NCBI GenBank assembly: GCA_037576195.1
Contig: CM075103.1
Span: 16,740,001-16,804,000 of the forward strand
Length of the DNA: 64,000 nucleotides
Reading direction: 5' to 3'
From: Phytoseiulus persimilis
Taxonomy: Eukaryota > Arthropoda > Arachnida > Mesostigmata > Phytoseiidae
Part shown: in pieces, positions 1-64,000 of the stretch
Layout: the number at the start of each line of letters is the position of its first letter
How positions within the stretch are numbered: the first letter of the stretch is position 1
Made by a program: the position numbers and the translations under genes
Notes under the pieces: generated by a model
Told to the model about the DNA's origin: nothing
Seen by the model: only the letters and a program-made list of their open reading frames with translations
Databases searched by the model: none

Positions 1-198
1 TTCCAAGGGCTATAGAATGACTCGGCAGTGTAAGGAGGGACTGTGGGATAATCTGGAATCACGACGTTCCGCTCGAAGCTCCTGAATCGGTTTCTTTGTC
101 GTCACTCAAACCCAACGGCGATAGCAACCCGGGAAATGTGCGATCCTGGTTAGCGATCTTGTTTAGCGACGACGGAGCGGTTTCCTGAAACTCCATGA

Positions 199-1100
199 TT
201 ACTCTGATAATGTTGGGAAGTTAATTCGGGCCGCAGTGTGGGACGTCGTTCGAGCTCGGTTCATGAGAGCGACGCGAGGATGCATCTTTCGCAAAGCCAC
301 GAGAAACCGATGTCCTCCAAACAACAGGAGATCGGGCATACACCTGAAGTCAAAGTGTATCGCACGCTCAGATGGAGTCAACAACCTCTACTCCTAACGT
401 CTTTCCAGAAAGCCAGACTTGTATAAACCTTTATTCACGAAAAAAGAGATCTGAACCTGCGATGGTGCCGGCGCTCTGAAAAACCTCGTTTACGGATGTA
501 TTGCTCTCCGAGGAGAATGTCAATGAAGTCTGGCTCGTGGTTCGGAACACGGTCTGCAAAAGGTGAGAAATTGGGATCGGAGGTCTCAACATCCGAGAAC
601 TTCTCAGAATCGTGCATACTTCGTGAAATAAAGTTGTGAATGCCGCAGATGCTGGCGACTTTACCGCCTGCGGCGGCCAGTGCGAGATCGATTTGGCCTC
701 CGCGGGCTCCGACTTCGATTTCTATCCGTGAAGCTGTGATGTGTGATGATTGGGATGCCGGATCAATCAGGATTCGGCACGGAACTCCATGACCGCCTAC
801 CCCTGTCCAAACGTAGACTGTCAACAAAGAGTCCGGATCTCGGACGTTGCTGTCGTTCAGATTCCGCGTGCACCGTAGGACGCTCGTTCGAGTCAACTGG
901 AGCTTTTTTACACATGATGAAATAGTGGCTACCGTCGCAGTGCTTGCAGTTCGACTTCACTCCCCCTTCGTGTATTTGGCTGGAGGAGGTTGCTATGTGT
1001 GGTTCATGGACAGTACAACGAGAATGTGTTTGGGGATCAGAGCAACCACAGAAGGCAATTTATCATAGTTGAGTTTGCCTCCGGTTGACAGGTTACGGTC
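199..1100 (-). pseudogene. Bel/Pao retrotransposon remnant: gag knuckle, protease, start of RT region
   Basis: Antisense pol/gag remnant. Reading from high to low coordinates, a gag-end segment around 763-960 has a C-x2-C...H...C knuckle (CKHCDGSHYFIMC). A protease-like segment at 435-896 contains LIDPASQSSHIT, which corresponds to the Bel/Pao pattern L-L-D-S-G-S-Q-x-S-F-I-T, and later DILLGEQY, like the D-I-L-I-G-x-D-Y end of that protease. A further segment at 199-384 (HF...GGHRFLVAL...NR) resembles the linker before the reverse transcriptase. The catalytic D-S-G is changed to D-P-A and the pieces lie in different frames, so this is a decayed copy. The RT itself is not visible; it would lie beyond the left edge or is lost. 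The family assignment comes from motif order; I am moderately sure. Confidence 0.6.
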
Positions 1101-4100
1101 CATTTCATATAGTTGACCGCTCTCGGCCGCATTGAGAACTCAGCCAGAGAGTGCATTGCGTAGTACGACTCACATCTGAGCCGTTGGGATTGGTCTTTGA
1201 TCGATAGATGCGTCGAACATCTCGATGAATTCTCGGTGTCGTTTCACGTCGCCGTTGAAGCCAGGGAGTCTCACGCTCGAGACAAGTAGCGGCGACTATC
1301 ACGGAGTAGGTCATCAATTGATGCGATGTCTCCCAAAGGCGTGGTGTTGCCAGAGATCTCCGCCACTCTCGCCATATCGTCTGATATGTCCCTCAGGTTA
1401 CCTGCCAACTGGTCCAAATTCCATCGGAAATCGCCTATGTTATGCACTCCCGCAGGAAGATCGACAACACTATGCTGTGTTGATGAACCGGCTCTCGGCA
1501 TGCGAACCAGTGGTACGCCGTGAGATTATTTCAGAGATTTTGGTCGGACTCCGGCGTTGCCGCGAGAGGCACGACGCTTCTGGGTTTTCCTAAAACGAGT
1601 ATTGAGACCCTAGAATGATCATGAGGAGTCGCGAGGTCCGAGAAAGTTATCCCAAGGTCTCCTTGCGTAGTCTCGACGACTGGAGATCATCTAGGTAGAT
1701 GAAAAAAAACGCTCCAAGTGCCATCTGGCGCGGACACTTGAAGCGAGGATACACGCTCGCTCCCGGCAGCGACACGCTCCATATACCCTTGAGCGTCGTG
1801 TGTCTCGAAGTATGTATTGGCACACGACCCACTGGAGATGTGTAAGTTAGCCTGTCCGCTACAGCTAAAGCCTCCAAGCACATGAGCTCGATGATTGGAA
1901 AACCGAATCGAAATGCTGCCGCGTCAGGTGGCATGGACCGCCGGAACGTACGAGTCATTCCTGTGACTCTGGAATATCGAATCTTTGCTCATTTCAGTTT
2001 TGCTCTGCCCGGTCTATTCTTCTGAGAGTTCCTTCTCAATGTTGTCGATCAACAAGACCATGCAAAGGAGCAGGTTGGACTTTCTCGCTTGATTGCGTCT
2101 GTCGCAAGCGAAGCTTCAAGCCAGCATAGCTTCCATGACGGCCACACACCAGTAACAGTCGCTCACTGGACTCATCGAATCAGTTGAAGAGTCTTATCCG
2201 ATCACAAAGCAATGATGATCTCGAATCCATCTGTTGTGGAACAGCTTACAGAATTGATTTTCACATAAATATTTATCCACTGAGAACTAGATGCCTGGTC
2301 CATCTTTGCAGGTGGGAAGATCGTTTTTCCTCCCTTTCATATTATAGGAAGGGGGCGCGATCTGATCCAAACTCCCGTAACGGTCCACAGGAGGCAAACG
2401 GTTGAGAATCACCGCTCTGGAGCGGTTTTGTTAGGCAGCGCGGAACGTGCGACCGGAGTCGGATTCATTTGTTCCGATGGGCGAAGGGATTATAGTGGGA
2501 TGATTCGAAGATATGTTTGGTTGGAATGAGGATGACTCGATTATCTAGGAGCGCCGAACAAGCTGCCCTGAGTCGAAAGCTCTGATCTCTGGAATTCGTG
2601 ATATGGGTGCGTGTTTGTGTAGCGAGCCGGAAAAGTTCTGAAGCGGTATGTGGTTGGAAGCCCATCATAACGGGGACACAGGGCTCCGTCCGTGACAACA
2701 ACCATTTGTGAAACCGTTGCAGTCGATATGGACTGATCAAATCACCAATGAAAGGGGAAAATTGCTGAATTGCTCTAAAGGACCTTCGCATTGCCTGACA
2801 ACGCAGTCATTCTCCCTACGCCAAAACCGTCATTTGGTCTCAACTGTTGTGATCCAGGAGATCTGGTTCCCGCGATTTGAGTGTTGTTTATCAGACTGAC
2901 TGAAATCTCACGGAAAGTCGCAGAGCTTTGAAGGCCGCGAACAAATCATATTGTTCCGAGATTACAAGTCCGAAGAGAATTCATGCCGCTCAGAGAGCCA
3001 GAATTTTCGTGTGCGACTGGATTCCCTATGGATCCTATTCCTCGTGAATTGAACCCACGATTATTTGCGCTCTCTGCGGAGGGGTTGGCGGGAAGAAAAG
3101 ACTAGAATTGCGAGGCGAAACGGCGGAGAAACGAGAAAGCGATGAACGTCTACGCTAGAGGTCCTGCTTCGTTTGACAACTTCGTCTGCGGAGACTGATT
3201 TCACGTCAGCTGTGACTTGCCCGATGGATGGCGGTTTCGGTACCATCTCCGCAATGTCCCTGGGATCGATCCTCTCGGTGCAGTGTAACAGAAACTGGGT
3301 CATTGCCCGAAGATGTTTCAAAACGACCCAATCAAATAACGCGAGGAATCATCATTCTGAAATTCATTTCGTTGATTTGCGGAATCTCCTGCAGACCCTG
3401 AACTATCCCGATGAGATCGTAATTGGCTTCTTCGGAATTAGCGCTCTCTAGAGCCTAGTTTCGGCAGTTCGCAGTCCATGGAATTCTCTCACGCTGCTTA
3501 CCGAAAACCGCCGATCATATGCATCTTTCTATCGTATTCGTACGTTTCCCAGTTTTCCAAATTTTGACCCTCACTTGCCCACACTAGCTGGAACTAGCAA
3601 GAGATCCTAAAGAGGTATGGGTTCCTCGGGTTCCATCAGGACTGTCGGAGTCTAATATGATATCTTCGAGTTCTACTTCTCTCAATCGTTGTATTATTGG
3701 GGTTCCCACAGTTCATTATACCGAAAACCATGGAACAACTGATTACGGCTGCATCTGTATCGTTCTTCGAGCAAATTTCGCACAGCGATAGCTCGAAGCC
3801 TCGAAAGTCTAATATTTACAGGTACGAAATTCTTTAGTCTATCGATTATTATCAGCCATTGAACATAGGATTCTCCAGGAACTTCGAGCGGATGAGGGAT
3901 GCTCGATGGATTTCTTTCTCGTTCAAGTGATAGCCCGTGGTCAGGGTTCTACGTGGATAAAGGTGGGAATTGAGCGAAGGGGTTCCCTATCATTGAGATG
4001 ACGAAAAATTGCGAAATGTTTCATGATTGGTCAATGTCCCATGACGGGCACATTAACCCTACCTAGGAACCGTTTCTCCCACTGCAGCGATGAATTCGGA

Positions 4101-7100
4101 TTGAAGTCTTCGAACTAGTTTCCCATATGAGGGGGATTCGATTTTCATGTATCGGTATAGGACCATTTGCTTCTTGCGCAGGAGCCGAGTTCTCGTCACA
4201 GGCGTTTTGTTCCCATCCGGGAATATTCAGCAGCTCCCAGCTCCACATCAAGGGTTCAAGGCGGGAAACACGACTACATCTCACACGTTCTCCACGATCT
4301 TTGTGGCGGGCTCGGCAGGAGTACTGACGTGAAGGACGCAGCACAGTCAGCCTCGAACAGGCTCTCTTTGAGCTCGCTCCAGGCGGCAGGTTGCATTCTC
4401 ACTCCATCCGATCTGGCTTCATGTTCGTGACAGCTTGGGTTTCGCAGTAGCCACTTCACTTTGCTGCGCTTGAATGACTTTTTTCAGGTGACAGGATTGC
4501 TCGCTGCTCAGTCAGTTCTGTCGCTCGGCATGGATCTGCATTCCGCGGAAGTTGATCAATAGATGGAGAGAGCAGCACTTCCTAGACGAGCGCGGCGCTG
4601 CGTGAAGCGTGCGAACCAGAGGGGAAAATGATACTTTATTCTCTCTTTTTAATGGCATTGCGTCTTCGTTCTTGAGCGGATCGGTTCGAGCTCGGTGCGT
4701 AGCTTCTTCTCGAGTAGTTCAGGGCCCTCTTTACCGGATTACGTTTCTCGATTCGATAGGTTATATCCGAGCCCGGCGAGCACTCGAGCTCCGGAGCTCA
4801 ATCGAGCGACTGGATTCATCCAGCGCGGTGGAATCTTGAACTTTCGGACTTCGAAGATCCGAATCGTTCGGCTCTGAACGAACGGTTCTCTTGGCTGGCT
4901 CGCGTGTTTTTGCTCAGCGAGAGCTCTCGCAGAGAGTCGGTCGTTTATGGAGACACCATAACATTGAAGGATGCTGTTCGATCGAGCAGCCTGGTTCCCC
5001 GAGGATACCAGAAGATTCACCTCCAGCTGTTCGACTTCGCTGTCCCTCATTTGGACCATTCACGACCACGTTTTCCGTCGCGCCGTTCTAGGAACGGTGT
5101 AATCCCACGCGTGCTCGGACTCGGTGGAACAAGTTGGGTTTTCCTCCTCACAGCCGGGCGGCCCTTCCCTCACGTTCCGGCTACCCCCAACGGGGACACT
5201 CGAAAGCCTCCTCTAGCTCTTTACATCCTCTGGTTCTCCAGACCGTCCGCATCTGGTTTTCCTTCCGTACCAGCTGGAAACGAACTGTTTCTCCTGTGTG
5301 TTTGGAAGCTTCTCAAGAGGAAGACTCGGAGCCATGTTCGAGCCAGAATATCATGTTGCAGCTGGAGCTCTGAACGCCAATTCTTTTTCCTGACGATTTT
5401 TTTCGCGGAGTTGATGAATTTGTGACAGCGGTCGAGTCACATTTTTGACGATTTCTGGACACAATGGTACTCCCTCGATTCTTCATCGGAATAGTGCTTC
5501 CGCTGAGCTCCTGATATCTGTGGCAACTACAATACGCATGAGTCTTGGATTGGGGAATGGAATGCGATAGGGACAAATCAACAAATATCCGAACTCTCTC
5601 ACTGCATTCAGCATCAGCAGCGAAATTTCCCATCTCTGGCTAATACGGGGACTAATACACTCGTTCTCCATGCCTTTAGAAACGTATCATATCTCTTGAT
5701 TGGTTCCTAGTTTGATTAGTGGCTCAATAGGATCTCTTGTCTAGTAGATCGGTCTATTCGAAATAGAAGGGTCGAGAATTGGAAACTGGGAATGTCATCC
5801 GCTCGATGAGTCGAGCGATCACAACCAATACGGAGTCAGAGCGAGGGGACAGGTGTCAACCCTGGTATTCCTGGTTTGGGAGAGAATGCGAGAATTCCGG
5901 GACCACGAACCTCGATTAATTACTCTGAAAACGTTCGAGAGAAGTTTTCGGATTTTTATCAATCCTATCGAGTCGGATAGTCTCATTCGGGCGCTCCCCC
6001 GACGCTTTCTCGTCTAAGACTGATAGCTAGAGATCGGGGTTTCGTTCAGGTTCGAACCGGTGGGAACGTCACGTTACCAAGGTACACCGGAGCCTACCCA
6101 AGCTCAACAAATTGAGGAAATCCTGGAGGACGAACCACACAGGTGAGACTGGAAATCTGACCAGTGACCTGTCCACTCACCTGTCTGCTGGCAATCCTGG
6201 GAAGCGCTCTCGACTGGCGACTTGACAGCGAAGCTCAGTGCGCGAAAGCATTCGCACCATCGGTTAGATTAGGCTGGACGTGTGCAACGATGAGCTGACG
6301 ATGGATGCCGGTTCCACACATCGGGAATTTTCAACCTGGAATCGGGACCATCCTGACACAAGTAATTCTCACTGGCGTAGCTCCCCAACGCCTCCGCTGC
6401 ATACTGGAAACGGAAGTCTGCAAGATCTGAGAGGCGCTCCTGATCAGCGCTGTGACGATTCGATCCCCCTCTCTCAGGACTGAGATCGAACGCGCGGAGG
6501 CACCGCCCGCCGATCAGGTTCACGCCATAGAAGTGATTTCCAGCATCGGATCTGACATGACTCGAAACGGCGAATAGGGCAGCATGATTGACTGGGAACG
6601 AAAATTCCGGGAGAATTCGTTCTATTCCCTTCGAAAGATCTGGTAGAGACTTCGAGAGGATTCACCTGCGAGGTGTGGCCTGGGGACCTCGACTCTTGAA
6701 GATCACAGCAGCCGCGGTGCACATAGACGACCCCCCGCCCTCCCGCCCTCCCGCCTCTGAGCTAGGTGTACCGATTCTCCATCGGACTGTTCCAACCTCC
6801 GTTGACTTGTTATCCCGGTGCGGTGCGCGGTGGTTGAGGTGTCACGCGGGGAGGGAAAACTGCTGCCGAAAAGTAGAGCTTTCCGTCCTTCGCTACATTG
6901 AGCCTGGGGGAGAAGTCTTACTGGATTTTCGGTGCAGTTATGGCTTGCTTCGGCTCTCAGCAGCGAAGAACGTTTTGTCGATCGCGTCGCTGCTTCATCC
7001 CGTCGTGTGTATCGCTGCATGCACTCGCGGTTTGCGTCCTCCCCGCTAGATATCATCCACGTGTCCGATACCGATAGATAGAGCTATTGTGAGCTCGCGT

Positions 7101-10100
7101 GATCGGTGTTTTCCCTTCTTTCAGACCCCCCCCCCCGCTGTTAACGATGCTCCAGTCCCCCGTCATGATCTTATCAGGTAACTGACTACCGTTACCCGGA
7201 GAAGCGAAGCAGAGTCGATGCAGCGAGAGGTGTGGTATCAGCCTACCGGGAGCGAATCGTCAGTTCAGAGAGCTCGAATTCCGTAAAAGTTGCTTGAGGC
7301 TATGCGCAAGATCTTGACTCGTCGGCGATAGCCAGAATAAGTCCACGATACGAAGAAGACAACTAACGAAACTAAACATGTCTCTTCAGAGAACGTCTCT
7401 CCCACACGTTTTCGAGATATTCGAAGAGCAATGAAGTTGAAAGGGTCTACTTTCATGCAATCCCGCGAGAAACGGCTGCAGGACACAATTATTATGAGCA
7501 GAAACGGCGCTCTTAACGGAGCCACCAACCGAACTTCTCCAACCGCCAACCAGACGGCATTTTGCCGACCCCGAGGACCGTTCCGGGATGGCGGAACGAG
7601 ACCGAAATGATTGAGAACGGCACAACAAGCCGCGGCCTCGCTGATCCAACACTCGAACTCAGCCCCAACAGGCACCAGCGATGAGAACGAACGATTGTCC
7701 GAGAAGAGATACTTGAGCTCAGATAGATCGCTGGCAGGTTCGAGTGTTGGGGAATCTCTTACATTGGGCTCTGGATTCTGGAAGGAGAGTTTCATCCTGA
7801 GAGAATGGCCTCAGAGCGCTTCGGCACTGTCCTGCTCCAAGATCTTCTGAACTACTCTGTGCGGCGCCAGTAGGGACCCGAGCTGGTAGTGGAAATTCGT
7901 GAGCGGCCGACCGATCGCTGTGGTGGAGGGTAGTTGATAACTGCCGCAATAGTCTCGCATCCGACAAGTTTCGGCACACGGTATTTGAAACATCCGCAAA
8001 TCCCGTATTCACAGCAGAAACATTTCCCATGAGGAAGCACAGAGAAGTTCAGATTCCAAAACAGCCATCATCTCGAGTGCAGCTCAGAGAGAATCCGGCG
8101 TCTCGATCCGACTGTAGGATATACGCTCGTTTGAGATAGGGAGGAAGAGTCAGCGAAAGCCTGACAGCACACGATGCTGTGGAATGGAGGTTGCTGTATG
8201 GAAATAGCCCCGGATCGGGTTCGCGTCTCGGAGAGGTTACTGGTCCATATATTCGCTGATGAGATGTGTTAACCTGTAGTATATGTACCTATCACGCCTG
8301 CGGTCGTGACTGAAGGGCACGTTCTCGAACCCTGAGAACTGCGCGTCGTAACCCCTGGTTCTCCCCATGTTCTCTACTGAACTTTCATGAATATACTCCC
8401 CTTCCAGTCTCACCGTACATCGGCGCTACCTAGCGGGCTCCTGTTGACGGTGGCCACGATCAGCGAGAGAGCCCGCTCACTGCGTCGCTTTCAAGTGACC
8501 CCACTCGTTTCGCCACACCTCTCTTTTGAGCCGCGACGCACGGCTGGGAAGGCTGTTATATGGTAGCGCCATCCTCAAGTTAACGACACCTTCAGACAAG
8601 AGCTCCGAAATACTAACATACCCATCTTTAGAAAGTCGTCGGGCATATGTAGAAACGACGGAAGCAGACCAGAGAGAGTCGTTTTGACTCCGTTCAAAAG
8701 AGGCAGAGCCCTGGTGTAGGATGGTGCGGTTTTTGACACTCTAGCTCTAGCCCCTCCCCATTCAAATGCCACTGGCCTGTTGTGCACCGGGAGTCTCACA
8801 GCGCGCTGTTTTGTCACCAGAGCTGGCACTTAGGAACAGCAGAATTACACCGACCTGACGGCTCAGTTATCCGTTTCTACCCTGTCCTACGAATATCTAG
8901 CTGCACCGGGCTCCCTAACGGGAAATCTCCCGCGTACCGTTGGAAAACTGCTACAGGTTGCCGCGGACTGCAAAAAAGCGGAACGGTTTCTCTTCCAGGA
9001 GTAATCGCTCGATGTCCATTGATGATGGTAAACTGTAAGCTAACCACGGCCCGCACCTGGGTCTGCGAGGGCCGCGCTCTCGAACGAGTACCCAAACAGT
9101 ATCTAGTCGAGTATCGTGAATGATGTGACCTAGGAATCAATAGTTCGAAGGCTGGTCTCGATGAATTTTCGAGCGCATTTGCTGCATTCTCGCTGTCGCA
9201 GTTGGATAATGATCACGAGAGAGCGATATGTCACCATTCATCAGAGAGGGACGAATTTCTGGGTTTGGCAAGAATCCTCTGTGTCGGGGTTTCAGTTATG
9301 GAGAGGGATCCGTGTGGATCGGATTTGACTTCTTCGAGGCGGTTCGGAATCGTTCCACACAGTTCCGATCTGCCGGAGAATCGAGTCAACGTATCTGTCG
9401 GACGTAAGCCATTGCTTTCTCGATTTCTCCTAGATTTCTCGTCGACATAATCTCGTCCTACATTGTCTGCTCGGCGACGAGGTTGGAATCTTGAGAAACC
9501 TGGGCGCAGAGTTCCGAAAGGTTCATTCGCCACAGAAACTCCAATGAGCGGAGCTCGATTCAACCAGGAAACCAATTCACTGACAACCGCTTTTGGGAGG
9601 GTTGCTAGAGTTTTATGGTCGTGGAACCCCAGGCTATGCGGGGCCAAATCTGAGCCAACCTCGCCGGATCGAGCTACAAGACCCACTGCCAGCAAAGGCA
9701 TGTTCAGCAACCGCGGCGGAATCCGACCACTGGATTGAAGACGGCGCTTCCCATTTCAGAGGAGGGGCGGACGCTCTGCCGAAAATCGTTTGATGCGCGA
9801 AGATCTCTGTCAGTGTTTGTGAAGTAGTCGATCTGTGAAGATCTCCACCAGAGGAGCCGTGAACCGATGGTGGAGCGGACTTCTGAATCTGTGCAGTGCA
9901 GTGTGCAAATTTGCATGGGAACGCCCGAGAAAGCCTTCGAGTGCAATCGTTTCGAGATTAATCTAGTTCTTTCGGAAAGCTCGGATGTTTGTCACAAGCT
10001 CAGGAGTGACCTTCACAAGCAAAGCCAAAGACGGCTGCGCTCGGAGGATATCGGCTCGATCCCCGTTCAGCCGCTACAGGTTAGTTCGCACTTGATCAGG

Positions 10101-13100
10101 AGTTTCTGATCTCGCTAGAAACTCGTTGGAGAAAAGAATTCGAGATCGCTCCCAAGACCACTACAATCGAGGTTTTTCGAGCAGAGGACGGTGCCGTGCA
10201 GCCAGAACGCCATCCAGCGAGCTGAACACTGCAGCATGTCGAGCTCAATGTATCAAACATTGTCCCGTGCGGTACTGTCCATTATTGAAGCTACAGAACA
10301 ACTCGTGCTCATTGAGTAAGCTCGACGCTCACATGTGCGATGCTACGCATCAACTTTTTGGAAACCAAGAAGAACCAATTCGAGCGCTTCATCAGTCGCC
10401 ACCAGGTTTCTTGATGGAGCTCATATTATTCTGCCGGGAAACATCGAGGCTCCTCCAGATATATAATAGCTCGTGAGCCGAGGTTGATAGGTAATGATTG
10501 GCAACATTCAGCTGAGCATAGACGCGTTTCGATCGTTCGTCGAGTCTCCGCCGGGAAAATTTTGATGGTTCTCTCCTTGAACTTAAAGTTGAAGCCCACC
10601 ACGTGAAGGGTCGACCTTCGAGCGACAGCTCCCGGTACACCCGCCAAACGAGAAGGGTGTAACATGTGTAACATGGCCAATAAAAATCGATCGACACAGA
10701 AACTTTGCCGCATCCATCTCGGCACAAGGCACTGCAGTCGATGGACCGGGATCGAGTTCTCAGGATCGCTAGCATCAGCTGAGTACGATCTCGAAATTTG
10801 AAACCTTCTAGAAACATCCTAAGTTATCGGAGATCAAACTAGGCAACGCGATCGAGGACCGCTTTCATTCTGAGTTTGGAACTCAACCTCTCAGGTCATG
10901 TTTGGTATCGCATAATGGTGGTTGACTACGCTAATTCGGCTTCAAACATGTGATTTGTTCCGAGAAACTTTTCGCATTCGGCTTCCTCGAGCTGCTCGAA
11001 CCTCACTACTCTGACAGGCAATATGAACTCACTCCCTCCGCCAGAACATTCTCGAGTCGCTTCAGACTGAGCCCGAGTTACGGAACTGGCGTCGATTCGA
11101 GGAATGCACGATGTGTGTTCCCGGATATAAATTGGTCTGCTCAGGGCATCTCTTTATCTGACGAATCGCTCCGCTGAAAAGGCTCGAGATTCCGATTCAT
11201 GGCCCCGCCCATCTTCGCTGGTTCCGGGGAGTCTCCGGCGCTCGCCCGCAACCCGAGCTCGGAGTCATTATTGTTTTCTGCGATGATATTACACAGCGTC
11301 GGTTTTTCCATGAGGATGGTCTGGTCATTCCTCCGAGGAGAATCTCTCCGAGCTTTTCTAACGCGAATATCCACTATCCATGTAAAGGTTGTTCCAGAAT
11401 TCCAACTCGGAATCCTCCAGAGAAGATCAATTAAGCAAGAGTTTCCACAGAGAAGCGAATAGTCCAATTTAGATTCGAGATCGCAAACGAGCATGATTCC
11501 CACGAGTTGACGGCAAATCGCGCCAAGCCGAGATGTGACGATGTCCTCATTTCCGTTCAACCGCGGAGTGAACGAGACTCACTCGTAATCAGTACATAGA
11601 TGGCACCTTGTAGGTACTTGAATGCAGAACACTTGAGCCACCTTATATGGTGGTATAGCCATGTTATGCTGCCTACGGAGAGGGTGCATTCGTTTGTTGA
11701 AGAGCAGTTTCGACGACTTGGAAACGTCATTAAGGGAGAACTCAGAACTCCGTCTAGAAGTATGTATCAATGTCAGAAGATATGAGTGTAAAAAAATATA
11801 GGTAATCGAAACCTGCCAATCACCAGCGAGTGACGGGATGTGCAGCAACTATGACGAAACCACCAGTCCAGCTGTCACATAAATTGGCGAAGAGCTCATC
11901 ATCCAGAGCGCTCTGAAACTCCTCAGCGGACAAAAGCTTCTATTGGCTCCTGCATCTCGTCACTCTGAGCAGTTCATCTGGATCCCTCTCTTCAAACGCC
12001 CGTTTATCGTGCAGTTCCGGAAAATCCTTAAAAACCGGGAATCTCTCGCGCAGAACCCACGAACACTGAACTCCTCCACCACTAACGGGAGAGATTCTAA
12101 CCATCAGCGTTCTTCAGTGAGTGACGCTTCGCGCGGCGCGCCATCGCAGTGGAACCAGCTGGTAGAGGTCATACACGGTGCTGAAAGCAAACGCCGAGTC
12201 CTCAGGAGGGTGATCGACCAGCGGTGTCGGTGTCGTTTGAGAAAGCCCGACGAACATAATCCGAGGCGAGAACATCGGTTCAGGAATCCCGCGCCCAAGT
12301 GGAGTCGAGTTTCTTCCAAAGATGAGAAAGCCCAACCTCGTCCACAAACGAAGAACAAGAATTCATGGGGCGATGCTGTGACTCCGCACTAACAAGGAAA
12401 CGGATGCCTCCTCCTCCTCGTGGGACGGCTTATGGAGCATATCGAATCCTACACTCGATTCCGAGCACGAACGCTCTGCCAACATGACCATCACTTCAAC
12501 ACGCCATCTTGATCGCTACAGCTCCAGCGCACTCCTTCGAGGTTCGCTTCGTGTGACCGGAATTGAGCAGCCTTCTCATTTCGATGGCAAATTCACGTCA
12601 GGCATGGAAATTCTCTTCGGTCGACTGATTGCTCACTGATTGTCCTGTCTTCCCTCGCTCCCGGAAAACCGACTTTGATTCCCTCCAGAGACTGGAATGC
12701 TCTCGGTGCGACGCGATCCTGGGGAAGCTCCTGCTCCGGATAAGAACGAGGGCCGGGGAACGGTTCAGAGCTTGCACACTGAATCAGGGTCCATCCCAAT
12801 AATCACCTGACTGCTCCACGGAAAAAAAAGAAACAAATCCGGCGTGGAACGCTCCGCCGTGAAGGAAACCCGAGAGAACTCAGTTTGAAACCTCCTCACG
12901 GATCTTTCGGGACCCGGGCGGACCTCTGTGTATTTAGTCATGAGCCCAAGCGGGGCGGAAACCTTCCAACCCGGACATGAGTCTTTCACGAAATTCGAAC
13001 TCCTGCCAGCTCTGGAGTTCTTTGATGGGATGATATCACCGTTACCGAACCAAATCCCTCCGGAAATGTCGCTGGATAACCGCTGCCTCTATCCGACTCT

Positions 13101-16100
13101 TCGTTGATTGTTCTACTAGGGGTGCTAATGTGACATTATTTTCCGCTATGTAGGTAGAGAGATTCTTGCTATTCTCCCATGGGCGCGTCAGCGCAGTCCG
13201 TTCGAGAGATGGCGATCGATATTGTTAAGGAAAAATATTGAACAAGCAAGAGCAGAGAAAAAGACCTGAAGAGCAAGGCAACTGTATGTTTCACTCGCCC
13301 TTATTCTGATTTTGAGATTCCATGCTATGCCGACCCAGTATTTCAAGTTTGTCAACCGGAAAACGGGAGAGCCTCGGTATCGATGTCAGGGAACGTCAAG
13401 CCGAAAGATGATGTTTTAACGGAAAGAACCTAATGCGAAAGCTCTCAACGAAAGATCCTATAGGTGGGTCCGACCTGCAAAACCGGTTCGTCCTGACAGA
13501 ATCAGCAGGAACGGCTCCGTTTTCTGGGGATTCCACTGCATAGAAAAGAAAATGAAACTAGCTTCGATATTGAGGTGCCACTGAGCTATTTAGAATGAAA
13601 TGTGCGCACGAACTGTGAACAATTCCATTCCCACGGAGTCAGTGTTCACGCGGGAACAACTGATAAGAACCAAATGAGGATCCACATCGGGGCAAGATCA
13701 TTGCCTCAAAACTGGTTGGCTCCATCAAATCATTAGCTGTTGATTCCGAGAGCCACGCGCTACGTTGCCGATTAGAAGTTTGCTCACTCGTGGAGAATCA
13801 TGTTTTGTGATCTGGGCAAAGTCGATCAACAAACGTAACGAAAATTGGACGAAATCGCGGACCCTTGTGGCATCCTGCTTAGAAGAAATTGAGCTCAATA
13901 TTTTCAACTTTGAAAAAATTATATGGAACGAAAATTACTGTGAGAGTCCTCTCTCTGAAAACTCAAAGCAGGGAAACAAGTCGGGCTGAACAGAATAACG
14001 TGCTTTCTTCGATTCCGCGGGCAGCGCCGAAATTCATGAATCGGCTGCGCCCCGTAGTTTACCAGATCACACGACGAGCTCGACTTCGAACGGAGATAAG
14101 TCAATTTTCGTTGATTTAGAGGAAATCGTTTCTTCATTCCGGTGGAAGCTGTGAGCACACTGAAGTTCTGGAATGTGATAGGTTGAAGGACGGTGAGCCT
14201 GATCTAGAGTACTTCGAGAATCAGTGAGCAACGAGGGGCGGCTCAGGTACTCATCATGTTCGGACTCATGGCGTTCCGGGAACGAACAGAGGGAGTATCC
14301 ATTTGAATCCACGTCCGCCAACGCCATCTCAATGTTACCCCCGTAGATTATTCGAAAAACATCAACATGGGAGCACCGACCCATGGAGAGCTGGAGAATC
14401 GGCTCATCCTGCGACATTGAGTAATCCCCGATTCCTTCACCCTCTGGGGGAGGGATCGTCAAACTATGCGTCGCGACAACCCCAGGTGCCGCGGTTCCAA
14501 GCAATGTTGGAAAAGTTTGACGTCTGCTCTGGGGCACCTCGGGTTCTTACACAGTTCTCGATTGTCGAGCGAGGTGAGAGTTGAGTTCGTTTGGTATTGG
14601 CCGAATCGAGATGTGAGGAATGTGCGCTTGTCGGGAATCCTTAGTCTGGACGAAAGACACCCGGCTGACCCCAACTATCGGGAGTCCTGTCGCTCGAGCC
14701 AAGGCGAGTACCATCCAACGCTAGATAAAACATCCGAGACATCGGATCCGAACATAGTCATCAATGATCATTTCTTCATCAAATAATGAACTCGGAAGAG
14801 CAGAAACGACCATGCTCTCCATGGTGACCAGCGGCCTCATGGACGGAGGGGAGAGCCGTTGTCATCGTCTCAGGTTGTGAGCTCATGAGACTGCCAAGCG
14901 CTCCCACGCTTCGACCTCTGCTCATCCTCGAAAGCGCTGCTCGTCAGACACGTTTCTCCTCGATTTGCCTTGGACTTGTTTCTTTCTGACAACGAACTGC
15001 TATCGGACGTATCTCCTATCTTATCCGAATCATTGCCGTATCACCAGCAGACGCACTCAGCCGGTGTCTTGCCGATGTGCTGGAAGTTATCGGAACGAAA
15101 ACGCGTAGGGCCGAAAAAGAATCCCATAGGGCCGATCACCCTTGCTCTCGTCTCGATGGTGAAGCGAGTTGAGCTAAGCTTCCATGCTCGGGCCTGAGAG
15201 GCTGCCCTCGTGCCATTCTGAGACCAGAGTGTTCAAGCAAAGAATCTCCACTGCGATCGACCTTACAGGCGCTTCGCGAAAATTCCAATGTTGGGAAGTT
15301 CCTCGGCGTAAGTGGCTCCCTTCACATGCCCGATGTGTCATCGAGTAACCTACTCAGCTCGGCTCGTGATCGAGGGCATCGTTTTGGATGTGAAGTTCTC
15401 AAGCTCATCACGATTTACCTGGTCTCTTCTCGCCCATCCAGGTGCAGTCTCCCAGACCCTTTGCTGTGCATAGGAGCTTAGCAGGATCCGCTTGACCCTA
15501 AAAACGAGAGACGGGGCTTCCGGCCCTACGGTTTCTTTATTCGGCCCACGGTTCTCGTTGCAACAAGCCTTTTTGTCGGCCTTTCAGCTTCGCGGAGCAA
15601 CTGATTAAAAGCACACTCCCCAAATCGAGTGATCTGCTCTAAATTGGCTCAGTCGCCAGATTTGATCACAGTTGTGTCGAGTGCTCCCGCCTCACTGCCC
15701 GCCGGACCATTTCCGGAACAGCGACATGACATTCTGTTGGTGCCCCCATCACGCAGTTAGAGTCGTCGGATTCATCAACCCCGCGGTTCCCAGCTTATCT
15801 CCTGACTCGGCAGTTGTCGGTCTTCTTCGCTCGCCAGGTTGTAGATATCTGTGGAGTCGGCGGAGGAATCTCGTTCGGCGCATTGCTGATTTATGATAGG
15901 GGTCGATCAATTAAAATCTTCTCTAGGTCGGCCAGAGCGTTTTGAACCCACAGATCGTCGGTGGATTTTTGCTGCACGTGTTTCTGAGTTATTTTCGGAT
16001 GCCTCTGAACATCCTCACTCCGGAACCGTTTTCAGTGGGCGATCTGTTCGATTCACTCCTGATATCCGAGCCAAGCGGTAGCTCCGCGGCGTCAGAATCC

Positions 16101-17100
16101 GCTGAGCCTGGAAACATCAGATCATACGTAAATTATAACGGAAGATGTTTTGCGGCGGTTTCACAGAGATTTGATGTGGCCGACCATGAAACGGAATCGC
16201 AGAGAAGTTCCACTCCTCGATTGCTGCACGGCAGACAGGAACGACACGCTCCCAAATGCATGGAGTGTCTTCTCCGCGCGAACCTCACCAGTTGATTACA
16301 TTCACTGCATCGCTCACCTGGATTGCTCCGTGGAGAATACAGATCGCATCACATCCCTGAGAATCGTCCGATTCGTCACTTGTAAGCATCTCGAGCAGAG
16401 AGAAGGCACCGAAAATAACACGATAAGTCTCGTCGGGGAACACATGGATCAGATTCATAACAAGTCCGATCGGACCAATTTTTCAAGACTGACCAATCTA
16501 GGTTGGACCAATCGAAGCGTTATTCCTTACCGGGCGATGTACCACCGTTGTCAGCGTGAACGCTCTGGGACCGCTCACACACCGCCGTACCCCTGTGGAA
16601 CATGAATGGGTGCTTGATCGATGAAGCGTACATGAGTCAATGACGAGCTCAACCTTCGCGTTGCTCCTACCGTGCAAGAGTTTCGGAATCTGTGCATCAC
16701 TTGTTAGAAATCCTAGAAGCTAACAGAGTATTCTGTGGCACAATGGAGCTGTGTTGTGCTCCGAGAGGTCTTCAGCCGCCTGCAAATGCGTGCTCTATGT
16801 GAACTCTTGGGATGGATACTATAATGCGGAACCATAGCGGAGCGGAAACAAGACTGTGGTTCTGGAAGTTCTCCCCAAAAGCTCCACTAGATATCGGACC
16901 TGCATTGCTTTCGAAACCAGGGTGATATCGCGGAAAGGCTCACAGAGGCACACCATCTGCTCTTCAACTTTCGCGTCGACCAGGAGAGAGACGTGCTCCG
17001 CATGCGAAGTCTCAACTATGACCAGCTCCAGCATCCAACCTTCCGGTCCATGGGGTTCACGGTTGGCTGGTTTCGGGGGTTCTTGAGCTTGAGGTTCGAA
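1101..17100. other. 16 kb without recognisable genes or transposon domains
   Basis: I see no domain, motif series or repeat shared with the rest of the window in this stretch. Open frames reach 140-176 codons on both strands (for example 4904-5425 plus, 7265-7795 minus, 9231-9710 minus, 14067-14537 minus), but none has a recognisable motif. Lengths like these are expected by chance at this base composition. No tRNA or rRNA structure was recognised by eye. A short poly-C tract lies near 7126. It may be intergenic or intronic host DNA or very old repeats; small exons would be invisible to this reading. Confidence 0.5.
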
Positions 17101-17800
17101 TTCGGAGCAGTCTGCTCGACATCGAGCTGCAACCTACTGCGTTTTATGCGGTGCCGCGTTCCATGTGTGCACTGTTTCTATGTGGAATATCATTCCTGTA
17201 AGCGCCGATGGATCAGTTTTGTTACTCAACCACTTCCCCCTGATCCCCGATACCCGATGCTTGCTGCGTTCTTCCCCCCCCCCCTCAATGCCACAGTGAT
17301 TATCTTCGACGGCATGGCGCTCCTGTCCATGACAAAGGCCTATCCAGGCTTTATACGTGACCGCGAGCTGAACATGCCAAGATAGGCACACCCAGCCGAA
17401 AATCATGACTTTCGTTTCATGTCCTTGGAACCTACAACTATCCAAAGCCGTGGTTTCAAAAAACTCGACAGACTGTTCTGGTAGGTCCCTTGTAGGTGCA
17501 GGCTGTGGAGGACAACATTTGGTAGCGTGTATACAGCGAATATAGAGTGAACAGTTGAGGGAAACCAGGGGTCATGGTTTAACTCGAATAGGCGGAACGC
17601 CAGATCCCAATCATGAGGGCGTTGAGGATAGAGGGCGTGATGGAGGCGCGCAAAAAGAAGTCGCACGCGGGATTCAAGAAGGGGCTTCGCGGGGTGCGAG
17701 GTCAGAGGAGTGGAATTCCACCAATGAGAAGGTAACGGCCGTTTCGGGAGATTGTGCTCCGGTGGCATGTGCCACAAATTCAGCCCAGGTTGATGAGCGA

Positions 17801-17950
17801 AGCACAGTTAATTGGCATTCGTGCCGCAGCCCCCTGAGAATGCTAGAGCTGGTTTTCGCAGAATTTGCAGGCAGTTTGCTTGCGACTCTCGTTCTTCCGG
17901 TTCGAGAGCCGAGATACAACTGATTGCTTTGTTTACTCCTCATGCCGACG
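17801..17950. other. 5' part of the family C repeat and upstream sequence without genes (17.45-17.80 kb)
   Basis: From 17101 to 17800 no gene is recognised. A weak antisense open frame at 17134-17445 contains the phrase FHIETVHTWN, which loosely resembles FHVETLATQN in an antisense open frame at 30973-31449. The 17801-17950 part belongs to the family C repeat. Confidence 0.3.
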
Positions 17951-18221
17951 TGACGACCTCATGGCAGCTACTGGTTCGGGGCTTTCCCCCAGGTTCGTTT
18001 CTTCACTAATAGTATCCCTTTATAAATAGTATTAGTAGTGATTGATGCGTATCCCGAATCGATCTTGTAGACACTCGTAGCATTGCTACCCAGCTTTGGA
18101 AGCCCAGCCTAGACGCCGCAGCTCTGGTGCCCTCTGGCGGGCTCCGTCTTCACTCCGAGCCTCCCAATGGCTATCTATCAAATCTGCGACTCGACTGCCC
18201 GCGACAGTATATTTGTTAACA
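17818..18221 (+). repeat. LTR-like repeat family C, copy 1
   Basis: A segment shared with 42248-42641 and more weakly with 25316-25712. The shared landmarks, in order, are a GCCGCAGCC box, the words gctggttttcgcaga and gactctcgt, a ggttcggggctt block, agacgccgcagctct, and the end TTTGTTAACACTCCCGCC. A TATA-like tataaata sits at about 18022. After the end, copies 1 and 2 stay similar for about 25 bases and again at cgccgtctgaaag (about 18370). The copy at 42 kb lies next to copia pol fragments, which suggests a copia-type LTR; exact ends are not fixed because I could not find TG...CA ends with a target duplication. Confidence 0.5.
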
Positions 18222-18539
18222 CTCCCGCCGAATCGCTGGTTGTTCTGGATACACTTCATAACACTTGATAATGGTCCCCTCAGGTTGGTATACATAACAC
18301 TTCTGATTTGTCTGTTTTGTTGACATACTGGCACAGTTTTCTAAGGTCTTGACAAGTGTTAGATTTACGCGCCGTCTGAAAGGAAAGACGCGCTCTCGAG
18401 AAATGCATGGATCATCTGGCCATAGCGAGTGTAAACAAGTCTTCGAGGATCCGACCAACTATGATGGCAGTATTTTCACCTCTTGCTTCCTGCCTCTAAA
18501 AGTGCTTCGTGATATTGACTCTTCTCGCGAGGAGGTTCA

Positions 18540-19230
18540 TTGGCGAAACTCGAAACCTTCGTCTACACGATTATGCCGGCAAAAACGATTCGAACTCATC
18601 AAAGAGAGTTCGATTCCTGCAAAATCCTGCAAACGCTGAACGACACTCCGGGGATGCAAACTTGCTCCATTTGCAAAGCCCAACCCCGCGTAATGAACAA
18701 GCTGGAGATAATTTTCGATAAAGTGCCATACGCGGATCATATGACGATGTCACCTCTACACGGAACGATAAAATTTATGGAAGCTATTCTGAAAATCGCG
18801 TATAACAGAAAGCTCGAGAGCTGGCGAGTCGAGGGTGATCAAGCGAAAAAGACGAAGATGATTGAGAAGAAAGGGATACAGGAGAAGCCCAGAGACGAGC
18901 TGGGCTTAGAGGTAGACCACAAATGATGGCAACACCTCTCGAAGTTTCTTCGCAGCTTTCTCGCGATTTGTCAGGATCAATTAAGTCGATGAGGAGCTGA
19001 TCCACAGATTCAAACCCATTCTGAACGCGATCAATCGCTCTGAGCAACTCGACGCCGAGAAATTCAAGTTTTTTTTTCGTCGAGACCGCTGAACTGTGTG
19101 TCGATCTGTATCCCTGGTAGCCCGAACACAGTCCATAAGAAACTAATCCACGGCCCCCAAATCTTGAGCGAAGCATCGTTGCCGATTGGCAGGTTGTTGA
19201 AATATCACTCTGTTGCTGGTATCTGAAACA
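18540..19230 (+). pseudogene. RAG1/Transib-like transposase C-terminal fragment
   Basis: Three consecutive blocks in shifting frames. Block 1 (about 18655-18926) has CSICKAQPRVMN, then SPLHG...F-x-E...A-Y, then W-x-V and an ELGLEVDHK end. Block 2 (about 18915-19087, next frame) starts with NDGNTSRSFF and continues VDEELIHRFKPIL and DAEKFKFF. Block 3 (about 19077-19175, another frame) has ETAELCVDLYPW, KKLIHG and LPIG. The order C-x2-C, SPLHA, GNTARRFF, F-x-P-I-L, W..P..HK..HG..LPIG matches the C-terminal region shared by Transib transposases and RAG1-like proteins (compare human RAG1 C-x2-C, GNFARK and HKTLAH). The last catalytic glutamate region after LPIG is not preserved, and two frameshifts and several stops show the gene is dead. 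No N-terminal catalytic part was found upstream. The family call is from memory of motif order. Confidence 0.55.
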
Positions 19231-19416
19231 CGTCATAGTTCAGACGATCATCTTAGTGTATACAGGGACGGTATAACAGTATCGTCGGCGAGAAGCCCTT
19301 ACTAGGAGATACGGCTTCACAGTATCTAGAAATCGACAAGTAACCCTGAGCCGAGAGCCACCCGCCTTCGGCTCATGCAAACCCTTTCTCTTGTTTGGGT
19401 ATATATACACGCAATT

Positions 19417-19724
19417 AAGGCAAGGCCCAGCAGGAGCTAAGTAATGTGGCAATCGTTATTTCACCCGTTAAGCTACAGGGGGAAGCGACTCTAGAGCCGA
19501 GAGCAGTGTCATTCGTGACCGCTACCCCGAGCGACGGCGAGACGGTGAGAAGCGGAGGAATGATCGACGTCGGCCATCACAAAGAAGTCACAGAACTTGA
19601 AGCCCTCCACGAATTACAGGAGGGAGGCTTGACAGTTCCAGTTGCAAGCCCGGGAGAACACGAGCTCATCTTGAAGCCAGAGACAATCGTGCAGAGAGGA
19701 ACCCTACTGGCGAGGATAGAGTAG
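19417..19724 (+). pseudogene. Ty3/gypsy pol fragment (protease-RT linker)
   Basis: An uninterrupted segment, without an ATG at its start, whose pattern (VKLQGEATLEPRAV, then GLTVPVASPGEHELILKPET, then RGTLLARIE) resembles the beta-rich linker between gypsy protease and reverse transcriptase, where N-x-x-x-x-x-x-L-x-x-G-T-x-L-G is typical. The reverse transcriptase does not follow. Instead, from about 19706 the sequence switches to the same 3'-end segment that precedes the LTR at 54662, so this is an internally deleted element. Identification is moderate because the linker is poorly conserved. Confidence 0.4.
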
Positions 19725-19796
19725 ATCCACAGCGTAGACAGCAGCATTCTAGGCAGGTCACGTTTAGACCCGGGTTTAGATACCCCAAGTCGTTCT

Positions 19797-19856
19797 GTTG
19801 AGGACTACAGGGTGGGTAGGTGTGCTGAACGATTAGGTACGGAGTAAACAGAGCCG
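19797..19856 (+). repeat. LTR family A, 5' fragment
   Basis: About 60 bases starting TGTTGAGGACTACAGGGTGG that match the first part of the complete LTR at 54662. About 90 bases before it (a shared gtttagacccgggt box) also match. The rest of the LTR is missing and the sequence continues directly into the leader of the knuckle/RING gene. Confidence 0.65.
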
Positions 19857-19896
19857 GAAAATCAGCTGGGAGGAAAGCAGGAGAATACGAATCGAG

Positions 19897-20735
19897 ATGG
19901 GATTTGAGGCGCGAGAGGGCGCGCAAGAAGATGGAGATCGTGACGTAGTTGCGCAGCGATCGATCTCGAGCTTCATCGTGGAAGGAAGTGAGAGCAACGG
20001 TCTTTCCTGCTTCAAACTTCGTTGGAGAGCCACGCATCCACGGACGGCAACATGGACTGTCGCAGAGCTTGCGGCGACGAGAGACACCAGACGGGTTCAC
20101 AAGCCTGTCGAAGCTGAGGTGGACATGTTTCCTGTGTCGACGAGTGGACCATTTTAGAGGATTGTGCCCGGAGCGACCGTCGGCGAGAAGATTCGGAACC
20201 GCGAGACGTTTGGAGTCTCGAGGTGAAGCCTCTGCGACGGCGAGTGAGCAGGGAGAGGATCCAGTCCGCATCACGCTGGAGAACGAGGCGCCGGGAGAAC
20301 GAGCACAGGAGCAGGCGGAAGTTACGGTGACGACTCCAGAGGCGATTGACGATCTCTCTAGGAAGTTGGTGGAGTTCCTAAAGTGTCCGAACTGCCTCGA
20401 GGTGGCTGGACCCCCGGTGCTGCAATGCACCAACGGACACGGAGTCTGCTCGGCGTGTCAAGCTTGGTTTGACAGGTGCGCTCAGTGTCGGGCATCCTTA
20501 GAAGAAGAATTCCAGAGGATCCGCGCCGTCGAGACTCTGTCCACGTGGATGACTCCCTCTGTCGACACATGGAGTTCGGGTGCAGGGAGCGGCCTGAATG
20601 GCAGCTGAAGGCGCTACACGAACGGGAGTGCCCGCATCGCGAAGATGAGTGTCGTTGGCAATGCCGACGGATCGACAGAGGAAAGGGAAGCGAAACGAAA
20701 GAAGCCGCCAGTAGCTATAAGTTAGAGTGTGTCGA
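19897..20735 (+). pseudogene. zinc-knuckle/RING/SIAH-like gene, copy 1 (decayed)
   Basis: A second, degenerate copy of the locus at 55089-56266. It starts with a related leader and ATG (19897). Knuckle 1 (CRRACGDERH, about 20053) is in a different frame from the rest. Knuckle 2 (CFLCRRVDHFRGLC, a perfect C-x2-C-x4-H-x4-C) and the RING (CPNCLEVAGPPVLQC, then NGHGVC, C-x2-C) are in one open frame ending at 20608. The SIAH zinc finger (LCRHMEFGC...HEREC) lies in the -1 frame, as in copy 2, and runs to 20829. Compared with copy 2 it lacks 21 bases between two gagtgc direct repeats, which removes one zinc-binding cysteine. After the ECRW motif it jumps to sequence homologous to 56887, so the whole substrate-binding domain is gone. 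A hAT fragment follows. Not expected to make a working ligase. Confidence 0.7.
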
Positions 20736-20757
20736 GGTGTCGAGAAGAAGAGCTAGC

Positions 20758-21319
20758 CTATTGTCTAAAGTCACAAAGTATGCATCTTCGTGCGTTCGAC
20801 GAGGCGACGGTACTCGGTTCAGATCGTAATCTGACTCTGAACGTACATAGTGCGTTCCCGATCCTTGGTAACTCGGAAATAACTCCTCTGGGCCTGGTCA
20901 GAGTATTCGATGGTGCAACAGGCGGAAATCTGAAGAGTCTGATCCGCGCACGACTGCAAAGCGTCAGTGTGGAGCTTAGGAGTATTGCGGCCGCAGCCAC
21001 GGACGGGGCTGCCAATGTCCTCACAGCGGTCGACCTCATCGGACTGGGAGTGGGTCCGATTCATCGTTCCTCAAATTACAACGAGCGACGTCCACTGGCG
21101 ATCCGACTGCTCGAGCATCTCAAAACGGAAATCGCTGATCGGATGACGATCCTTTCGTCCAATATGGCCTCGCTGTCGGACCCGCTGTATGACTCTGGGC
21201 TGGAGACGCTCATTAGGCAGAGCAAGCCAGCAGATGGAGAAATGATGGGAGTTATGCTGAACCTGCTCGACTTAACGATTCACCAGGAACCCGCGGGCAT
21301 CCTGTCACAGGTACATTGA
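20758..21319 (+). pseudogene. hAT transposase fragment
   Basis: Open segment with TPLGLVRV, then ARLQSVSVEL, AAATDGAANVLTAVDLIGLG, RRPLAIRLLEHLKTEI and LSDPLYDSGL. This is the central hAT region: the TDGAaN block around the catalytic aspartate and the helix block before L-D-P-R-Y. It aligns with the fragment at 22898-23293 (YLGLVRLPG...VTEGAS...LGL) and with the split hAT gene at 44303-45166, so at least three copies of one family are in the window. Neither the BED finger nor the C-terminal dimerisation region is attached. Inactive fragment. Confidence 0.6.
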
Positions 21320-22470
21320 CGATCCCAAAAAAATTCATCGTTCGATCACTTCCTATGGAAGCTCGATCATTCGAAATTGTTTCATCAGGATCATTTTCCG
21401 CAGGCAGCGCGAAGCCTGGACTGAGATTCGATATTTCTGGGGGCACCGGCTCCAACTCTCTTCCGGCGGAAGTTGGACACCCGAGCGAGCTTGATCAGTG
21501 AGCTCAACTCCTGTAGGGATGGCGGATTCCGCGACCCACTGCTCAAATGAGCTCGCGATGTTCTTATAACAGTTCCACCGACCTCGGCTCAGCCAGAACG
21601 AGATTCCAGCCTGTTCATTTTTGTCATTGGCAAAACCGCGCACGGCTGAGGCAGTCGACTTTCGACGACATCTCATGGTTCGGGAAGCCTTCGACTCAAA
21701 AGAGATCTAGCAAGGCCACTGAGAGCTTGAGGCTTGGATGAGAACTCCGTTTGGCTTGATTTAATTTCACGAATCGAGCGACTCGAACATAATAAATTGA
21801 GCGCACAGATTACATAATCTTCCGGTTACTCAATCAGACCATGCGCAAGAAGAGAAGTTCGGAAGAAGGTTCGGTGCCTCTTTCCGTGCCTTTCCATGGG
21901 CACGAGCAATTACGGAGGAGGTTTCAATAGCTTCATAGATGATGGCGTTAGAGATGGGTTCGCATACCACCGCGGCTCCGGGGAAGAACCGCGGTTCCGC
22001 TTGGCGGTTTTTCTTGACCCCTAGCCGCCACCAAGGACGCGATGGCCGGGAGCAAACTCGGAGATTGTAACATCCGTAGAAACAGCGATCGCGTTTCACG
22101 ACCAAGTACGGTACCCATCACACCAACCGAATGGCCGAGGAACCCAAGGAGAAACTCAGCCAGAGACATCCGGGGTCCGGACTCCAAGGTAGGGCGGCAG
22201 TATCCATTCGCGTTGGTAGCCGTGGAATACTCCCTGAAATTGGCGGAAAAGGAGTTGATGCAGTCAACGTCCTTGTCGAGGGCTTCAACAGGACCCTGGA
22301 GAGATTCCTGGGAAACGGAATCCTGGGAAGATACGGAACGCTCTGTTGGAAGTCGCAGCAGCACCATGTGTCGGTGCGGAGTTTGCGGTATGAGGGCAAC
22401 CGTAGAGTGAGTATGCGCTCAGTTCCGAGTTCTTCGGTGCTCCGAAGGCCCAGTGATCCCTTGTCTTTGA
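21320..22470. other. no recognised gene
   Basis: Sequence between two hAT fragments. Open frames on both strands (for example 21948-22367 minus) show no known motif. It may be the non-coding part of one or both hAT copies; I cannot support a feature here. Confidence 0.3.
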
Positions 22471-22472
22471 TG

Positions 22473-23293
22473 TTCATCGTGTCAGGTCAGAGTTCCGTTC
22501 GATCTCATTTCAGGAGAATCGCGGGCAATGAAGAATCGGAATGGTGCAAACATTGCCCCGCGACAATCCAGTGCGAAGGTGGGACTACAAGTACGATGGG
22601 AAAGCACCTCAGAGACCAGCACTAAATCTCCGGAAAAAGGCCCACTCGCAGCGCGCGGGGCGCCGTGAAACGAAAGACACCGGACTCCAAATTCGTTGAA
22701 GAGCGTGATATCAAAAACATATTTTCACTACTAGCGGCTGGCGACATCACTGCCTTCGAACAATCGCAAAATCACCAAATCTGCGAAAGTTCACCTGGGC
22801 TCACGCCGGCCAGGCCTGGCCCAGATAGCCAGAGACGATCAAGTCCCTCGTTCTTTCCAAGGCGGACGGAGGCCCGGAGAAAGTTCGGAGTGATCTAGTG
22901 CTCTATCAAAATGTGTGTGAAATCTTTTCAGTCGCTCTTGCTGAGGCGTCGGCGGTTAACCCGCCGAACCGCTGCATTTCTATCACTCTGCAATCGGAGC
23001 CCATGGACCACACCAGAGTCATGGCTGGCCCTGATATCTACTTGGGCCTCGTCCGACTTCCCGGAAGAGCGACGGCCAATGACGTTGCCGCAGCGGTCAA
23101 AGGACGCCTGGCAAGTTACGACGTGAATCTCCACCAGTGTAACTCCAGCGTGACGGAGGGCGCCTCGGTTATGAAGAATGCCGCTGCGAATCTGGGTCTC
23201 CGCTCGCAGCTGGGGTGCAGGGACTTCGGTTCAAAGTGCTGCTCCAAGCTGGCGATTCGGCTGCGTGACAGTTGGCAATGGACGACGTGTTGA
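22473..23293 (+). pseudogene. hAT transposase, N-terminal BED finger and central part
   Basis: At 22492-22622 a BED-type zinc finger is visible: WCKHC, a spacer, then HLRDQH (H-x4-H), ending in a stop. Another frame (22665-22898) continues the N-terminal linker, and 22898-23293 carries the central region with YLGLVRLPG, VKGRLASYDVNL and VTEGASVMKNAAANLGL, which corresponds to the hAT block around the catalytic aspartate (here E replaces the usual D of TDGA). At least two frame changes make it a pseudogene. The end is cut by an LTR fragment of family B beginning near 23309. Confidence 0.6.
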
Positions 23294-23308
23294 CCGGCGA
23301 TGCAGCTC

Positions 23309-23515
23309 CAGCCCCAAGTACCGTTCATAGTTCCAGCCAACGCTAGAGAGCGCCCCGGCCATCTCGGAGAAGATGGTGCGATGGCGTAATTGGGAAGGAG
23401 AATCGGAAGTTGATGATTGAGAAAGAACAGAAAGACACTCTGCTTTTGGACGAGCCCGTCGCCTGAGCGATACCCGGCTGAAGTTGCGTAGTGCGGAAAT
23501 AAGGTGAAGCAGACG
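23309..23515 (+). repeat. LTR family B fragment
   Basis: Shares cgctagagagcgcc, gatggtgcgatgg and gagaaagaacagaaagacac with the copies at 29064 and 58960. Only the middle of the LTR is present, without the TGTAGGATTG start. Confidence 0.65.
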
Positions 23516-23763
23516 ACCAGAGACTCATCCCCACAATGTGCAGCCAGGAAGCTATCTGGCGAATCTTTGCTTCCCCGATCCATGAACGTCATCCGACCGT
23601 ACCTAGTTCATTCGGCAGTGAACCTCGAAAATAGACAGCGTGTGTGTTTCACATCTCGAAATCTTCAAGCTCAGGCATCGTCACCTCAACTTCGTTTTCT
23701 TCCATTGTGTAGAGATGATTCATTTGCGAGGACGTTACTCTATTCAGAATTCCCGGATTACTT

Positions 23764-23885
23764 GTTGCAGTATTTGGCAATATTGCGGGTATCTGGAACC
23801 CGCCAGTGTGATTACGGTCAGGGGTCGAAGATTTACACAAAGTTCACTTCTGACCTTTCGCAGTACTGCATCCGCATGCCTTGAG
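23764..23885 (+). repeat. LTR family A, internal fragment
   Basis: About 120 bases (cagtatttggcaatattgcg to ctgcatccgcatgcc) that match the middle of the full LTR at 54662-55039. Flanked by unrelated sequence. Confidence 0.65.
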
Positions 23886-23889
23886 AAAG

Positions 23890-25058
23890 ATCCTTTGTCA
23901 TGAAGAGCCCGGGTTTCCCCTCTCTAATCGCTTGTCATGATTATTGATCCGGATTCCAATAGCTGAAGCTGTTTTTTAAGAGATAGAAAACTTTGTATCA
24001 ATACCCATCTAGCGGTATTGAACACTCGTGGAATGCTTTGAAAGCAGAATAACATGTCCGAGGGGCACACCATAGCTCGGCCTTTGACCCACAGAGGGCA
24101 GTTCTTATAAGCGAAATGTTCGTAAACAGGTTCATACCGGGGAAAACCGTGTCACAGACAAGACCTCCTACTCGTGCAGTGCGTCAAGTAACCCCATTTT
24201 GGTGAAAGACACTAGAAACTTTGATACTCTAACTTTGTGTGAAAGACTTGACTACAGTTGAACAATGGCTCCTCGACGGCAACAACAACTTGACATCAGC
24301 GGAATGGGGATTCTGTACAACGAACTTAGAGAGGAATGCTCAAATTTTGCGGAGGTAGCAAGGCTAGACAGAAGAATGCCTTGCAGATGTTCGAGCAGTG
24401 AGTGCAAAATTACTTCATCCCTGCATGTATCAGGGAACGACGAGAACACCTACCTGATGTCCTATGACATCGATTGATGGGACCTAATTGATCAAAAGGC
24501 TCTCTCTGATGGAGTGGAGGGCATGCCAGAAATATTCAAGGACAGGCTAGAAAACCAAATGTATGGTAGCGGAACTAACCGACAGATTCGACAGCCTTGA
24601 CAGCCTGTCAGGTTATAATGCCTTAGTGTGCGGAATATCAAAGTTCATGGCAAAGCATCATGAGGTCCTCCCATCGGAGAGATCTCTCCAGAAGATGGGA
24701 AGGTGAGTCCCCTGAATCCAAAAAGAGAATTCAGTGCATCGCAAGGGCACTCATCACCCAATGGATGATCGACGGGATCGCCATTTCGATTTTCGCCAAA
24801 TCCAGGAGGGGTAGCGCGGAGGAGTTTCCGCCAAGGACGTCCTGGGTCGCGCTTTTCAAACTAGTAATGGGAAGCGCGGCTTTCGACACATCCGTGTACG
24901 AAGGAAACAGTGAAGCCGGTCAGGCAGATCCGCTAGGATCAGGTAAATCCGAATGGTCCTAGGTAAAGTTCGATATTCGAACTGTACGAAGACTAGGTGT
25001 TTGGGGTATGTAGGATGTAATTTAGGTGATCGACACTCGGCTTTAATCGGAGGGGGGA
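23890..25058. other. no recognised gene; two short open frames
   Basis: Contains open frames at 24265-24477 and 24660-24962 (plus). Neither shows a domain I recognise. They could be decayed transposon coding sequence, given the surroundings. Confidence 0.25.
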
Positions 25059-25256
25059 TGATGCAGTATTTGGCAATGTTGCGGGTACCTGAAACCCGTC
25101 AGCGTGATTACGGTAAGGGGTTAAAGATTGACGCGAAGTTCACCTCTGGCACTTCGTAGTATTGCATCCGCATGTCCTGACACAGATCCGAAAGCGACCC
25201 AGCTTCGGATCTGCTCACCACCTGTTACAGTGTGTTCCAATGGGTATGTATACCAG
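25059..25256 (+). repeat. LTR family A, 5' part of an interrupted copy
   Basis: Matches the full LTR from its tgatgca box through cacctgttacagt to the ATACCAG box just before the TATA region. The match stops there and resumes at 26258, about 1 kb later, so this LTR was opened by an insertion that includes a family C repeat. Confidence 0.65.
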
Positions 25257-25315
25257 ATGATGCTAAACCCTACAGGCTCCAACCTGGGAATGACGAGACT
25301 CGAAGGTAGATCCGT

Positions 25316-25712
25316 ACCGGCCGCAGCCGTCCCAGGTGACCGTGGAATTTGCACTTAGTTGAGAGCGCTGGCTCTCTCGTTCCGTTCACTCGAACGGCGA
25401 GTATGATACTGGACGTGCAACGTTCCAACCTGCGGCGCTGCAACGCAGCTAACCGCCGTGCACCCTGGGAGCGACTCGACCATTTTTATTTGCATTCAAA
25501 TATCGATTAGCCGTACTACTGGCATGCCCTTTACCTAGATACATAGATGCAGGTAGCGCCCTGGCGCTACACTCTAGGCATTCTAGGCGAAATGGAGCAA
25601 TCTTGTGTTTCCAACAGGTGCGCTGGTGGCGCCCCGCGGTGGCCTACGGCCGAACCACATAAATCGCTTCCACGAACGTGTCGAGACCCTGGGGTCCGAC
25701 CACCTTTCGTGA
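25316..25712 (+). repeat. LTR-like repeat family C, divergent copy
   Basis: Begins with ccggccgcagcc and ends with cgtgacactcccgcc, the same terminal words as the copies at 17818 and 42248; the interior is strongly diverged. It sits inside an LTR of family A. Confidence 0.35.
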
Positions 25713-26257
25713 CACTCCCGCCAAACCGGGTTCCGGTTCTGATCATCATTGGACAATTCATTTTCACACTTGTCGTACCTACTTTGATATTGTTTCGGCG
25801 AGACTGGAACAACTCGTCTCCAACAACCGGAGAGTCTCGCGCTACATGATACATCGAACACACTTGATCTGCACATTTGAAACTCCGAAGAAAGCCTGCC
25901 ATGCCATTTGACACCGCAATTCCGATATCTTCTTATGCAAAGCCAAGGAACTTGATTGGATGATTACAGACGAATCACACCCCGGGCCGCACTGGCGGTG
26001 ACTTTTACTCCACCCCCCCCCCCTCCACTGTGACCTCCACTCCTCAAAATTCGTCAACTCCTGTCGCGTCGTGAAACTTTTCGTCAACCGTCCATTCGTC
26101 TGCCTGTAAGTTTCCGCCCATATTCTCCCACACCGAACCTTCCATCTCCAACCTCGGCCATGTCCTCCTATATTCCCCACTTTCAGTCCTACCATGTCGG
26201 AACCATTCCCACACGTGCACGAACGTGTAGGTCGACGCGGCATGCATCTAGAGTATG

Positions 26258-26385
26258 CTGATAAAGACCAGATCTGAGGAGATGGACGTTTCTAACCGAA
26301 ACTCACCTAATTTGTGCCGTGATCCTCAGCCCACTTTCAGATTGGGACTGTTCGCCGGCTGGCTAGTGAGCCCAAATATCCAACA
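26258..26385 (+). repeat. LTR family A, 3' part of the interrupted copy
   Basis: Continues the LTR broken at 25256: ataaag TATA region, gatctgagga, tttgtgccgtgat, and the terminal CAAATATCCAACA. Confidence 0.65.
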
Positions 26386-26479
26386 ATAGTTCACATGGAA
26401 TAAGGGCTCGTTGTAGCCTTTACTGTTAGCACCATAAGCCCGCGGTCTATGAATTTTGTGGGTGACCGCAACAGAAAGC

Positions 26480-27110
26480 CTGCAAGCGATAATCGAAAAT
26501 GCGGGTGTTTCTGCAAACCCCTCATGGGATCCATCAGCGAAGAGATTTCGAAGCCGCCATGGGGTTCCAGACCGGTGGAATGTACTCTTTGGATACCCCC
26601 GGAGGTGCTGGCGAAACCTCTCTCATCCCTCTCATTTTGGCTACAGTGCGATCCAGAAGGAAAATTGCTTCGGCGATCGCATCAACCGGAGTCGCTGCAA
26701 CACCATCGGTTGGCGGACGCACAGCACACTCAGCTCTTAAACTGCCCCTCAATTTACAAACCGTTGATACTGCGCTTTGTGACATCAATGAGAACTCTGG
26801 AATGGCCTCAGATTCAAATCATGAGAGCTGATTCTCTGGGATGGATGCACAATGTCCCACAAAATAGCTCTTGAGGCCCTCGACCCGACACTGAGAGATA
26901 TCAGAGGAAACGATCAACCTTTCGGAGGAGCACTGATCCTGCTCTCTGGGGACATTCGGCAGAGTCTTCCAGTGATAAGGCGATGAACGCCTACTGAATA
27001 ACTGAATGCTCGCCTCAAAGCTTCAGTACAATGGCGACGAGTGCAAAAACTGACAGCGAAGACCAGCAGGCGCGTACAGCCACGACCGGGTGAATACCGT
27101 CTGCAAGGCG
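26480..27110 (+). pseudogene. PIF1-like helicase fragment (Helitron-type)
   Basis: The frame from about 26550 reads YSLDTPGGAGETSLIPLILA, a Walker A block in which the usual G-x-G-K-T lysine is glutamate. It continues ASTGVAATPSVGGRTAHS and LKLPLNL, the signature G-I-A-A-x-L-L-x-G-G-R-T-x-H-S of PIF1-like helicases. A later frame (about 26860-27100) has LEALDPTLRDIRGND, PFGGALILLSGDIRQSLPVI (Walker B and motif III) and a degenerate continuation. Such genes occur as host PIF1 and, in many copies, within Helitrons. No Rep domain or Helitron end (CTRR hairpin) was seen, so Helitron origin is inferred from the transposon-rich setting. Stops and the lost lysine make it non-functional. Confidence 0.65.
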
Positions 27111-27163
27111 CAGACGAAGAACTGTTACCACTGCGATCAGGTGGGGCACTTGTCACGGCTGAG

Positions 27164-27430
27164 AATCAATTGATTCAATGATTTTGATTCGAATCAAGCG
27201 AGCCCATGATTTTGATTCGAATCAAGCGAGCCCATGATTTTGATTCGAATCAAGTGATTCCATGATTTTGATTCGGATCAAGTGATTCCATGATTTTGAT
27301 TCGGATCAAGTGATTCCATGATTTTGATTCGGATCGAGTGATTCCATGATTTTGATTCGAATCATAAATGACTCGAATCAGGTGATCGGATAACTTTTGA
27401 GTCCAATCATTTTCATTCGAATCAAGGTAT
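27164..27430. repeat. 28-bp minisatellite
   Basis: About nine tandem units of 28 bases. The core of many units is the perfect palindrome TTGATTCGAATCAA; the rest reads roughly gtgattccatgat. Units in the middle carry a shared change to GATTCGGATCAA, so the array grew by duplication of neighbouring units. Confidence 0.9.
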
Positions 27431-27439
27431 TTGATGATT

Positions 27440-28620
27440 TTGCAACTCTGCGCCTCACTGGAACACAAGCTTTGCTTCATCGAGATACAGCACGTTCAGA
27501 CTGTGACTCCCTCCGTGCCGCTCAGCACAGCCGGTGACAAATATCACCTCCGTGACAGGCTCGAAAAAATTGAGTCTCTTGTTTGCGAGCTTCAAAGGCA
27601 ACGATCTCTTCAACAAAAAGCTCATTTAACGCAGGCTTGTAGTCATCGGAGCAACCTCGAAGTCATCTGTAGATTCCGTTGATGACCGTATCAAGTCATC
27701 TCGAGTCATTCGCCAAGGGCTCAGGGATCAGAAAGTATGATCCCCACAAAACTTCTAGGACATGAACACGAGTTTCATCATCGATTGAGATTCTTGAGAG
27801 CCCAACTTTCTCCTAGATCTTGGTCTCCATGGAGTCCCATCTTCGTTCGGGATCCGGTCAATCAGGTGTTAGCTGATCACTCAGAGGAACGCAATCGTAC
27901 CTCGTGGAAGGAACCTTGCGACTGGTTCTTCGCCCCCCCCCCCCTTCTTGACATGAAACCGCATATCGGACTCATCGCAGTGATTCTGGCAAAGCTTGTG
28001 GTTGTTGGAAGGTCGAATCGATGTGTGGTCATGCATGAACTATGCTCCCTTGTCCTTGTACCATTGTGTATGACGGTCAGTTTACTCATTAGACGTATCC
28101 ATAATCTGCACCCCGTTGTACGCGGGTGGTTTACTCTGGCTGTTTCCTTCTCTCAACAAACAGCAGAGTGAGGAGTCCGATCCTGGGGAGTCTTGGTCGG
28201 TCCCACAGTCAACTAACGGACCTGACCACACCCAAAGCGCCCCTTTCGGGGTAGAAGTCCCAACTACGGGGAAAACCGAGAGCCAGACTTCCGTGTTGAA
28301 CATTCGCTGCCATCGTTCACCATTCGAATGGGCCTGTGTCCCACAGACTGAGAGCGTTTGCCTAGAAATCGTCGGTCAGCAGCGATATTCTCTCCTTCTG
28401 AAGATCGTCCCCTTGCGATTAGGGCGGAATTTACGCACAAAGGCGGCGATGTCTATTGAAGCGAAACATTCGCGAAGCTTATTGGAGCAGGCAAGCGCAG
28501 CAAGTCGGGTCTCGTGAAGCCGAGAACGTTCCACTTGAGGGTTGGTGGTGGAGCGCTTCACGACGACATCAAAGCATGGCTAGTCGCGAGTGTGATGACG
28601 GTTCCTTGGCGAGCACCCGA
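27440..28620. other. no recognised gene
   Basis: An open frame at 27431-27682 includes a possible short coiled segment (RDRLEKIESLVCELQRQ), but no family can be named. A poly-C run lies near 27935. Nothing else supportable. Confidence 0.25.
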
Positions 28621-28629
28621 CAGACGCTG

Positions 28630-29062
28630 ACGCCGATTGCATAAATTACGTACACGAAGGCCAGAGCGCTGTGGAAGCTCTGACATCCGTAGGCTCCGCG
28701 AAGAGGGAGCCGAATTCTGCCTCACCGCGGATGAATGGTCGCGGCAGAAGAAACGTTTTTCGGGTTTGTGTCTTTCAGGGAAGGAAACACGCTTCAAGCT
28801 CGATGCGATGAGGGAGATAGCAGTTTCATATGCTTCTTCATTCACTCATCAAGATATATGTCGAAATTCGCTCCTTATATTCCTTGTTTCAGGCATCACA
28901 ATAAATTGTTCTCCCATCCTCCCAAGCCTCGAAGGAAGTTCAGCGATTTGGCTCGTGAAGTTCGTGACGTGTGCCGCTCCTTTCATCGAGGTTCCCCTAC
29001 GAATGACATACTCCTCAAACACGCCCGAGCTATTGGCAAGAACACCAAAGTTGTTCTTGATA
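28630..29062 (+). pseudogene. hAT transposase fragment
   Basis: Around 28690-28850 the phrase GAEFCLTADEWSRQKKRFSGLCL matches the hAT block F-x-x-T-x-D-E-W-T-S...R-x-x-x-L-x-L containing the first catalytic aspartate. Around 28865-29060, in another frame, FRHHNKLF...DVCRSFHRGSPTNDILLKHARAI resembles the later hAT segment in which short fragments of helices precede the dimerisation part. The two are frame-shifted and truncated by the LTR beginning at 29064. Confidence 0.5.
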
Positions 29063-29063
29063 T

Positions 29064-29318
29064 TGTAGGATTGTAATTGTAAATGATCTCGCCCATTATT
29101 ACTCCAGCCCTAGGCATCGTTCATTGTCCCCGCCACCGCTAGAGAGCGCCCTGGCCATCTCAGAGGAGATGGTGCGAGGGCAGGATTGGGAAGGGGAAGT
29201 GGAAATTGATGATAGAGAGAGAGAACAGAGAGACTCTGTCGCGTGACGAAGTAGAGGTCGGTCACAGTGTGCGCTGACCGCCGGGACTCAACACGAGAGT
29301 GAATGAAGCGAAACGTTC
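29064..29318 (+). repeat. LTR family B (5' LTR of a gypsy element)
   Basis: Starts TGTAGGATTGTAATTG and matches 58960-59217 over its length (taaatgatctcgc, cctaggcatc, gctagagagcgcc, gaacagagagactct). It is followed by the leader and gag region of a gypsy-type element in the same orientation, so it is read as the 5' LTR. Confidence 0.65.
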
Positions 29319-29541
29319 GAGTACCAGGAAGTGCAGCATTACATGTGGTGGAGATGCTGTTCGATTCACCGTGAAAAATGCTCATGTTCAGATCACCGCC
29401 CAAGCATCCCCCAAAGATGTGCGCGGCGCGCGCAGTTCGCGCAGTGTCCAGCATAGGAATCCAGCCCCGTCCCGATACTCCACGCGATTACAAAGAAGAT
29501 GTCGCTCAAGCACGGACAGCGGCCGCAGCCGAGCAAGAAAC

Positions 29542-30296
29542 CCCTGACCCAGACATGAGTCCGCGTAGTCCGGGGTGCGGGCCGTACCGGTGGTACGCAA
29601 AGTACGGAACCTATAATTCGGCATTAATTCTCGCAGTAGTTGACGTACCAAGCGTACAGAATCCTCGGAGAGCACGGGAAGTCTTGATATTGTGCAGGGT
29701 TCTACACAACTCTAGCGCTCAAAATCGCCAAATCGCTTCCATGGATGCAGAAATTCGAGATCGTCATCGGATTCCGGTGTGAATCGTGCCCAGCGGCAGA
29801 AAGCCACACTGTGAGCCAACGCGGAGCAGCGCAAGCTACCTCGAGACATTCAGGATGTATACGATGTATGTATTCTCCGCAGAAGATAATCAAACTTCAC
29901 TTTAAGGGCTTCGACACTCCACCGGAATCGCTGTCAGAAACGCTAAAGGTACTCCAACCACCAAGCGTGCCCGCCGAGCGAGGCTTCGGTGAAGCTCGCT
30001 ATGCCCGGAAATACACGCAAGAGCGCGAGGATGATGAACGGTTCGCTGACTACCTCCTGTTGGAAGATTTTCACGCGAAGGCGGAATCAGGGGCGTAGTT
30101 CTCACAGTGAAACGCCATAGCTGATTGATTACATAAAGTATGTTGAATATTTAGACTTCCCGTGCTCTCCGAAGACTCTGTACCCTCGGTACGTCCACTG
30201 CCGCGAGAATAAATGCCGAATTATATTTTCCGTACTTTGCGTACCTCCGGTACGGCCCGTACCCCGGACTACGCAAACTCATGTCTACCCTGACCC
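29542..30296. mobile_element. MITE/foldback element M1 with target duplication
   Basis: Element body 29551-30287. Its ends are inverted repeats of about 135 bases: AGACATGAGT...GTAGTCCGGGG on the left and the complement CCCCGGACTACG...ACTCATGTCT on the right. CCCTGACCC lies directly outside each end (29542-29550 and 30288-30296), consistent with a 9-bp target duplication, a length typical of MULE-type elements. It is inserted in the leader/gag region of the family B gypsy element. The interior has an open frame (29745-30098) with no recognised domain. Confidence 0.75.
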
Positions 30297-30341
30297 AGCA
30301 CAAGACAGGATCCAGCGACACCGCACGATCCGCACGACCAC

Positions 30342-30929
30342 GTGCAAGGGATAGCTCCAGGTTTGGGAGCCTCATGTTGGATTCCTTCTCACGATCTGGC
30401 CGCGGTGCCGAAGGAGACGAAACACGTTCCAGCCGTGAGACCCGAGACTGATCCGGCACAGCGACCTGGCCCGAGACCCGCTCAAGCACCGATCCGAGAA
30501 CCTGCACCAGCACCAGCAACTGATTGCGAGCCCGAAGCAGCGACGTCTGAAGGAAAGAAAAACGTCGACCTCTCGCGTATTTCACAAATAGAGCTAATGC
30601 TACTGCTGACCTATCTACCGAACAAGCTGGGAATAGATGTGAGTCCGTGGAGGACAGAAAGGGCGGTAGACTTCCCAAGGTTTGCGGGTGCCCCCTCTGA
30701 GGACCCCGTTGCTTGGCTCCGTGCCTTCGAAAGAGCAGCGGAGTACAATCTGGACACGGAATCCAGGAAACTCGCAAGAACCCCGTTCGCGCTGCAAGGA
30801 CGCACACATGAATGGTTCGAGCAACGCAAGCCGCAGGACGACACGTGGCGACGTTTCAAGGAAGACTTTCAAGAGAGATTCATTGACCGGGCCACCAAGC
30901 GACACAACGCAGCGAGGAAACTGGAGTAG
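30342..30929 (+). pseudogene. Ty3/gypsy gag (capsid-like part)
   Basis: Open frame of 195 codons. The N-terminal half is rich in Pro, Ala and Glu; from about residue 100 it reads DFPRFAGAPSEDPVAWLRAFERAAE, then FALQGRTHEWFE and TWRRFKEDFQERF, the classical retrotransposon gag pattern (F-x-G-x-x-x-x-x-x-x-W-L...A...W...W-x-x-F...F-x-x-x-F). It ends at a TAG directly after ARKLE, where the second copy of the same segment (31606-31930) reads on, so the stop is probably a mutation. No zinc knuckle follows. It belongs to the element whose LTR starts at 29064. Confidence 0.7.
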
Positions 30930-30972
30930 CTGGTTAGAGAGAGTGGTACGCAATATCCTGAGCTTGAATGCC

Positions 30973-31449
30973 TCAAAGGGTCTTTCCACCCCCTGGTTCG
31001 GGAAGACTTCTGTAGGTAAGACTTGGCTCCCACGATCTTCTTTTTGAAAGTTGTACCACCAGCTCTCCAGACGGGGGGCAGATTGGCTCGTTAGCGAATC
31101 TGTTGTGCGTTTCTCTCACCAAACGGTTGAATCTGGGATACTTAGCGTGCTGCTTCTTGCAGCGGAACTGCTTCTCGAATTCGACAGTGATTGCGTAACG
31201 CCGAACTGCATTCTTGTACCATTCACTCGATGCGCGCATTGCCAGAGTATTTTGTGTTGCGAGTGTTTCTACATGAAATACCATTTTCATTGATTTGAAA
31301 CCTGACAGTTGGTTTTCTTTCTCGTCCGTCTTTGGTGGCACCACCGACACATGGTGCGATTTCCAAGACATGGGTGGCAGCAGGAACTGTCCACGACGAT
31401 TTTCAGACCTTGCTTGGCCTTGGCTCCCACAAATCCGACAGGCTCCCAT
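30973..31449 (-). CDS. unrecognised antisense open frame between two gag copies
   Basis: A 158-codon frame on the strand opposite to gag. One part (FHVETLATQNTLAMRASSEWYKN..., EFEKQF, FNRLVRE) loosely resembles the helix-turn-helix segment that starts some arthropod transposon proteins, and the phrase recurs weakly at 17134-17445. The evidence is thin; it may be chance or an old transposon exon. Confidence 0.2.
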   Translation of the reverse strand: MGACRICGSQGQARSENRRGQFLLPPMSWKSHHVSVVPPKTDEKENQLSGFKSMKMVFHVETLATQNTLAMRASSEWYKNAVRRYAITVEFEKQFRCKKQHAKYPRFNRLVRETHNRFANEPICPPSGELVVQLSKRRSWEPSLTYRSLPEPGGGKTL

Positions 31450-31605
31450 AGGAACCCCTGTTGAATTTCAAGTTTCGAGGGTACTGTAGCCCGGAAACGA
31501 CGGCCCATTGGGAAAAGTTTCATCAGCCGTTTCCCATGTCTCTGGTAGGCCTACTGATGGCAATCTATCTGGTTGGAATCGGAGTCTTAAAATTCAGAAC
31601 CTTCC

Positions 31606-31930
31606 CTTGTGAGCCCGAAGCAGCGACGTCTGAAGGGAGAAAAAACGGCGACCTCTCGGGTATGTCACAAATAGACCTAATACTACTGCTAACCGATCTA
31701 CGGAACAAGCTGGGGATAGATGTGAGACCGTGGAGGACAGAAAGGGCGGTAGACTACCCGAGGTTTGCGGGTGCCCCCTCTGAGGACCCCGTTGCTTGGC
31801 TCCGCGCTTTCGAAAGAGCAGCAACGCAAGCCATAGGACGACACGTGGCGACGTTTCAAGGACACAAGCGACACAACGAAGCGAGGAAACTGGAGCCACT
31901 GGTAAAAGAGAGTGGTACGCAATATATGCC
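31606..31930 (+). pseudogene. second gag fragment, direct repeat of 30520-30960
   Basis: Shares the frame CEPEAATSEG...LGIDV-PWRTERAVD-PRFAGAPSEDPVAWLRAFERAA with the copy at 30342-30929. It lacks two stretches downstream (the W-F and part of the W-R-R-F motifs) but reads through the position where the first copy has its stop. The continuation to 32081 has no recognised domain. Confidence 0.65.
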
Positions 31931-32282
31931 TCATGTAGACTATGTGATCCAGCTTCGCAGCGAAGTCGATCCTGCGATGTCGGAAACCGGTATCATTGAG
32001 ATGCATCCAAATGCTCCCGCCAGAAGACATCCGTACGTTAACCGCGATGGTGAAACCGACCACCGTCAGCGAACTTCGTAATCACCCAGCGTGGTCAGAT
32101 CGGACTTTGCCGATTTCGAACGCCGCCAGGGACCGGCACGGTCTAGTTGAACCGGATCGCGAAACCATCGATGCACCGAGAAGGCTTCAGCGGTGGAATC
32201 CAATTTCTACGCTCACGCTGCAGCTCCAAAGAGATCGTGAGTATCGATCCAGCGCTCGCAGATCCTGCACAAATCGGTCGAG

Positions 32283-32330
32283 TTTAAGAACCGGGTCGGT
32301 TCTTCATTAGTGGGGGACGTCGTCCCACTC
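32283..32330 (+). repeat. 3'-end segment of the family B gypsy element
   Basis: The hairpin-forming AAGAACCGGGTCGGTTCTT followed by cattagtggggga matches 58925-58958, just before the 3' LTR. The LTR itself is not present here. Confidence 0.6.
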
Positions 32331-32379
32331 GGGAATCTCACACACGTTGTCGCGCAGCGATCTTTTCACCCTGGTGAGC

Positions 32380-32972
32380 GCCAAGATTCGAAGCAGACGA
32401 ACACCATCCATATTCGCATTCTCAATGACGGGAGCGTCTCCGACCAAAGTATCCTCTATTCAGAGAATCGATTAAAAAATGAAAATCGTCCGATTGCCCC
32501 GGCAACTCAATATTTGGATGATTCGGCTATTTCTGAGCAGTTTTTACTCGTGGAGATACCTTCGATTCTGCTCCGCTGAAGAGTTACGAGAGAGCATGCG
32601 AGGAAACCGAGATCGGCCGACGGAAAAAGCTCAAAAAAAGGGGTTGATACGATCGCTTGCCATTTTTCGGGGAAATGAGATAACTTCGCTCGGTTCTCCG
32701 GCGAATGACCGGCTTCCTTTTGCGCGTCGAATGCAAACCCCACGAGTCCGATCCGATAAATATTGACGTTTTTACGATAACTTTTAGGAAGACCTCGAAA
32801 AAGAGGGTCATTTTCAAAACCATCTCCTGACCGGGATTTTTATCATATCCGCCTGAATTTTGTATCAAAATGACTGCCTCGATATCCTCTATGGATCACT
32901 TCTCGATTTCTGAAAAACGACGGAGTTGAGGCCAGAACTCGAAGATTCCCGACTAAAAAAAGCCACCCTGTA
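32380..32972. mobile_element. probable mariner-like end inserted in LTR A
   Basis: The segment ends with GCCACCCTGTA, the complement of a TACAGGGTGGC start typical of Tc1/mariner terminal repeats, and the sequence right after it (ATACCATAG...ataaagc) is the TATA region of LTR family A. This suggests insertion at a TA in the LTR. The other end and a transposase were not found, so it is a truncated or non-autonomous copy. Confidence 0.35.
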
Positions 32973-33113
32973 TACCATAGCCAATAAAGCCCAGCTCTGA
33001 GGAACTAGACGTTTCTAACCGGAACTCTGTCTGTTTATTTTGTGCCGTGATTTTCAGCCCACTTTCAGATTGAGGCTGCTCGCCGACTGGCTAGTGAGCC
33101 CGAATATCCAACA
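32973..33113 (+). repeat. LTR family A, 3' half
   Basis: Matches the full LTR from the TATA region (ataaagcccagctctgagg) through gaactctgtctgttta and tttgtgccgtgat to the terminal CGAATATCCAACA. Confidence 0.7.
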
Positions 33114-33429
33114 CCATTCGAGATATTACTCTCGGAAACTCTAAGAATAGGTAAATGTGATGAAATCATATTTCCAAAATCCTGCATGCGAAGAACTTCT
33201 TCCTAGGTGATGGAATAGGTGAATGGCAATAGATAGATTATGCAATCCCGTTTTGGGTAAAACCAGACTAGCAAAGAATCAGGGACCTCACGCCTTAGGA
33301 GCGTTAGAGATGGGGCTGAAGCTAGGTCTTGGTAGGGATAGGATCAGTAGGTCAGCCACGATCTGATCTGAACGCACAGTTTCATCTAAGGGAGGATGTT
33401 GGAATATCACTGTATTTCAAGATATCCGA

Positions 33430-33566
33430 AAGATATCTCAGTTCAGACGTGTACTCCAAGAGCTTCAGAAAACTTTTGAACCCATGTTCAAACCTCTGGA
33501 GTAGTTTCTGCGACTGAGAACTAACATCGCACCAGACCAAGGGAGGATTCAAATCAACCGAGCCCA
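33430..33566 (+). pseudogene. copia reverse transcriptase fragment, left of the MULE
   Basis: One frame reads VLQELQKTFEPMF, a stop, then IAPDQGRIQINRAQYY. This corresponds to the copia RT segment L...F-x-M...L-G...I-x-x-x-x-G-x-I-x-x-x-Q-x-x-Y. The phrase continues on the other side of the MULE at 38017, so the MULE split a copia pol gene. Confidence 0.6.
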
Positions 33567-33582
33567 GTACTACCGGGAGCGC

Positions 33583-33752
33583 GTCAACCGGGCCGTGGCG
33601 TCAACTGGGCCACGCCGTCAACCGGGCTTTGTCGTCAACTGGGCCTCGCCGTCAACTGGGCCTCGCCGTCAACTGGGCCTCGTCGTCAACCGGGCTTTGT
33701 CGTCAACTGGGCCTCGCCGTCAACTGGGCCTCGTCGTCAACCGGCCCATTCC
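33583..33752 (+). repeat. left MULE array, ten 17-bp units
   Basis: Ten tandem units of the type gtcaactgggcctcgcc, with the variant gtcaaccgggctttgtc appearing twice. They may be transposase binding sites, by analogy with repeated subterminal sites in other transposons (inference). Confidence 0.95.
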
Positions 33753-34179
33753 ACTACAAGCAGGCTCTCGACGAGGGTCTGTTGGGCTGACGAGGCACGG
33801 CTTTCCTACAAGCGGGCTCCAGAGCGCGCCGGAGGTTTCTGAAGCCATCGACGAGGGTTCAGGCTGGCAATCCCTCATTCAAGTTATTCAGCGAACTGTC
33901 CGAGTTTTTCCTGGAGTTCTTCAGATCGGATATTCTGGAGAGCTTTTACGCTTGAGTGGTCCTCGGATGTCTTAGGGTTGGCAGCTAATCAAGAACCTGC
34001 GCAAATCAGCAATGACTCTGTTTGGGAACAGTTTCCGGAGAATCTTGCGCGAAACGTCAGAATCGACGTGGACAGCCGTTATTTCGGGCTGCGACGGAGC
34101 GACCTAAGACGTCCGGCTTTTCTATATCCGATTTTGCATTTAGTTGGAGTTCCTGATTCTCCCGGTCGTATGATACGAA

Positions 34180-35136
34180 CTCCAGATTAGACATGAATTT
34201 CCGAGACTCGGAACTCGGAAAATAATTTCCGACTCGGAAATTATTTTTTGACTCGGAAAGGGAGATCCATCATCAACGGACGTTTTCAACCCACCGAAAT
34301 CATCCAAGAAATGGTTTCCGACTTGGGCATGAGAAACGAAGTATCTATAGGAGGATATGAACCTGTGCTCCGCCATTGGCTCCCTTGAGACGCTTTTCAC
34401 TCATTCGCTTGTATGAGTGAGATTTTTTTCGTGATGCTGAGCTCGAAGAAGTAGATTTCCAGTTGAGCCGATCTCTTCAGACTGGGGGCAGTTTTGTCAA
34501 CATGTTGTCGAAATGGTGACATGAGAAGGGTGGGAGATATTGAGTTTCTCGAGCGCGCACATCGCGACAATCGTCGGATGGCGAGGCGAGCTCACAAGCT
34601 CAACGGAACCATCATTCAGAGCCCACAGTGGAAGCGTGAAGAACCCCGTGAGATGTCGAGTCAAAGGCGTCGTAAGTATTTCGAATCTTCGATTCTGATT
34701 TTGTTCCATTGGGAAACCCACAGAGCCGTAGGCAGCTGCCATTGGAGGGAAGACTCGCGTTCAATGAATGCGAGACGTTCTGAAATGAATCTGAAAGATC
34801 TCACAAGTTCTTCTGTGGCTGTCTCAGATCCCGCAAACTCCGGTGAGGGCATCCTTACTTTATCAGACGCAGAACTGCTTACTTCATCCACTTCTTCGAG
34901 CTCAGCATCACAAAAAAAATCTCACTCATACAAGCGAATGAGTGAAAAGCGTCTCAAGGGAGCCAATGGCGGAGCACAGGTTCATATCCTCCTATAGATA
35001 CTCCGTTTCTCATGCCCAAGTCGGAAACCATTTCTTGGATGATTTCGGTGGGTTGAAAACGTGCGTTGATGATGGATCTCCCTTTCCGGGTCAAAAAATA
35101 ATTTCCGAGTCTCGGAAATTCATGTCTACTCCTGAT
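34180..35136. mobile_element. foldback/MITE element M2 nested in the MULE
   Basis: Body 34188-35128. Inverted arms of roughly 250 bases (34188-34455 and 34882-35128) start TAGACATGAATTTCCGAG; the same open-frame phrase (MKSVSREPMAEHRFISSYRY) appears on the minus strand in the left arm and on the plus strand in the right arm. CTCCAGAT and CTCCTGAT flank the body, a likely 8-bp target duplication with one change. Its terminal TAGACATGA resembles that of M1. The centre has no recognised gene. Confidence 0.75.
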
Positions 35137-35797
35137 GTTTCCCATACCAGGGACGAACGTATCCGATTTTAGGAACACTCTTTTTCTCTCGGCATCCTCC
35201 AAGAATCCAAACATGAATCGCGCCATCTAGGGGAATAAGTAGAGCGTCGGAGTGGCGCTCTTGCCAGTTTGTTTCCCTAGGATCTCTTTTTACGTGCGTT
35301 TACGGTACTGGTCAAAGCAAAGAGTCGACCGAATCAGGCCACTTTCCCCTACACTCATATCAATAGCTCGCGTCAGTCGCCGAGACTTGATTCAAGGGAC
35401 CCCTCCGAGTTAGTGTCCCGCAGGCAGTCAGTTCTACGGTTAATGTCTATTCGTATCGAAGTATGATTGTACAAAAGGAATGCCTCTCTGTTCGGAAGCC
35501 ATATTTTTCTGTCAAGCAGGGATCGAGTCTGTATGTGAGCGGAAGCAGGGTCGATTTCTGTCACGATTGGACAGGTACGAGACCGCGCAATAACCCGAAT
35601 GGGGAAAGGCGCTAGGGGGCGCTGACTGGGATCCCGAGCGCTGACCGTTATGAATCGTTGTTCCTCGAACCGCATCGGTATGTCTTGAGTCTCGATGCGC
35701 TCCAAAAGTTCCTACAGCATTCCCCAGCTTCTTAAGAAGGTTGAATCGTTCGTGCTCGTTCCGTCTGATAAGTTGATAGATTTTCCGTTGCACCACA

Positions 35798-37351
35798 ATG
35801 GCCGAGATCAGGTCGCAGCGCGGCAAGCCAAAACTTGCTCACGAAGGGCATGTTTATTGCTTCGCATATCTCAGCAGCGACAAGGCCACAGAGTTTTGGC
35901 GATGTGAGTACAAAAATCGCCCGAGGTACAAATGCCTAGCTCGGGCCCACAGAAGCGTCGCCAGCGGCGACATTACCGTGATTGGTATCCACGCGGACTC
36001 TGCAAATGCAGCGAATATAGAGGTCCAAATGAAGAAGACTGCACTCAAACGAAGAGCCGTTGACACTGTGGAAAACCCTCAGCAGGTTATCAGTCAGGTG
36101 CGAGCACATTCGTCGTTAGCAGCCCAAGGGCAGCTTGAGAGCAACAAGACACTGGCCAGGATAGTGCAAAGGACACGAAACCGGCTCGGCGTACCTTCGT
36201 TGCAGTACCCAACTCTCGCGTCCATCGACATTCCAGAGGAGTACCGTCGATACGAAAGTACGACCGGGAACTTCGAGAACTTCCTACTTGGGGACTCCGG
36301 GTCAGACGACCCAAACCGTATCCTGATGTTCGAGAGAGCATCTGTGGCATCGTGGATTGGGCGCGTGCGCAAACTTTACGTTGACGGGACATTCAGCATA
36401 GCTCCTCGACTATTCGAGCAAGTTTTCGTCATTTTGGGAGAGCGACCGGGCTGCGTAATGCCAGTTTGCTACGCGCTCCTCCCAAACAAAGAGGAGAGCA
36501 CTTACTGTAAAGTGAGTTGTTAGATCATACATACAGTTTGTATGTCGTTGAAGTCATATAGTCATGATGAGGCATGTTATCAGGTGATAATTGTGTTCGT
36601 TTCCCATACTGGATGCTCGATATGCTCACGCTCGGAATGCCAGATCTTGACCCGGAGGCGATTTCAATGGATTTTGAGAAGGGGCTGATGAACTCGTTCG
36701 GGGCGTATTTCCCGAATGCGGAAATACAAGGCTGTTTCTTCCACCTGGTCCAAAACCTGAAAAAACACGTTGCTTCTTCCGGCCTGACCAGGAGATACCG
36801 GACCGATGCTGACTTCGCCTTGAGGGCAAGGATGATATCAGCCATGGCTTTTGTCCCCACAGCACGTTTGGAGGATTCGCTACGCGCTTTGCGGGACGAC
36901 CTACCAGAGGAGCTTCAGCAGGTCCTCGAAGTAGTCGAGGACCTGCTGAAGCTCCTTTGGGCATTACTTTGGGCGGTTACAAGTCGGGAACGACGGAAGC
37001 CTGGCGCGTCGGCTCGCCGTTTTTCCCGTCCGCATGTGGACTGTCCATGAACGCACTCTCAACGCTGATTCCCGGACAAATAACTACATGGAAGCCTTCC
37101 ACAAGTCTCTGCAGAGACAGTTCGGGGTTCAACACCCGGGACTGTTGAAGTTCATTGATGGCATGCGGAGCGCGCAGCTCAACAAAGATGGTCAGCTGGA
37201 ACGCTATATCGGCGGTCACGCGGCGGCAGAGAAGCGTAATAACTACGTAGAGAATGATAAGCGAATCCTGAGGATACTCCAGAGAATGGATGCGCTCAGT
37301 CCGATCGAGTTCCTCCGTGGAATCGCGCACACTTTCGAGATGGATCCTTGA
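35798..37351 (+). pseudogene. MULE transposase with FLYWCH zinc finger
   Basis: ATG at 35798 in good context. The first part has a FLYWCH-type finger (YCFAYLSSDKATEFWRCEY, then C and H ligands) and the catalytic LYVDGTFSIAP. An intron is likely at 36507-36583 (GTAAAG...TATCAG, phase 1), because it joins the two frames at the conserved TYC...L position. The second part has ISMDFEKG (second aspartate) and CFFHLVQNLKKHV. The last part, in another frame, has RTNNYMEAFH, the end signature of this family. The frame is lost at 36908-36956, where a perfect 22-bp inverted repeat replaces the expected sequence around the final acidic residue. The gene is otherwise close to intact, so it decayed recently. 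It cuts and pastes DNA with the surrounding ends. Confidence 0.8.
36908..36956. repeat. perfect 22-bp inverted repeat with 5-base loop
   Basis: Arms 36908-36929 and 36935-36956 are exact complements, loop agtag. It lies in the transposase reading frame and coincides with loss of homology to MULE proteins. Confidence 0.95.
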
Positions 37352-37830
37352 TGTGCCACACGAGAATCGATGCTTGACGAGGGTGCTAGACGAACATTAC
37401 CGGCTCACAGGCATAGCCTGCCGACAGCCGAAACCCTGATCTCATATGAATATCTTCAGAATTTAACTGTCGATCGCGAATGTTAATCCCATCTGGATCA
37501 GTATCTCCAAGTGAGCCCGCGGCTCCGCGTTACGAGAATCTATGTGTAAAATCACATCATATAAATGAAGCATCCTTATTATATTGGGAGGATTGTGTTT
37601 TCTCTATGGAGCTTAGCAGTGCCTTAAAGTATGCACTCCTTGCAATAAAAATACAATATTTGCATTTGACTAGCCAACTCTGTGAGCCAAGCCTGAGCCT
37701 CGACGTATATCATTCCGAGACGTAACCTCCTTCTGATGCTATTCACTTGCTTCACATCTGCGCGTTCACATCCCTCTCGGGTCGCGCTCCTTCTAGGCAC
37801 ACGGTATCCGAATACAATTGCCCGGCTGGC

Positions 37831-38000
37831 GACGAGGCCCGGTTGACGACGAGGCCCAGTTGACGCCGCGGCCCAGTTGACGCCGCGGCCCAGTTGACGC
37901 CGCGGCCCAGTTGACGGCGAGGCCCAGTTGACGCCGAGGCCCAGTTGACGGCGAGGCCCAGTTGACGGCGAGGCCCAGTTGACGCCGAGGCCCAGTTGAC
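37831..38000 (-). repeat. right MULE array, ten 17-bp units
   Basis: Reverse complement of the left array: ten units of the type ggcgaggcccagttgac. Arm length and unit number equal those of the left array exactly. Confidence 0.95.
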
Positions 38001-38016
38001 GGGCACCCGTACTACC

Positions 38017-38106
38017 TGAGATTCTAGATCGTTCCAAAATGACTGACTGTAAGATCTCAACCATCCCTATTGAGGTCAGCTCCGAGTCAGCACTTGAGGG
38101 AGAAAT
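38017..38106 (+). pseudogene. copia RT fragment between MULE and mariner
   Basis: The frame reads ILDRSKMTDCKISTIPIEV, matching the copia RT end L-x-R-F-x-M-x-D-C-K-x-V-x-T-P. It continues the phrase interrupted at 33566 and is itself interrupted by the mariner at 38107. Confidence 0.65.
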
Positions 38107-40048
38107 ATTGGGTGGGTGCAAAAGTTGTGGGACCCTCATTTCAATCGCTTATAACTCCGCTCCCAGGAGGCGCAGAGAGATGATAAAATAAACCAAATGC
38201 GTGGAATTCAGTCAGCTTTCGGATGAAATCAAGCTCATCTCTCAAGAAGCACCGTGCTCCCAGGAGCGATTTCACTGAAAGGGTCCAAATTCGAAAAGAC
38301 GCGATTTTACGATTCGAGCGGAACTAAGATCATGGCCCCCTGTTTTCTCTCTAGAATCATGAAGTTCGTTGGAAAATAAGCGGTTCTAACAAAAAAAAAA
38401 CTGAGCATTTTGGCCACGGCAAAGCGGAGATATCGGCTCCCGAAGATTCGATTTTTTCGCGATTCTTCTGGTGATCGGATGTCATGCTACGTGAAGCGAT
38501 GCGTGGAACAAGAGAGATCGGGATTCCATTTTCAGTATCGTTTCTGTCCTGCGACGATCGAGAGCTTCCTCCAACGCGCTCGTTGCCGCAGCTGAACTCT
38601 TCTGTTTCCCGTGAAGTTCCTGAAAGTTCTAAAACCACTACCCATCACTCCGGAATGGCCAACCGAGATCAACTGATCCAGAGGGCAATGCTCTACGAAT
38701 TCCTCAAAGGGAATTCAGCGGCGGAGACGTAGCGACAAATGGAGCCCGTGTTCCGTGAAGCCACTCCGTCTCTTCCCACAGTGAATAGGTGGTTCACCAA
38801 GTTCCGAGACGGCAACCTGAACGATGAGCCACGATCAGGTCGACCCGACGAGCTGTGTGACGACGGCTTGGTTGGCGATGGACGAAAATCCATCGCTAAC
38901 AACCGACGAGATGGCGGAACGTTTCGTCATGGATACTCCGACAGTGACCAGGCACCTCAAGAAACTTGGATTCGTCTCAAAGTTAGACGCTTGGGTCGCG
39001 CACCGGTTGCCTGATGACAACAAGCGTGATTATTTCAACATCGGCAGGGCCCTACTCACCGGACACTCCGTAGGGAACGAGAGTATCGGTATGTTTAGGA
39101 GTGAGAGGACGTGCACGAGAGAGGATATCAGTGGCACGTAGGGCACACAAGCAGTGTGTCGAGTGCCACGGTGCGGAGAAGTCGCAGAAATAAAGCGTCC
39201 GAGTATTCCTGACACCAGAGTCCCTTGTTAGTTCCCCGCAACTCCTTGGAACCGTTCCTGGGCCGGCTCGTCCCGGGCGATAAGAAATGGGTGGTATACT
39301 GGAATACCTCGAGGAGAAGATCATGGAGACAGAGCGGCGTGTAACCTCGGGCCTCCGCGAGAGCTGGACTGAGAGGATCCCAGGAAAGTCCTGTTGCCCG
39401 CTTGGTGGGATGTCCAAGGAGTCGTTTGTTTAGAGCTCCTGCAACCTGTCGTGACGATCACGGCGAAGAAATACTGTGAGCAGCTGCGAGACCTCATGGC
39501 GGCTTTCTCGAGGGAGCGCCATAATTTGCTCAATCGCAGGAGCGTTGTCTTCCACCATGAAAACGCTCGACCGCGTACCCGTCGGGAAACAAAGGGTACA
39601 TTACGGGAATTCGGATGGGAAGTTCTGGAACCGCACTGAAATGACTCTTCCGTCGCTGGAGAAGACGGGAACGATTCTGACGAATCGACTTGGATCTTGA
39701 GGTCTCTTCTTGCACGGCGAACAGCGATGAAAAGTGTTGAAAGGACGTTTCCAGATTTTTCTCCGGAAACCACTTATTTTTCGAAGAACGTTTCGATTCT
39801 GCAGAGGAAACAGGGGGTTATATTCTTAGTTTCTCCGGACTAGTAAAATCGCGATTATTCAAATGTCGACCCTTTCAGTGGAATCGCTCCGGTGAGCACG
39901 GTGCTTTTCAAAAGATGACGCGCTCGATTCCATCTGGAAGCTGAGTGAATTCCGCATATTTCGTTTACTTCATTATCGCTCTGCGCCTCCTGGAACGGAG
40001 TTATAAGTGATTGAAATCAGGGGCCCAGAACTTTTGCATTCACCCAAT
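38107..40048 (+). mobile_element. decayed mariner element
   Basis: Ends are inverted repeats: attgggtgggtgcaaaagtt on the left and the complement attgggtgaatgcaaaagtt on the right, a well-known mariner end type. The subterminal regions are also complementary for a long distance (cttataactccg...aggaggcgcagag). It lies inside a copia pol gene, whose frame resumes right after the right end. A TA duplication is no longer recognisable on the right. Confidence 0.8.
38655..39700 (+). pseudogene. mariner transposase, broken
   Basis: Motifs in order but in several frames: LYEFLKGNSAAET and VNRWFTKFRDGNLNDEPRSG (helix-turn-helix DNA-binding part), DENPSLTTDEMAERF and LKKLGFVSKLDAWVAHRL, then VPGDKKWVVYW (first catalytic aspartate), WWDVQGVVCLELL, and VVFHHENARPRTR (second position, where the usual D-N-A-R-P-H is E-N-A-R-P-R). 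The final DD34D block is not preserved. Stops and frameshifts throughout; inactive. Confidence 0.75.
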
Positions 40049-40400
40049 CCATAGATCTGAATCTGAAATATCGGGAGCTCGTGGGGGCGTTGATAATTGG
40101 CTCTATTGCGAGCCGCGGAGACATTCTCTATGCGGTCGGTTTCCTTTCAAGGTACTCGGATAAGCCAACACGTCATCTTTGGAGTTCCGGTCTGAGAATA
40201 TTACGATATATTCCCGGTACAAACATTTTGGGCAAACTAACGTCGGTGAAACCCACGACCGATTGGACGAATACCGCGACGTGCACTGGGCAGGTTGCGA
40301 AACAACGCGTAGGAGTGGGCGGCTCAGCCATCCTCTTTGGCGGAGCAGTGGTCATTCGGTCATCACAGCGTCGAAGTTGTGGAACCATCAGCTGCATGTA
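40049..40400 (+). pseudogene. copia RT end and RNase H fragment
   Basis: YRELVGALIIGSIASRGDILYAVGFLSRYSDKPT followed by RILRYIPGT corresponds to the copia block G-S-L-x-Y-L-A-x-x-T-R-P-D-I-x-x-A-V-x-x-L-S-R-F...R-I-L-R-Y-L-K-G-T. It completes the copia copy split by the MULE and the mariner. The later RNase H part is degenerate. Confidence 0.7.
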
Positions 40401-40409
40401 GGGTTAAAT

Positions 40410-40720
40410 AGTCGCGTGCAATGGAATGACAGAGTCATGCTTCTGTGTAACCACCTAACGTCTTCCCAGGGCAGACATAACGCTTTCATGACATTGACTG
40501 ACGACCACAGCCGATGCCGAAAGACGTACTTCCTTCACAACGAACCAGAGGTCTCCGATCGTGTGAGGGACTTCCTCAAGTGATTCGAGCTGAGAACGGG
40601 ACACCAGGTGTACAATTTTCACTCGGATGCAGGCTCTGAGTATCAGAACAAAAGGCTGTACGCTCTGCTCACATCGATTAGATGTGACTATTCTTAAAGT
40701 GCTCCATACACCACGATGCA
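40410..40720 (+). pseudogene. copia integrase fragment
   Basis: FMTLTDDHSRCRKTYFLHNEPEV resembles the copia integrase core (first catalytic aspartate in D-D-x-S-R-x-x-x-x-Y-x-L); after a stop, HSDAGSEYQNKRLYALL corresponds to S-D-N-G-x-E-Y with the second aspartate. In copia, integrase precedes RT, so this piece must come from a second copy placed after the end of the first. Confidence 0.6.
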
Positions 40721-40957
40721 CAGCGCCATTAGGGATCGTTGGTACTCTCTCTTGCTGTTGAGAAATATCATTTCACTTGTGTATCTGAAACATGTCCCAA
40801 CAGCTCGTAGCCGTATTGGGCACAAGGCCAAGCTACGAACGATTACGCCACGGGATAGATTGCATCATTGGGCGTAGATACGTACCCTTGGTTCGAAGCC
40901 TGTACGCTTCGGGCCAAGCCCCGGTCAGCTCACGCTTTCCCGGTGAGTATAAATACT

Positions 40958-41057
40958 GTTGATGAAGAAGCTTCGCCCCAGAGGAGCTACGCAAAAACCT
41001 GACCGGAACTCTGTCTGTTTATTTGGTGCCGTGATCTTCCAGCTTCCAGAGAACATC
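40958..41057 (+). repeat. LTR family A, short fragment
   Basis: Contains ccggaactctgtctgttta and ggtgccgtgatctt, shared with the copies at 32973 and 54662. The ends are diverged. Confidence 0.45.
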
Positions 41058-41489
41058 CCAGATCAGTGTCTGCCGACTGCCTTCAGGGAACGAGAATCCA
41101 ACACTTGCAAGAACTATGATTCTAGCGAGCTCAGGAAAGGAGCTTGGGCCGAGGCAATCAATTCCGGTACTTTATGCCTCAACGTCACGAGGGAAGCAGA
41201 TACATCTTAAGGAATAGGGGGCATTAAGACAGCCAAGCCGATATGGAGCTGCACCAGCCCAGGATGTAACAAGTAGTACTACGACTAGCGATCCCCTCTC
41301 TGTTTTCGGCTGAACCTCTCAGCCAGCCCTCAGGAGTGTCCCGGATTCACCTTTCGGTATTGCTTCAGTAACACTCCCTATCGCCTCGCAAATCCCATTG
41401 CGGGCGGTGGGCTTGGGTCTTAAGATGGTTCAGATTTAATTCTGATATAAATTAAATCCTCTTAGCGATCCCCTAGGTGGGTTCAACTC

Positions 41490-42060
41490 ACAGGCGGACG
41501 TGCCTCAAAACCTAGCGGACGTGCCTCAAAACCTAGCGGACGTGCCTCAAAACCTAGCGGAAGTGTATCGCTCTAAGCATGAAAATGAGTTGCTTGCGGC
41601 TATGGCACTGGTGAACCCAGCACCGGGACAGCATGTCCCAACGAACAGACGGTTTCCTCGTTGAAAACTGACAAGGACAATAACATCCCAAAGAGGAAGG
41701 CTAGGCTCGTGGTTAGGGGGAATAGCCAAAGAGCTGGAACTATGATAGTCTGTTCAGCCCTGTGGCGAGGTTCCCCCGTCAAACTGCTTGTTGCCCATTC
41801 ACCGAAAATGCCGCCGCTGACTCAGCATCCAAACTGAAGCGTTCAACACTTTCAGAACAATACTGTCTATCGCAGCATAGGAGCGCCTATGTCTGAACCA
41901 CCCGGAAATATGCGCAGCCTTCTTGTCTGCTCCATTAGACGGGAGACTCTTCATGAAAAAAAACAGCTGGGCTCGAGGATGGTACCAACAGAGTTTTTGA
42001 ATTGTCAAAGGCGTGCTATGGAACAGTCCAGGCTCCGAGGATGTTCAACCAGATATTGAG
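41490..42060 (+). pseudogene. copia RT N-terminal region with an in-frame heptapeptide repeat
   Basis: Starts with three in-frame copies of a 21-bp unit (peptide ADVPQNL, 41494-41556), then HENELLAAMALVNPAPG and, in another frame, KTDKDNNIPKRKARLVVRGNSQ. The latter is the copia motif K-x-D-x-x-G-x-x-x-R-x-K-A-R-L-V-A-x-G-x-x-Q at the start of the reverse transcriptase. Later fragments (PPGNMRSLLVC) fit the block before the Y-G-L-K-Q motif. Several stops; inactive. Confidence 0.6.
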
Positions 42061-42247
42061 CAACACGTGACAGTCCGAGGTGAAGGGGATAGTGCGCGAA
42101 CGAACGGTCCCTCCAGCATCTCCGCCAGCGAGTCCCCGGAAAGAAGTCAAGAGCTCAGCTTGGCGAATTGTGTCATACAGGCGATATAGGAAATGGCCGT
42201 GCTAGTGTCAAAAATCCAGCCTAGGGGACTGAGGAAAGCACAAGATA

Positions 42248-42641
42248 ATGGCATACGGGCCGCAGCCGCCTCAGAACACGAGAGCTGATTTTCGCAGAAC
42301 TTTGCAAGCCTAACACTTGTGACTCTCGTCCTTCCGGAATGACAGCCGAGTTGTAACTGATTCCATTGTTTAATCTGCGTGCCGTCGTGCAGACAACTTC
42401 ATGCCTTCAGCTCCCGGTTCGGGGCTTCGCTTTGGTCCCTTTATTTATTTATCTCATTCCCTCGATTCACATTCCCAATCGGGCTTGTAGACATTTGTAG
42501 CACCGCCATCGAGCTCTGGGAGTCTATCTTAGACGCCGCAGCTCTGCCTGGAGTTTAACTCAGCAGATGGCGCACTCTGGGCCATCTGCATAGGCACCCA
42601 AATTTCCGACCCAACTGGTTGGATCGGCATATTTGTTAACA
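42248..42641 (+). repeat. LTR-like repeat family C, copy 2
   Basis: Same landmarks as 17818-18221, from ggccgcagccgcc to TTTGTTAACACTCCCGCC. It lies about 190 bases after the copia RT fragment, in the same orientation. Confidence 0.5.
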
Positions 42642-42998
42642 CTCCCGCCGAATCGCTGGCGGTTCTGGAAACATTTTACACTGAATGATGATCACTCCTG
42701 TTTGGAAATTATTTCCCTCTACCTCACATGGTTGGCCCTCGCCGTCCGTCTCTGTCCCGCTCCGGTTCACATTCTCCAAATACAACAAGTGTCGGATTTG
42801 CGCGCCGTCTGAAAGGCAAGACGTGCTCTCGGGGAATGCCGTGTTGTTTCTCACCAGACCTAGAAATCGGATACACTGCTTATACAGAATTCTTATGCTT
42901 CGAGTACCCTCAACTCTAGAAAGATTTTCACGAATCAGACTTGCTCCGACCCACGTGTGTATGTACTGAACCGCCCTACAAGCTGTCTCCTTCCCCCC

Positions 42999-43107
42999 TC
43001 TGAGGATTTAAAACGACCCTCCCCAACCTTTCTCGTCACTTCGTCTCCAGCGTTTCTTTGCACAAGACAACTTTTTGTCCACGTTTCCCACGTTCCGAGG
43101 ATCCACC
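42999..43107 (+). promoter_or_regulatory. possible promoter and 5' UTR of the small two-exon gene
   Basis: A pyrimidine-rich segment with a TATA-like gatttaaaacg about 100 bases before the ATG, and an initiator-like tcacttcg about 30 bases after it. Suggestive only. Confidence 0.25.
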
Positions 43108-43551
43108 ATGTCTTCCTCAGCCTCGCCCTGCCCCACTCCCGCGACCCCTGTCGCGGCCGCGGCCGACTCTCCACCAGCACGCGCAGGCGCCCACATCCAT
43201 GAAAACGTCCCCCGTTGCGGTGGGGCCCTTCACGGCTACGGTACCCCTCCACTGGGCTTACTCTCCACTGTCACCGCCGGGTTCAACCCGGTCTTCGCGA
43301 AGATTACTGTAAGTCAACGTCGCGATAAGTTGGATGAATATTTTCTTGAGTTTCTTGACTCCATCCGGCGCACAGTGGGCGATTTGTGCTCGAAATTATT
43401 TTTGGCGATTTTCGCTGAAACTGATGTTATTTCATTTTTTTTTACATAGAAGCTGAAGTTGTATGGAGTCGAGGCGGTGGCTTCGGATAGACAGGATCAA
43501 GGTCTACAAGAAGAGTTAACCAACACTTCATTCGCAGACGGTCCCTTTTAG
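43108..43551 (+). CDS. candidate small two-exon gene (100 residues)
   Basis: ATG at 43108 in a strong start context (atccaccATGt). Exon 1 (43108-43308) encodes a Ser/Pro/Ala-rich start, then HENVPRCGGALHGYGTPPLG and FNPVFAKIT. A phase-0 intron 43309-43449 has a consensus GTAAGT donor and a long T tract before ACATAG. Exon 2 (43450-43551) continues KLKLYGVEAVASDRQ and ends at a TAG. The GC-rich, CpG-rich coding start contrasts with the AT-rich intron. No domain is recognised, so the function is unknown. The splice sites and start context support it; absence of any homology I can name keeps confidence low. It could also be the first exons of a transposon gene or a longer gene cut by the repeat cluster downstream. 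Confidence 0.35.
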
Positions 43552-44302
43552 TACTGGCTAGTATATAACGCTATATTAGAGCGGATAGTGCTCCGCGGAT
43601 ATCCGGCCCCATTGCAATTCTAGCCGACTGCCCACACTCAGGAGAGTCCAACTGACCAGTTTTCAGCTGCCCCTTCGCACCTCGAGACACAATATACACG
43701 AAAATTTGGAAGAAAAGGGGGTGTTTTTGGCCCCTTCCGACTGATTTTTGATCTCCATTTCTGACGCTTGTTCTCGGCTCCACGGGCAGCGAGCTCGATC
43801 AGAATGACTGTTAACGCCATAATACTCCATAGATCCTCAGAAAAAAAGCCTTCCGACCCGATCCGATCACTGGAAGTGTGTGTTTCAACTAATTCGCCTC
43901 GATTCATCATCATCATCATTGGAGTCGACGAAAAGCACCCATGCACACCATATCATGCACACCATGCTGGTGTCATCTGATCCGCTCATTTTCAGTTACA
44001 GGGAGCTGCGAGTGCGAGATGACGATGAATATGATGAGGACGTTTTAGAGCTCTTAGAGAGAGTCTTAGAGAGGAGTCACATTATAAACTCAATGTAGGT
44101 GAATTGTTCAAAATATCAACACAGTTATATTGCTCATAATAATTATTGGTAGTTGAACAAATATCAATAAAATGTTGGCCTTTCTCGAACAGATGCTCCA
44201 AAAACAATGTCAATTTTTGAAAGTCATGAGGCACACTGTCGATGTCATGTCGTCTCACATAATCTAATGCATCTTAAGAACATTTCTTTCTTGCTATAGC
44301 TT

Positions 44303-45167
44303 GTGGTGAGAGTTGACAGTTATTTTTTCCTCGTAATTATTCCAATTGTACGCGGAAAAAGCTTCTCCATATGCTTCGACATGGCCGTCCCATCCAATTC
44401 TCAGCACAGCTACATCAGCTTGAGCCTGCGGACAGAACCAGCGGCTGGTGATGATCATGATGGTCCTGATACATATCTCGGACTGATTCAACTCCCCGGT
44501 GAAGGGAACGCAGACACCATCACCGCGGCAGTTACAAATCGCCTGCAATTGTATGGAGTGAACATCCGTAATTGCCCCCCCCCCCCCATGCCCCCCCCCC
44601 CAAACTCTTCGATGATATTGGGAAGGGTGGATTATATTCTACTTTGATACCAAAATTCGCTGGTCGTCGACGGCAGCAATGCTCGAGCGAGCCTTATTGA
44701 TCCTGCCATCGATCAACACAGTTCTCTTGGACTCGAACGAGAGTGCTATCAATGCGCAGAAGAGGGAGAACTTGGAGCATATCCTGGCGGCGATCAAGCC
44801 TTTCAAAACCGCTATAGACATGCTCGGCTCTGCGCAGGCCAACCTCGTGTACGTCGACGGTATCATACTCGCCCTCTCGGAATGCCTGCACGACCTTAAC
44901 TCGGGTCTGTCAATACTTCTCCGCAATTCGGTTGCCCTGGAAATACTGAAACGAAGGACAGGCTACTCGAGCGTCCTAAAATATCTCCTGGACCCCAGGT
45001 ATGACTGGTCTTTCGAAGACTCGCTCGGCATCGCGCGGCTCAGCCAATCGGAGATTCGGAACCTGCTCAACGGCATCGCGCATGTTGACAATGTTTCTGG
45101 CGGCATCGGAGAGGAAGCGCTCTTGCCTAGCGCAACGCCTTCGTTCGCCATGAATTTCCAGAATGTA
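44303..45167 (+). pseudogene. hAT transposase 5' and central part, unit 1
   Basis: Same family as the fragments at 20758 and 22898: DTYLGLIQLPGEGNADTITAAVTNRLQLYGVNI, a low-complexity poly-C interruption, then a second frame from 44679 (LERALLILPSINTVLL..., AQANLVYVDGII, VLKYLLDPRYDWSFED). L-D-P-R-Y is a hAT hallmark upstream of the C-terminal dimerisation domain. The gene is cut at a TA (45166-45167) by the mariner. Its 3' end is only found at 52458, after the second mariner copy. Confidence 0.65.
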
Positions 45168-45911
45168 CAGGGTGTGTCCTCTAAGCTGCAACATTTTCGT
45201 GGCCTTTCTGTTTTGGGCTGTATTTCGGTCAAATTTTATCCGATGTGGGAATTTTTTTTTTGATCGAAAGCTCTTGAAGAGACGCATCTTTTCGTTTCTT
45301 TATTTTTGATCATCAGATCAGTGTTGAGTTTTCCAGAGCCTGTTGAAGTTTTCCTCAATTCAATCCATGGTCCCTAAAAGAACTAACCAGGAAATCGCCG
45401 ATTCTCAACCGATTTCGGAAATTAAAAAACGGAAAGATTCCCCTCGATCCCAGCTACAAAACGCTCGCTACAAGCACGCGTGGATCGGTTGCGAACCGGA
45501 GGAACGGTATTCAATACGAGATACCCCAAAATTGAGCCTCCCGGACCCCCTGCCGACCCCTCCCGTAAAGAACTGCCTGTAACTCCTCAGGAAAGCCGAT
45601 TTCGGAAATTTCACTGATGGCAAAAGTTCCTTATTTTGAGCCAAATTACCCGGAAACGAAGTCACCGAGTCAATCCGATAACTTTTTTTTTCCACCTCAA
45701 AAGTCACTGGGCGCTCATCTCATGGCCCTGCCTGAAAACGCGCCGAGCGGGGTCATAACGCTTGCGACGAATATCAGCTCGGAGGAGTCGCAGGGAATCA
45801 AAGTTTTTTATTCGAACCAGGAGCCGTTTGCTGCGATGACTTTCTCCAGTCTGCTGCGGAAGCTACGGCACGCTTTTTTCACCTGTTCTCTCGGTGTGGT
45901 GGCAAACGCTA

Positions 45912-46157
45912 TCATGAGTGAGGCTGCTCCTCGGGGTGTTTTCGCTCATGTTTCCTCGTAAGACGTTCTTGCCATTTCACAGCTACTCCCTCAACAACTC
46001 CTGCTGGATATCGGTACCACTCGATGATCTCCGATACAGACTTTCCTCTCTCTAACGCCCAGACGATCGCTCTTCTCCGCCGTCTGTTTTTTGCGAAGTC
46101 GCTGTCGCGGTTGGTGTTGTGGTCTCTCAGGTTGTTGCTGCTGCCGGCGTCGTCCAT
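45912..46157 (-). pseudogene. divergent helix-turn-helix N-terminus of a mariner, antisense, unit 1
   Basis: Identical to 50069-50314; see that entry. Confidence 0.5.
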
Positions 46158-46527
46158 GACAAAGCTGGAAGTGTTTCCGTAGCTCGAAATCCACGCAGTT
46201 TCTGCTGGGCGTCCACTCGTCTGTTGTGGCGCCAACTGCTGAAAAACAACAACAAGAGGAAAGAGCAGCGTCTGCTCTGAATTTCCGAACCGCAATCCAC
46301 CACGTGTATCGCTCCGCGTTTCCCCGTTAGTCCACCCATTTTCTGCGCTCCAGATTCTGTGTGTTAGAACTTCGGATCCGAGTAAGTCAATCGTAGTCGA
46401 ATCCTGACGTGAGCATTCCCTGCATGGGGCATTCCCTCTTCCCCGGAACCCATTCCCCACCCGCACAAATTTTCCCTGGAACACGTGCCGCATCTTTCTC
46501 AGACTCCGATTGAACTCCGGCAGGACC

Positions 46528-47661
46528 ATGGCCAAAGGAGGTCACATGAGCGACAGCAGCTCCAGCTCAAGCAGCGAGGGTGGAAGCCATCACGATGGTG
46601 TCTCTGCCGCAACCGGTAAAACTTTCACAGAACTCCGACTGCAACGCGCGGCGATAGTCGAAGCGTTGTTGAAGGGGAAGACCCCAACCGAGATCAACCA
46701 ATTCCACGGCTGCCGACACCGATCAACCGTGTCGAGGATCAAGAGAAAGTTAGAGGCCGGCATCCACCCTGACGACATCGTGGATGGCGGGCGGGAACGC
46801 AACCGAGAGAGATCGGTCCGCACTCCCGACTTCGTCGCGGCCGTGGAAAGAGTGATTGAAGACGCGCCGGATACCTCCTATCGTAATCTGGCCGCACAGT
46901 TTAACGTGAGCGAGAGAACCATTTGGAAAACGGTACATCACGACTTGGGCCTCCGGTCCTACAAACACAGGTTCCGACAGAAGCTAACCGCGGAAAACAG
47001 AGACCGCCGTCTCCAGCGAGCCAGGCTTCTCCTCAACATCATCAAGAGGAACTCTGAGCACGGAATGCTCAGATTCTTCTCGGACGAGAAAATCTTCTCA
47101 ATCGAACAGGCGCACAATCATCAGAACAACCGACATATCGCCAGTAATCCAGAAGACGTTCCTGTCGTAGAGAGGGGCAAGTTCCCGCGGAGCTGTCACG
47201 TGCTCGGGGTCGTCTCGAGTGATGGGGACGTAATGCCACCCCATTTCTTCAACAGAGGAGAGAGGATAAACAGCATCGTTTATCGTGACGTCCTCGAGCA
47301 GGTCGTGGAACCTTGGATGAGACAAGTCGCCGGTTCTCGGCCGTACGTTTTCCAGCAGGATGGAGCCCCAGCCCACACGAGCACTCTCGTCCAAGACTGG
47401 CTTCGCGAACATGTCTGCTCGTTCTGGGACAAGAAACTGTGGCCTCCGAACAGCCCAGATTTGAATCCTCGGGATTTCTACGTTTGGAATCACATCGTTG
47501 TGAAGTCAAACAAACGCGCGCACAGGAACGAGGAGGAGTTGAGGGGAGCGATCCGGGAGGCGTTTGCCACCGCACCGAGAGAACAGGTGAAAAAAGCGTG
47601 CCGTAGCTTCCGCAGCAGACTGGAGAAAGTCATCGCAGCAAACGGCTCCTGGCTCGAATAA
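46528..47661 (+). CDS. maT-type DD37D transposase, copy 1
   Basis: Same protein as 50685-51818 with no difference seen. 377 residues starting from the ATG in context accATGg. The open frame continues 6 codons further upstream without an ATG. Described fully under copy 2. The gene is intact even though the right end of this element is lost, so the protein could act in trans on the other copy (inference). Confidence 0.9.
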   Translation: MAKGGHMSDSSSSSSSEGGSHHDGVSAATGKTFTELRLQRAAIVEALLKGKTPTEINQFHGCRHRSTVSRIKRKLEAGIHPDDIVDGGRERNRERSVRTPDFVAAVERVIEDAPDTSYRNLAAQFNVSERTIWKTVHHDLGLRSYKHRFRQKLTAENRDRRLQRARLLLNIIKRNSEHGMLRFFSDEKIFSIEQAHNHQNNRHIASNPEDVPVVERGKFPRSCHVLGVVSSDGDVMPPHFFNRGERINSIVYRDVLEQVVEPWMRQVAGSRPYVFQQDGAPAHTSTLVQDWLREHVCSFWDKKLWPPNSPDLNPRDFYVWNHIVVKSNKRAHRNEEELRGAIREAFATAPREQVKKACRSFRSRLEKVIAANGSWLE

Positions 47662-48460
47662 AAAACTTTGATTCCCTGCGACTCCTCCGAGCTGTTATTC
47701 GTCGTAAGCGTTATGACCCCGCTCGGCGCGTTTTCAGGCAGGGCCATGAGATGAGCGCCCAGTGACTTTTGAGGTGGAAAAAAAAAGTTATCGGATTGAC
47801 TCGGTGACTTCGTTTCCGGGTAATTTGGCTCAAAATAAGAAACTTTTGCCATCAGTGAAATTTCCGAAATCGGCTTCCCTGAGGAGTTACAGGCAGTTCT
47901 TTACGGGAGGGGTCGGCAGGGGGTCCGGGAGGCTCAATTTTGGGGTATCTCGTATTGAATACCGTTCCTCCGGTTCGCAACCGATCCACGAAATCCAGAA
48001 AAAAAGCCTTCCGACCCGATCCGATCACTGGAAGTGTGTGTTTCAACTAATTCGCCTCGATTCATCATCATCATCATTGGAGTCGACGAAAAGCACCCAT
48101 GCACACCATATCATGCACACCATGCTGGTGTCATCTGATCCGCTCATTTTCAGTTACAGGGAGCTGCGAGTGCGAGATGACGATGAATATGATGAGGACG
48201 TTTTAGAGCTCTTAGAGAGAGTCTTAGAGAGGAGTCACATTATAAACTCAATGTAGGTGAATTGTTCAAAATATCAACACAGTTATATTGCTCATAATAA
48301 TTATTGGTAGTTGAACAAATATCAATAAAATGTTGGCCTTTCTCGAACAGATGCTCCAAAAACAATGTCAATTTTTGAAAGTCATGAGGCACACTGTCGA
48401 TGTCATGTCGTCTCACATAATCTAATGCATCTTAAGAACATTTCTTTCTTGCTATAGCTT

Positions 48461-49324
48461 GTGGTGAGAGTTGACAGTTATTTTTTCCTCGTAATTATTC
48501 CAATTGTACGCGGAAAAAGCTTCTCCATATGCTTCGACATGGCCGTCCCATCCAATTCTCAGCACAGCTACATCAGCTTGAGCCTGCGGACAGAACCAGC
48601 GGCTGGTGATGATCATGATGGTCCTGATACATATCTCGGACTGATTCAACTCCCCGGTGAAGGGAACGCAGACACCATCACCGCGGCAGTTACAAATCGC
48701 CTGCAATTGTATGGAGTGAACATCCGTAATTGCCCCCCCCCCCCCATGCCCCCCCCCCAAACTCTTCGATGATATTGGGAAGGGTGGATTATATTCTACT
48801 TTGATACCAAAATTCGCTGGTCGTCGACGGCAGCAATGCTCGAGCGAGCCTTATTGATCCTGCCATCGATCAACACAGTTCTCTTGGACTCGAACGAGAG
48901 TGCTATCAATGCGCAGAAGAGGGAGAACTTGGAGCATATCCTGGCGGCGATCAAGCCTTTCAAAACCGCTATAGACATGCTCGGCTCTGCGCAGGCCAAC
49001 CTCGTGTACGTCGACGGTATCATACTCGCCCTCTCGGAATGCCTGCACGACCTTAACTCGGGTCTGTCAATACTTCTCCGCAATTCGGTTGCCCTGGAAA
49101 TACTGAAACGAAGGACAGGCTACTCGAGCGTCCTAAAATATCTCCTGGACCCCAGGTATGACTGGTCTTTCGAAGACTCGCTCGGCATCGCGCGGCTCAG
49201 CCAATCGGAGATTCGGAACCTGCTCAACGGCATCGCGCATGTTGACAATGTTTCTGGCGGCATCGGAGAGGAAGCGCTCTTGCCTAGCGCAACGCCTTCG
49301 TTCGCCATGAATTTCCAGAATGTA
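48461..49324 (+). pseudogene. hAT transposase 5' and central part, unit 2
   Basis: Near-identical to 44303-45167. This copy is the one directly linked, through the complete mariner, to the hAT 3' end at 52458-52741. Confidence 0.65.
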
Positions 49325-50066
49325 CAGGGTGTGTCCTCTAAGCTGCAACATTTTCGTGGCCTTTCTGTTTTGGGCTGTATTTCGGTCAAATTTTATCCGA
49401 TGTGGGAATTTTTTTTTTGATCGAAAGCTCTTGAAGAGACGCATCTTTTCGTTTCTTTATTTTTGATCATCAGATCAGTGTTGAGTTTTCCAGAGCCTGT
49501 TGAAGTTTTCCTCAATTCAATCCATGGTCCCTAAAAGAACTAACCAGGAAATCGCCGATTCTCAACCGATTTCGGAAATTAAAAAACGGAAAGATTCCCC
49601 TCGATCCCAGCTACAAAACGCTCGCTACAAGCACGCGTGGATCGGTTGCGAACCGGAGGAACGGTATTCAATACGAGATACCCCAAAATTGAGCCTCCCG
49701 GACCCCCTGCCGACCCCTCCCGTAAAGAACTGCCTGTAACTCCTCAGGAAAGCCGATTTCGGAAATTTCACTGATGGCAAAAGTTCCTTATTTTGAGCCA
49801 AATTACCCGGAAACGAAGTCACCGAGTCAATCCGATAACTTTTTTTTTCCACCTCAAAAGTCACTGGGCGCTCATCTCATGGCCCTGCCTGAAAACGCGC
49901 CGAGCGGGGTCATAACGCTTGCGACGAATATCAGCTCGGAGGAGTCGCAGGGAATCAAAGTTTTTTATTCGAACCAGGAGCCGTTTGCTGCGATGACTTT
50001 CTCCAGTCTGCTGCGGAAGCTACGGCACGCTTTTTTCACCTGTTCTCTCGGTGTGGTGGCAAACGC
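49325..50066 (+). repeat. left long inverted repeat of the mariner
   Basis: Complement of 51717-52455 with a few changes (for example cgctacaagcacgcg versus a slightly shorter form in the right arm). Similarity ends sharply after ggcaaacgc. Confidence 0.9.
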
Positions 50067-50068
50067 TA

Positions 50069-50314
50069 TCATGAGTGAGGCTGCTCCTCGGGGTGTTTTC
50101 GCTCATGTTTCCTCGTAAGACGTTCTTGCCATTTCACAGCTACTCCCTCAACAACTCCTGCTGGATATCGGTACCACTCGATGATCTCCGATACAGACTT
50201 TCCTCTCTCTAACGCCCAGACGATCGCTCTTCTCCGCCGTCTGTTTTTTGCGAAGTCGCTGTCGCGGTTGGTGTTGTGGTCTCTCAGGTTGTTGCTGCTG
50301 CCGGCGTCGTCCAT
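50069..50314 (-). pseudogene. antisense mariner N-terminus (helix-turn-helix) fragment
   Basis: An 81-residue frame from an ATG at 50314. RRRRAIVWALERGKSVSEII aligns with RAAIVEALLKGKTPTEI in the plus-strand transposase, both followed by a V...K-x-x-x-L helix. It ends at a stop right where the left arm, carrying an inverted transposase end, begins. So on the minus strand a start domain is joined to a gene end with the catalytic part missing. It may be a remnant or, less likely, a short DNA-binding protein that competes with the transposase. The open frame extends upstream to about 50686 without recognised content. Confidence 0.5.
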
Positions 50315-50684
50315 GACAAAGCTGGAAGTGTTTCCGTAGCTCGAAATCCACGCAGTTTCTGCTGGGCGTCCACTCGTCTGTTGTGGCGCCAACTGCTGAA
50401 AAACAACAACAAGAGGAAAGAGCAGCGTCTGCTCTGAATTTCCGAACCGCAATCCACCACGTGTATCGCTCCGCGTTTCCCCGTTAGTCCACCCATTTTC
50501 TGCGCTCCAGATTCTGTGTGTTAGAACTTCGGATCCGAGTAAGTCAATCGTAGTCGAATCCTGACGTGAGCATTCCCTGCATGGGGCATTCCCTCTTCCC
50601 CGGAACCCATTCCCCACCCGCACAAATTTTCCCTGGAACACGTGCCGCATCTTTCTCAGACTCCGATTGAACTCCGGCAGGACC

Positions 50685-51818
50685 ATGGCCAAAGGAGGTC
50701 ACATGAGCGACAGCAGCTCCAGCTCAAGCAGCGAGGGTGGAAGCCATCACGATGGTGTCTCTGCCGCAACCGGTAAAACTTTCACAGAACTCCGACTGCA
50801 ACGCGCGGCGATAGTCGAAGCGTTGTTGAAGGGGAAGACCCCAACCGAGATCAACCAATTCCACGGCTGCCGACACCGATCAACCGTGTCGAGGATCAAG
50901 AGAAAGTTAGAGGCCGGCATCCACCCTGACGACATCGTGGATGGCGGGCGGGAACGCAACCGAGAGAGATCGGTCCGCACTCCCGACTTCGTCGCGGCCG
51001 TGGAAAGAGTGATTGAAGACGCGCCGGATACCTCCTATCGTAATCTGGCCGCACAGTTTAACGTGAGCGAGAGAACCATTTGGAAAACGGTACATCACGA
51101 CTTGGGCCTCCGGTCCTACAAACACAGGTTCCGACAGAAGCTAACCGCGGAAAACAGAGACCGCCGTCTCCAGCGAGCCAGGCTTCTCCTCAACATCATC
51201 AAGAGGAACTCTGAGCACGGAATGCTCAGATTCTTCTCGGACGAGAAAATCTTCTCAATCGAACAGGCGCACAATCATCAGAACAACCGACATATCGCCA
51301 GTAATCCAGAAGACGTTCCTGTCGTAGAGAGGGGCAAGTTCCCGCGGAGCTGTCACGTGCTCGGGGTCGTCTCGAGTGATGGGGACGTAATGCCACCCCA
51401 TTTCTTCAACAGAGGAGAGAGGATAAACAGCATCGTTTATCGTGACGTCCTCGAGCAGGTCGTGGAACCTTGGATGAGACAAGTCGCCGGTTCTCGGCCG
51501 TACGTTTTCCAGCAGGATGGAGCCCCAGCCCACACGAGCACTCTCGTCCAAGACTGGCTTCGCGAACATGTCTGCTCGTTCTGGGACAAGAAACTGTGGC
51601 CTCCGAACAGCCCAGATTTGAATCCTCGGGATTTCTACGTTTGGAATCACATCGTTGTGAAGTCAAACAAACGCGCGCACAGGAACGAGGAGGAGTTGAG
51701 GGGAGCGATCCGGGAGGCGTTTGCCACCGCACCGAGAGAACAGGTGAAAAAAGCGTGCCGTAGCTTCCGCAGCAGACTGGAGAAAGTCATCGCAGCAAAC
51801 GGCTCCTGGCTCGAATAA
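50685..51818 (+). CDS. maT-type DD37D transposase, copy 2
   Basis: 377 residues from ATG 50685 (context accATGg). Order: a Ser-rich start, helix-turn-helix 1 (AAIVEALLKGKTPTEI...STVSRIKRKL), helix-turn-helix 2 (TSYRNLAAQFNVSERTIWKTVH, LGLRSYKH), then the DDE/D core. Catalytic residues are in FFSDEKIFSI, QQDGAPAHTS and PPNSPDLNPRDFYVW; 37 residues separate the second and third aspartates, which fits the DD37D (maT) clade of the Tc1/mariner superfamily. It would bind the element ends and catalyse cut-and-paste into TA. No stop or frameshift; identical to copy 1. The last 34 codons are part of the inverted repeat. One of the few intact genes in the window. Confidence 0.92.
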   Translation: MAKGGHMSDSSSSSSSEGGSHHDGVSAATGKTFTELRLQRAAIVEALLKGKTPTEINQFHGCRHRSTVSRIKRKLEAGIHPDDIVDGGRERNRERSVRTPDFVAAVERVIEDAPDTSYRNLAAQFNVSERTIWKTVHHDLGLRSYKHRFRQKLTAENRDRRLQRARLLLNIIKRNSEHGMLRFFSDEKIFSIEQAHNHQNNRHIASNPEDVPVVERGKFPRSCHVLGVVSSDGDVMPPHFFNRGERINSIVYRDVLEQVVEPWMRQVAGSRPYVFQQDGAPAHTSTLVQDWLREHVCSFWDKKLWPPNSPDLNPRDFYVWNHIVVKSNKRAHRNEEELRGAIREAFATAPREQVKKACRSFRSRLEKVIAANGSWLE

Positions 51819-52455
51819 AAAACTTTGATTCCCTGCGACTCCTCCGAGCTGTTATTCGTCGTAAGCGTTATGACCCCGCTCGGCGCGTTTTCAGGCAGGG
51901 CCATGAGATGAGCGCCCAGTGACTTTTGAGGTGGAAAAAAAAAGTTATCGGATTGACTCGGTGACTTCGTTTCCGGGTAATTTGGCTCAAAATAAGAAAC
52001 TTTTGCCATCAGTGAAATTTCCGAAATCGGCTTCCCTGAGGAGTTACAGGCAGTTCTTTACGGGAGGGGTCGGCAGGGGGTCCGGGAGGCTCAATTTTGG
52101 GGTATCTCGTATTGAATACCGTTCCTCCGGTTCGCAACCGATCCACGCGTTCTTGCGAGCGTTTTGTAGCTGGGATCGAGGGGAATCTTTCCGTTTTTTA
52201 ATTTCCGAAATCGGTTGAGAATCGGCGATTTCCTGGTTAGTTCTTTTAGGGACCATGGATTGAATTGAGGAAAACTTCGACAGGCTCTGGAAAACTCAAC
52301 ACTGATCTGATGATCAAAAATAAAGAAACGAAAAGATGCGTCTCTTCAAGAGCTTTCGATCAAAAAAAAAATTCCCACATCGGATAAAATTTGACCGAAA
52401 TACAGCCCAAAACAGAAAGGCCACGAAAATGTTGCAGCTTAGAGGACACACCCTG
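51717..52455 (-). repeat. right long inverted repeat of the mariner
   Basis: Partner of 49325-50066. Begins inside the transposase gene at gcgtttgccacc and ends at the element end. Confidence 0.9.
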
Positions 52456-52457
52456 TA

Positions 52458-52741
52458 TTCAGTCGCCGTTGCGTTCGCCAAGGACTCCGTACGAGGCGAA
52501 GCCGATCACCGGAAGAATACTCCGGGAAATGAAACGTTTCGTAGCCGGCGAACAACATGGAATGGTCCTCAAATTGTGCTGCAACCGACTGCTGACTGTT
52601 CAGCCAACGTCAGCAAAGGCTGAGCGTGAGTTCGGCATCATGAATCACGTTTGCTCAAAAGTTTGGAATTCCCCCAGCCCCAGAACACTCGACAACCTGG
52701 TGGTTCTTCGGGCTCTCTATCCCGACACTGCTATGCTTTAA
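52458..52741 (+). pseudogene. hAT transposase C-terminal dimerisation domain
   Basis: The frame reads ILREMKRFVAGEQHGMVLKL, then PTSAKAEREFGIMNHV, ending with TLDNLVVLRALYP and a stop at 52741. P-T-S-x-x-x-E-R-x-F-S is the hAT C-terminal signature. It is the 3' end of the gene split by the mariner; after removal of the insertion the two frames differ by one base, so the gene was already, or later became, frame-shifted. Confidence 0.75.
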
Positions 52742-52854
52742 CTTCGGAGAAAGAGACAAGACATGGAAGAAATTTCAAAAGTAATAAAAATCCGTGGAGT
52801 TCGATGGATTCTCCGATAACCACTTGTTGAGAAATTGTTCAAGTAGGATACTGG

Positions 52855-53135
52855 GGAAGCATGGTCTCGATATCATACCCCTCCAGGTTTGGAGAAGCAT
52901 GGTCATCTTGATCTCTGAATCATCCCTCCAGTCTTGTAAAGTATGGTCAGATTGGTCTCGGAATCACCCCTCCAGACTTGGAAAGTAATGGTCAGATTGG
53001 ACCCGGAATCACCCCTCCAGCTTTTGAAAAGTAATGGTCAGATTGATCTCGGAATCACCCCTCCAGAGTTGGAAAGTAATGGTCAGATTGATCTCGGAAT
53101 CATCCCTCCAGTCTTGTAAAAGTATGGTCAGATTG
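52855..53135. repeat. 45-bp tandem repeat
   Basis: Seven atggtc-started units (52861, 52899, 52943, 52988, 53034, 53079, 53124), 38-46 bases apart, of the type atggtcagattgatctcgg then aatcacccctccag. It ends directly before gypsy integrase sequence. Confidence 0.9.
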
Positions 53136-53164
53136 GTCGACCATACTTTCACAAGCGAGAGTGT

Positions 53165-54633
53165 CCATTGGAGGAGGATTCATTTTGCATCAAGGACTTC
53201 TATACAAGGAAATGGAAGGCCGAAGGCTGCACGTGGTTTCTAAGATACTGAGAAAATACATATTGGTGCTGAATCACGATAAAGCTGGATACTTTGGAAT
53301 GTAAAAGACGATGGAGTTCCTCGAGAGGAGATATTGGTTCCCGAAAATGAAGAAGTACACGAAGTTCCATCTGCGAGCGTGCTTGGATTGCATCTATAAC
53401 AAGGAGAAAAGTGGCAAGGCAGAAGGCCTCACGAACATCATTCGATCGGAGAGACGACCATTTGAGAAGGTTTTCATCGATCACCTTGGACCACTGATAA
53501 AATCAAATGAGAAGGAACATATCATAGCGTTGGTCGACGGATTCATGAAATTCGTTCTTCTGGGAGCAGTTTTAGCACTAAGACAAAAGAAGTGATCAGA
53601 ACTTGAAGGATTTCTTCGCAATGTATGGCAAGCCAGCGAAAATCGTCTCAGACAGAGGATCGCCATTCACATCGAAGGATTTCGAGGAACTGCTGAAGGA
53701 AAATGGAATCACTCACGTCGAAATTAGCACACAACATGCATGTGCGAACGGTCAGGTGGAGCGGCTGAACAAGGAGATAGCTAGGTTGTTGAGATCCTTG
53801 TGTGAAAAGGAGGATCACAGCGATTGGTCATACAAGCTGAAGGACGTGCAGATGTGGCTGAACACAACCAGGAGTCCAGGAGCTTAGGGAAATCCCCATT
53901 CGAGGTGTTACATGTATATTTGCCGCGAATGAATAATCATGAACAAGTGTTTGAGGGGGCTCAGGAAAAGGTTTGGACACCCGCGGAGGAAGTTTAGAAC
54001 GAAATTAGGGGAGTTCTCAGGGAGAGTCAGGAACAGTATAAGTACTATAGTGACTTGCGGAAGAGAATACACGTTCGCGTCAAAGTAGGGGATGTCGTTT
54101 TCGTGAAATGGTTGCCAGTGCCGACGGGTCAGCCAACCAAACATCAGCGAAAGTTCAGGGGTCCCATGACCATAACCAAAGTTCTAGTCAAGGATTCGTA
54201 CGAATTGATGGAGCTCGGAGCGAATCAAAACTACGTTTGCACAGCTCATGGTTCACAGTTGAAGTGGTTCCAACCTCACAACGAGGGAGACATCGCGGAG
54301 GATGAGGAAGACACAGAAGAGGAGGCGCAGAAGGATGTCAACACAGGAGTCTCCAACGATATCTTGGACGAGAGCGACACGCAGCCCATGGATTGGTCTT
54401 CTGTCACGACACCAAGACCACCGATGCGATTCGAAGGAGGATACCGAGACAGGTCACAGTTGTCATCGGAAGGAGATTCATCAGAGAATTCAGTGGAAGT
54501 GGAAGCGGACATTCAGACAACACAGCATGGAAAACCCAGGAGAACGGTAGATTTAAACTCAGCGATTATAGAGTCTCCTGGCGAGGATAGAATTTCAACG
54601 TGGGCAGCAGCCTTCTGGGCAGGTCAAGTTTAG
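53165..54633 (+). pseudogene. Ty3/gypsy integrase and C-terminal tail
   Basis: Zinc-binding part: VVSKILRKYILVLNHDKAGYFG, then RRYWFPKMKKYTKFHLRACLDC (H, Y in place of the second H, C-x2-C). Catalytic core: FIDHLGPL with DGFMKFVLL; after a stop and a frame change near 53590, KIVSDRGSPFTSKDF (second aspartate) and ANGQVERLNKEIARLL (glutamate). Another frame change near 53886 leads to 54055-54633: VGDVVFVKWLPV...KHQRKFRGPMTITKVL...DSYEL, an integrase C-terminal beta domain, then an acidic tail ending 28 bases before the LTR at 54662. This is the expected position of the end of pol. Dead, but only lightly damaged. Confidence 0.75.
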
Positions 54634-54661
54634 ACCCGGGTCCAGATACTCTAAGTAGTTC

Positions 54662-55039
54662 TGTTGAGGACAACAGCGTAGGTAGGTGTGCCGAGCAATT
54701 AGGTATGAAGGAAACAATTGATGCATTATTTAGCAATACTGCGGGTATCTGAAACCCGTCAGTGTGACTACGGTCAGAGGTGGAGGTGAACACGAAGTTC
54801 ACCTCTGACACTTTGCAGTATAGCATCCGCATGTCTTGACACAGATCCGAAGGCAACCCAGCTTCGGATCTGCTTACCACCTGTTACAGTACTTTCCCCT
54901 GGGTAAACATACCAGAGCTTATAAAGCACAGCTCTGAGGAGCTGGATGTTTCTAACTGAATTATTTTGTGCCGTGATCTTCAACCCATTTTCAGATTGAG
55001 AGTGTTCGCCAACTAGCTAGTGAGCCCAAATATCCAACA
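54662..55039 (+). repeat. LTR family A, complete copy
   Basis: 378 bases from TGTTGAGG to CCAACA, with matching TGTTG/CAACA ends. It includes two palindromic blocks (gaacacgaagttcacctc, cagatccgaaggcaacccagcttcggatctg), a TATA box (gcttataaagc, about 54916) and a downstream tttgtgccgtgat. It directly follows a gypsy integrase and directly precedes the knuckle/RING gene, so it serves as the 3' LTR of one and probably the 5' LTR of the other. The segment after it does not show an obvious tRNA-complementary primer site. Confidence 0.75.
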
Positions 55040-55088
55040 ACAATTCAGGAAAATCAGCTAGAAGAACAGCAGCAAGATCCAAATCAAG

Positions 55089-56266
55089 ATGGAAATCGGG
55101 GCGCAAGAGGGCGCGCAAGAAGATGGAGACCGTGACGTAAGAGGGCGCAGCGATCTAGTTCGAGCTTCATTTTGGAAGGAAAAGAGAGCAACGGTCTTTT
55201 CTGTTTCGAACTTCGTCGGAGACACACGCATCCGCGACATGGAATTCTGCAGAGCCTGCGGCGACAATAGGCATCAGACAGGTTTCTCGGCCTGCGCGGC
55301 CCTGAGGGCAACATGCTTCTTGTGTCGGAGAGTGGGCCATTTCGGAAGATTATGCCCGGAGCGACCTCCAGTGGGAAGATCCAGGGCTGTGTAACAAGTG
55401 GAGCCACGAGGTGAAGCCTCTGCGACGGCGAGGGAGCAGGAAGAGGATCCCGTTCGCACCACGGAGGAGAACGGGGCACCGGAGGAACAAGTGCAGGAGC
55501 AAGCGGAGGCGACGGCGACACCGGAGGCTATAGATGATCTCTCTAGAAGGTTGGTGGAGATCCTGACGTGTCCGATCTGTCTCGAGGTGGCTGGACCCCA
55601 GGTGCTGCAATGCATCAACGGTCACGGGGTCTGCTCGCAGTGTCGGGCTCGGTTGGACAGGTGCGCACAGTGTCGGACGCCGTTGGAAGAGGGAGTCCAG
55701 AGAAATCGCGCAGTCGAGGCGCTGGCCACGGGGATGACTTTCCCTGCCGACATGAAGAGTTTGGGTGCGTAGAGCGGCCCGACTGGCAGCAGAAGGCGTC
55801 GCACGAGCGGGAGTGCCGGATGAGAGGGACGGAGTGCCCGCTTCGCGAAGATGAGTGTCGTTGGCGAGGACCTAGCACGAAAGTCGGAGCACACGCCGAA
55901 GGACGACACAGGTGCATCATGATTCAGGCGGATGCGCAGACGGAGTTCCCAATGCGTAGAATGAGGCGGCCGAACTACGAGGCCAGATGGATCTGGACCC
56001 AGCACGAGGAGTGGGTGGTGCTTAGAGTCATGGTGGAGGCTGCCTTCGACCTGGAACCGCAATTGGTTCCAAGCCTGATGGTGCTGGGAACGGAGGAGCG
56101 AGCGTCAGCATTTCGAGGGCGCATTTCGGTCATGACGGCCCAAACGCAATTGATTTGGGAAGGGACGCCGTTGAGTTCCGATGTCGAGGTCCGGGAAGCG
56201 GTCCAAGCCGGGTGCGGCTTCTACATCGACGGGCGAGCTGTTGCCAAACCCGCTCGGGATCCTTGA
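55089..56266 (+). CDS. gag-type zinc knuckle - RING - SIAH E3 ligase fusion, copy 2
   Basis: ATG 55089, 50 bases after the LTR. Segment 1 has two knuckles, CRACGDNRHQTGFSAC and CFLCRRVGHFGRLC (C-x2-C-x4-H-x4-C), as in retrotransposon gag. One in-frame TAA (55392) separates it from segment 2 in the same frame, which holds a RING with C-x2-C-x10-C-x3-H-x2-C-x2-C-x6-C-x2-C, the SIAH spacing. Segment 3, in the -1 frame to 56266, has FPCRHEEFGC and the full double finger C-x6-C-x11-H-x3-C-x6-C-x6-C-x11-H-x4-H, then a SINA substrate-binding region (LMVLGTEERASAFRGRI, LIWEGTPLS). TTTCCCT at 55739-55745 is placed so that a -1 slip gives exactly T-F-P-C-R-H. SIAH proteins ubiquitinate partners; here the target is unknown. 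It could be a recoded retroelement gene or a decaying one. Confidence 0.7.
55739..55745 (+). promoter_or_regulatory. candidate -1 ribosomal frameshift heptamer T TTC CCT
   Basis: Fits X XXY YYZ in the RING reading frame. Slipping by -1 places the next codon (TGC) in the frame of the SIAH finger, and the 0 frame ends at a TAG 25 bases later. A clear downstream stem was not established by eye; gtgcg (55765) and cgcac (about 55800) could pair across a long loop. The heptamer is not conserved in copy 1. Confidence 0.4.
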
Positions 56267-56880
56267 GGGAAGACACTGGTTGTTGGTCTACTGGCCGCAG
56301 CCGCCTGTCCGGAGTCCGCAAAGCGAACCTGGTTAAAGATTTGCAAGCGTATCGCTCGCGCCGTGCGCGTGTCGCTCACGGTCGGCTTGCAACTTGTGTG
56401 TTGTCGGCTGTTCGCAGACAGTCGACCACACCACAGTGATGTTCGCTTCACGAAGCCGACGTGCAACGTTGGCTCGTTTATTTCGGATGGACAGAGATGC
56501 ACTCTCGGCTCTCTATCCGCTGGCCGTAATACTACTCTACATAGTAGCGTTTCTGGAACGCTAAGGACGAAACTCCACGGTCTCCGGAGAGACCTTGGAA
56601 GATTCCGCAACACGAGCGATGATACGGCTCGACAATCCGCATCGCATCAATCGAAAGGATTCAACAATAAAACTATTGTGACAGATTGGTGTACGCTTGC
56701 GCACAACTAGAGTCATTATTCAGATAGGTAATTTCTACTAGGGTTAGCTAGGCTCAGAGAGTTCCAGGTCAGCATATGCCAGGAGGCTTAACGACTAGGG
56801 TAGCATGGTCGAATGCAACAGCCAGCTGGATTCTGGAGGAGAGCTAGCTAGATAGAATAGTCTCTGGAGATGCGTGTCGG
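56267..56880. other. no gene; possible LTR-like segment
   Basis: From about 56281 (TGTTGGTCTAC) to about 56705 a segment with a GCCGCAGCCGCC box like LTR family C, and an AATAAA at about 56664. It lies within the stretch that is absent from copy 1 of the SIAH-like locus. Homology to copy 1 resumes at 56887. It may be a further LTR, but the ends are not confirmed. Confidence 0.25.
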
Positions 56881-56886
56881 GAGCGG

Positions 56887-56960
56887 CAATGCCGGCGGAT
56901 CGACATAGGAAAGGGGGGCGGCGTTGACGGGAGAAGCCGCCAGTAGCTAGGAGGAGAGGA
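56887..56960 (+). repeat. tail segment shared with SIAH-like copy 1
   Basis: caatgccggcggatcgacat and agaagccgccagtagcta occur in the same order at 20660-20722. In copy 1 this follows the SIAH finger directly, so it marks the sequence downstream of the common ancestral gene. Confidence 0.6.
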
Positions 56961-57071
56961 AGAGAGAGCCGTGAACGGCGTGGAGGACCATGGCTGCCCA
57001 TCGAGGAGCCGGTCGAGAAGAAGTGAGATAAAGAGAAGTTGAACTATAAGTTCACTGTCCCTCTTCCCTGA

Positions 57072-58880
57072 GTGAATCCAGGTATAGGTCCCCATCGGCC
57101 TGTTACACATCGAAAATCGTACGAACTCGCGGGTTACCCTTCCCGAAGGAATGACGGCGGCGACAGCAACACCATCGGCAGAAAACCGAACCCAACACTT
57201 TGCGCCGCGATACAAAACGACGACCAAGAAGAAACAGCCACCATAGATCATGCAATCGAAGAGGTGAACGCCGCCATTAACAGGAACCTGCATCCGGACG
57301 AGAGGAAACCAATTCGAGATATCATAGCGTCGGTTCCAAAACTGCTACTGAGGAAAAACGATCCTCCAAGATGAACTTATCTGGTCTCGCACAACATCAT
57401 CACAGTGGACCACGCACCAGTGAGGGGCCGATACTCGCCGGCCGAAAGAGACTAGATCAACACAGAAGTCAACAGAGTGCTAGAACAAGGCTTGGTCCAG
57501 CCCTCCGCAAGCCCTTGGACCAGCCCGATCGTACTCGTCAAGAAAGAGAACGGCGAGACAAGGTTCTGCGTGGACTACCGCGAGCTGAACAAAATAACGA
57601 CACGCGACGGCTACCCTCCACCAAGAATCGATGATGCGCTTGGTTGCCTTGCAGAGTCGAGGACGCTAGAAGAACACAACCGGCGTCTCACGGAGATCCT
57701 GAGATGTCTCGATCAAGCCAATCTGTCGCTGAACTTTTCCAACACTCGTACTATAGAAAATTCATGGAAAACTTCTCGAAGATCGCAGCTCCACAGAACA
57801 GTCTCCTCAAGGACGGCGTGAAGTGATGCTGAACGAAAATTATGCGATCCTCAGCTCAAGGATTTCCGAACCGTCGATCCACCAGTGACCTCGCTAACAA
57901 CGAACCAGCACGTTCCAGCATCAGAACACCTGCGAATAAACTCGATCTCGCTGAGTTCCCTCGCTCAAGCAGAAGAAGACGATCCATCGCTGGACAGAAT
58001 AAGAGAGATAGCCGAACGATCCAGTACGCTCGAGACCGTCCCGGGGATCCTCTACAAAAGGTACTCCTCAAGGACCGGTGACTAAATGTTGCTCGTCCTT
58101 CCCTAACCCATGAGAACCGAGGCCCTGGAAGCGGTGCACACATCGAAAGGCGCTGGACATCACGGGAAACTCGTGCAGAAGTACCATTGGACTTCTGCAT
58201 AACGAGACTCGGAGAACTTCGTAAAGAGATGCACGAAGTGCCAGCTACGGAAGAACGATCCAGCGAAATCCGGCCAACTCAAGCACATGGAGACACCGAA
58301 CATACCGTTCCACACGGTAGGGAACGACTGGGTCTCTTTCGACCCCACCAGCAAAGGGAACCGAGTCATTGCAACGGCAATCCGCCCGTCAAAATTCCTG
58401 GTCGCCAGAGCTCTACCGGACGGCTCCGCGGAGCAGGTAGCAAATTTTCTGGTCCAAAATGTGATCTTGCAGCCCGGCGCACCAAGGGTGCTGATCAGCG
58501 GCCAGGGGAAGGCGTTCCTGTCGAAAACCATCGAGCAGGTGAGCAGGCGAGTTGGTAGGAGCCACAGGAAAACGAGTACAAACCATTCAGCAACCAATGG
58601 CCTGACAGAACGGTCCGGAGCGAAACTACAACACCGACTAGATGCAGCCAGGGATCTTCCTCGGCCCATTCAAAATGGGAGAGCAGAAAGGACCGGAGAC
58701 ATCCCTGATCATACCTTAATACGGGGCACAACTACTGGGACCGAGAACAAAAGCACATGTGTTGCACTCTTCGGAACCGCCCCGACAATTGGACCCAACA
58801 CCCGTCGATCCAGCACCCGTCGACTCAGCCCGGAAGGACATTGCAGGAGAACACTGAAGATATTCCAGGAGGGGCCATAG
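57072..58880 (+). pseudogene. Ty3/gypsy pol remnant (RT to integrase)
   Basis: In shifting frames: LHPDERKPIRDIIASVPKLL; VDHAPVRGRYSPAERD; VLEQGLVQPSASPWTSPIVL, VKKENGETRFCVDYRELNKIT and GYPPPRIDDAL (RT fingers). Then a deletion to HNRRLTEILRCLDQANLSLN and YYRKFMENFSKIAAPQNSLL (RT end), so the catalytic Y-x-D-D block is missing. After about 57880 a short linker (DDPSLDRIREI) and an integrase: KRCTKCQLRK, FHTVGNDW, ARALPDGSAEQVANFLVQNV, GAPRVLISGQGKAFLS and TNGLTERSGAKLQHRL. The catalytic aspartates are replaced in places. It ends before the family B LTR at 58960, as expected for the end of pol. Confidence 0.75.
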
Positions 58881-58959
58881 ACGACCTGAAATCCTGGCAG
58901 AAACAGATCAGCTAGCAGCCGGCAAGAACCGGGTCGGTTCTTCATTTGTGAAGGGGTCA

Positions 58960-59217
58960 TGTAGGATTGTAAATGATCTCGCTCCATGTGACGCTAGCCC
59001 TAGGTATCACATATTCGTTGTTTCCACCGCCAGTAGAGAGCGCGCCAGGCACTCCACAGAAGGTGGTGCGAGGGCGGAATCGGAAAGGAGGATTGGAAGT
59101 TGAGGATAGATAGAGAACAGAGAGACACTCTGCTTCTGGCCAAGGCTCGGTGAGGTCGCGAGAGCGTTAGCCACCCGAGACCCTTACGAGAGTAATAAAC
59201 GAGGTATTGTGAAAACA
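58960..59217 (+). repeat. LTR family B (3' LTR)
   Basis: TGTAGGATTGTAAATGATC...TATTGTGAAAACA with an AATAAA at about 59193. Preceded by a purine stretch (gtgaaggggtca) that could be the polypurine tract and by the same AACCGGGTCGGTT hairpin as at 32283. The matching 5' LTR copy is at 29064. Confidence 0.75.
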
Positions 59218-59507
59218 TCCCCTAGACCATCCTCACAATATGTCCCGAGCGCTCCACTGGAAACTCGAACTCCCTTGAATCAGAGGCATCGCGACGAGAA
59301 TGTGGCGATGTACTGCGGTGAGAGGGAGTTGTCACAAAGTCTCAAGTTCTCTTGCGGCGTAGTTACCATTTCCCTGCAAGACGTTTGAGTCGGACTTGTT
59401 CAGTCGGAGCTCGATAACTCAGTCGTCCTCTGTGACTGAGTTGGATCGAGTCGATTCAAACAAATAGTTCTCCGTTGATCACCTTTCCTCTAGTCAGCGA
59501 GTTCATA
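59218..59507. other. no recognised gene
   Basis: Sequence between the family B LTR and the hAT relic. It may include the 5' untranslated part of that hAT copy. Confidence 0.3.
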
Positions 59508-60690
59508 ATGGCGGAGAAAGTTCCGGTTTCTGCAGGGAAACACCAACTGTACGTGGATCATTTCGGAGTCGACATCTTCAGCACTGACGGAGAGATCATG
59601 TTTTGTGACCTGCGCAGAAAGTCGGTGAATGCTTCCGGGAATTATCATGTGAAGCAGCACATAAGTTCCTTGGAACACTCGAGTCGAGTTCGTCTCAGAA
59701 GAGAGGCGGGAGTTGAAACCGAACGATTGAGCCCCGTCCCGCTAACGCAACGTGAAAGCAACTTCAGTATGGAGCTGTGTCGCATGCTCGAAGAATCAAA
59801 CATTCCACTGTAGAAAGTTGAGCATGTCTCCTTCCGGGATTCCATTGAGAAGATTCCCGGAAACGGGCTCCAAAATCCCACAACACGGCGCAAAACATAC
59901 CTGAGGGAATCCTACGTAGGCTACATTTTGAGTATTCAACGCTCAATGGGATACAAAAAGATTTTGGTTGCTGTGGACGAAACAATGGATGTGAAGGGGC
60001 AATTCGTCGTGAATACTGTTGTTGGTTGCCTCATGCTTGGAAATCGACCACCCCAATGCTGCTCATTTGCGAGATAGTGGAGAAGACAGATCACTCGACA
60101 ATTGCGCAAGCTGTCACCAACACCCTCAGTTTGCTCTGCTCGGGTGGAAACCGCCATGAGAACGTCCTCTTTTTTGTGAGCGATGCAACTCCCCATATGA
60201 AGAAAATCGGCGGGGCTCTGAAGATTTAGTTTCCCAGGCTTCTGCGTGTCACATGCATTGCTCATGGTGTGCACCGTGTGTGCGAGGAAGTTCGCGTTTC
60301 ATTCCCAGAAGTGGACTCCTCGGTTTCGAATCTGAAGTAAATCTTCCTCAAATGTCCATCGCGCATCCAGGTCTTCAGATCGATCGCCCCGAAAATTCCG
60401 CTCCCACCCGAGCCAGTTCTCACGCATTGGGACATTTGGGTTTCAGCTGCGTTATACTTCGCGGAACACTTCGAGGAAGTCCGAGCCGTTGTCTATGCAA
60501 TCGATAGCGACGACGCAGCCGCCGTCCGGAAAGCCCAAGAGCTCTTCCGTGAAAGCGGGTTGAAATTCAATCTAAGCTCCTTCGCATCAATTTTTTCGGG
60601 ATTCCCGAACTGCTTGCAGCAACTCGAATGCAGCAACCTCTCGACAACACTTCGCTCGTTTCGGAGAGCATAAGAGGATGCATCAGTTCT
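59508..60690 (+). pseudogene. hAT transposase relic (second hAT lineage)
   Basis: ATG 59508. First frame: MFCDLRRKSVNASGNYHVKQHISSLEH, a BED-like finger with one cysteine lost; then, after a stop at 59811, RESYVGYILSIQRSMGYKKILVAVDETMDVKGQFVVNTVVGCL, the hAT V-D-E-T-x-D-x-x-G-R block (first catalytic aspartate). In other frames follow NVLFFVSDATPHMKKIGGALK (second aspartate region), CIAHGVHRVCEEVR, and W-D-I-W-VSAALYFAEHFEEVRAVV. This is unlike the family at 20.8, 22.9 and 44.3 kb and resembles the hAT lineage with a CGG-binding-protein-like finger. Several stops; inactive. Confidence 0.7.
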
Positions 60691-60829
60691 GCATCTCTGG
60701 TGCTCTAAGCTCTAGTGATCACCAACAGTGAAACATCTATAACAGTGCCGACGAGGACATCAAACCTGCACGACCATCCCAGGACGATGAAGTGAAACAA
60801 CATCGACACCATGGCGTACACAGAACAAG

Positions 60830-61110
60830 ATGTCTAACGAATTGTTTCAACAGCAGTTCGCGGGGCACTCAACAACGCTCCTCGAACGAGAAGTTCCACC
60901 ACAGCACATACCATCGTGGACAATCTGAATCCAAGGATCCTCCGTTTATCGTACAACGAAGAACAAAACAACTCGTTCCAGAAATGGTACAATCGCTGCC
61001 TATCCATCCTACAATCAGAAGGAGCAGCCTTGGCCGACATCGATAAAGTCAGATTCATCGTGAGTAAACACACTGCAAATGAGTACAATACGTTTGAAAA
61101 TACATAAAAT
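60830..61110 (+). pseudogene. gypsy gag N-terminal fragment
   Basis: NNSFQKWYNRCLSILQSEGAALADIDKVRFIVSKHTANEYNTFEN fits the first gag block of a Ty3/gypsy element (F-x-x-W...R-F...L...G...R-x-x-x-L...Y). It stops at 61105. The following gag piece begins with another N-terminal block, so two gag copies of different types are probably joined here. Confidence 0.45.
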
Positions 61111-61210
61111 CGTAGTGTGGATCGTACGCTGGAGACGCCTCGCATGTAGACGAGAGAAGAGGGGAACTCCGGAGGGAAGGGCACACAGCGCCTAGTGTCG
61201 GTGCTGGTAT

Positions 61211-62110
61211 ATGAGGCAAAACCCGGGAATAGAGCATTCCTACAGCATCTGGGCGAGCTCCCCATTCCGTGGGAGGACTGTATTGAAGATTTCGAGACGT
61301 ATCTTTCGACCCGGGGCGACACCGACGATTGACTGTGGACCGAAAGGTAGCCCCGCTGCGCTACAGTCTCGAGAGGGAAGGACGCGCGCAGTATCCGGCG
61401 ATACTTGCGCGAGCGTGTCCCACAGAGCGGGGAAGCGGGAGAAGGAGACGAGTTCGCGAGGGCGATCGCACGACTCAGACGCCGACTCGAATCCGGAAAG
61501 CGATTGGCGGCCGCGTGGCTCGATTTCTTGAAACGCAGTCAACAGCCGGTCGAATCGTCGCGCGACTTCGCCGGAGCCCTCCGGATGCTCTGAAACAAAT
61601 GCGAATCGCCGATGTGGCTGGACGGCGCCATTGTGACGCAACTGACGGTACACACGACGAGCACCGCAGCTTGTAAGGAGCTCATGAGCACGCGGAACAG
61701 ACAAGTTCGTAGATATCTTGACCAAGGCCGCTCGAGCGGAGAGAAACATCGAGGAAGCGACGGAATTCGGGAAAACAACCGGACAGGCAGCGAATTTGAA
61801 TCGGGTAAGCCGAGCGGCGATTTCTGCGAGTCACCTAGGAACGCCGAACTCGGAGCATCGCCGATGAGGTGCCGACGCTGTGACAGCAATCGCCACGAGA
61901 CGCAGTCCACCAAGTGCCCCGCGCGGCGGGCCGAGTGCAGGAAGTGCAAGGAAACCGGACATTTCGCTCGCGTTTGTGGAAGGGAGGACGGAAGGGGAGT
62001 CAACTTGGTAAATCTTCTCACGAAGCCGATCATGATACCGCTGGAATCGTGGTACAGCGTTGCAGAATAATGGGACGCCGCAGTCCAGAGGAACCAGCGA
62101 AACACTCAGT
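61211..62110 (+). pseudogene. Ty3/gypsy gag with two zinc knuckles
   Basis: Starts with LPIPWEDCIEDFETYLSTRG (gag P-x-x-W-x-x-x-x-x-x-F-x-x-Y), then KVAPLRYSLEREGRAQY, SRDFAGALRML, FVDILTKAARAERNIEEATEFG and the knuckles CRRCDSNRHETQSTKC and CRKCKETGHFARVC. The parts are in different frames, so it is decayed. The two-knuckle arrangement is the same as in the SIAH fusion at 55089, which supports a gag origin for that part. Confidence 0.65.
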
Positions 62111-62123
62111 ACGATAATAAACT

Positions 62124-62660
62124 GATTCCGATCTGTCAGTTGAGTTCTCAGCCATTAGGTAGAGAGATTACATTCCGGGCACAGATGGGCAGCGACGAAG
62201 GGGACGCCAGGATTAATAGGTCAGAGCTGCAAGACGCCAGGTATGTGCTGAGGGCGTTTAGCGGAAATCTCGTAAGGTTTCTGGGTACGTTGCAAACAGG
62301 GGTGACGTTTGGACAGCAGGCGGCCAGATGTATCTTCTGTGTGGTGAACGAGGGTCGATCACTCTTGGGAAAAGATATTCTGAGGGAACTCAGAGCGAAA
62401 TCGATTGCAACAGTGGAGCGGTGGAGATCAATCCAGTGAATAAGAGGACGGCCGAAAAGAGATTCACGGCTGTTTTCTCGAGTAGCCTGGGTCAGGTCAA
62501 AGGGTTCGAACATCGTGTAAAATGAAAAAAAAGGATGTCGTCCGGTGCAGCAAAGAATGAGAGGACTGCCGTTGACAGTAAGAGATGCCGTGCGGGAGGA
62601 AATTGTGAAAGGGTCCCGGCCATTAAGGCTAGGCCATCGGCCCCTTGGATTTTGCACTAC
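62124..62660 (+). pseudogene. gypsy protease end and start of RT region
   Basis: In one frame: VLRAFSGNLVRFLGTLQTGVTF...CIFCVVNEGRSLLGKDILREL (the C-terminal half of the aspartic protease, with L-L-G-x-D). After a frame change: FTAVFSSSLGQVKGFEHRVK and then RMRGLPLTVRDAVREEI, the segment leading into gypsy reverse transcriptase. The active-site D-T/S-G is not visible. RT does not follow. Confidence 0.55.
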
Positions 62661-62844
62661 TTTCGACAAAAACTGGTCAACTTTAAATGCTCATATCTCG
62701 GCTCCTAGATGGGTTACAGCGCTGATCGAGTTATTTTGGGAAAATTCAGGAGAGCTATCGAATGCATACATGTTTGAATCGAAGGTGAACGCATACTTTC
62801 GAAATCGATGAATTCGAGACAGATGCGAAAATAGATAGCGTCGA

Positions 62845-64000
62845 GTGCGCACTCTGGAATTGGGCTGGATCGAAGATTCATTGAGAGATGTCGGTGAACC
62901 GGGTATTGTGAAGGTAGCCTTCATGATGGCGGAGGGCAGGGTAGCACTGCTAAAGGGGGAATGGTTCATTCACGTCTCCACCCACAGGCTGGAGCTGTTG
63001 GGTGCTATTGTTGCCACCAGAATCGCAAAGAGAGCAGGCGAGGCGGTGGTTGTTCCTTTTGTGTCGGTGAATTTCAGGTGCGACAACGCGTGTGTCCTAG
63101 CCTGTATTAGAGATCGACCGGAGCGTAGGAAGAGCGTGAAGAATCGCATGAGGGAAATCCAGAGTAGTTCGGAAACACGGCAGTGGAGATATATCAGAAC
63201 AGCGGACAATCAGGCCGATCTTGTCTCGAGATTTTCAGCGCTCGATACGGCGGAACTCAGAAGGTTCTGGTTGTCGGGACCGAGCTGGTTGGGCACTGTT
63301 GGAATGCCTCAGAGTCATTCGTTGAACCCAGACGAGTTCGAGCGGGAGGTTGAGAACGAGAGAGGGTCTCAGTGTTTTGTCGGCGCGATCGCGGCAAGCA
63401 CAGGGCCTCCAACCATACCCTTGGTCTAGTCATGGGCGAAATCAATGAGAATCTTGGCGTGCATTTTTCGATGGAGAAGGTACAGGACGGCCCTCAAACC
63501 ACAGTGCCTACAGTCGGTAACGGCGCCGGAATGGCGAGCTACAGAGTGGGTGGTGTTCAGACGAGTGCAACATCATCACTTTTAGGCAGAACTCAATCAG
63601 GGGCTGAAGAATTTATCGGAAAAGAGCGAAACCTTCCACTATAGCCCATTTCTAGATGCTAAAGGACTCATTAGGTGTCGCTCGCGGTTGAGTAATCTCA
63701 AAGATGTCACGTTCGACGTCAAGAATCCGGTGATTCTCCCGGGAGAGAACGAGGTGGTAGCGGCATGCGCTCGGTGGACGCATGAGCAGTTCTGTCTGCA
63801 GGCCGGCGCGGCGCGAGGGATTCTATAGCGGTTAAGGAGGCGGTTTCTCGTGCTGAGAGCACGTCTCGCCGCTAGCAAGGTGCTGTCGGCGTGTCGCGTG
63901 TGCAATCGTTTTAAAACGTGACCCGCGGCTGAAGAGATGCCGGACCTGCCCGGGTTCAGAGGGTGTCCTCCCGTTTCCCCGAGACCGTTTACCCGAACCC
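62845..64000 (+). pseudogene. Bel/Pao RNase H and integrase zinc region, running off the end
   Basis: 62845-63429: HRLELLGAIVATRIAKRAG, FRCDNACVLACI, VKNRMREIQSSSETRQWRYI, DNQADLVSR and LRRFWLSGPSWLG, the RNase H-like part of Bel/Pao pol in the right order (P-R-L-E-L-x-G-A, W-x-D-S-x-x-V-L, F-V-x-N-R-x-x-E-I, N-P-A-D-x-x-S-R-G, W-x-x-G-P-x-W-L). About 63625-63920: FLDAKGLIRCRSRLSN, VILPGENEVV, WTHEQF and SACRVCNRF, the H...H...C-x2-C integrase zinc finger. A stop (about 63826) and frame changes show decay. The integrase core would lie beyond the right edge. Confidence 0.7.

What the first reader, a model, noticed from the sequence alone, without database searches (positions are those of the whole stretch)
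55089..56266. A SIAH/SINA-type E3 ubiquitin ligase fused to gag zinc knuckles directly behind an LTR
Two CCHC-type knuckles, a RING with the exact SIAH cysteine/histidine spacing, a complete double SIAH zinc finger and a SINA substrate-binding region follow one another on one strand, starting 50 bases after a full LTR. A degenerate copy with the same order, next to the same LTR family, lies at 19897-20735. Two independent copies beside the same LTR argue that the ligase travels with the retroelement rather than being a neighbouring host gene. A retroelement carrying its own ubiquitin ligase could target host restriction or stabilise its particles; this role is inference. I know of no described family of this kind but cannot search.
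Basis: partly seen in the sequence, partly recalled or inferred. Interest (0 to 1): 0.9.

Follow-up and report, generated by a model that had tools for sequence, protein, structure and literature searches.

The report
Retroelements carrying a SIAH ubiquitin-ligase gene
Virus-like jumping genes in this animal genome carry, in the slot where retroviruses keep their envelope gene, a captured SIAH ubiquitin ligase joined to zinc knuckles, and the protein has been kept by selection, so these elements may make their own tool for marking proteins for destruction.

Summary
The domains are real and the central idea holds, but the anatomy differs. Zinc knuckles, a SIAH-type RING, a SIAH zinc finger and a TRAF-like region form an extra ORF ("ORF3") of a Ty3/gypsy-type element, after integrase and before the element's own 3' LTR (56814-57107): the env position. 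The window copy is dead. Elsewhere, 5 of 16 fetched loci have ORF3 between paired LTRs with 4-bp target-site duplications; one has 99.7% identical LTRs and an open 395-aa ORF3. In 16 of 17 copies that could be measured, dN/dS of the RING-SIAH part is 0.05-0.24, against mostly 1 or more in sham frames. The host has its own, exon-split SIAH gene. A second gypsy lineage carries the same domains, and a diverged knuckle-RING-SIAH ORF lies behind BEL/Pao integrase at 6 of 10 places. Against a vital role: related elements have knuckles only, and amplified variants lost the ligase part. Ligase activity, target, and occurrence outside this genome are not shown. Planarian Burro elements are the nearest precedent.

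The parts
53152..54658 (+). RNase H-integrase end of the host element's pol, broken
   Evidence: 93.8% identical to L029 pol
54659..55233 (+). spacer between pol and ORF3, split by the inserted LTR (54659-54718 and 55039-55233)
55239..55391 (+). ORF3, knuckle part, up to a stop at 55392-55394; the ATG at 55239 corresponds to the start of the open ORF3 in L029
55569..55673 (+). ORF3, SIAH-type RING
   Evidence: Sina_RING 47.6 bits
55736..55948 (+). ORF3, SIAH zinc finger (other frame than the RING)
   Evidence: Sina_ZnF 57.4 bits
56042..56230 (+). ORF3, TRAF-like substrate domain, part
   Evidence: Sina_TRAF 22.6 bits, just under cut-off
56239..56612 (+). second inserted solo LTR, of a further family, duplication CGAGC
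56675..56813 (+). 3' untranslated region of the element
   Evidence: 92% to L029
56814..57107 (+). the element's own 3' LTR
   Evidence: 89.6% to the L029 LTR
19470..20730 (+). second, degenerate copy: RT and integrase scraps 19470-19790, spacer 19793-20013, ORF3 20062-20659, LTR scrap 20657-20730
   Evidence: RING at 20384-20488

Best explanation
A Ty3/gypsy-type LTR retroelement family carries a third gene, ORF3, in the env position. It encodes two zinc knuckles, an acidic linker and a SIAH-type E3 ligase (RING, SIAH zinc finger, TRAF-like substrate domain) derived from an animal SIAH gene. Most likely mechanism: the knuckles hold the protein on the element's RNA or Gag particles, the RING recruits a host E2, and the substrate domain chooses the protein that is ubiquitinated, most plausibly a host factor that hinders the element. 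Shown: the position inside the mobile unit, the domains, selection on the frame, several lineages. Inferred: RNA binding, ligase activity, target.
For: LTR pairs with 4-bp duplications enclose ORF3 in 5 of 16 fetched loci. L029: order gag-PR-RT, RNase H-INT, ORF3, LTR, with ORF3 open over 395 aa and LTRs 99.66% identical. SIAH1 is the best solved match, RING-finger 9.2e-19 and finger-substrate domain 1.7e-12. Of 18 non-host Sina_RING matches 15 lie behind retroelement pol on the same strand: 13, 2. dN/dS 0.05-0.24 in 16 of 16 measurable copies for the RING-SIAH part, 0-0.14 in 11 of 11 for the knuckles; sham frames mostly 1 or more. ORF3 groups with animal SIAH, away from plant SINA-like proteins, support 99/98.
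Against: A variant lacking RING and finger was amplified: 5 copies with one junction, 3 of them open from knuckles to C-terminus. In lineage D five RING matches end at the same point. A related family has knuckles only. TRAF and knuckle scores of lineage A are under Pfam's cut-offs, though two copies pass for TRAF. No activity, expression or target was tested. L029's pol frame is not intact.
Confidence: 0.72

Rival explanations
1. ORF3 is mainly an RNA-binding or assembly protein; the knuckles do the work and the SIAH part is a protein-binding scaffold that is not used as a ligase.
For: Related gypsy elements, including four copies with identical ORF and long open pol, have a knuckle-only ORF in the same place; an amplified variant lost RING and finger. 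Cer1's CERV, an env-position protein, serves RNA export (PMC10309623, passages).
Against: The RING-finger part itself is constrained, 0.08-0.24 in 10 of 11 copies, and the RING's zinc ligands stand in the lineage A and C sequences (read by eye).
Confidence: 0.2
2. ORF3 acts as a decoy of host SIAH: it pairs with host SIAH or occupies its substrates and so blocks host ubiquitination.
For: Finger and substrate domain resemble SIAH1; SIAH proteins are dimers (recalled).
Against: The RING is kept; a decoy would not need it.
Confidence: 0.08
3. A host SIAH-like gene that merely lies near LTRs.
For: SIAH genes exist in the host.
Against: 22 places in the genome, inside LTR pairs with duplications, behind pol in 15 of 18 cases; the host gene is elsewhere.
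Confidence: 0.02
4. A passenger sequence without function.
For: Many copies are broken, and the ligase part was lost more than once.
Against: Constraint in the true frame only and the same domain order in diverged lineages.
Confidence: 0.03

Closest known systems
Burro / GYPSM1 giant gypsy elements of planarians (PMC6431247, section 7 read)
   Same: Gypsy elements with added domains linked to ubiquitination (MATH_TRAF_C, 'AIR1 with RING Zn-finger'), in one species as an accessory ORF
   Different: Over 30 kb with the domains mostly in one giant polyprotein; no SIAH ligase named in that section; here 7.1 kb and a separate ORF behind pol
Cer1 and its CERV protein, C. elegans (PMC10309623, passages)
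   Same: Ty3/gypsy element with a non-envelope accessory gene between pol and 3' LTR
   Different: CERV has no known homology outside Caenorhabditis and serves nuclear RNA export; here a SIAH ligase
Orchid Ty3/gypsy elements with an AlkB m6A demethylase (PMC9289625, passages)
   Same: Host enzyme domain acquired as a second ORF
   Different: RNA demethylase in giant plant elements
Animal SIAH/SINA E3 ligases (SIAH1, PDB 9g0l, 4c9z)
   Same: RING, SIAH zinc finger, TRAF-like substrate domain in order
   Different: No knuckles in SIAH1 (recalled); ORF3 is element-borne, intronless and strongly diverged
Retroviral accessory proteins that recruit host ligases, such as Vif, and herpesviral RING ligases (recalled)
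   Same: Ubiquitination turned on host factors, if the inferred role is right
   Different: Vif recruits a host ligase; ORF3 would be the ligase

Membership tests
Ty3/gypsy-type LTR element (lineage A) | gag, PR, RT, RNase H, integrase in this order | tested here: met
   Retrotrans_gag, gag-asp_proteas, RVT_1, RT_RNaseH, Integrase_H2C2, rve in L029
Ty3/gypsy-type LTR element (lineage A) | paired LTRs and target-site duplication | tested here: met
   5 of 5 LTR-paired copies examined have 4-bp duplications
Ty3/gypsy-type LTR element (lineage A) | primer binding site, polypurine tract, RT tree position | not tested
   no call
Errantivirus-like element with env | third ORF homologous to an envelope protein | tested here: not met
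   ORF3 matches knuckle, Sina_RING, Sina_ZnF and Sina_TRAF families, no envelope family
SIAH/SINA ligase | Sina RING and Sina zinc finger | tested here: met
   45.5 and 51.7 bits, over cut-off
SIAH/SINA ligase | TRAF-like substrate domain | tested here: inconclusive
   23.6 bits under cut-off 24.8 in L008, 27.1 and 26.8 over it in two copies; SIAH1 match 1.7e-12 over finger plus domain; structure prediction never ran
SIAH/SINA ligase | E3 activity | not testable with these tools
   needs an assay
BEL/Pao element (lineage C) | Pao peptidase A17 and integrase with DUF5641 upstream of the ORF | tested here: met
   DUF5641 over cut-off at one locus; integrase at 6 of 10 places; Peptidase_A17 at one of them, C2:1347221. 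The 165-aa integrase piece itself matched no Pfam family
BEL/Pao element (lineage C) | ORF between paired LTRs | tested here: inconclusive
   the stretch behind the ORF gave no second copy at element distance
Burro-like giant element | very large, extra domains inside the Gag-bearing polyprotein | tested here: not met
   7083 bp in L029, ORF3 separate and behind pol

The most novel reading that the evidence does not exclude
A mobile ubiquitin-ligase module: a captured animal SIAH gene joined to gag-like knuckles became an accessory gene of Ty3/gypsy elements and passed into BEL/Pao elements of the same genome, and both use it to destroy a host factor that restricts or silences them.
Probability: 0.25. 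Interest if true: 0.88.

Novelty: new variant of a known kind. Interest (0 to 1): 0.72.

Why it matters
Retroviral accessory proteins borrow host ubiquitin ligases (recalled); an endogenous retroelement that carries its own SIAH-type ligase under selection would open a direct way to see how elements fight host control. The same genome holds natural controls: the host SIAH gene, related elements with knuckles only, and variants that lost the ligase. The same domain order behind pol of two LTR superfamilies raises exchange of accessory genes between them, which trees in related species could test.

Tried and rejected
Spread: protein searches with ORF3 gave 9 hits, of which those whose names are shown are plants (best 35% identity over 34% of the query; only the 8000 candidates sharing most words were scored), then none with the RING-SIAH part and none with an alignment of 7 pieces. 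A scan of viral contigs found none. Relatives in other animals are thus neither shown nor excluded.

Origin: the tree (14 rows, 138 columns) cannot tell one capture from two; monophyly of the 4 ORF3 rows is not rejected (p 0.516) and long branches are flagged. The odd knuckle spacing as a mark of common origin was dropped: a gag-like frame of another element in the window has it too. Splicing as cause of the gag-ORF3 junctions of L032 and L043 was dropped: the aligned parts overlap by 7 and 10 bases. Structure prediction never ran. The host was not identified.

Literature: 10 searches, eight on elements with added genes; none of the titles and abstract starts listed names an LTR element with a SIAH ligase. 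Most subscription papers and all preprints are outside that library.

Full report
What lies in the window. From 53152 to 57107 on the + strand lies a broken copy of a Ty3/gypsy-type element: RNase H-integrase (53152-54658), spacer, an extra ORF from 55239, 3' untranslated region and the element's own LTR at 56814-57107. Two foreign LTR-like repeats with TG...CA ends sit in it: 54719-55038 (duplication ACAAT) and 56239-56612 (duplication CGAGC). Each has 41 matches in the genome, pieces and itself included, with only 40 candidates scored. Copies of the second enclose integrase and Peptidase_A17 matches at C3:23456590-23463612, so it is the LTR of a BEL/Pao family. A stop and a change of frame break the ORF.

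The domains. The window pieces give zf-CCHC (17.5 bits, under cut-off), Sina_RING (45.4), Sina_ZnF (55) and Sina_TRAF (22.6, just under cut-off). An open 395-aa copy elsewhere gives Sina_ZnF 51.7, Sina_RING 45.5, Sina_TRAF 23.6 and zf-CCHC 14.2, the last two under cut-off. Two other copies pass for Sina_TRAF. Against solved structures the best matches are SIAH1: RING plus finger 9.2e-19, finger plus substrate domain 1.7e-12.

It is part of the mobile unit. The ORF3 DNA has 35 matches: 34 at 22 places, and one of 31 bases that belongs to the inserted LTR. Sixteen 10-kb stretches were fetched. In 5 of 16 an LTR pair encloses ORF3 or its remainder: L029 (99.66% identical), L033 (98.6), L043 (98.3), L032 (98.0), L030 (96.6). 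All 5 show perfect 4-bp duplications: CATG, TATC, AAGG, GAGG, CGTC. L032 and L043 are internally deleted and L033 lacks the knuckles. L041 has a further, partial pair that I did not check for duplications. In L029 the order is LTR, gag-PR-RT, RNase H-INT, ORF3, LTR over 7083 bp; its pol is not one intact frame. Its Gag has its own two knuckles.

Genome-wide control. Of 19 Sina_RING matches (17 over cut-off) one is the host's SIAH gene on C3, whose RING, finger and substrate domain lie in separate frames. Of the other 18, 13 have an integrase match upstream on the same strand, 2 have pol remnants there, and 3 are undecided (C3:23219219, C4:55785, C4:4954991). All counts are lower bounds, since only the best candidates are scored.

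Selection. Seventeen copies were compared with L029 in aligned codons. RING-SIAH part: 16 measurable, dN/dS 0.05-0.24, Fisher p below 0.05 in 16 of 16; 5 of these cover only the C-terminal tail. Sham frame +1: 12 of 15 values at 1 or more, the others 0.41-0.54, all in tail-only copies. Sham frame +2: 15 of 16 at 1 or more, one 0.75. Knuckles: 11 measurable, 0-0.14, p of 4.1e-5 or less in 10 of 11. Per domain: RING-finger 0.08-0.24 in 10 of 11, and 0.54 in one with 3 differences; integrase 0.15-0.77 in the 12 of 13 with a value. The copies share a reference and partly a history, so they are not independent tests. Synonymous divergence from L029 is larger in ORF3 than in integrase in 13 of 13 copies with both, one of them with only 28 integrase codons (window copy 0.41 against 0.13). 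This hints at recombination between pol and ORF3, but other causes are open.

More lineages. Lineage D (L045, L047, L055) lies behind pol of 46-70% identity and has knuckles, an acidic stretch, RING and finger, in part broken. L049 resembles it, with pol not seen. Five of its RING matches end at the same profile position, so a shortened form was amplified. Lineage C is more diverged: an open stretch of 262 aa in L046 with two knuckles, RING and SIAH finger, about 31-37% identical to lineage A in the matches listed; its Sina_RING score (20.5) is under cut-off, its Sina_ZnF (40.6) over. It was found at 10 places. Its upstream neighbour is BEL/Pao: DUF5641 over cut-off, and integrase recognised by recalled motifs, since that piece matched no Pfam family. 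At 6 of the 10 places this integrase lies 0.27-0.43 kb upstream of the first ORF match on the same strand; at one a Peptidase_A17 match follows further up. An LTR pair around it was not found. Two related Pao copies (73% in integrase) show no knuckle motif between pol and LTR.

History. A related gypsy family (55% in integrase) has a 237-aa knuckle-only ORF in the same place, in four identical or nearly identical copies behind long open pol. One more distant relative (46%) shows none. So a knuckle ORF may have come first and SIAH joined later, or SIAH was lost. Loss did occur in lineage A: five copies share one deletion of RING and finger, and 3 of the 5 stay open from knuckles to C-terminus. 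Whether lineages A and C stem from one capture is open.

Mechanism. The knuckles of lineage C match those of LIN28 (1.7e-5) and, weakly, retroviral nucleocapsid, which suggests RNA binding. The RING would recruit an E2 and the SIAH substrate domain would choose the target. Expression from a spliced RNA, as for CERV (PMC10309623, passages), is a guess. The losses argue for an accessory and not an essential role.

Known and new. Added host domains in LTR elements are known: Burro with ubiquitination-linked domains (PMC6431247, section 7), the orchid demethylase (PMC9289625, passages), CERV. Capture of a viral glycoprotein by a mosquito retrotransposon is named in a listing (PMC10084718). A SIAH ligase in an LTR element did not turn up in the searches named under Tried and rejected. 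Hence a new variant of a known kind.

Noticed in passing
window 52877-53135; also in L032, L036, L037, L039, L040, L044: A minisatellite with a unit of about 45 bases abuts pol of the window copy and matches in 6 of 16 fetched loci; similar-looking repeats show in frames of L056 and L060. Why it lies beside these elements is unexplained.
   Followed up: partly
window 61612-62070: A gag-like frame of another element with a knuckle pair of the same odd spacing as ORF3's, matched weakly by the knuckle-only ORF: possible source of ORF3's knuckles.
   Followed up: partly
window 46000-46299 and 50157-50456: Two identical stretches of 300 bases or more, 4157 bases apart (the search began at 46000): probably the LTR pair of a young element.
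   Followed up: no
window 57477-57821: RT-like frame of a further gypsy element directly behind the copy.
   Followed up: no
L043 5108-6130: An internal deletion fuses the front of gag in frame to the SIAH part of ORF3, open over 340 aa, between LTRs with a 4-bp duplication.
   Followed up: partly
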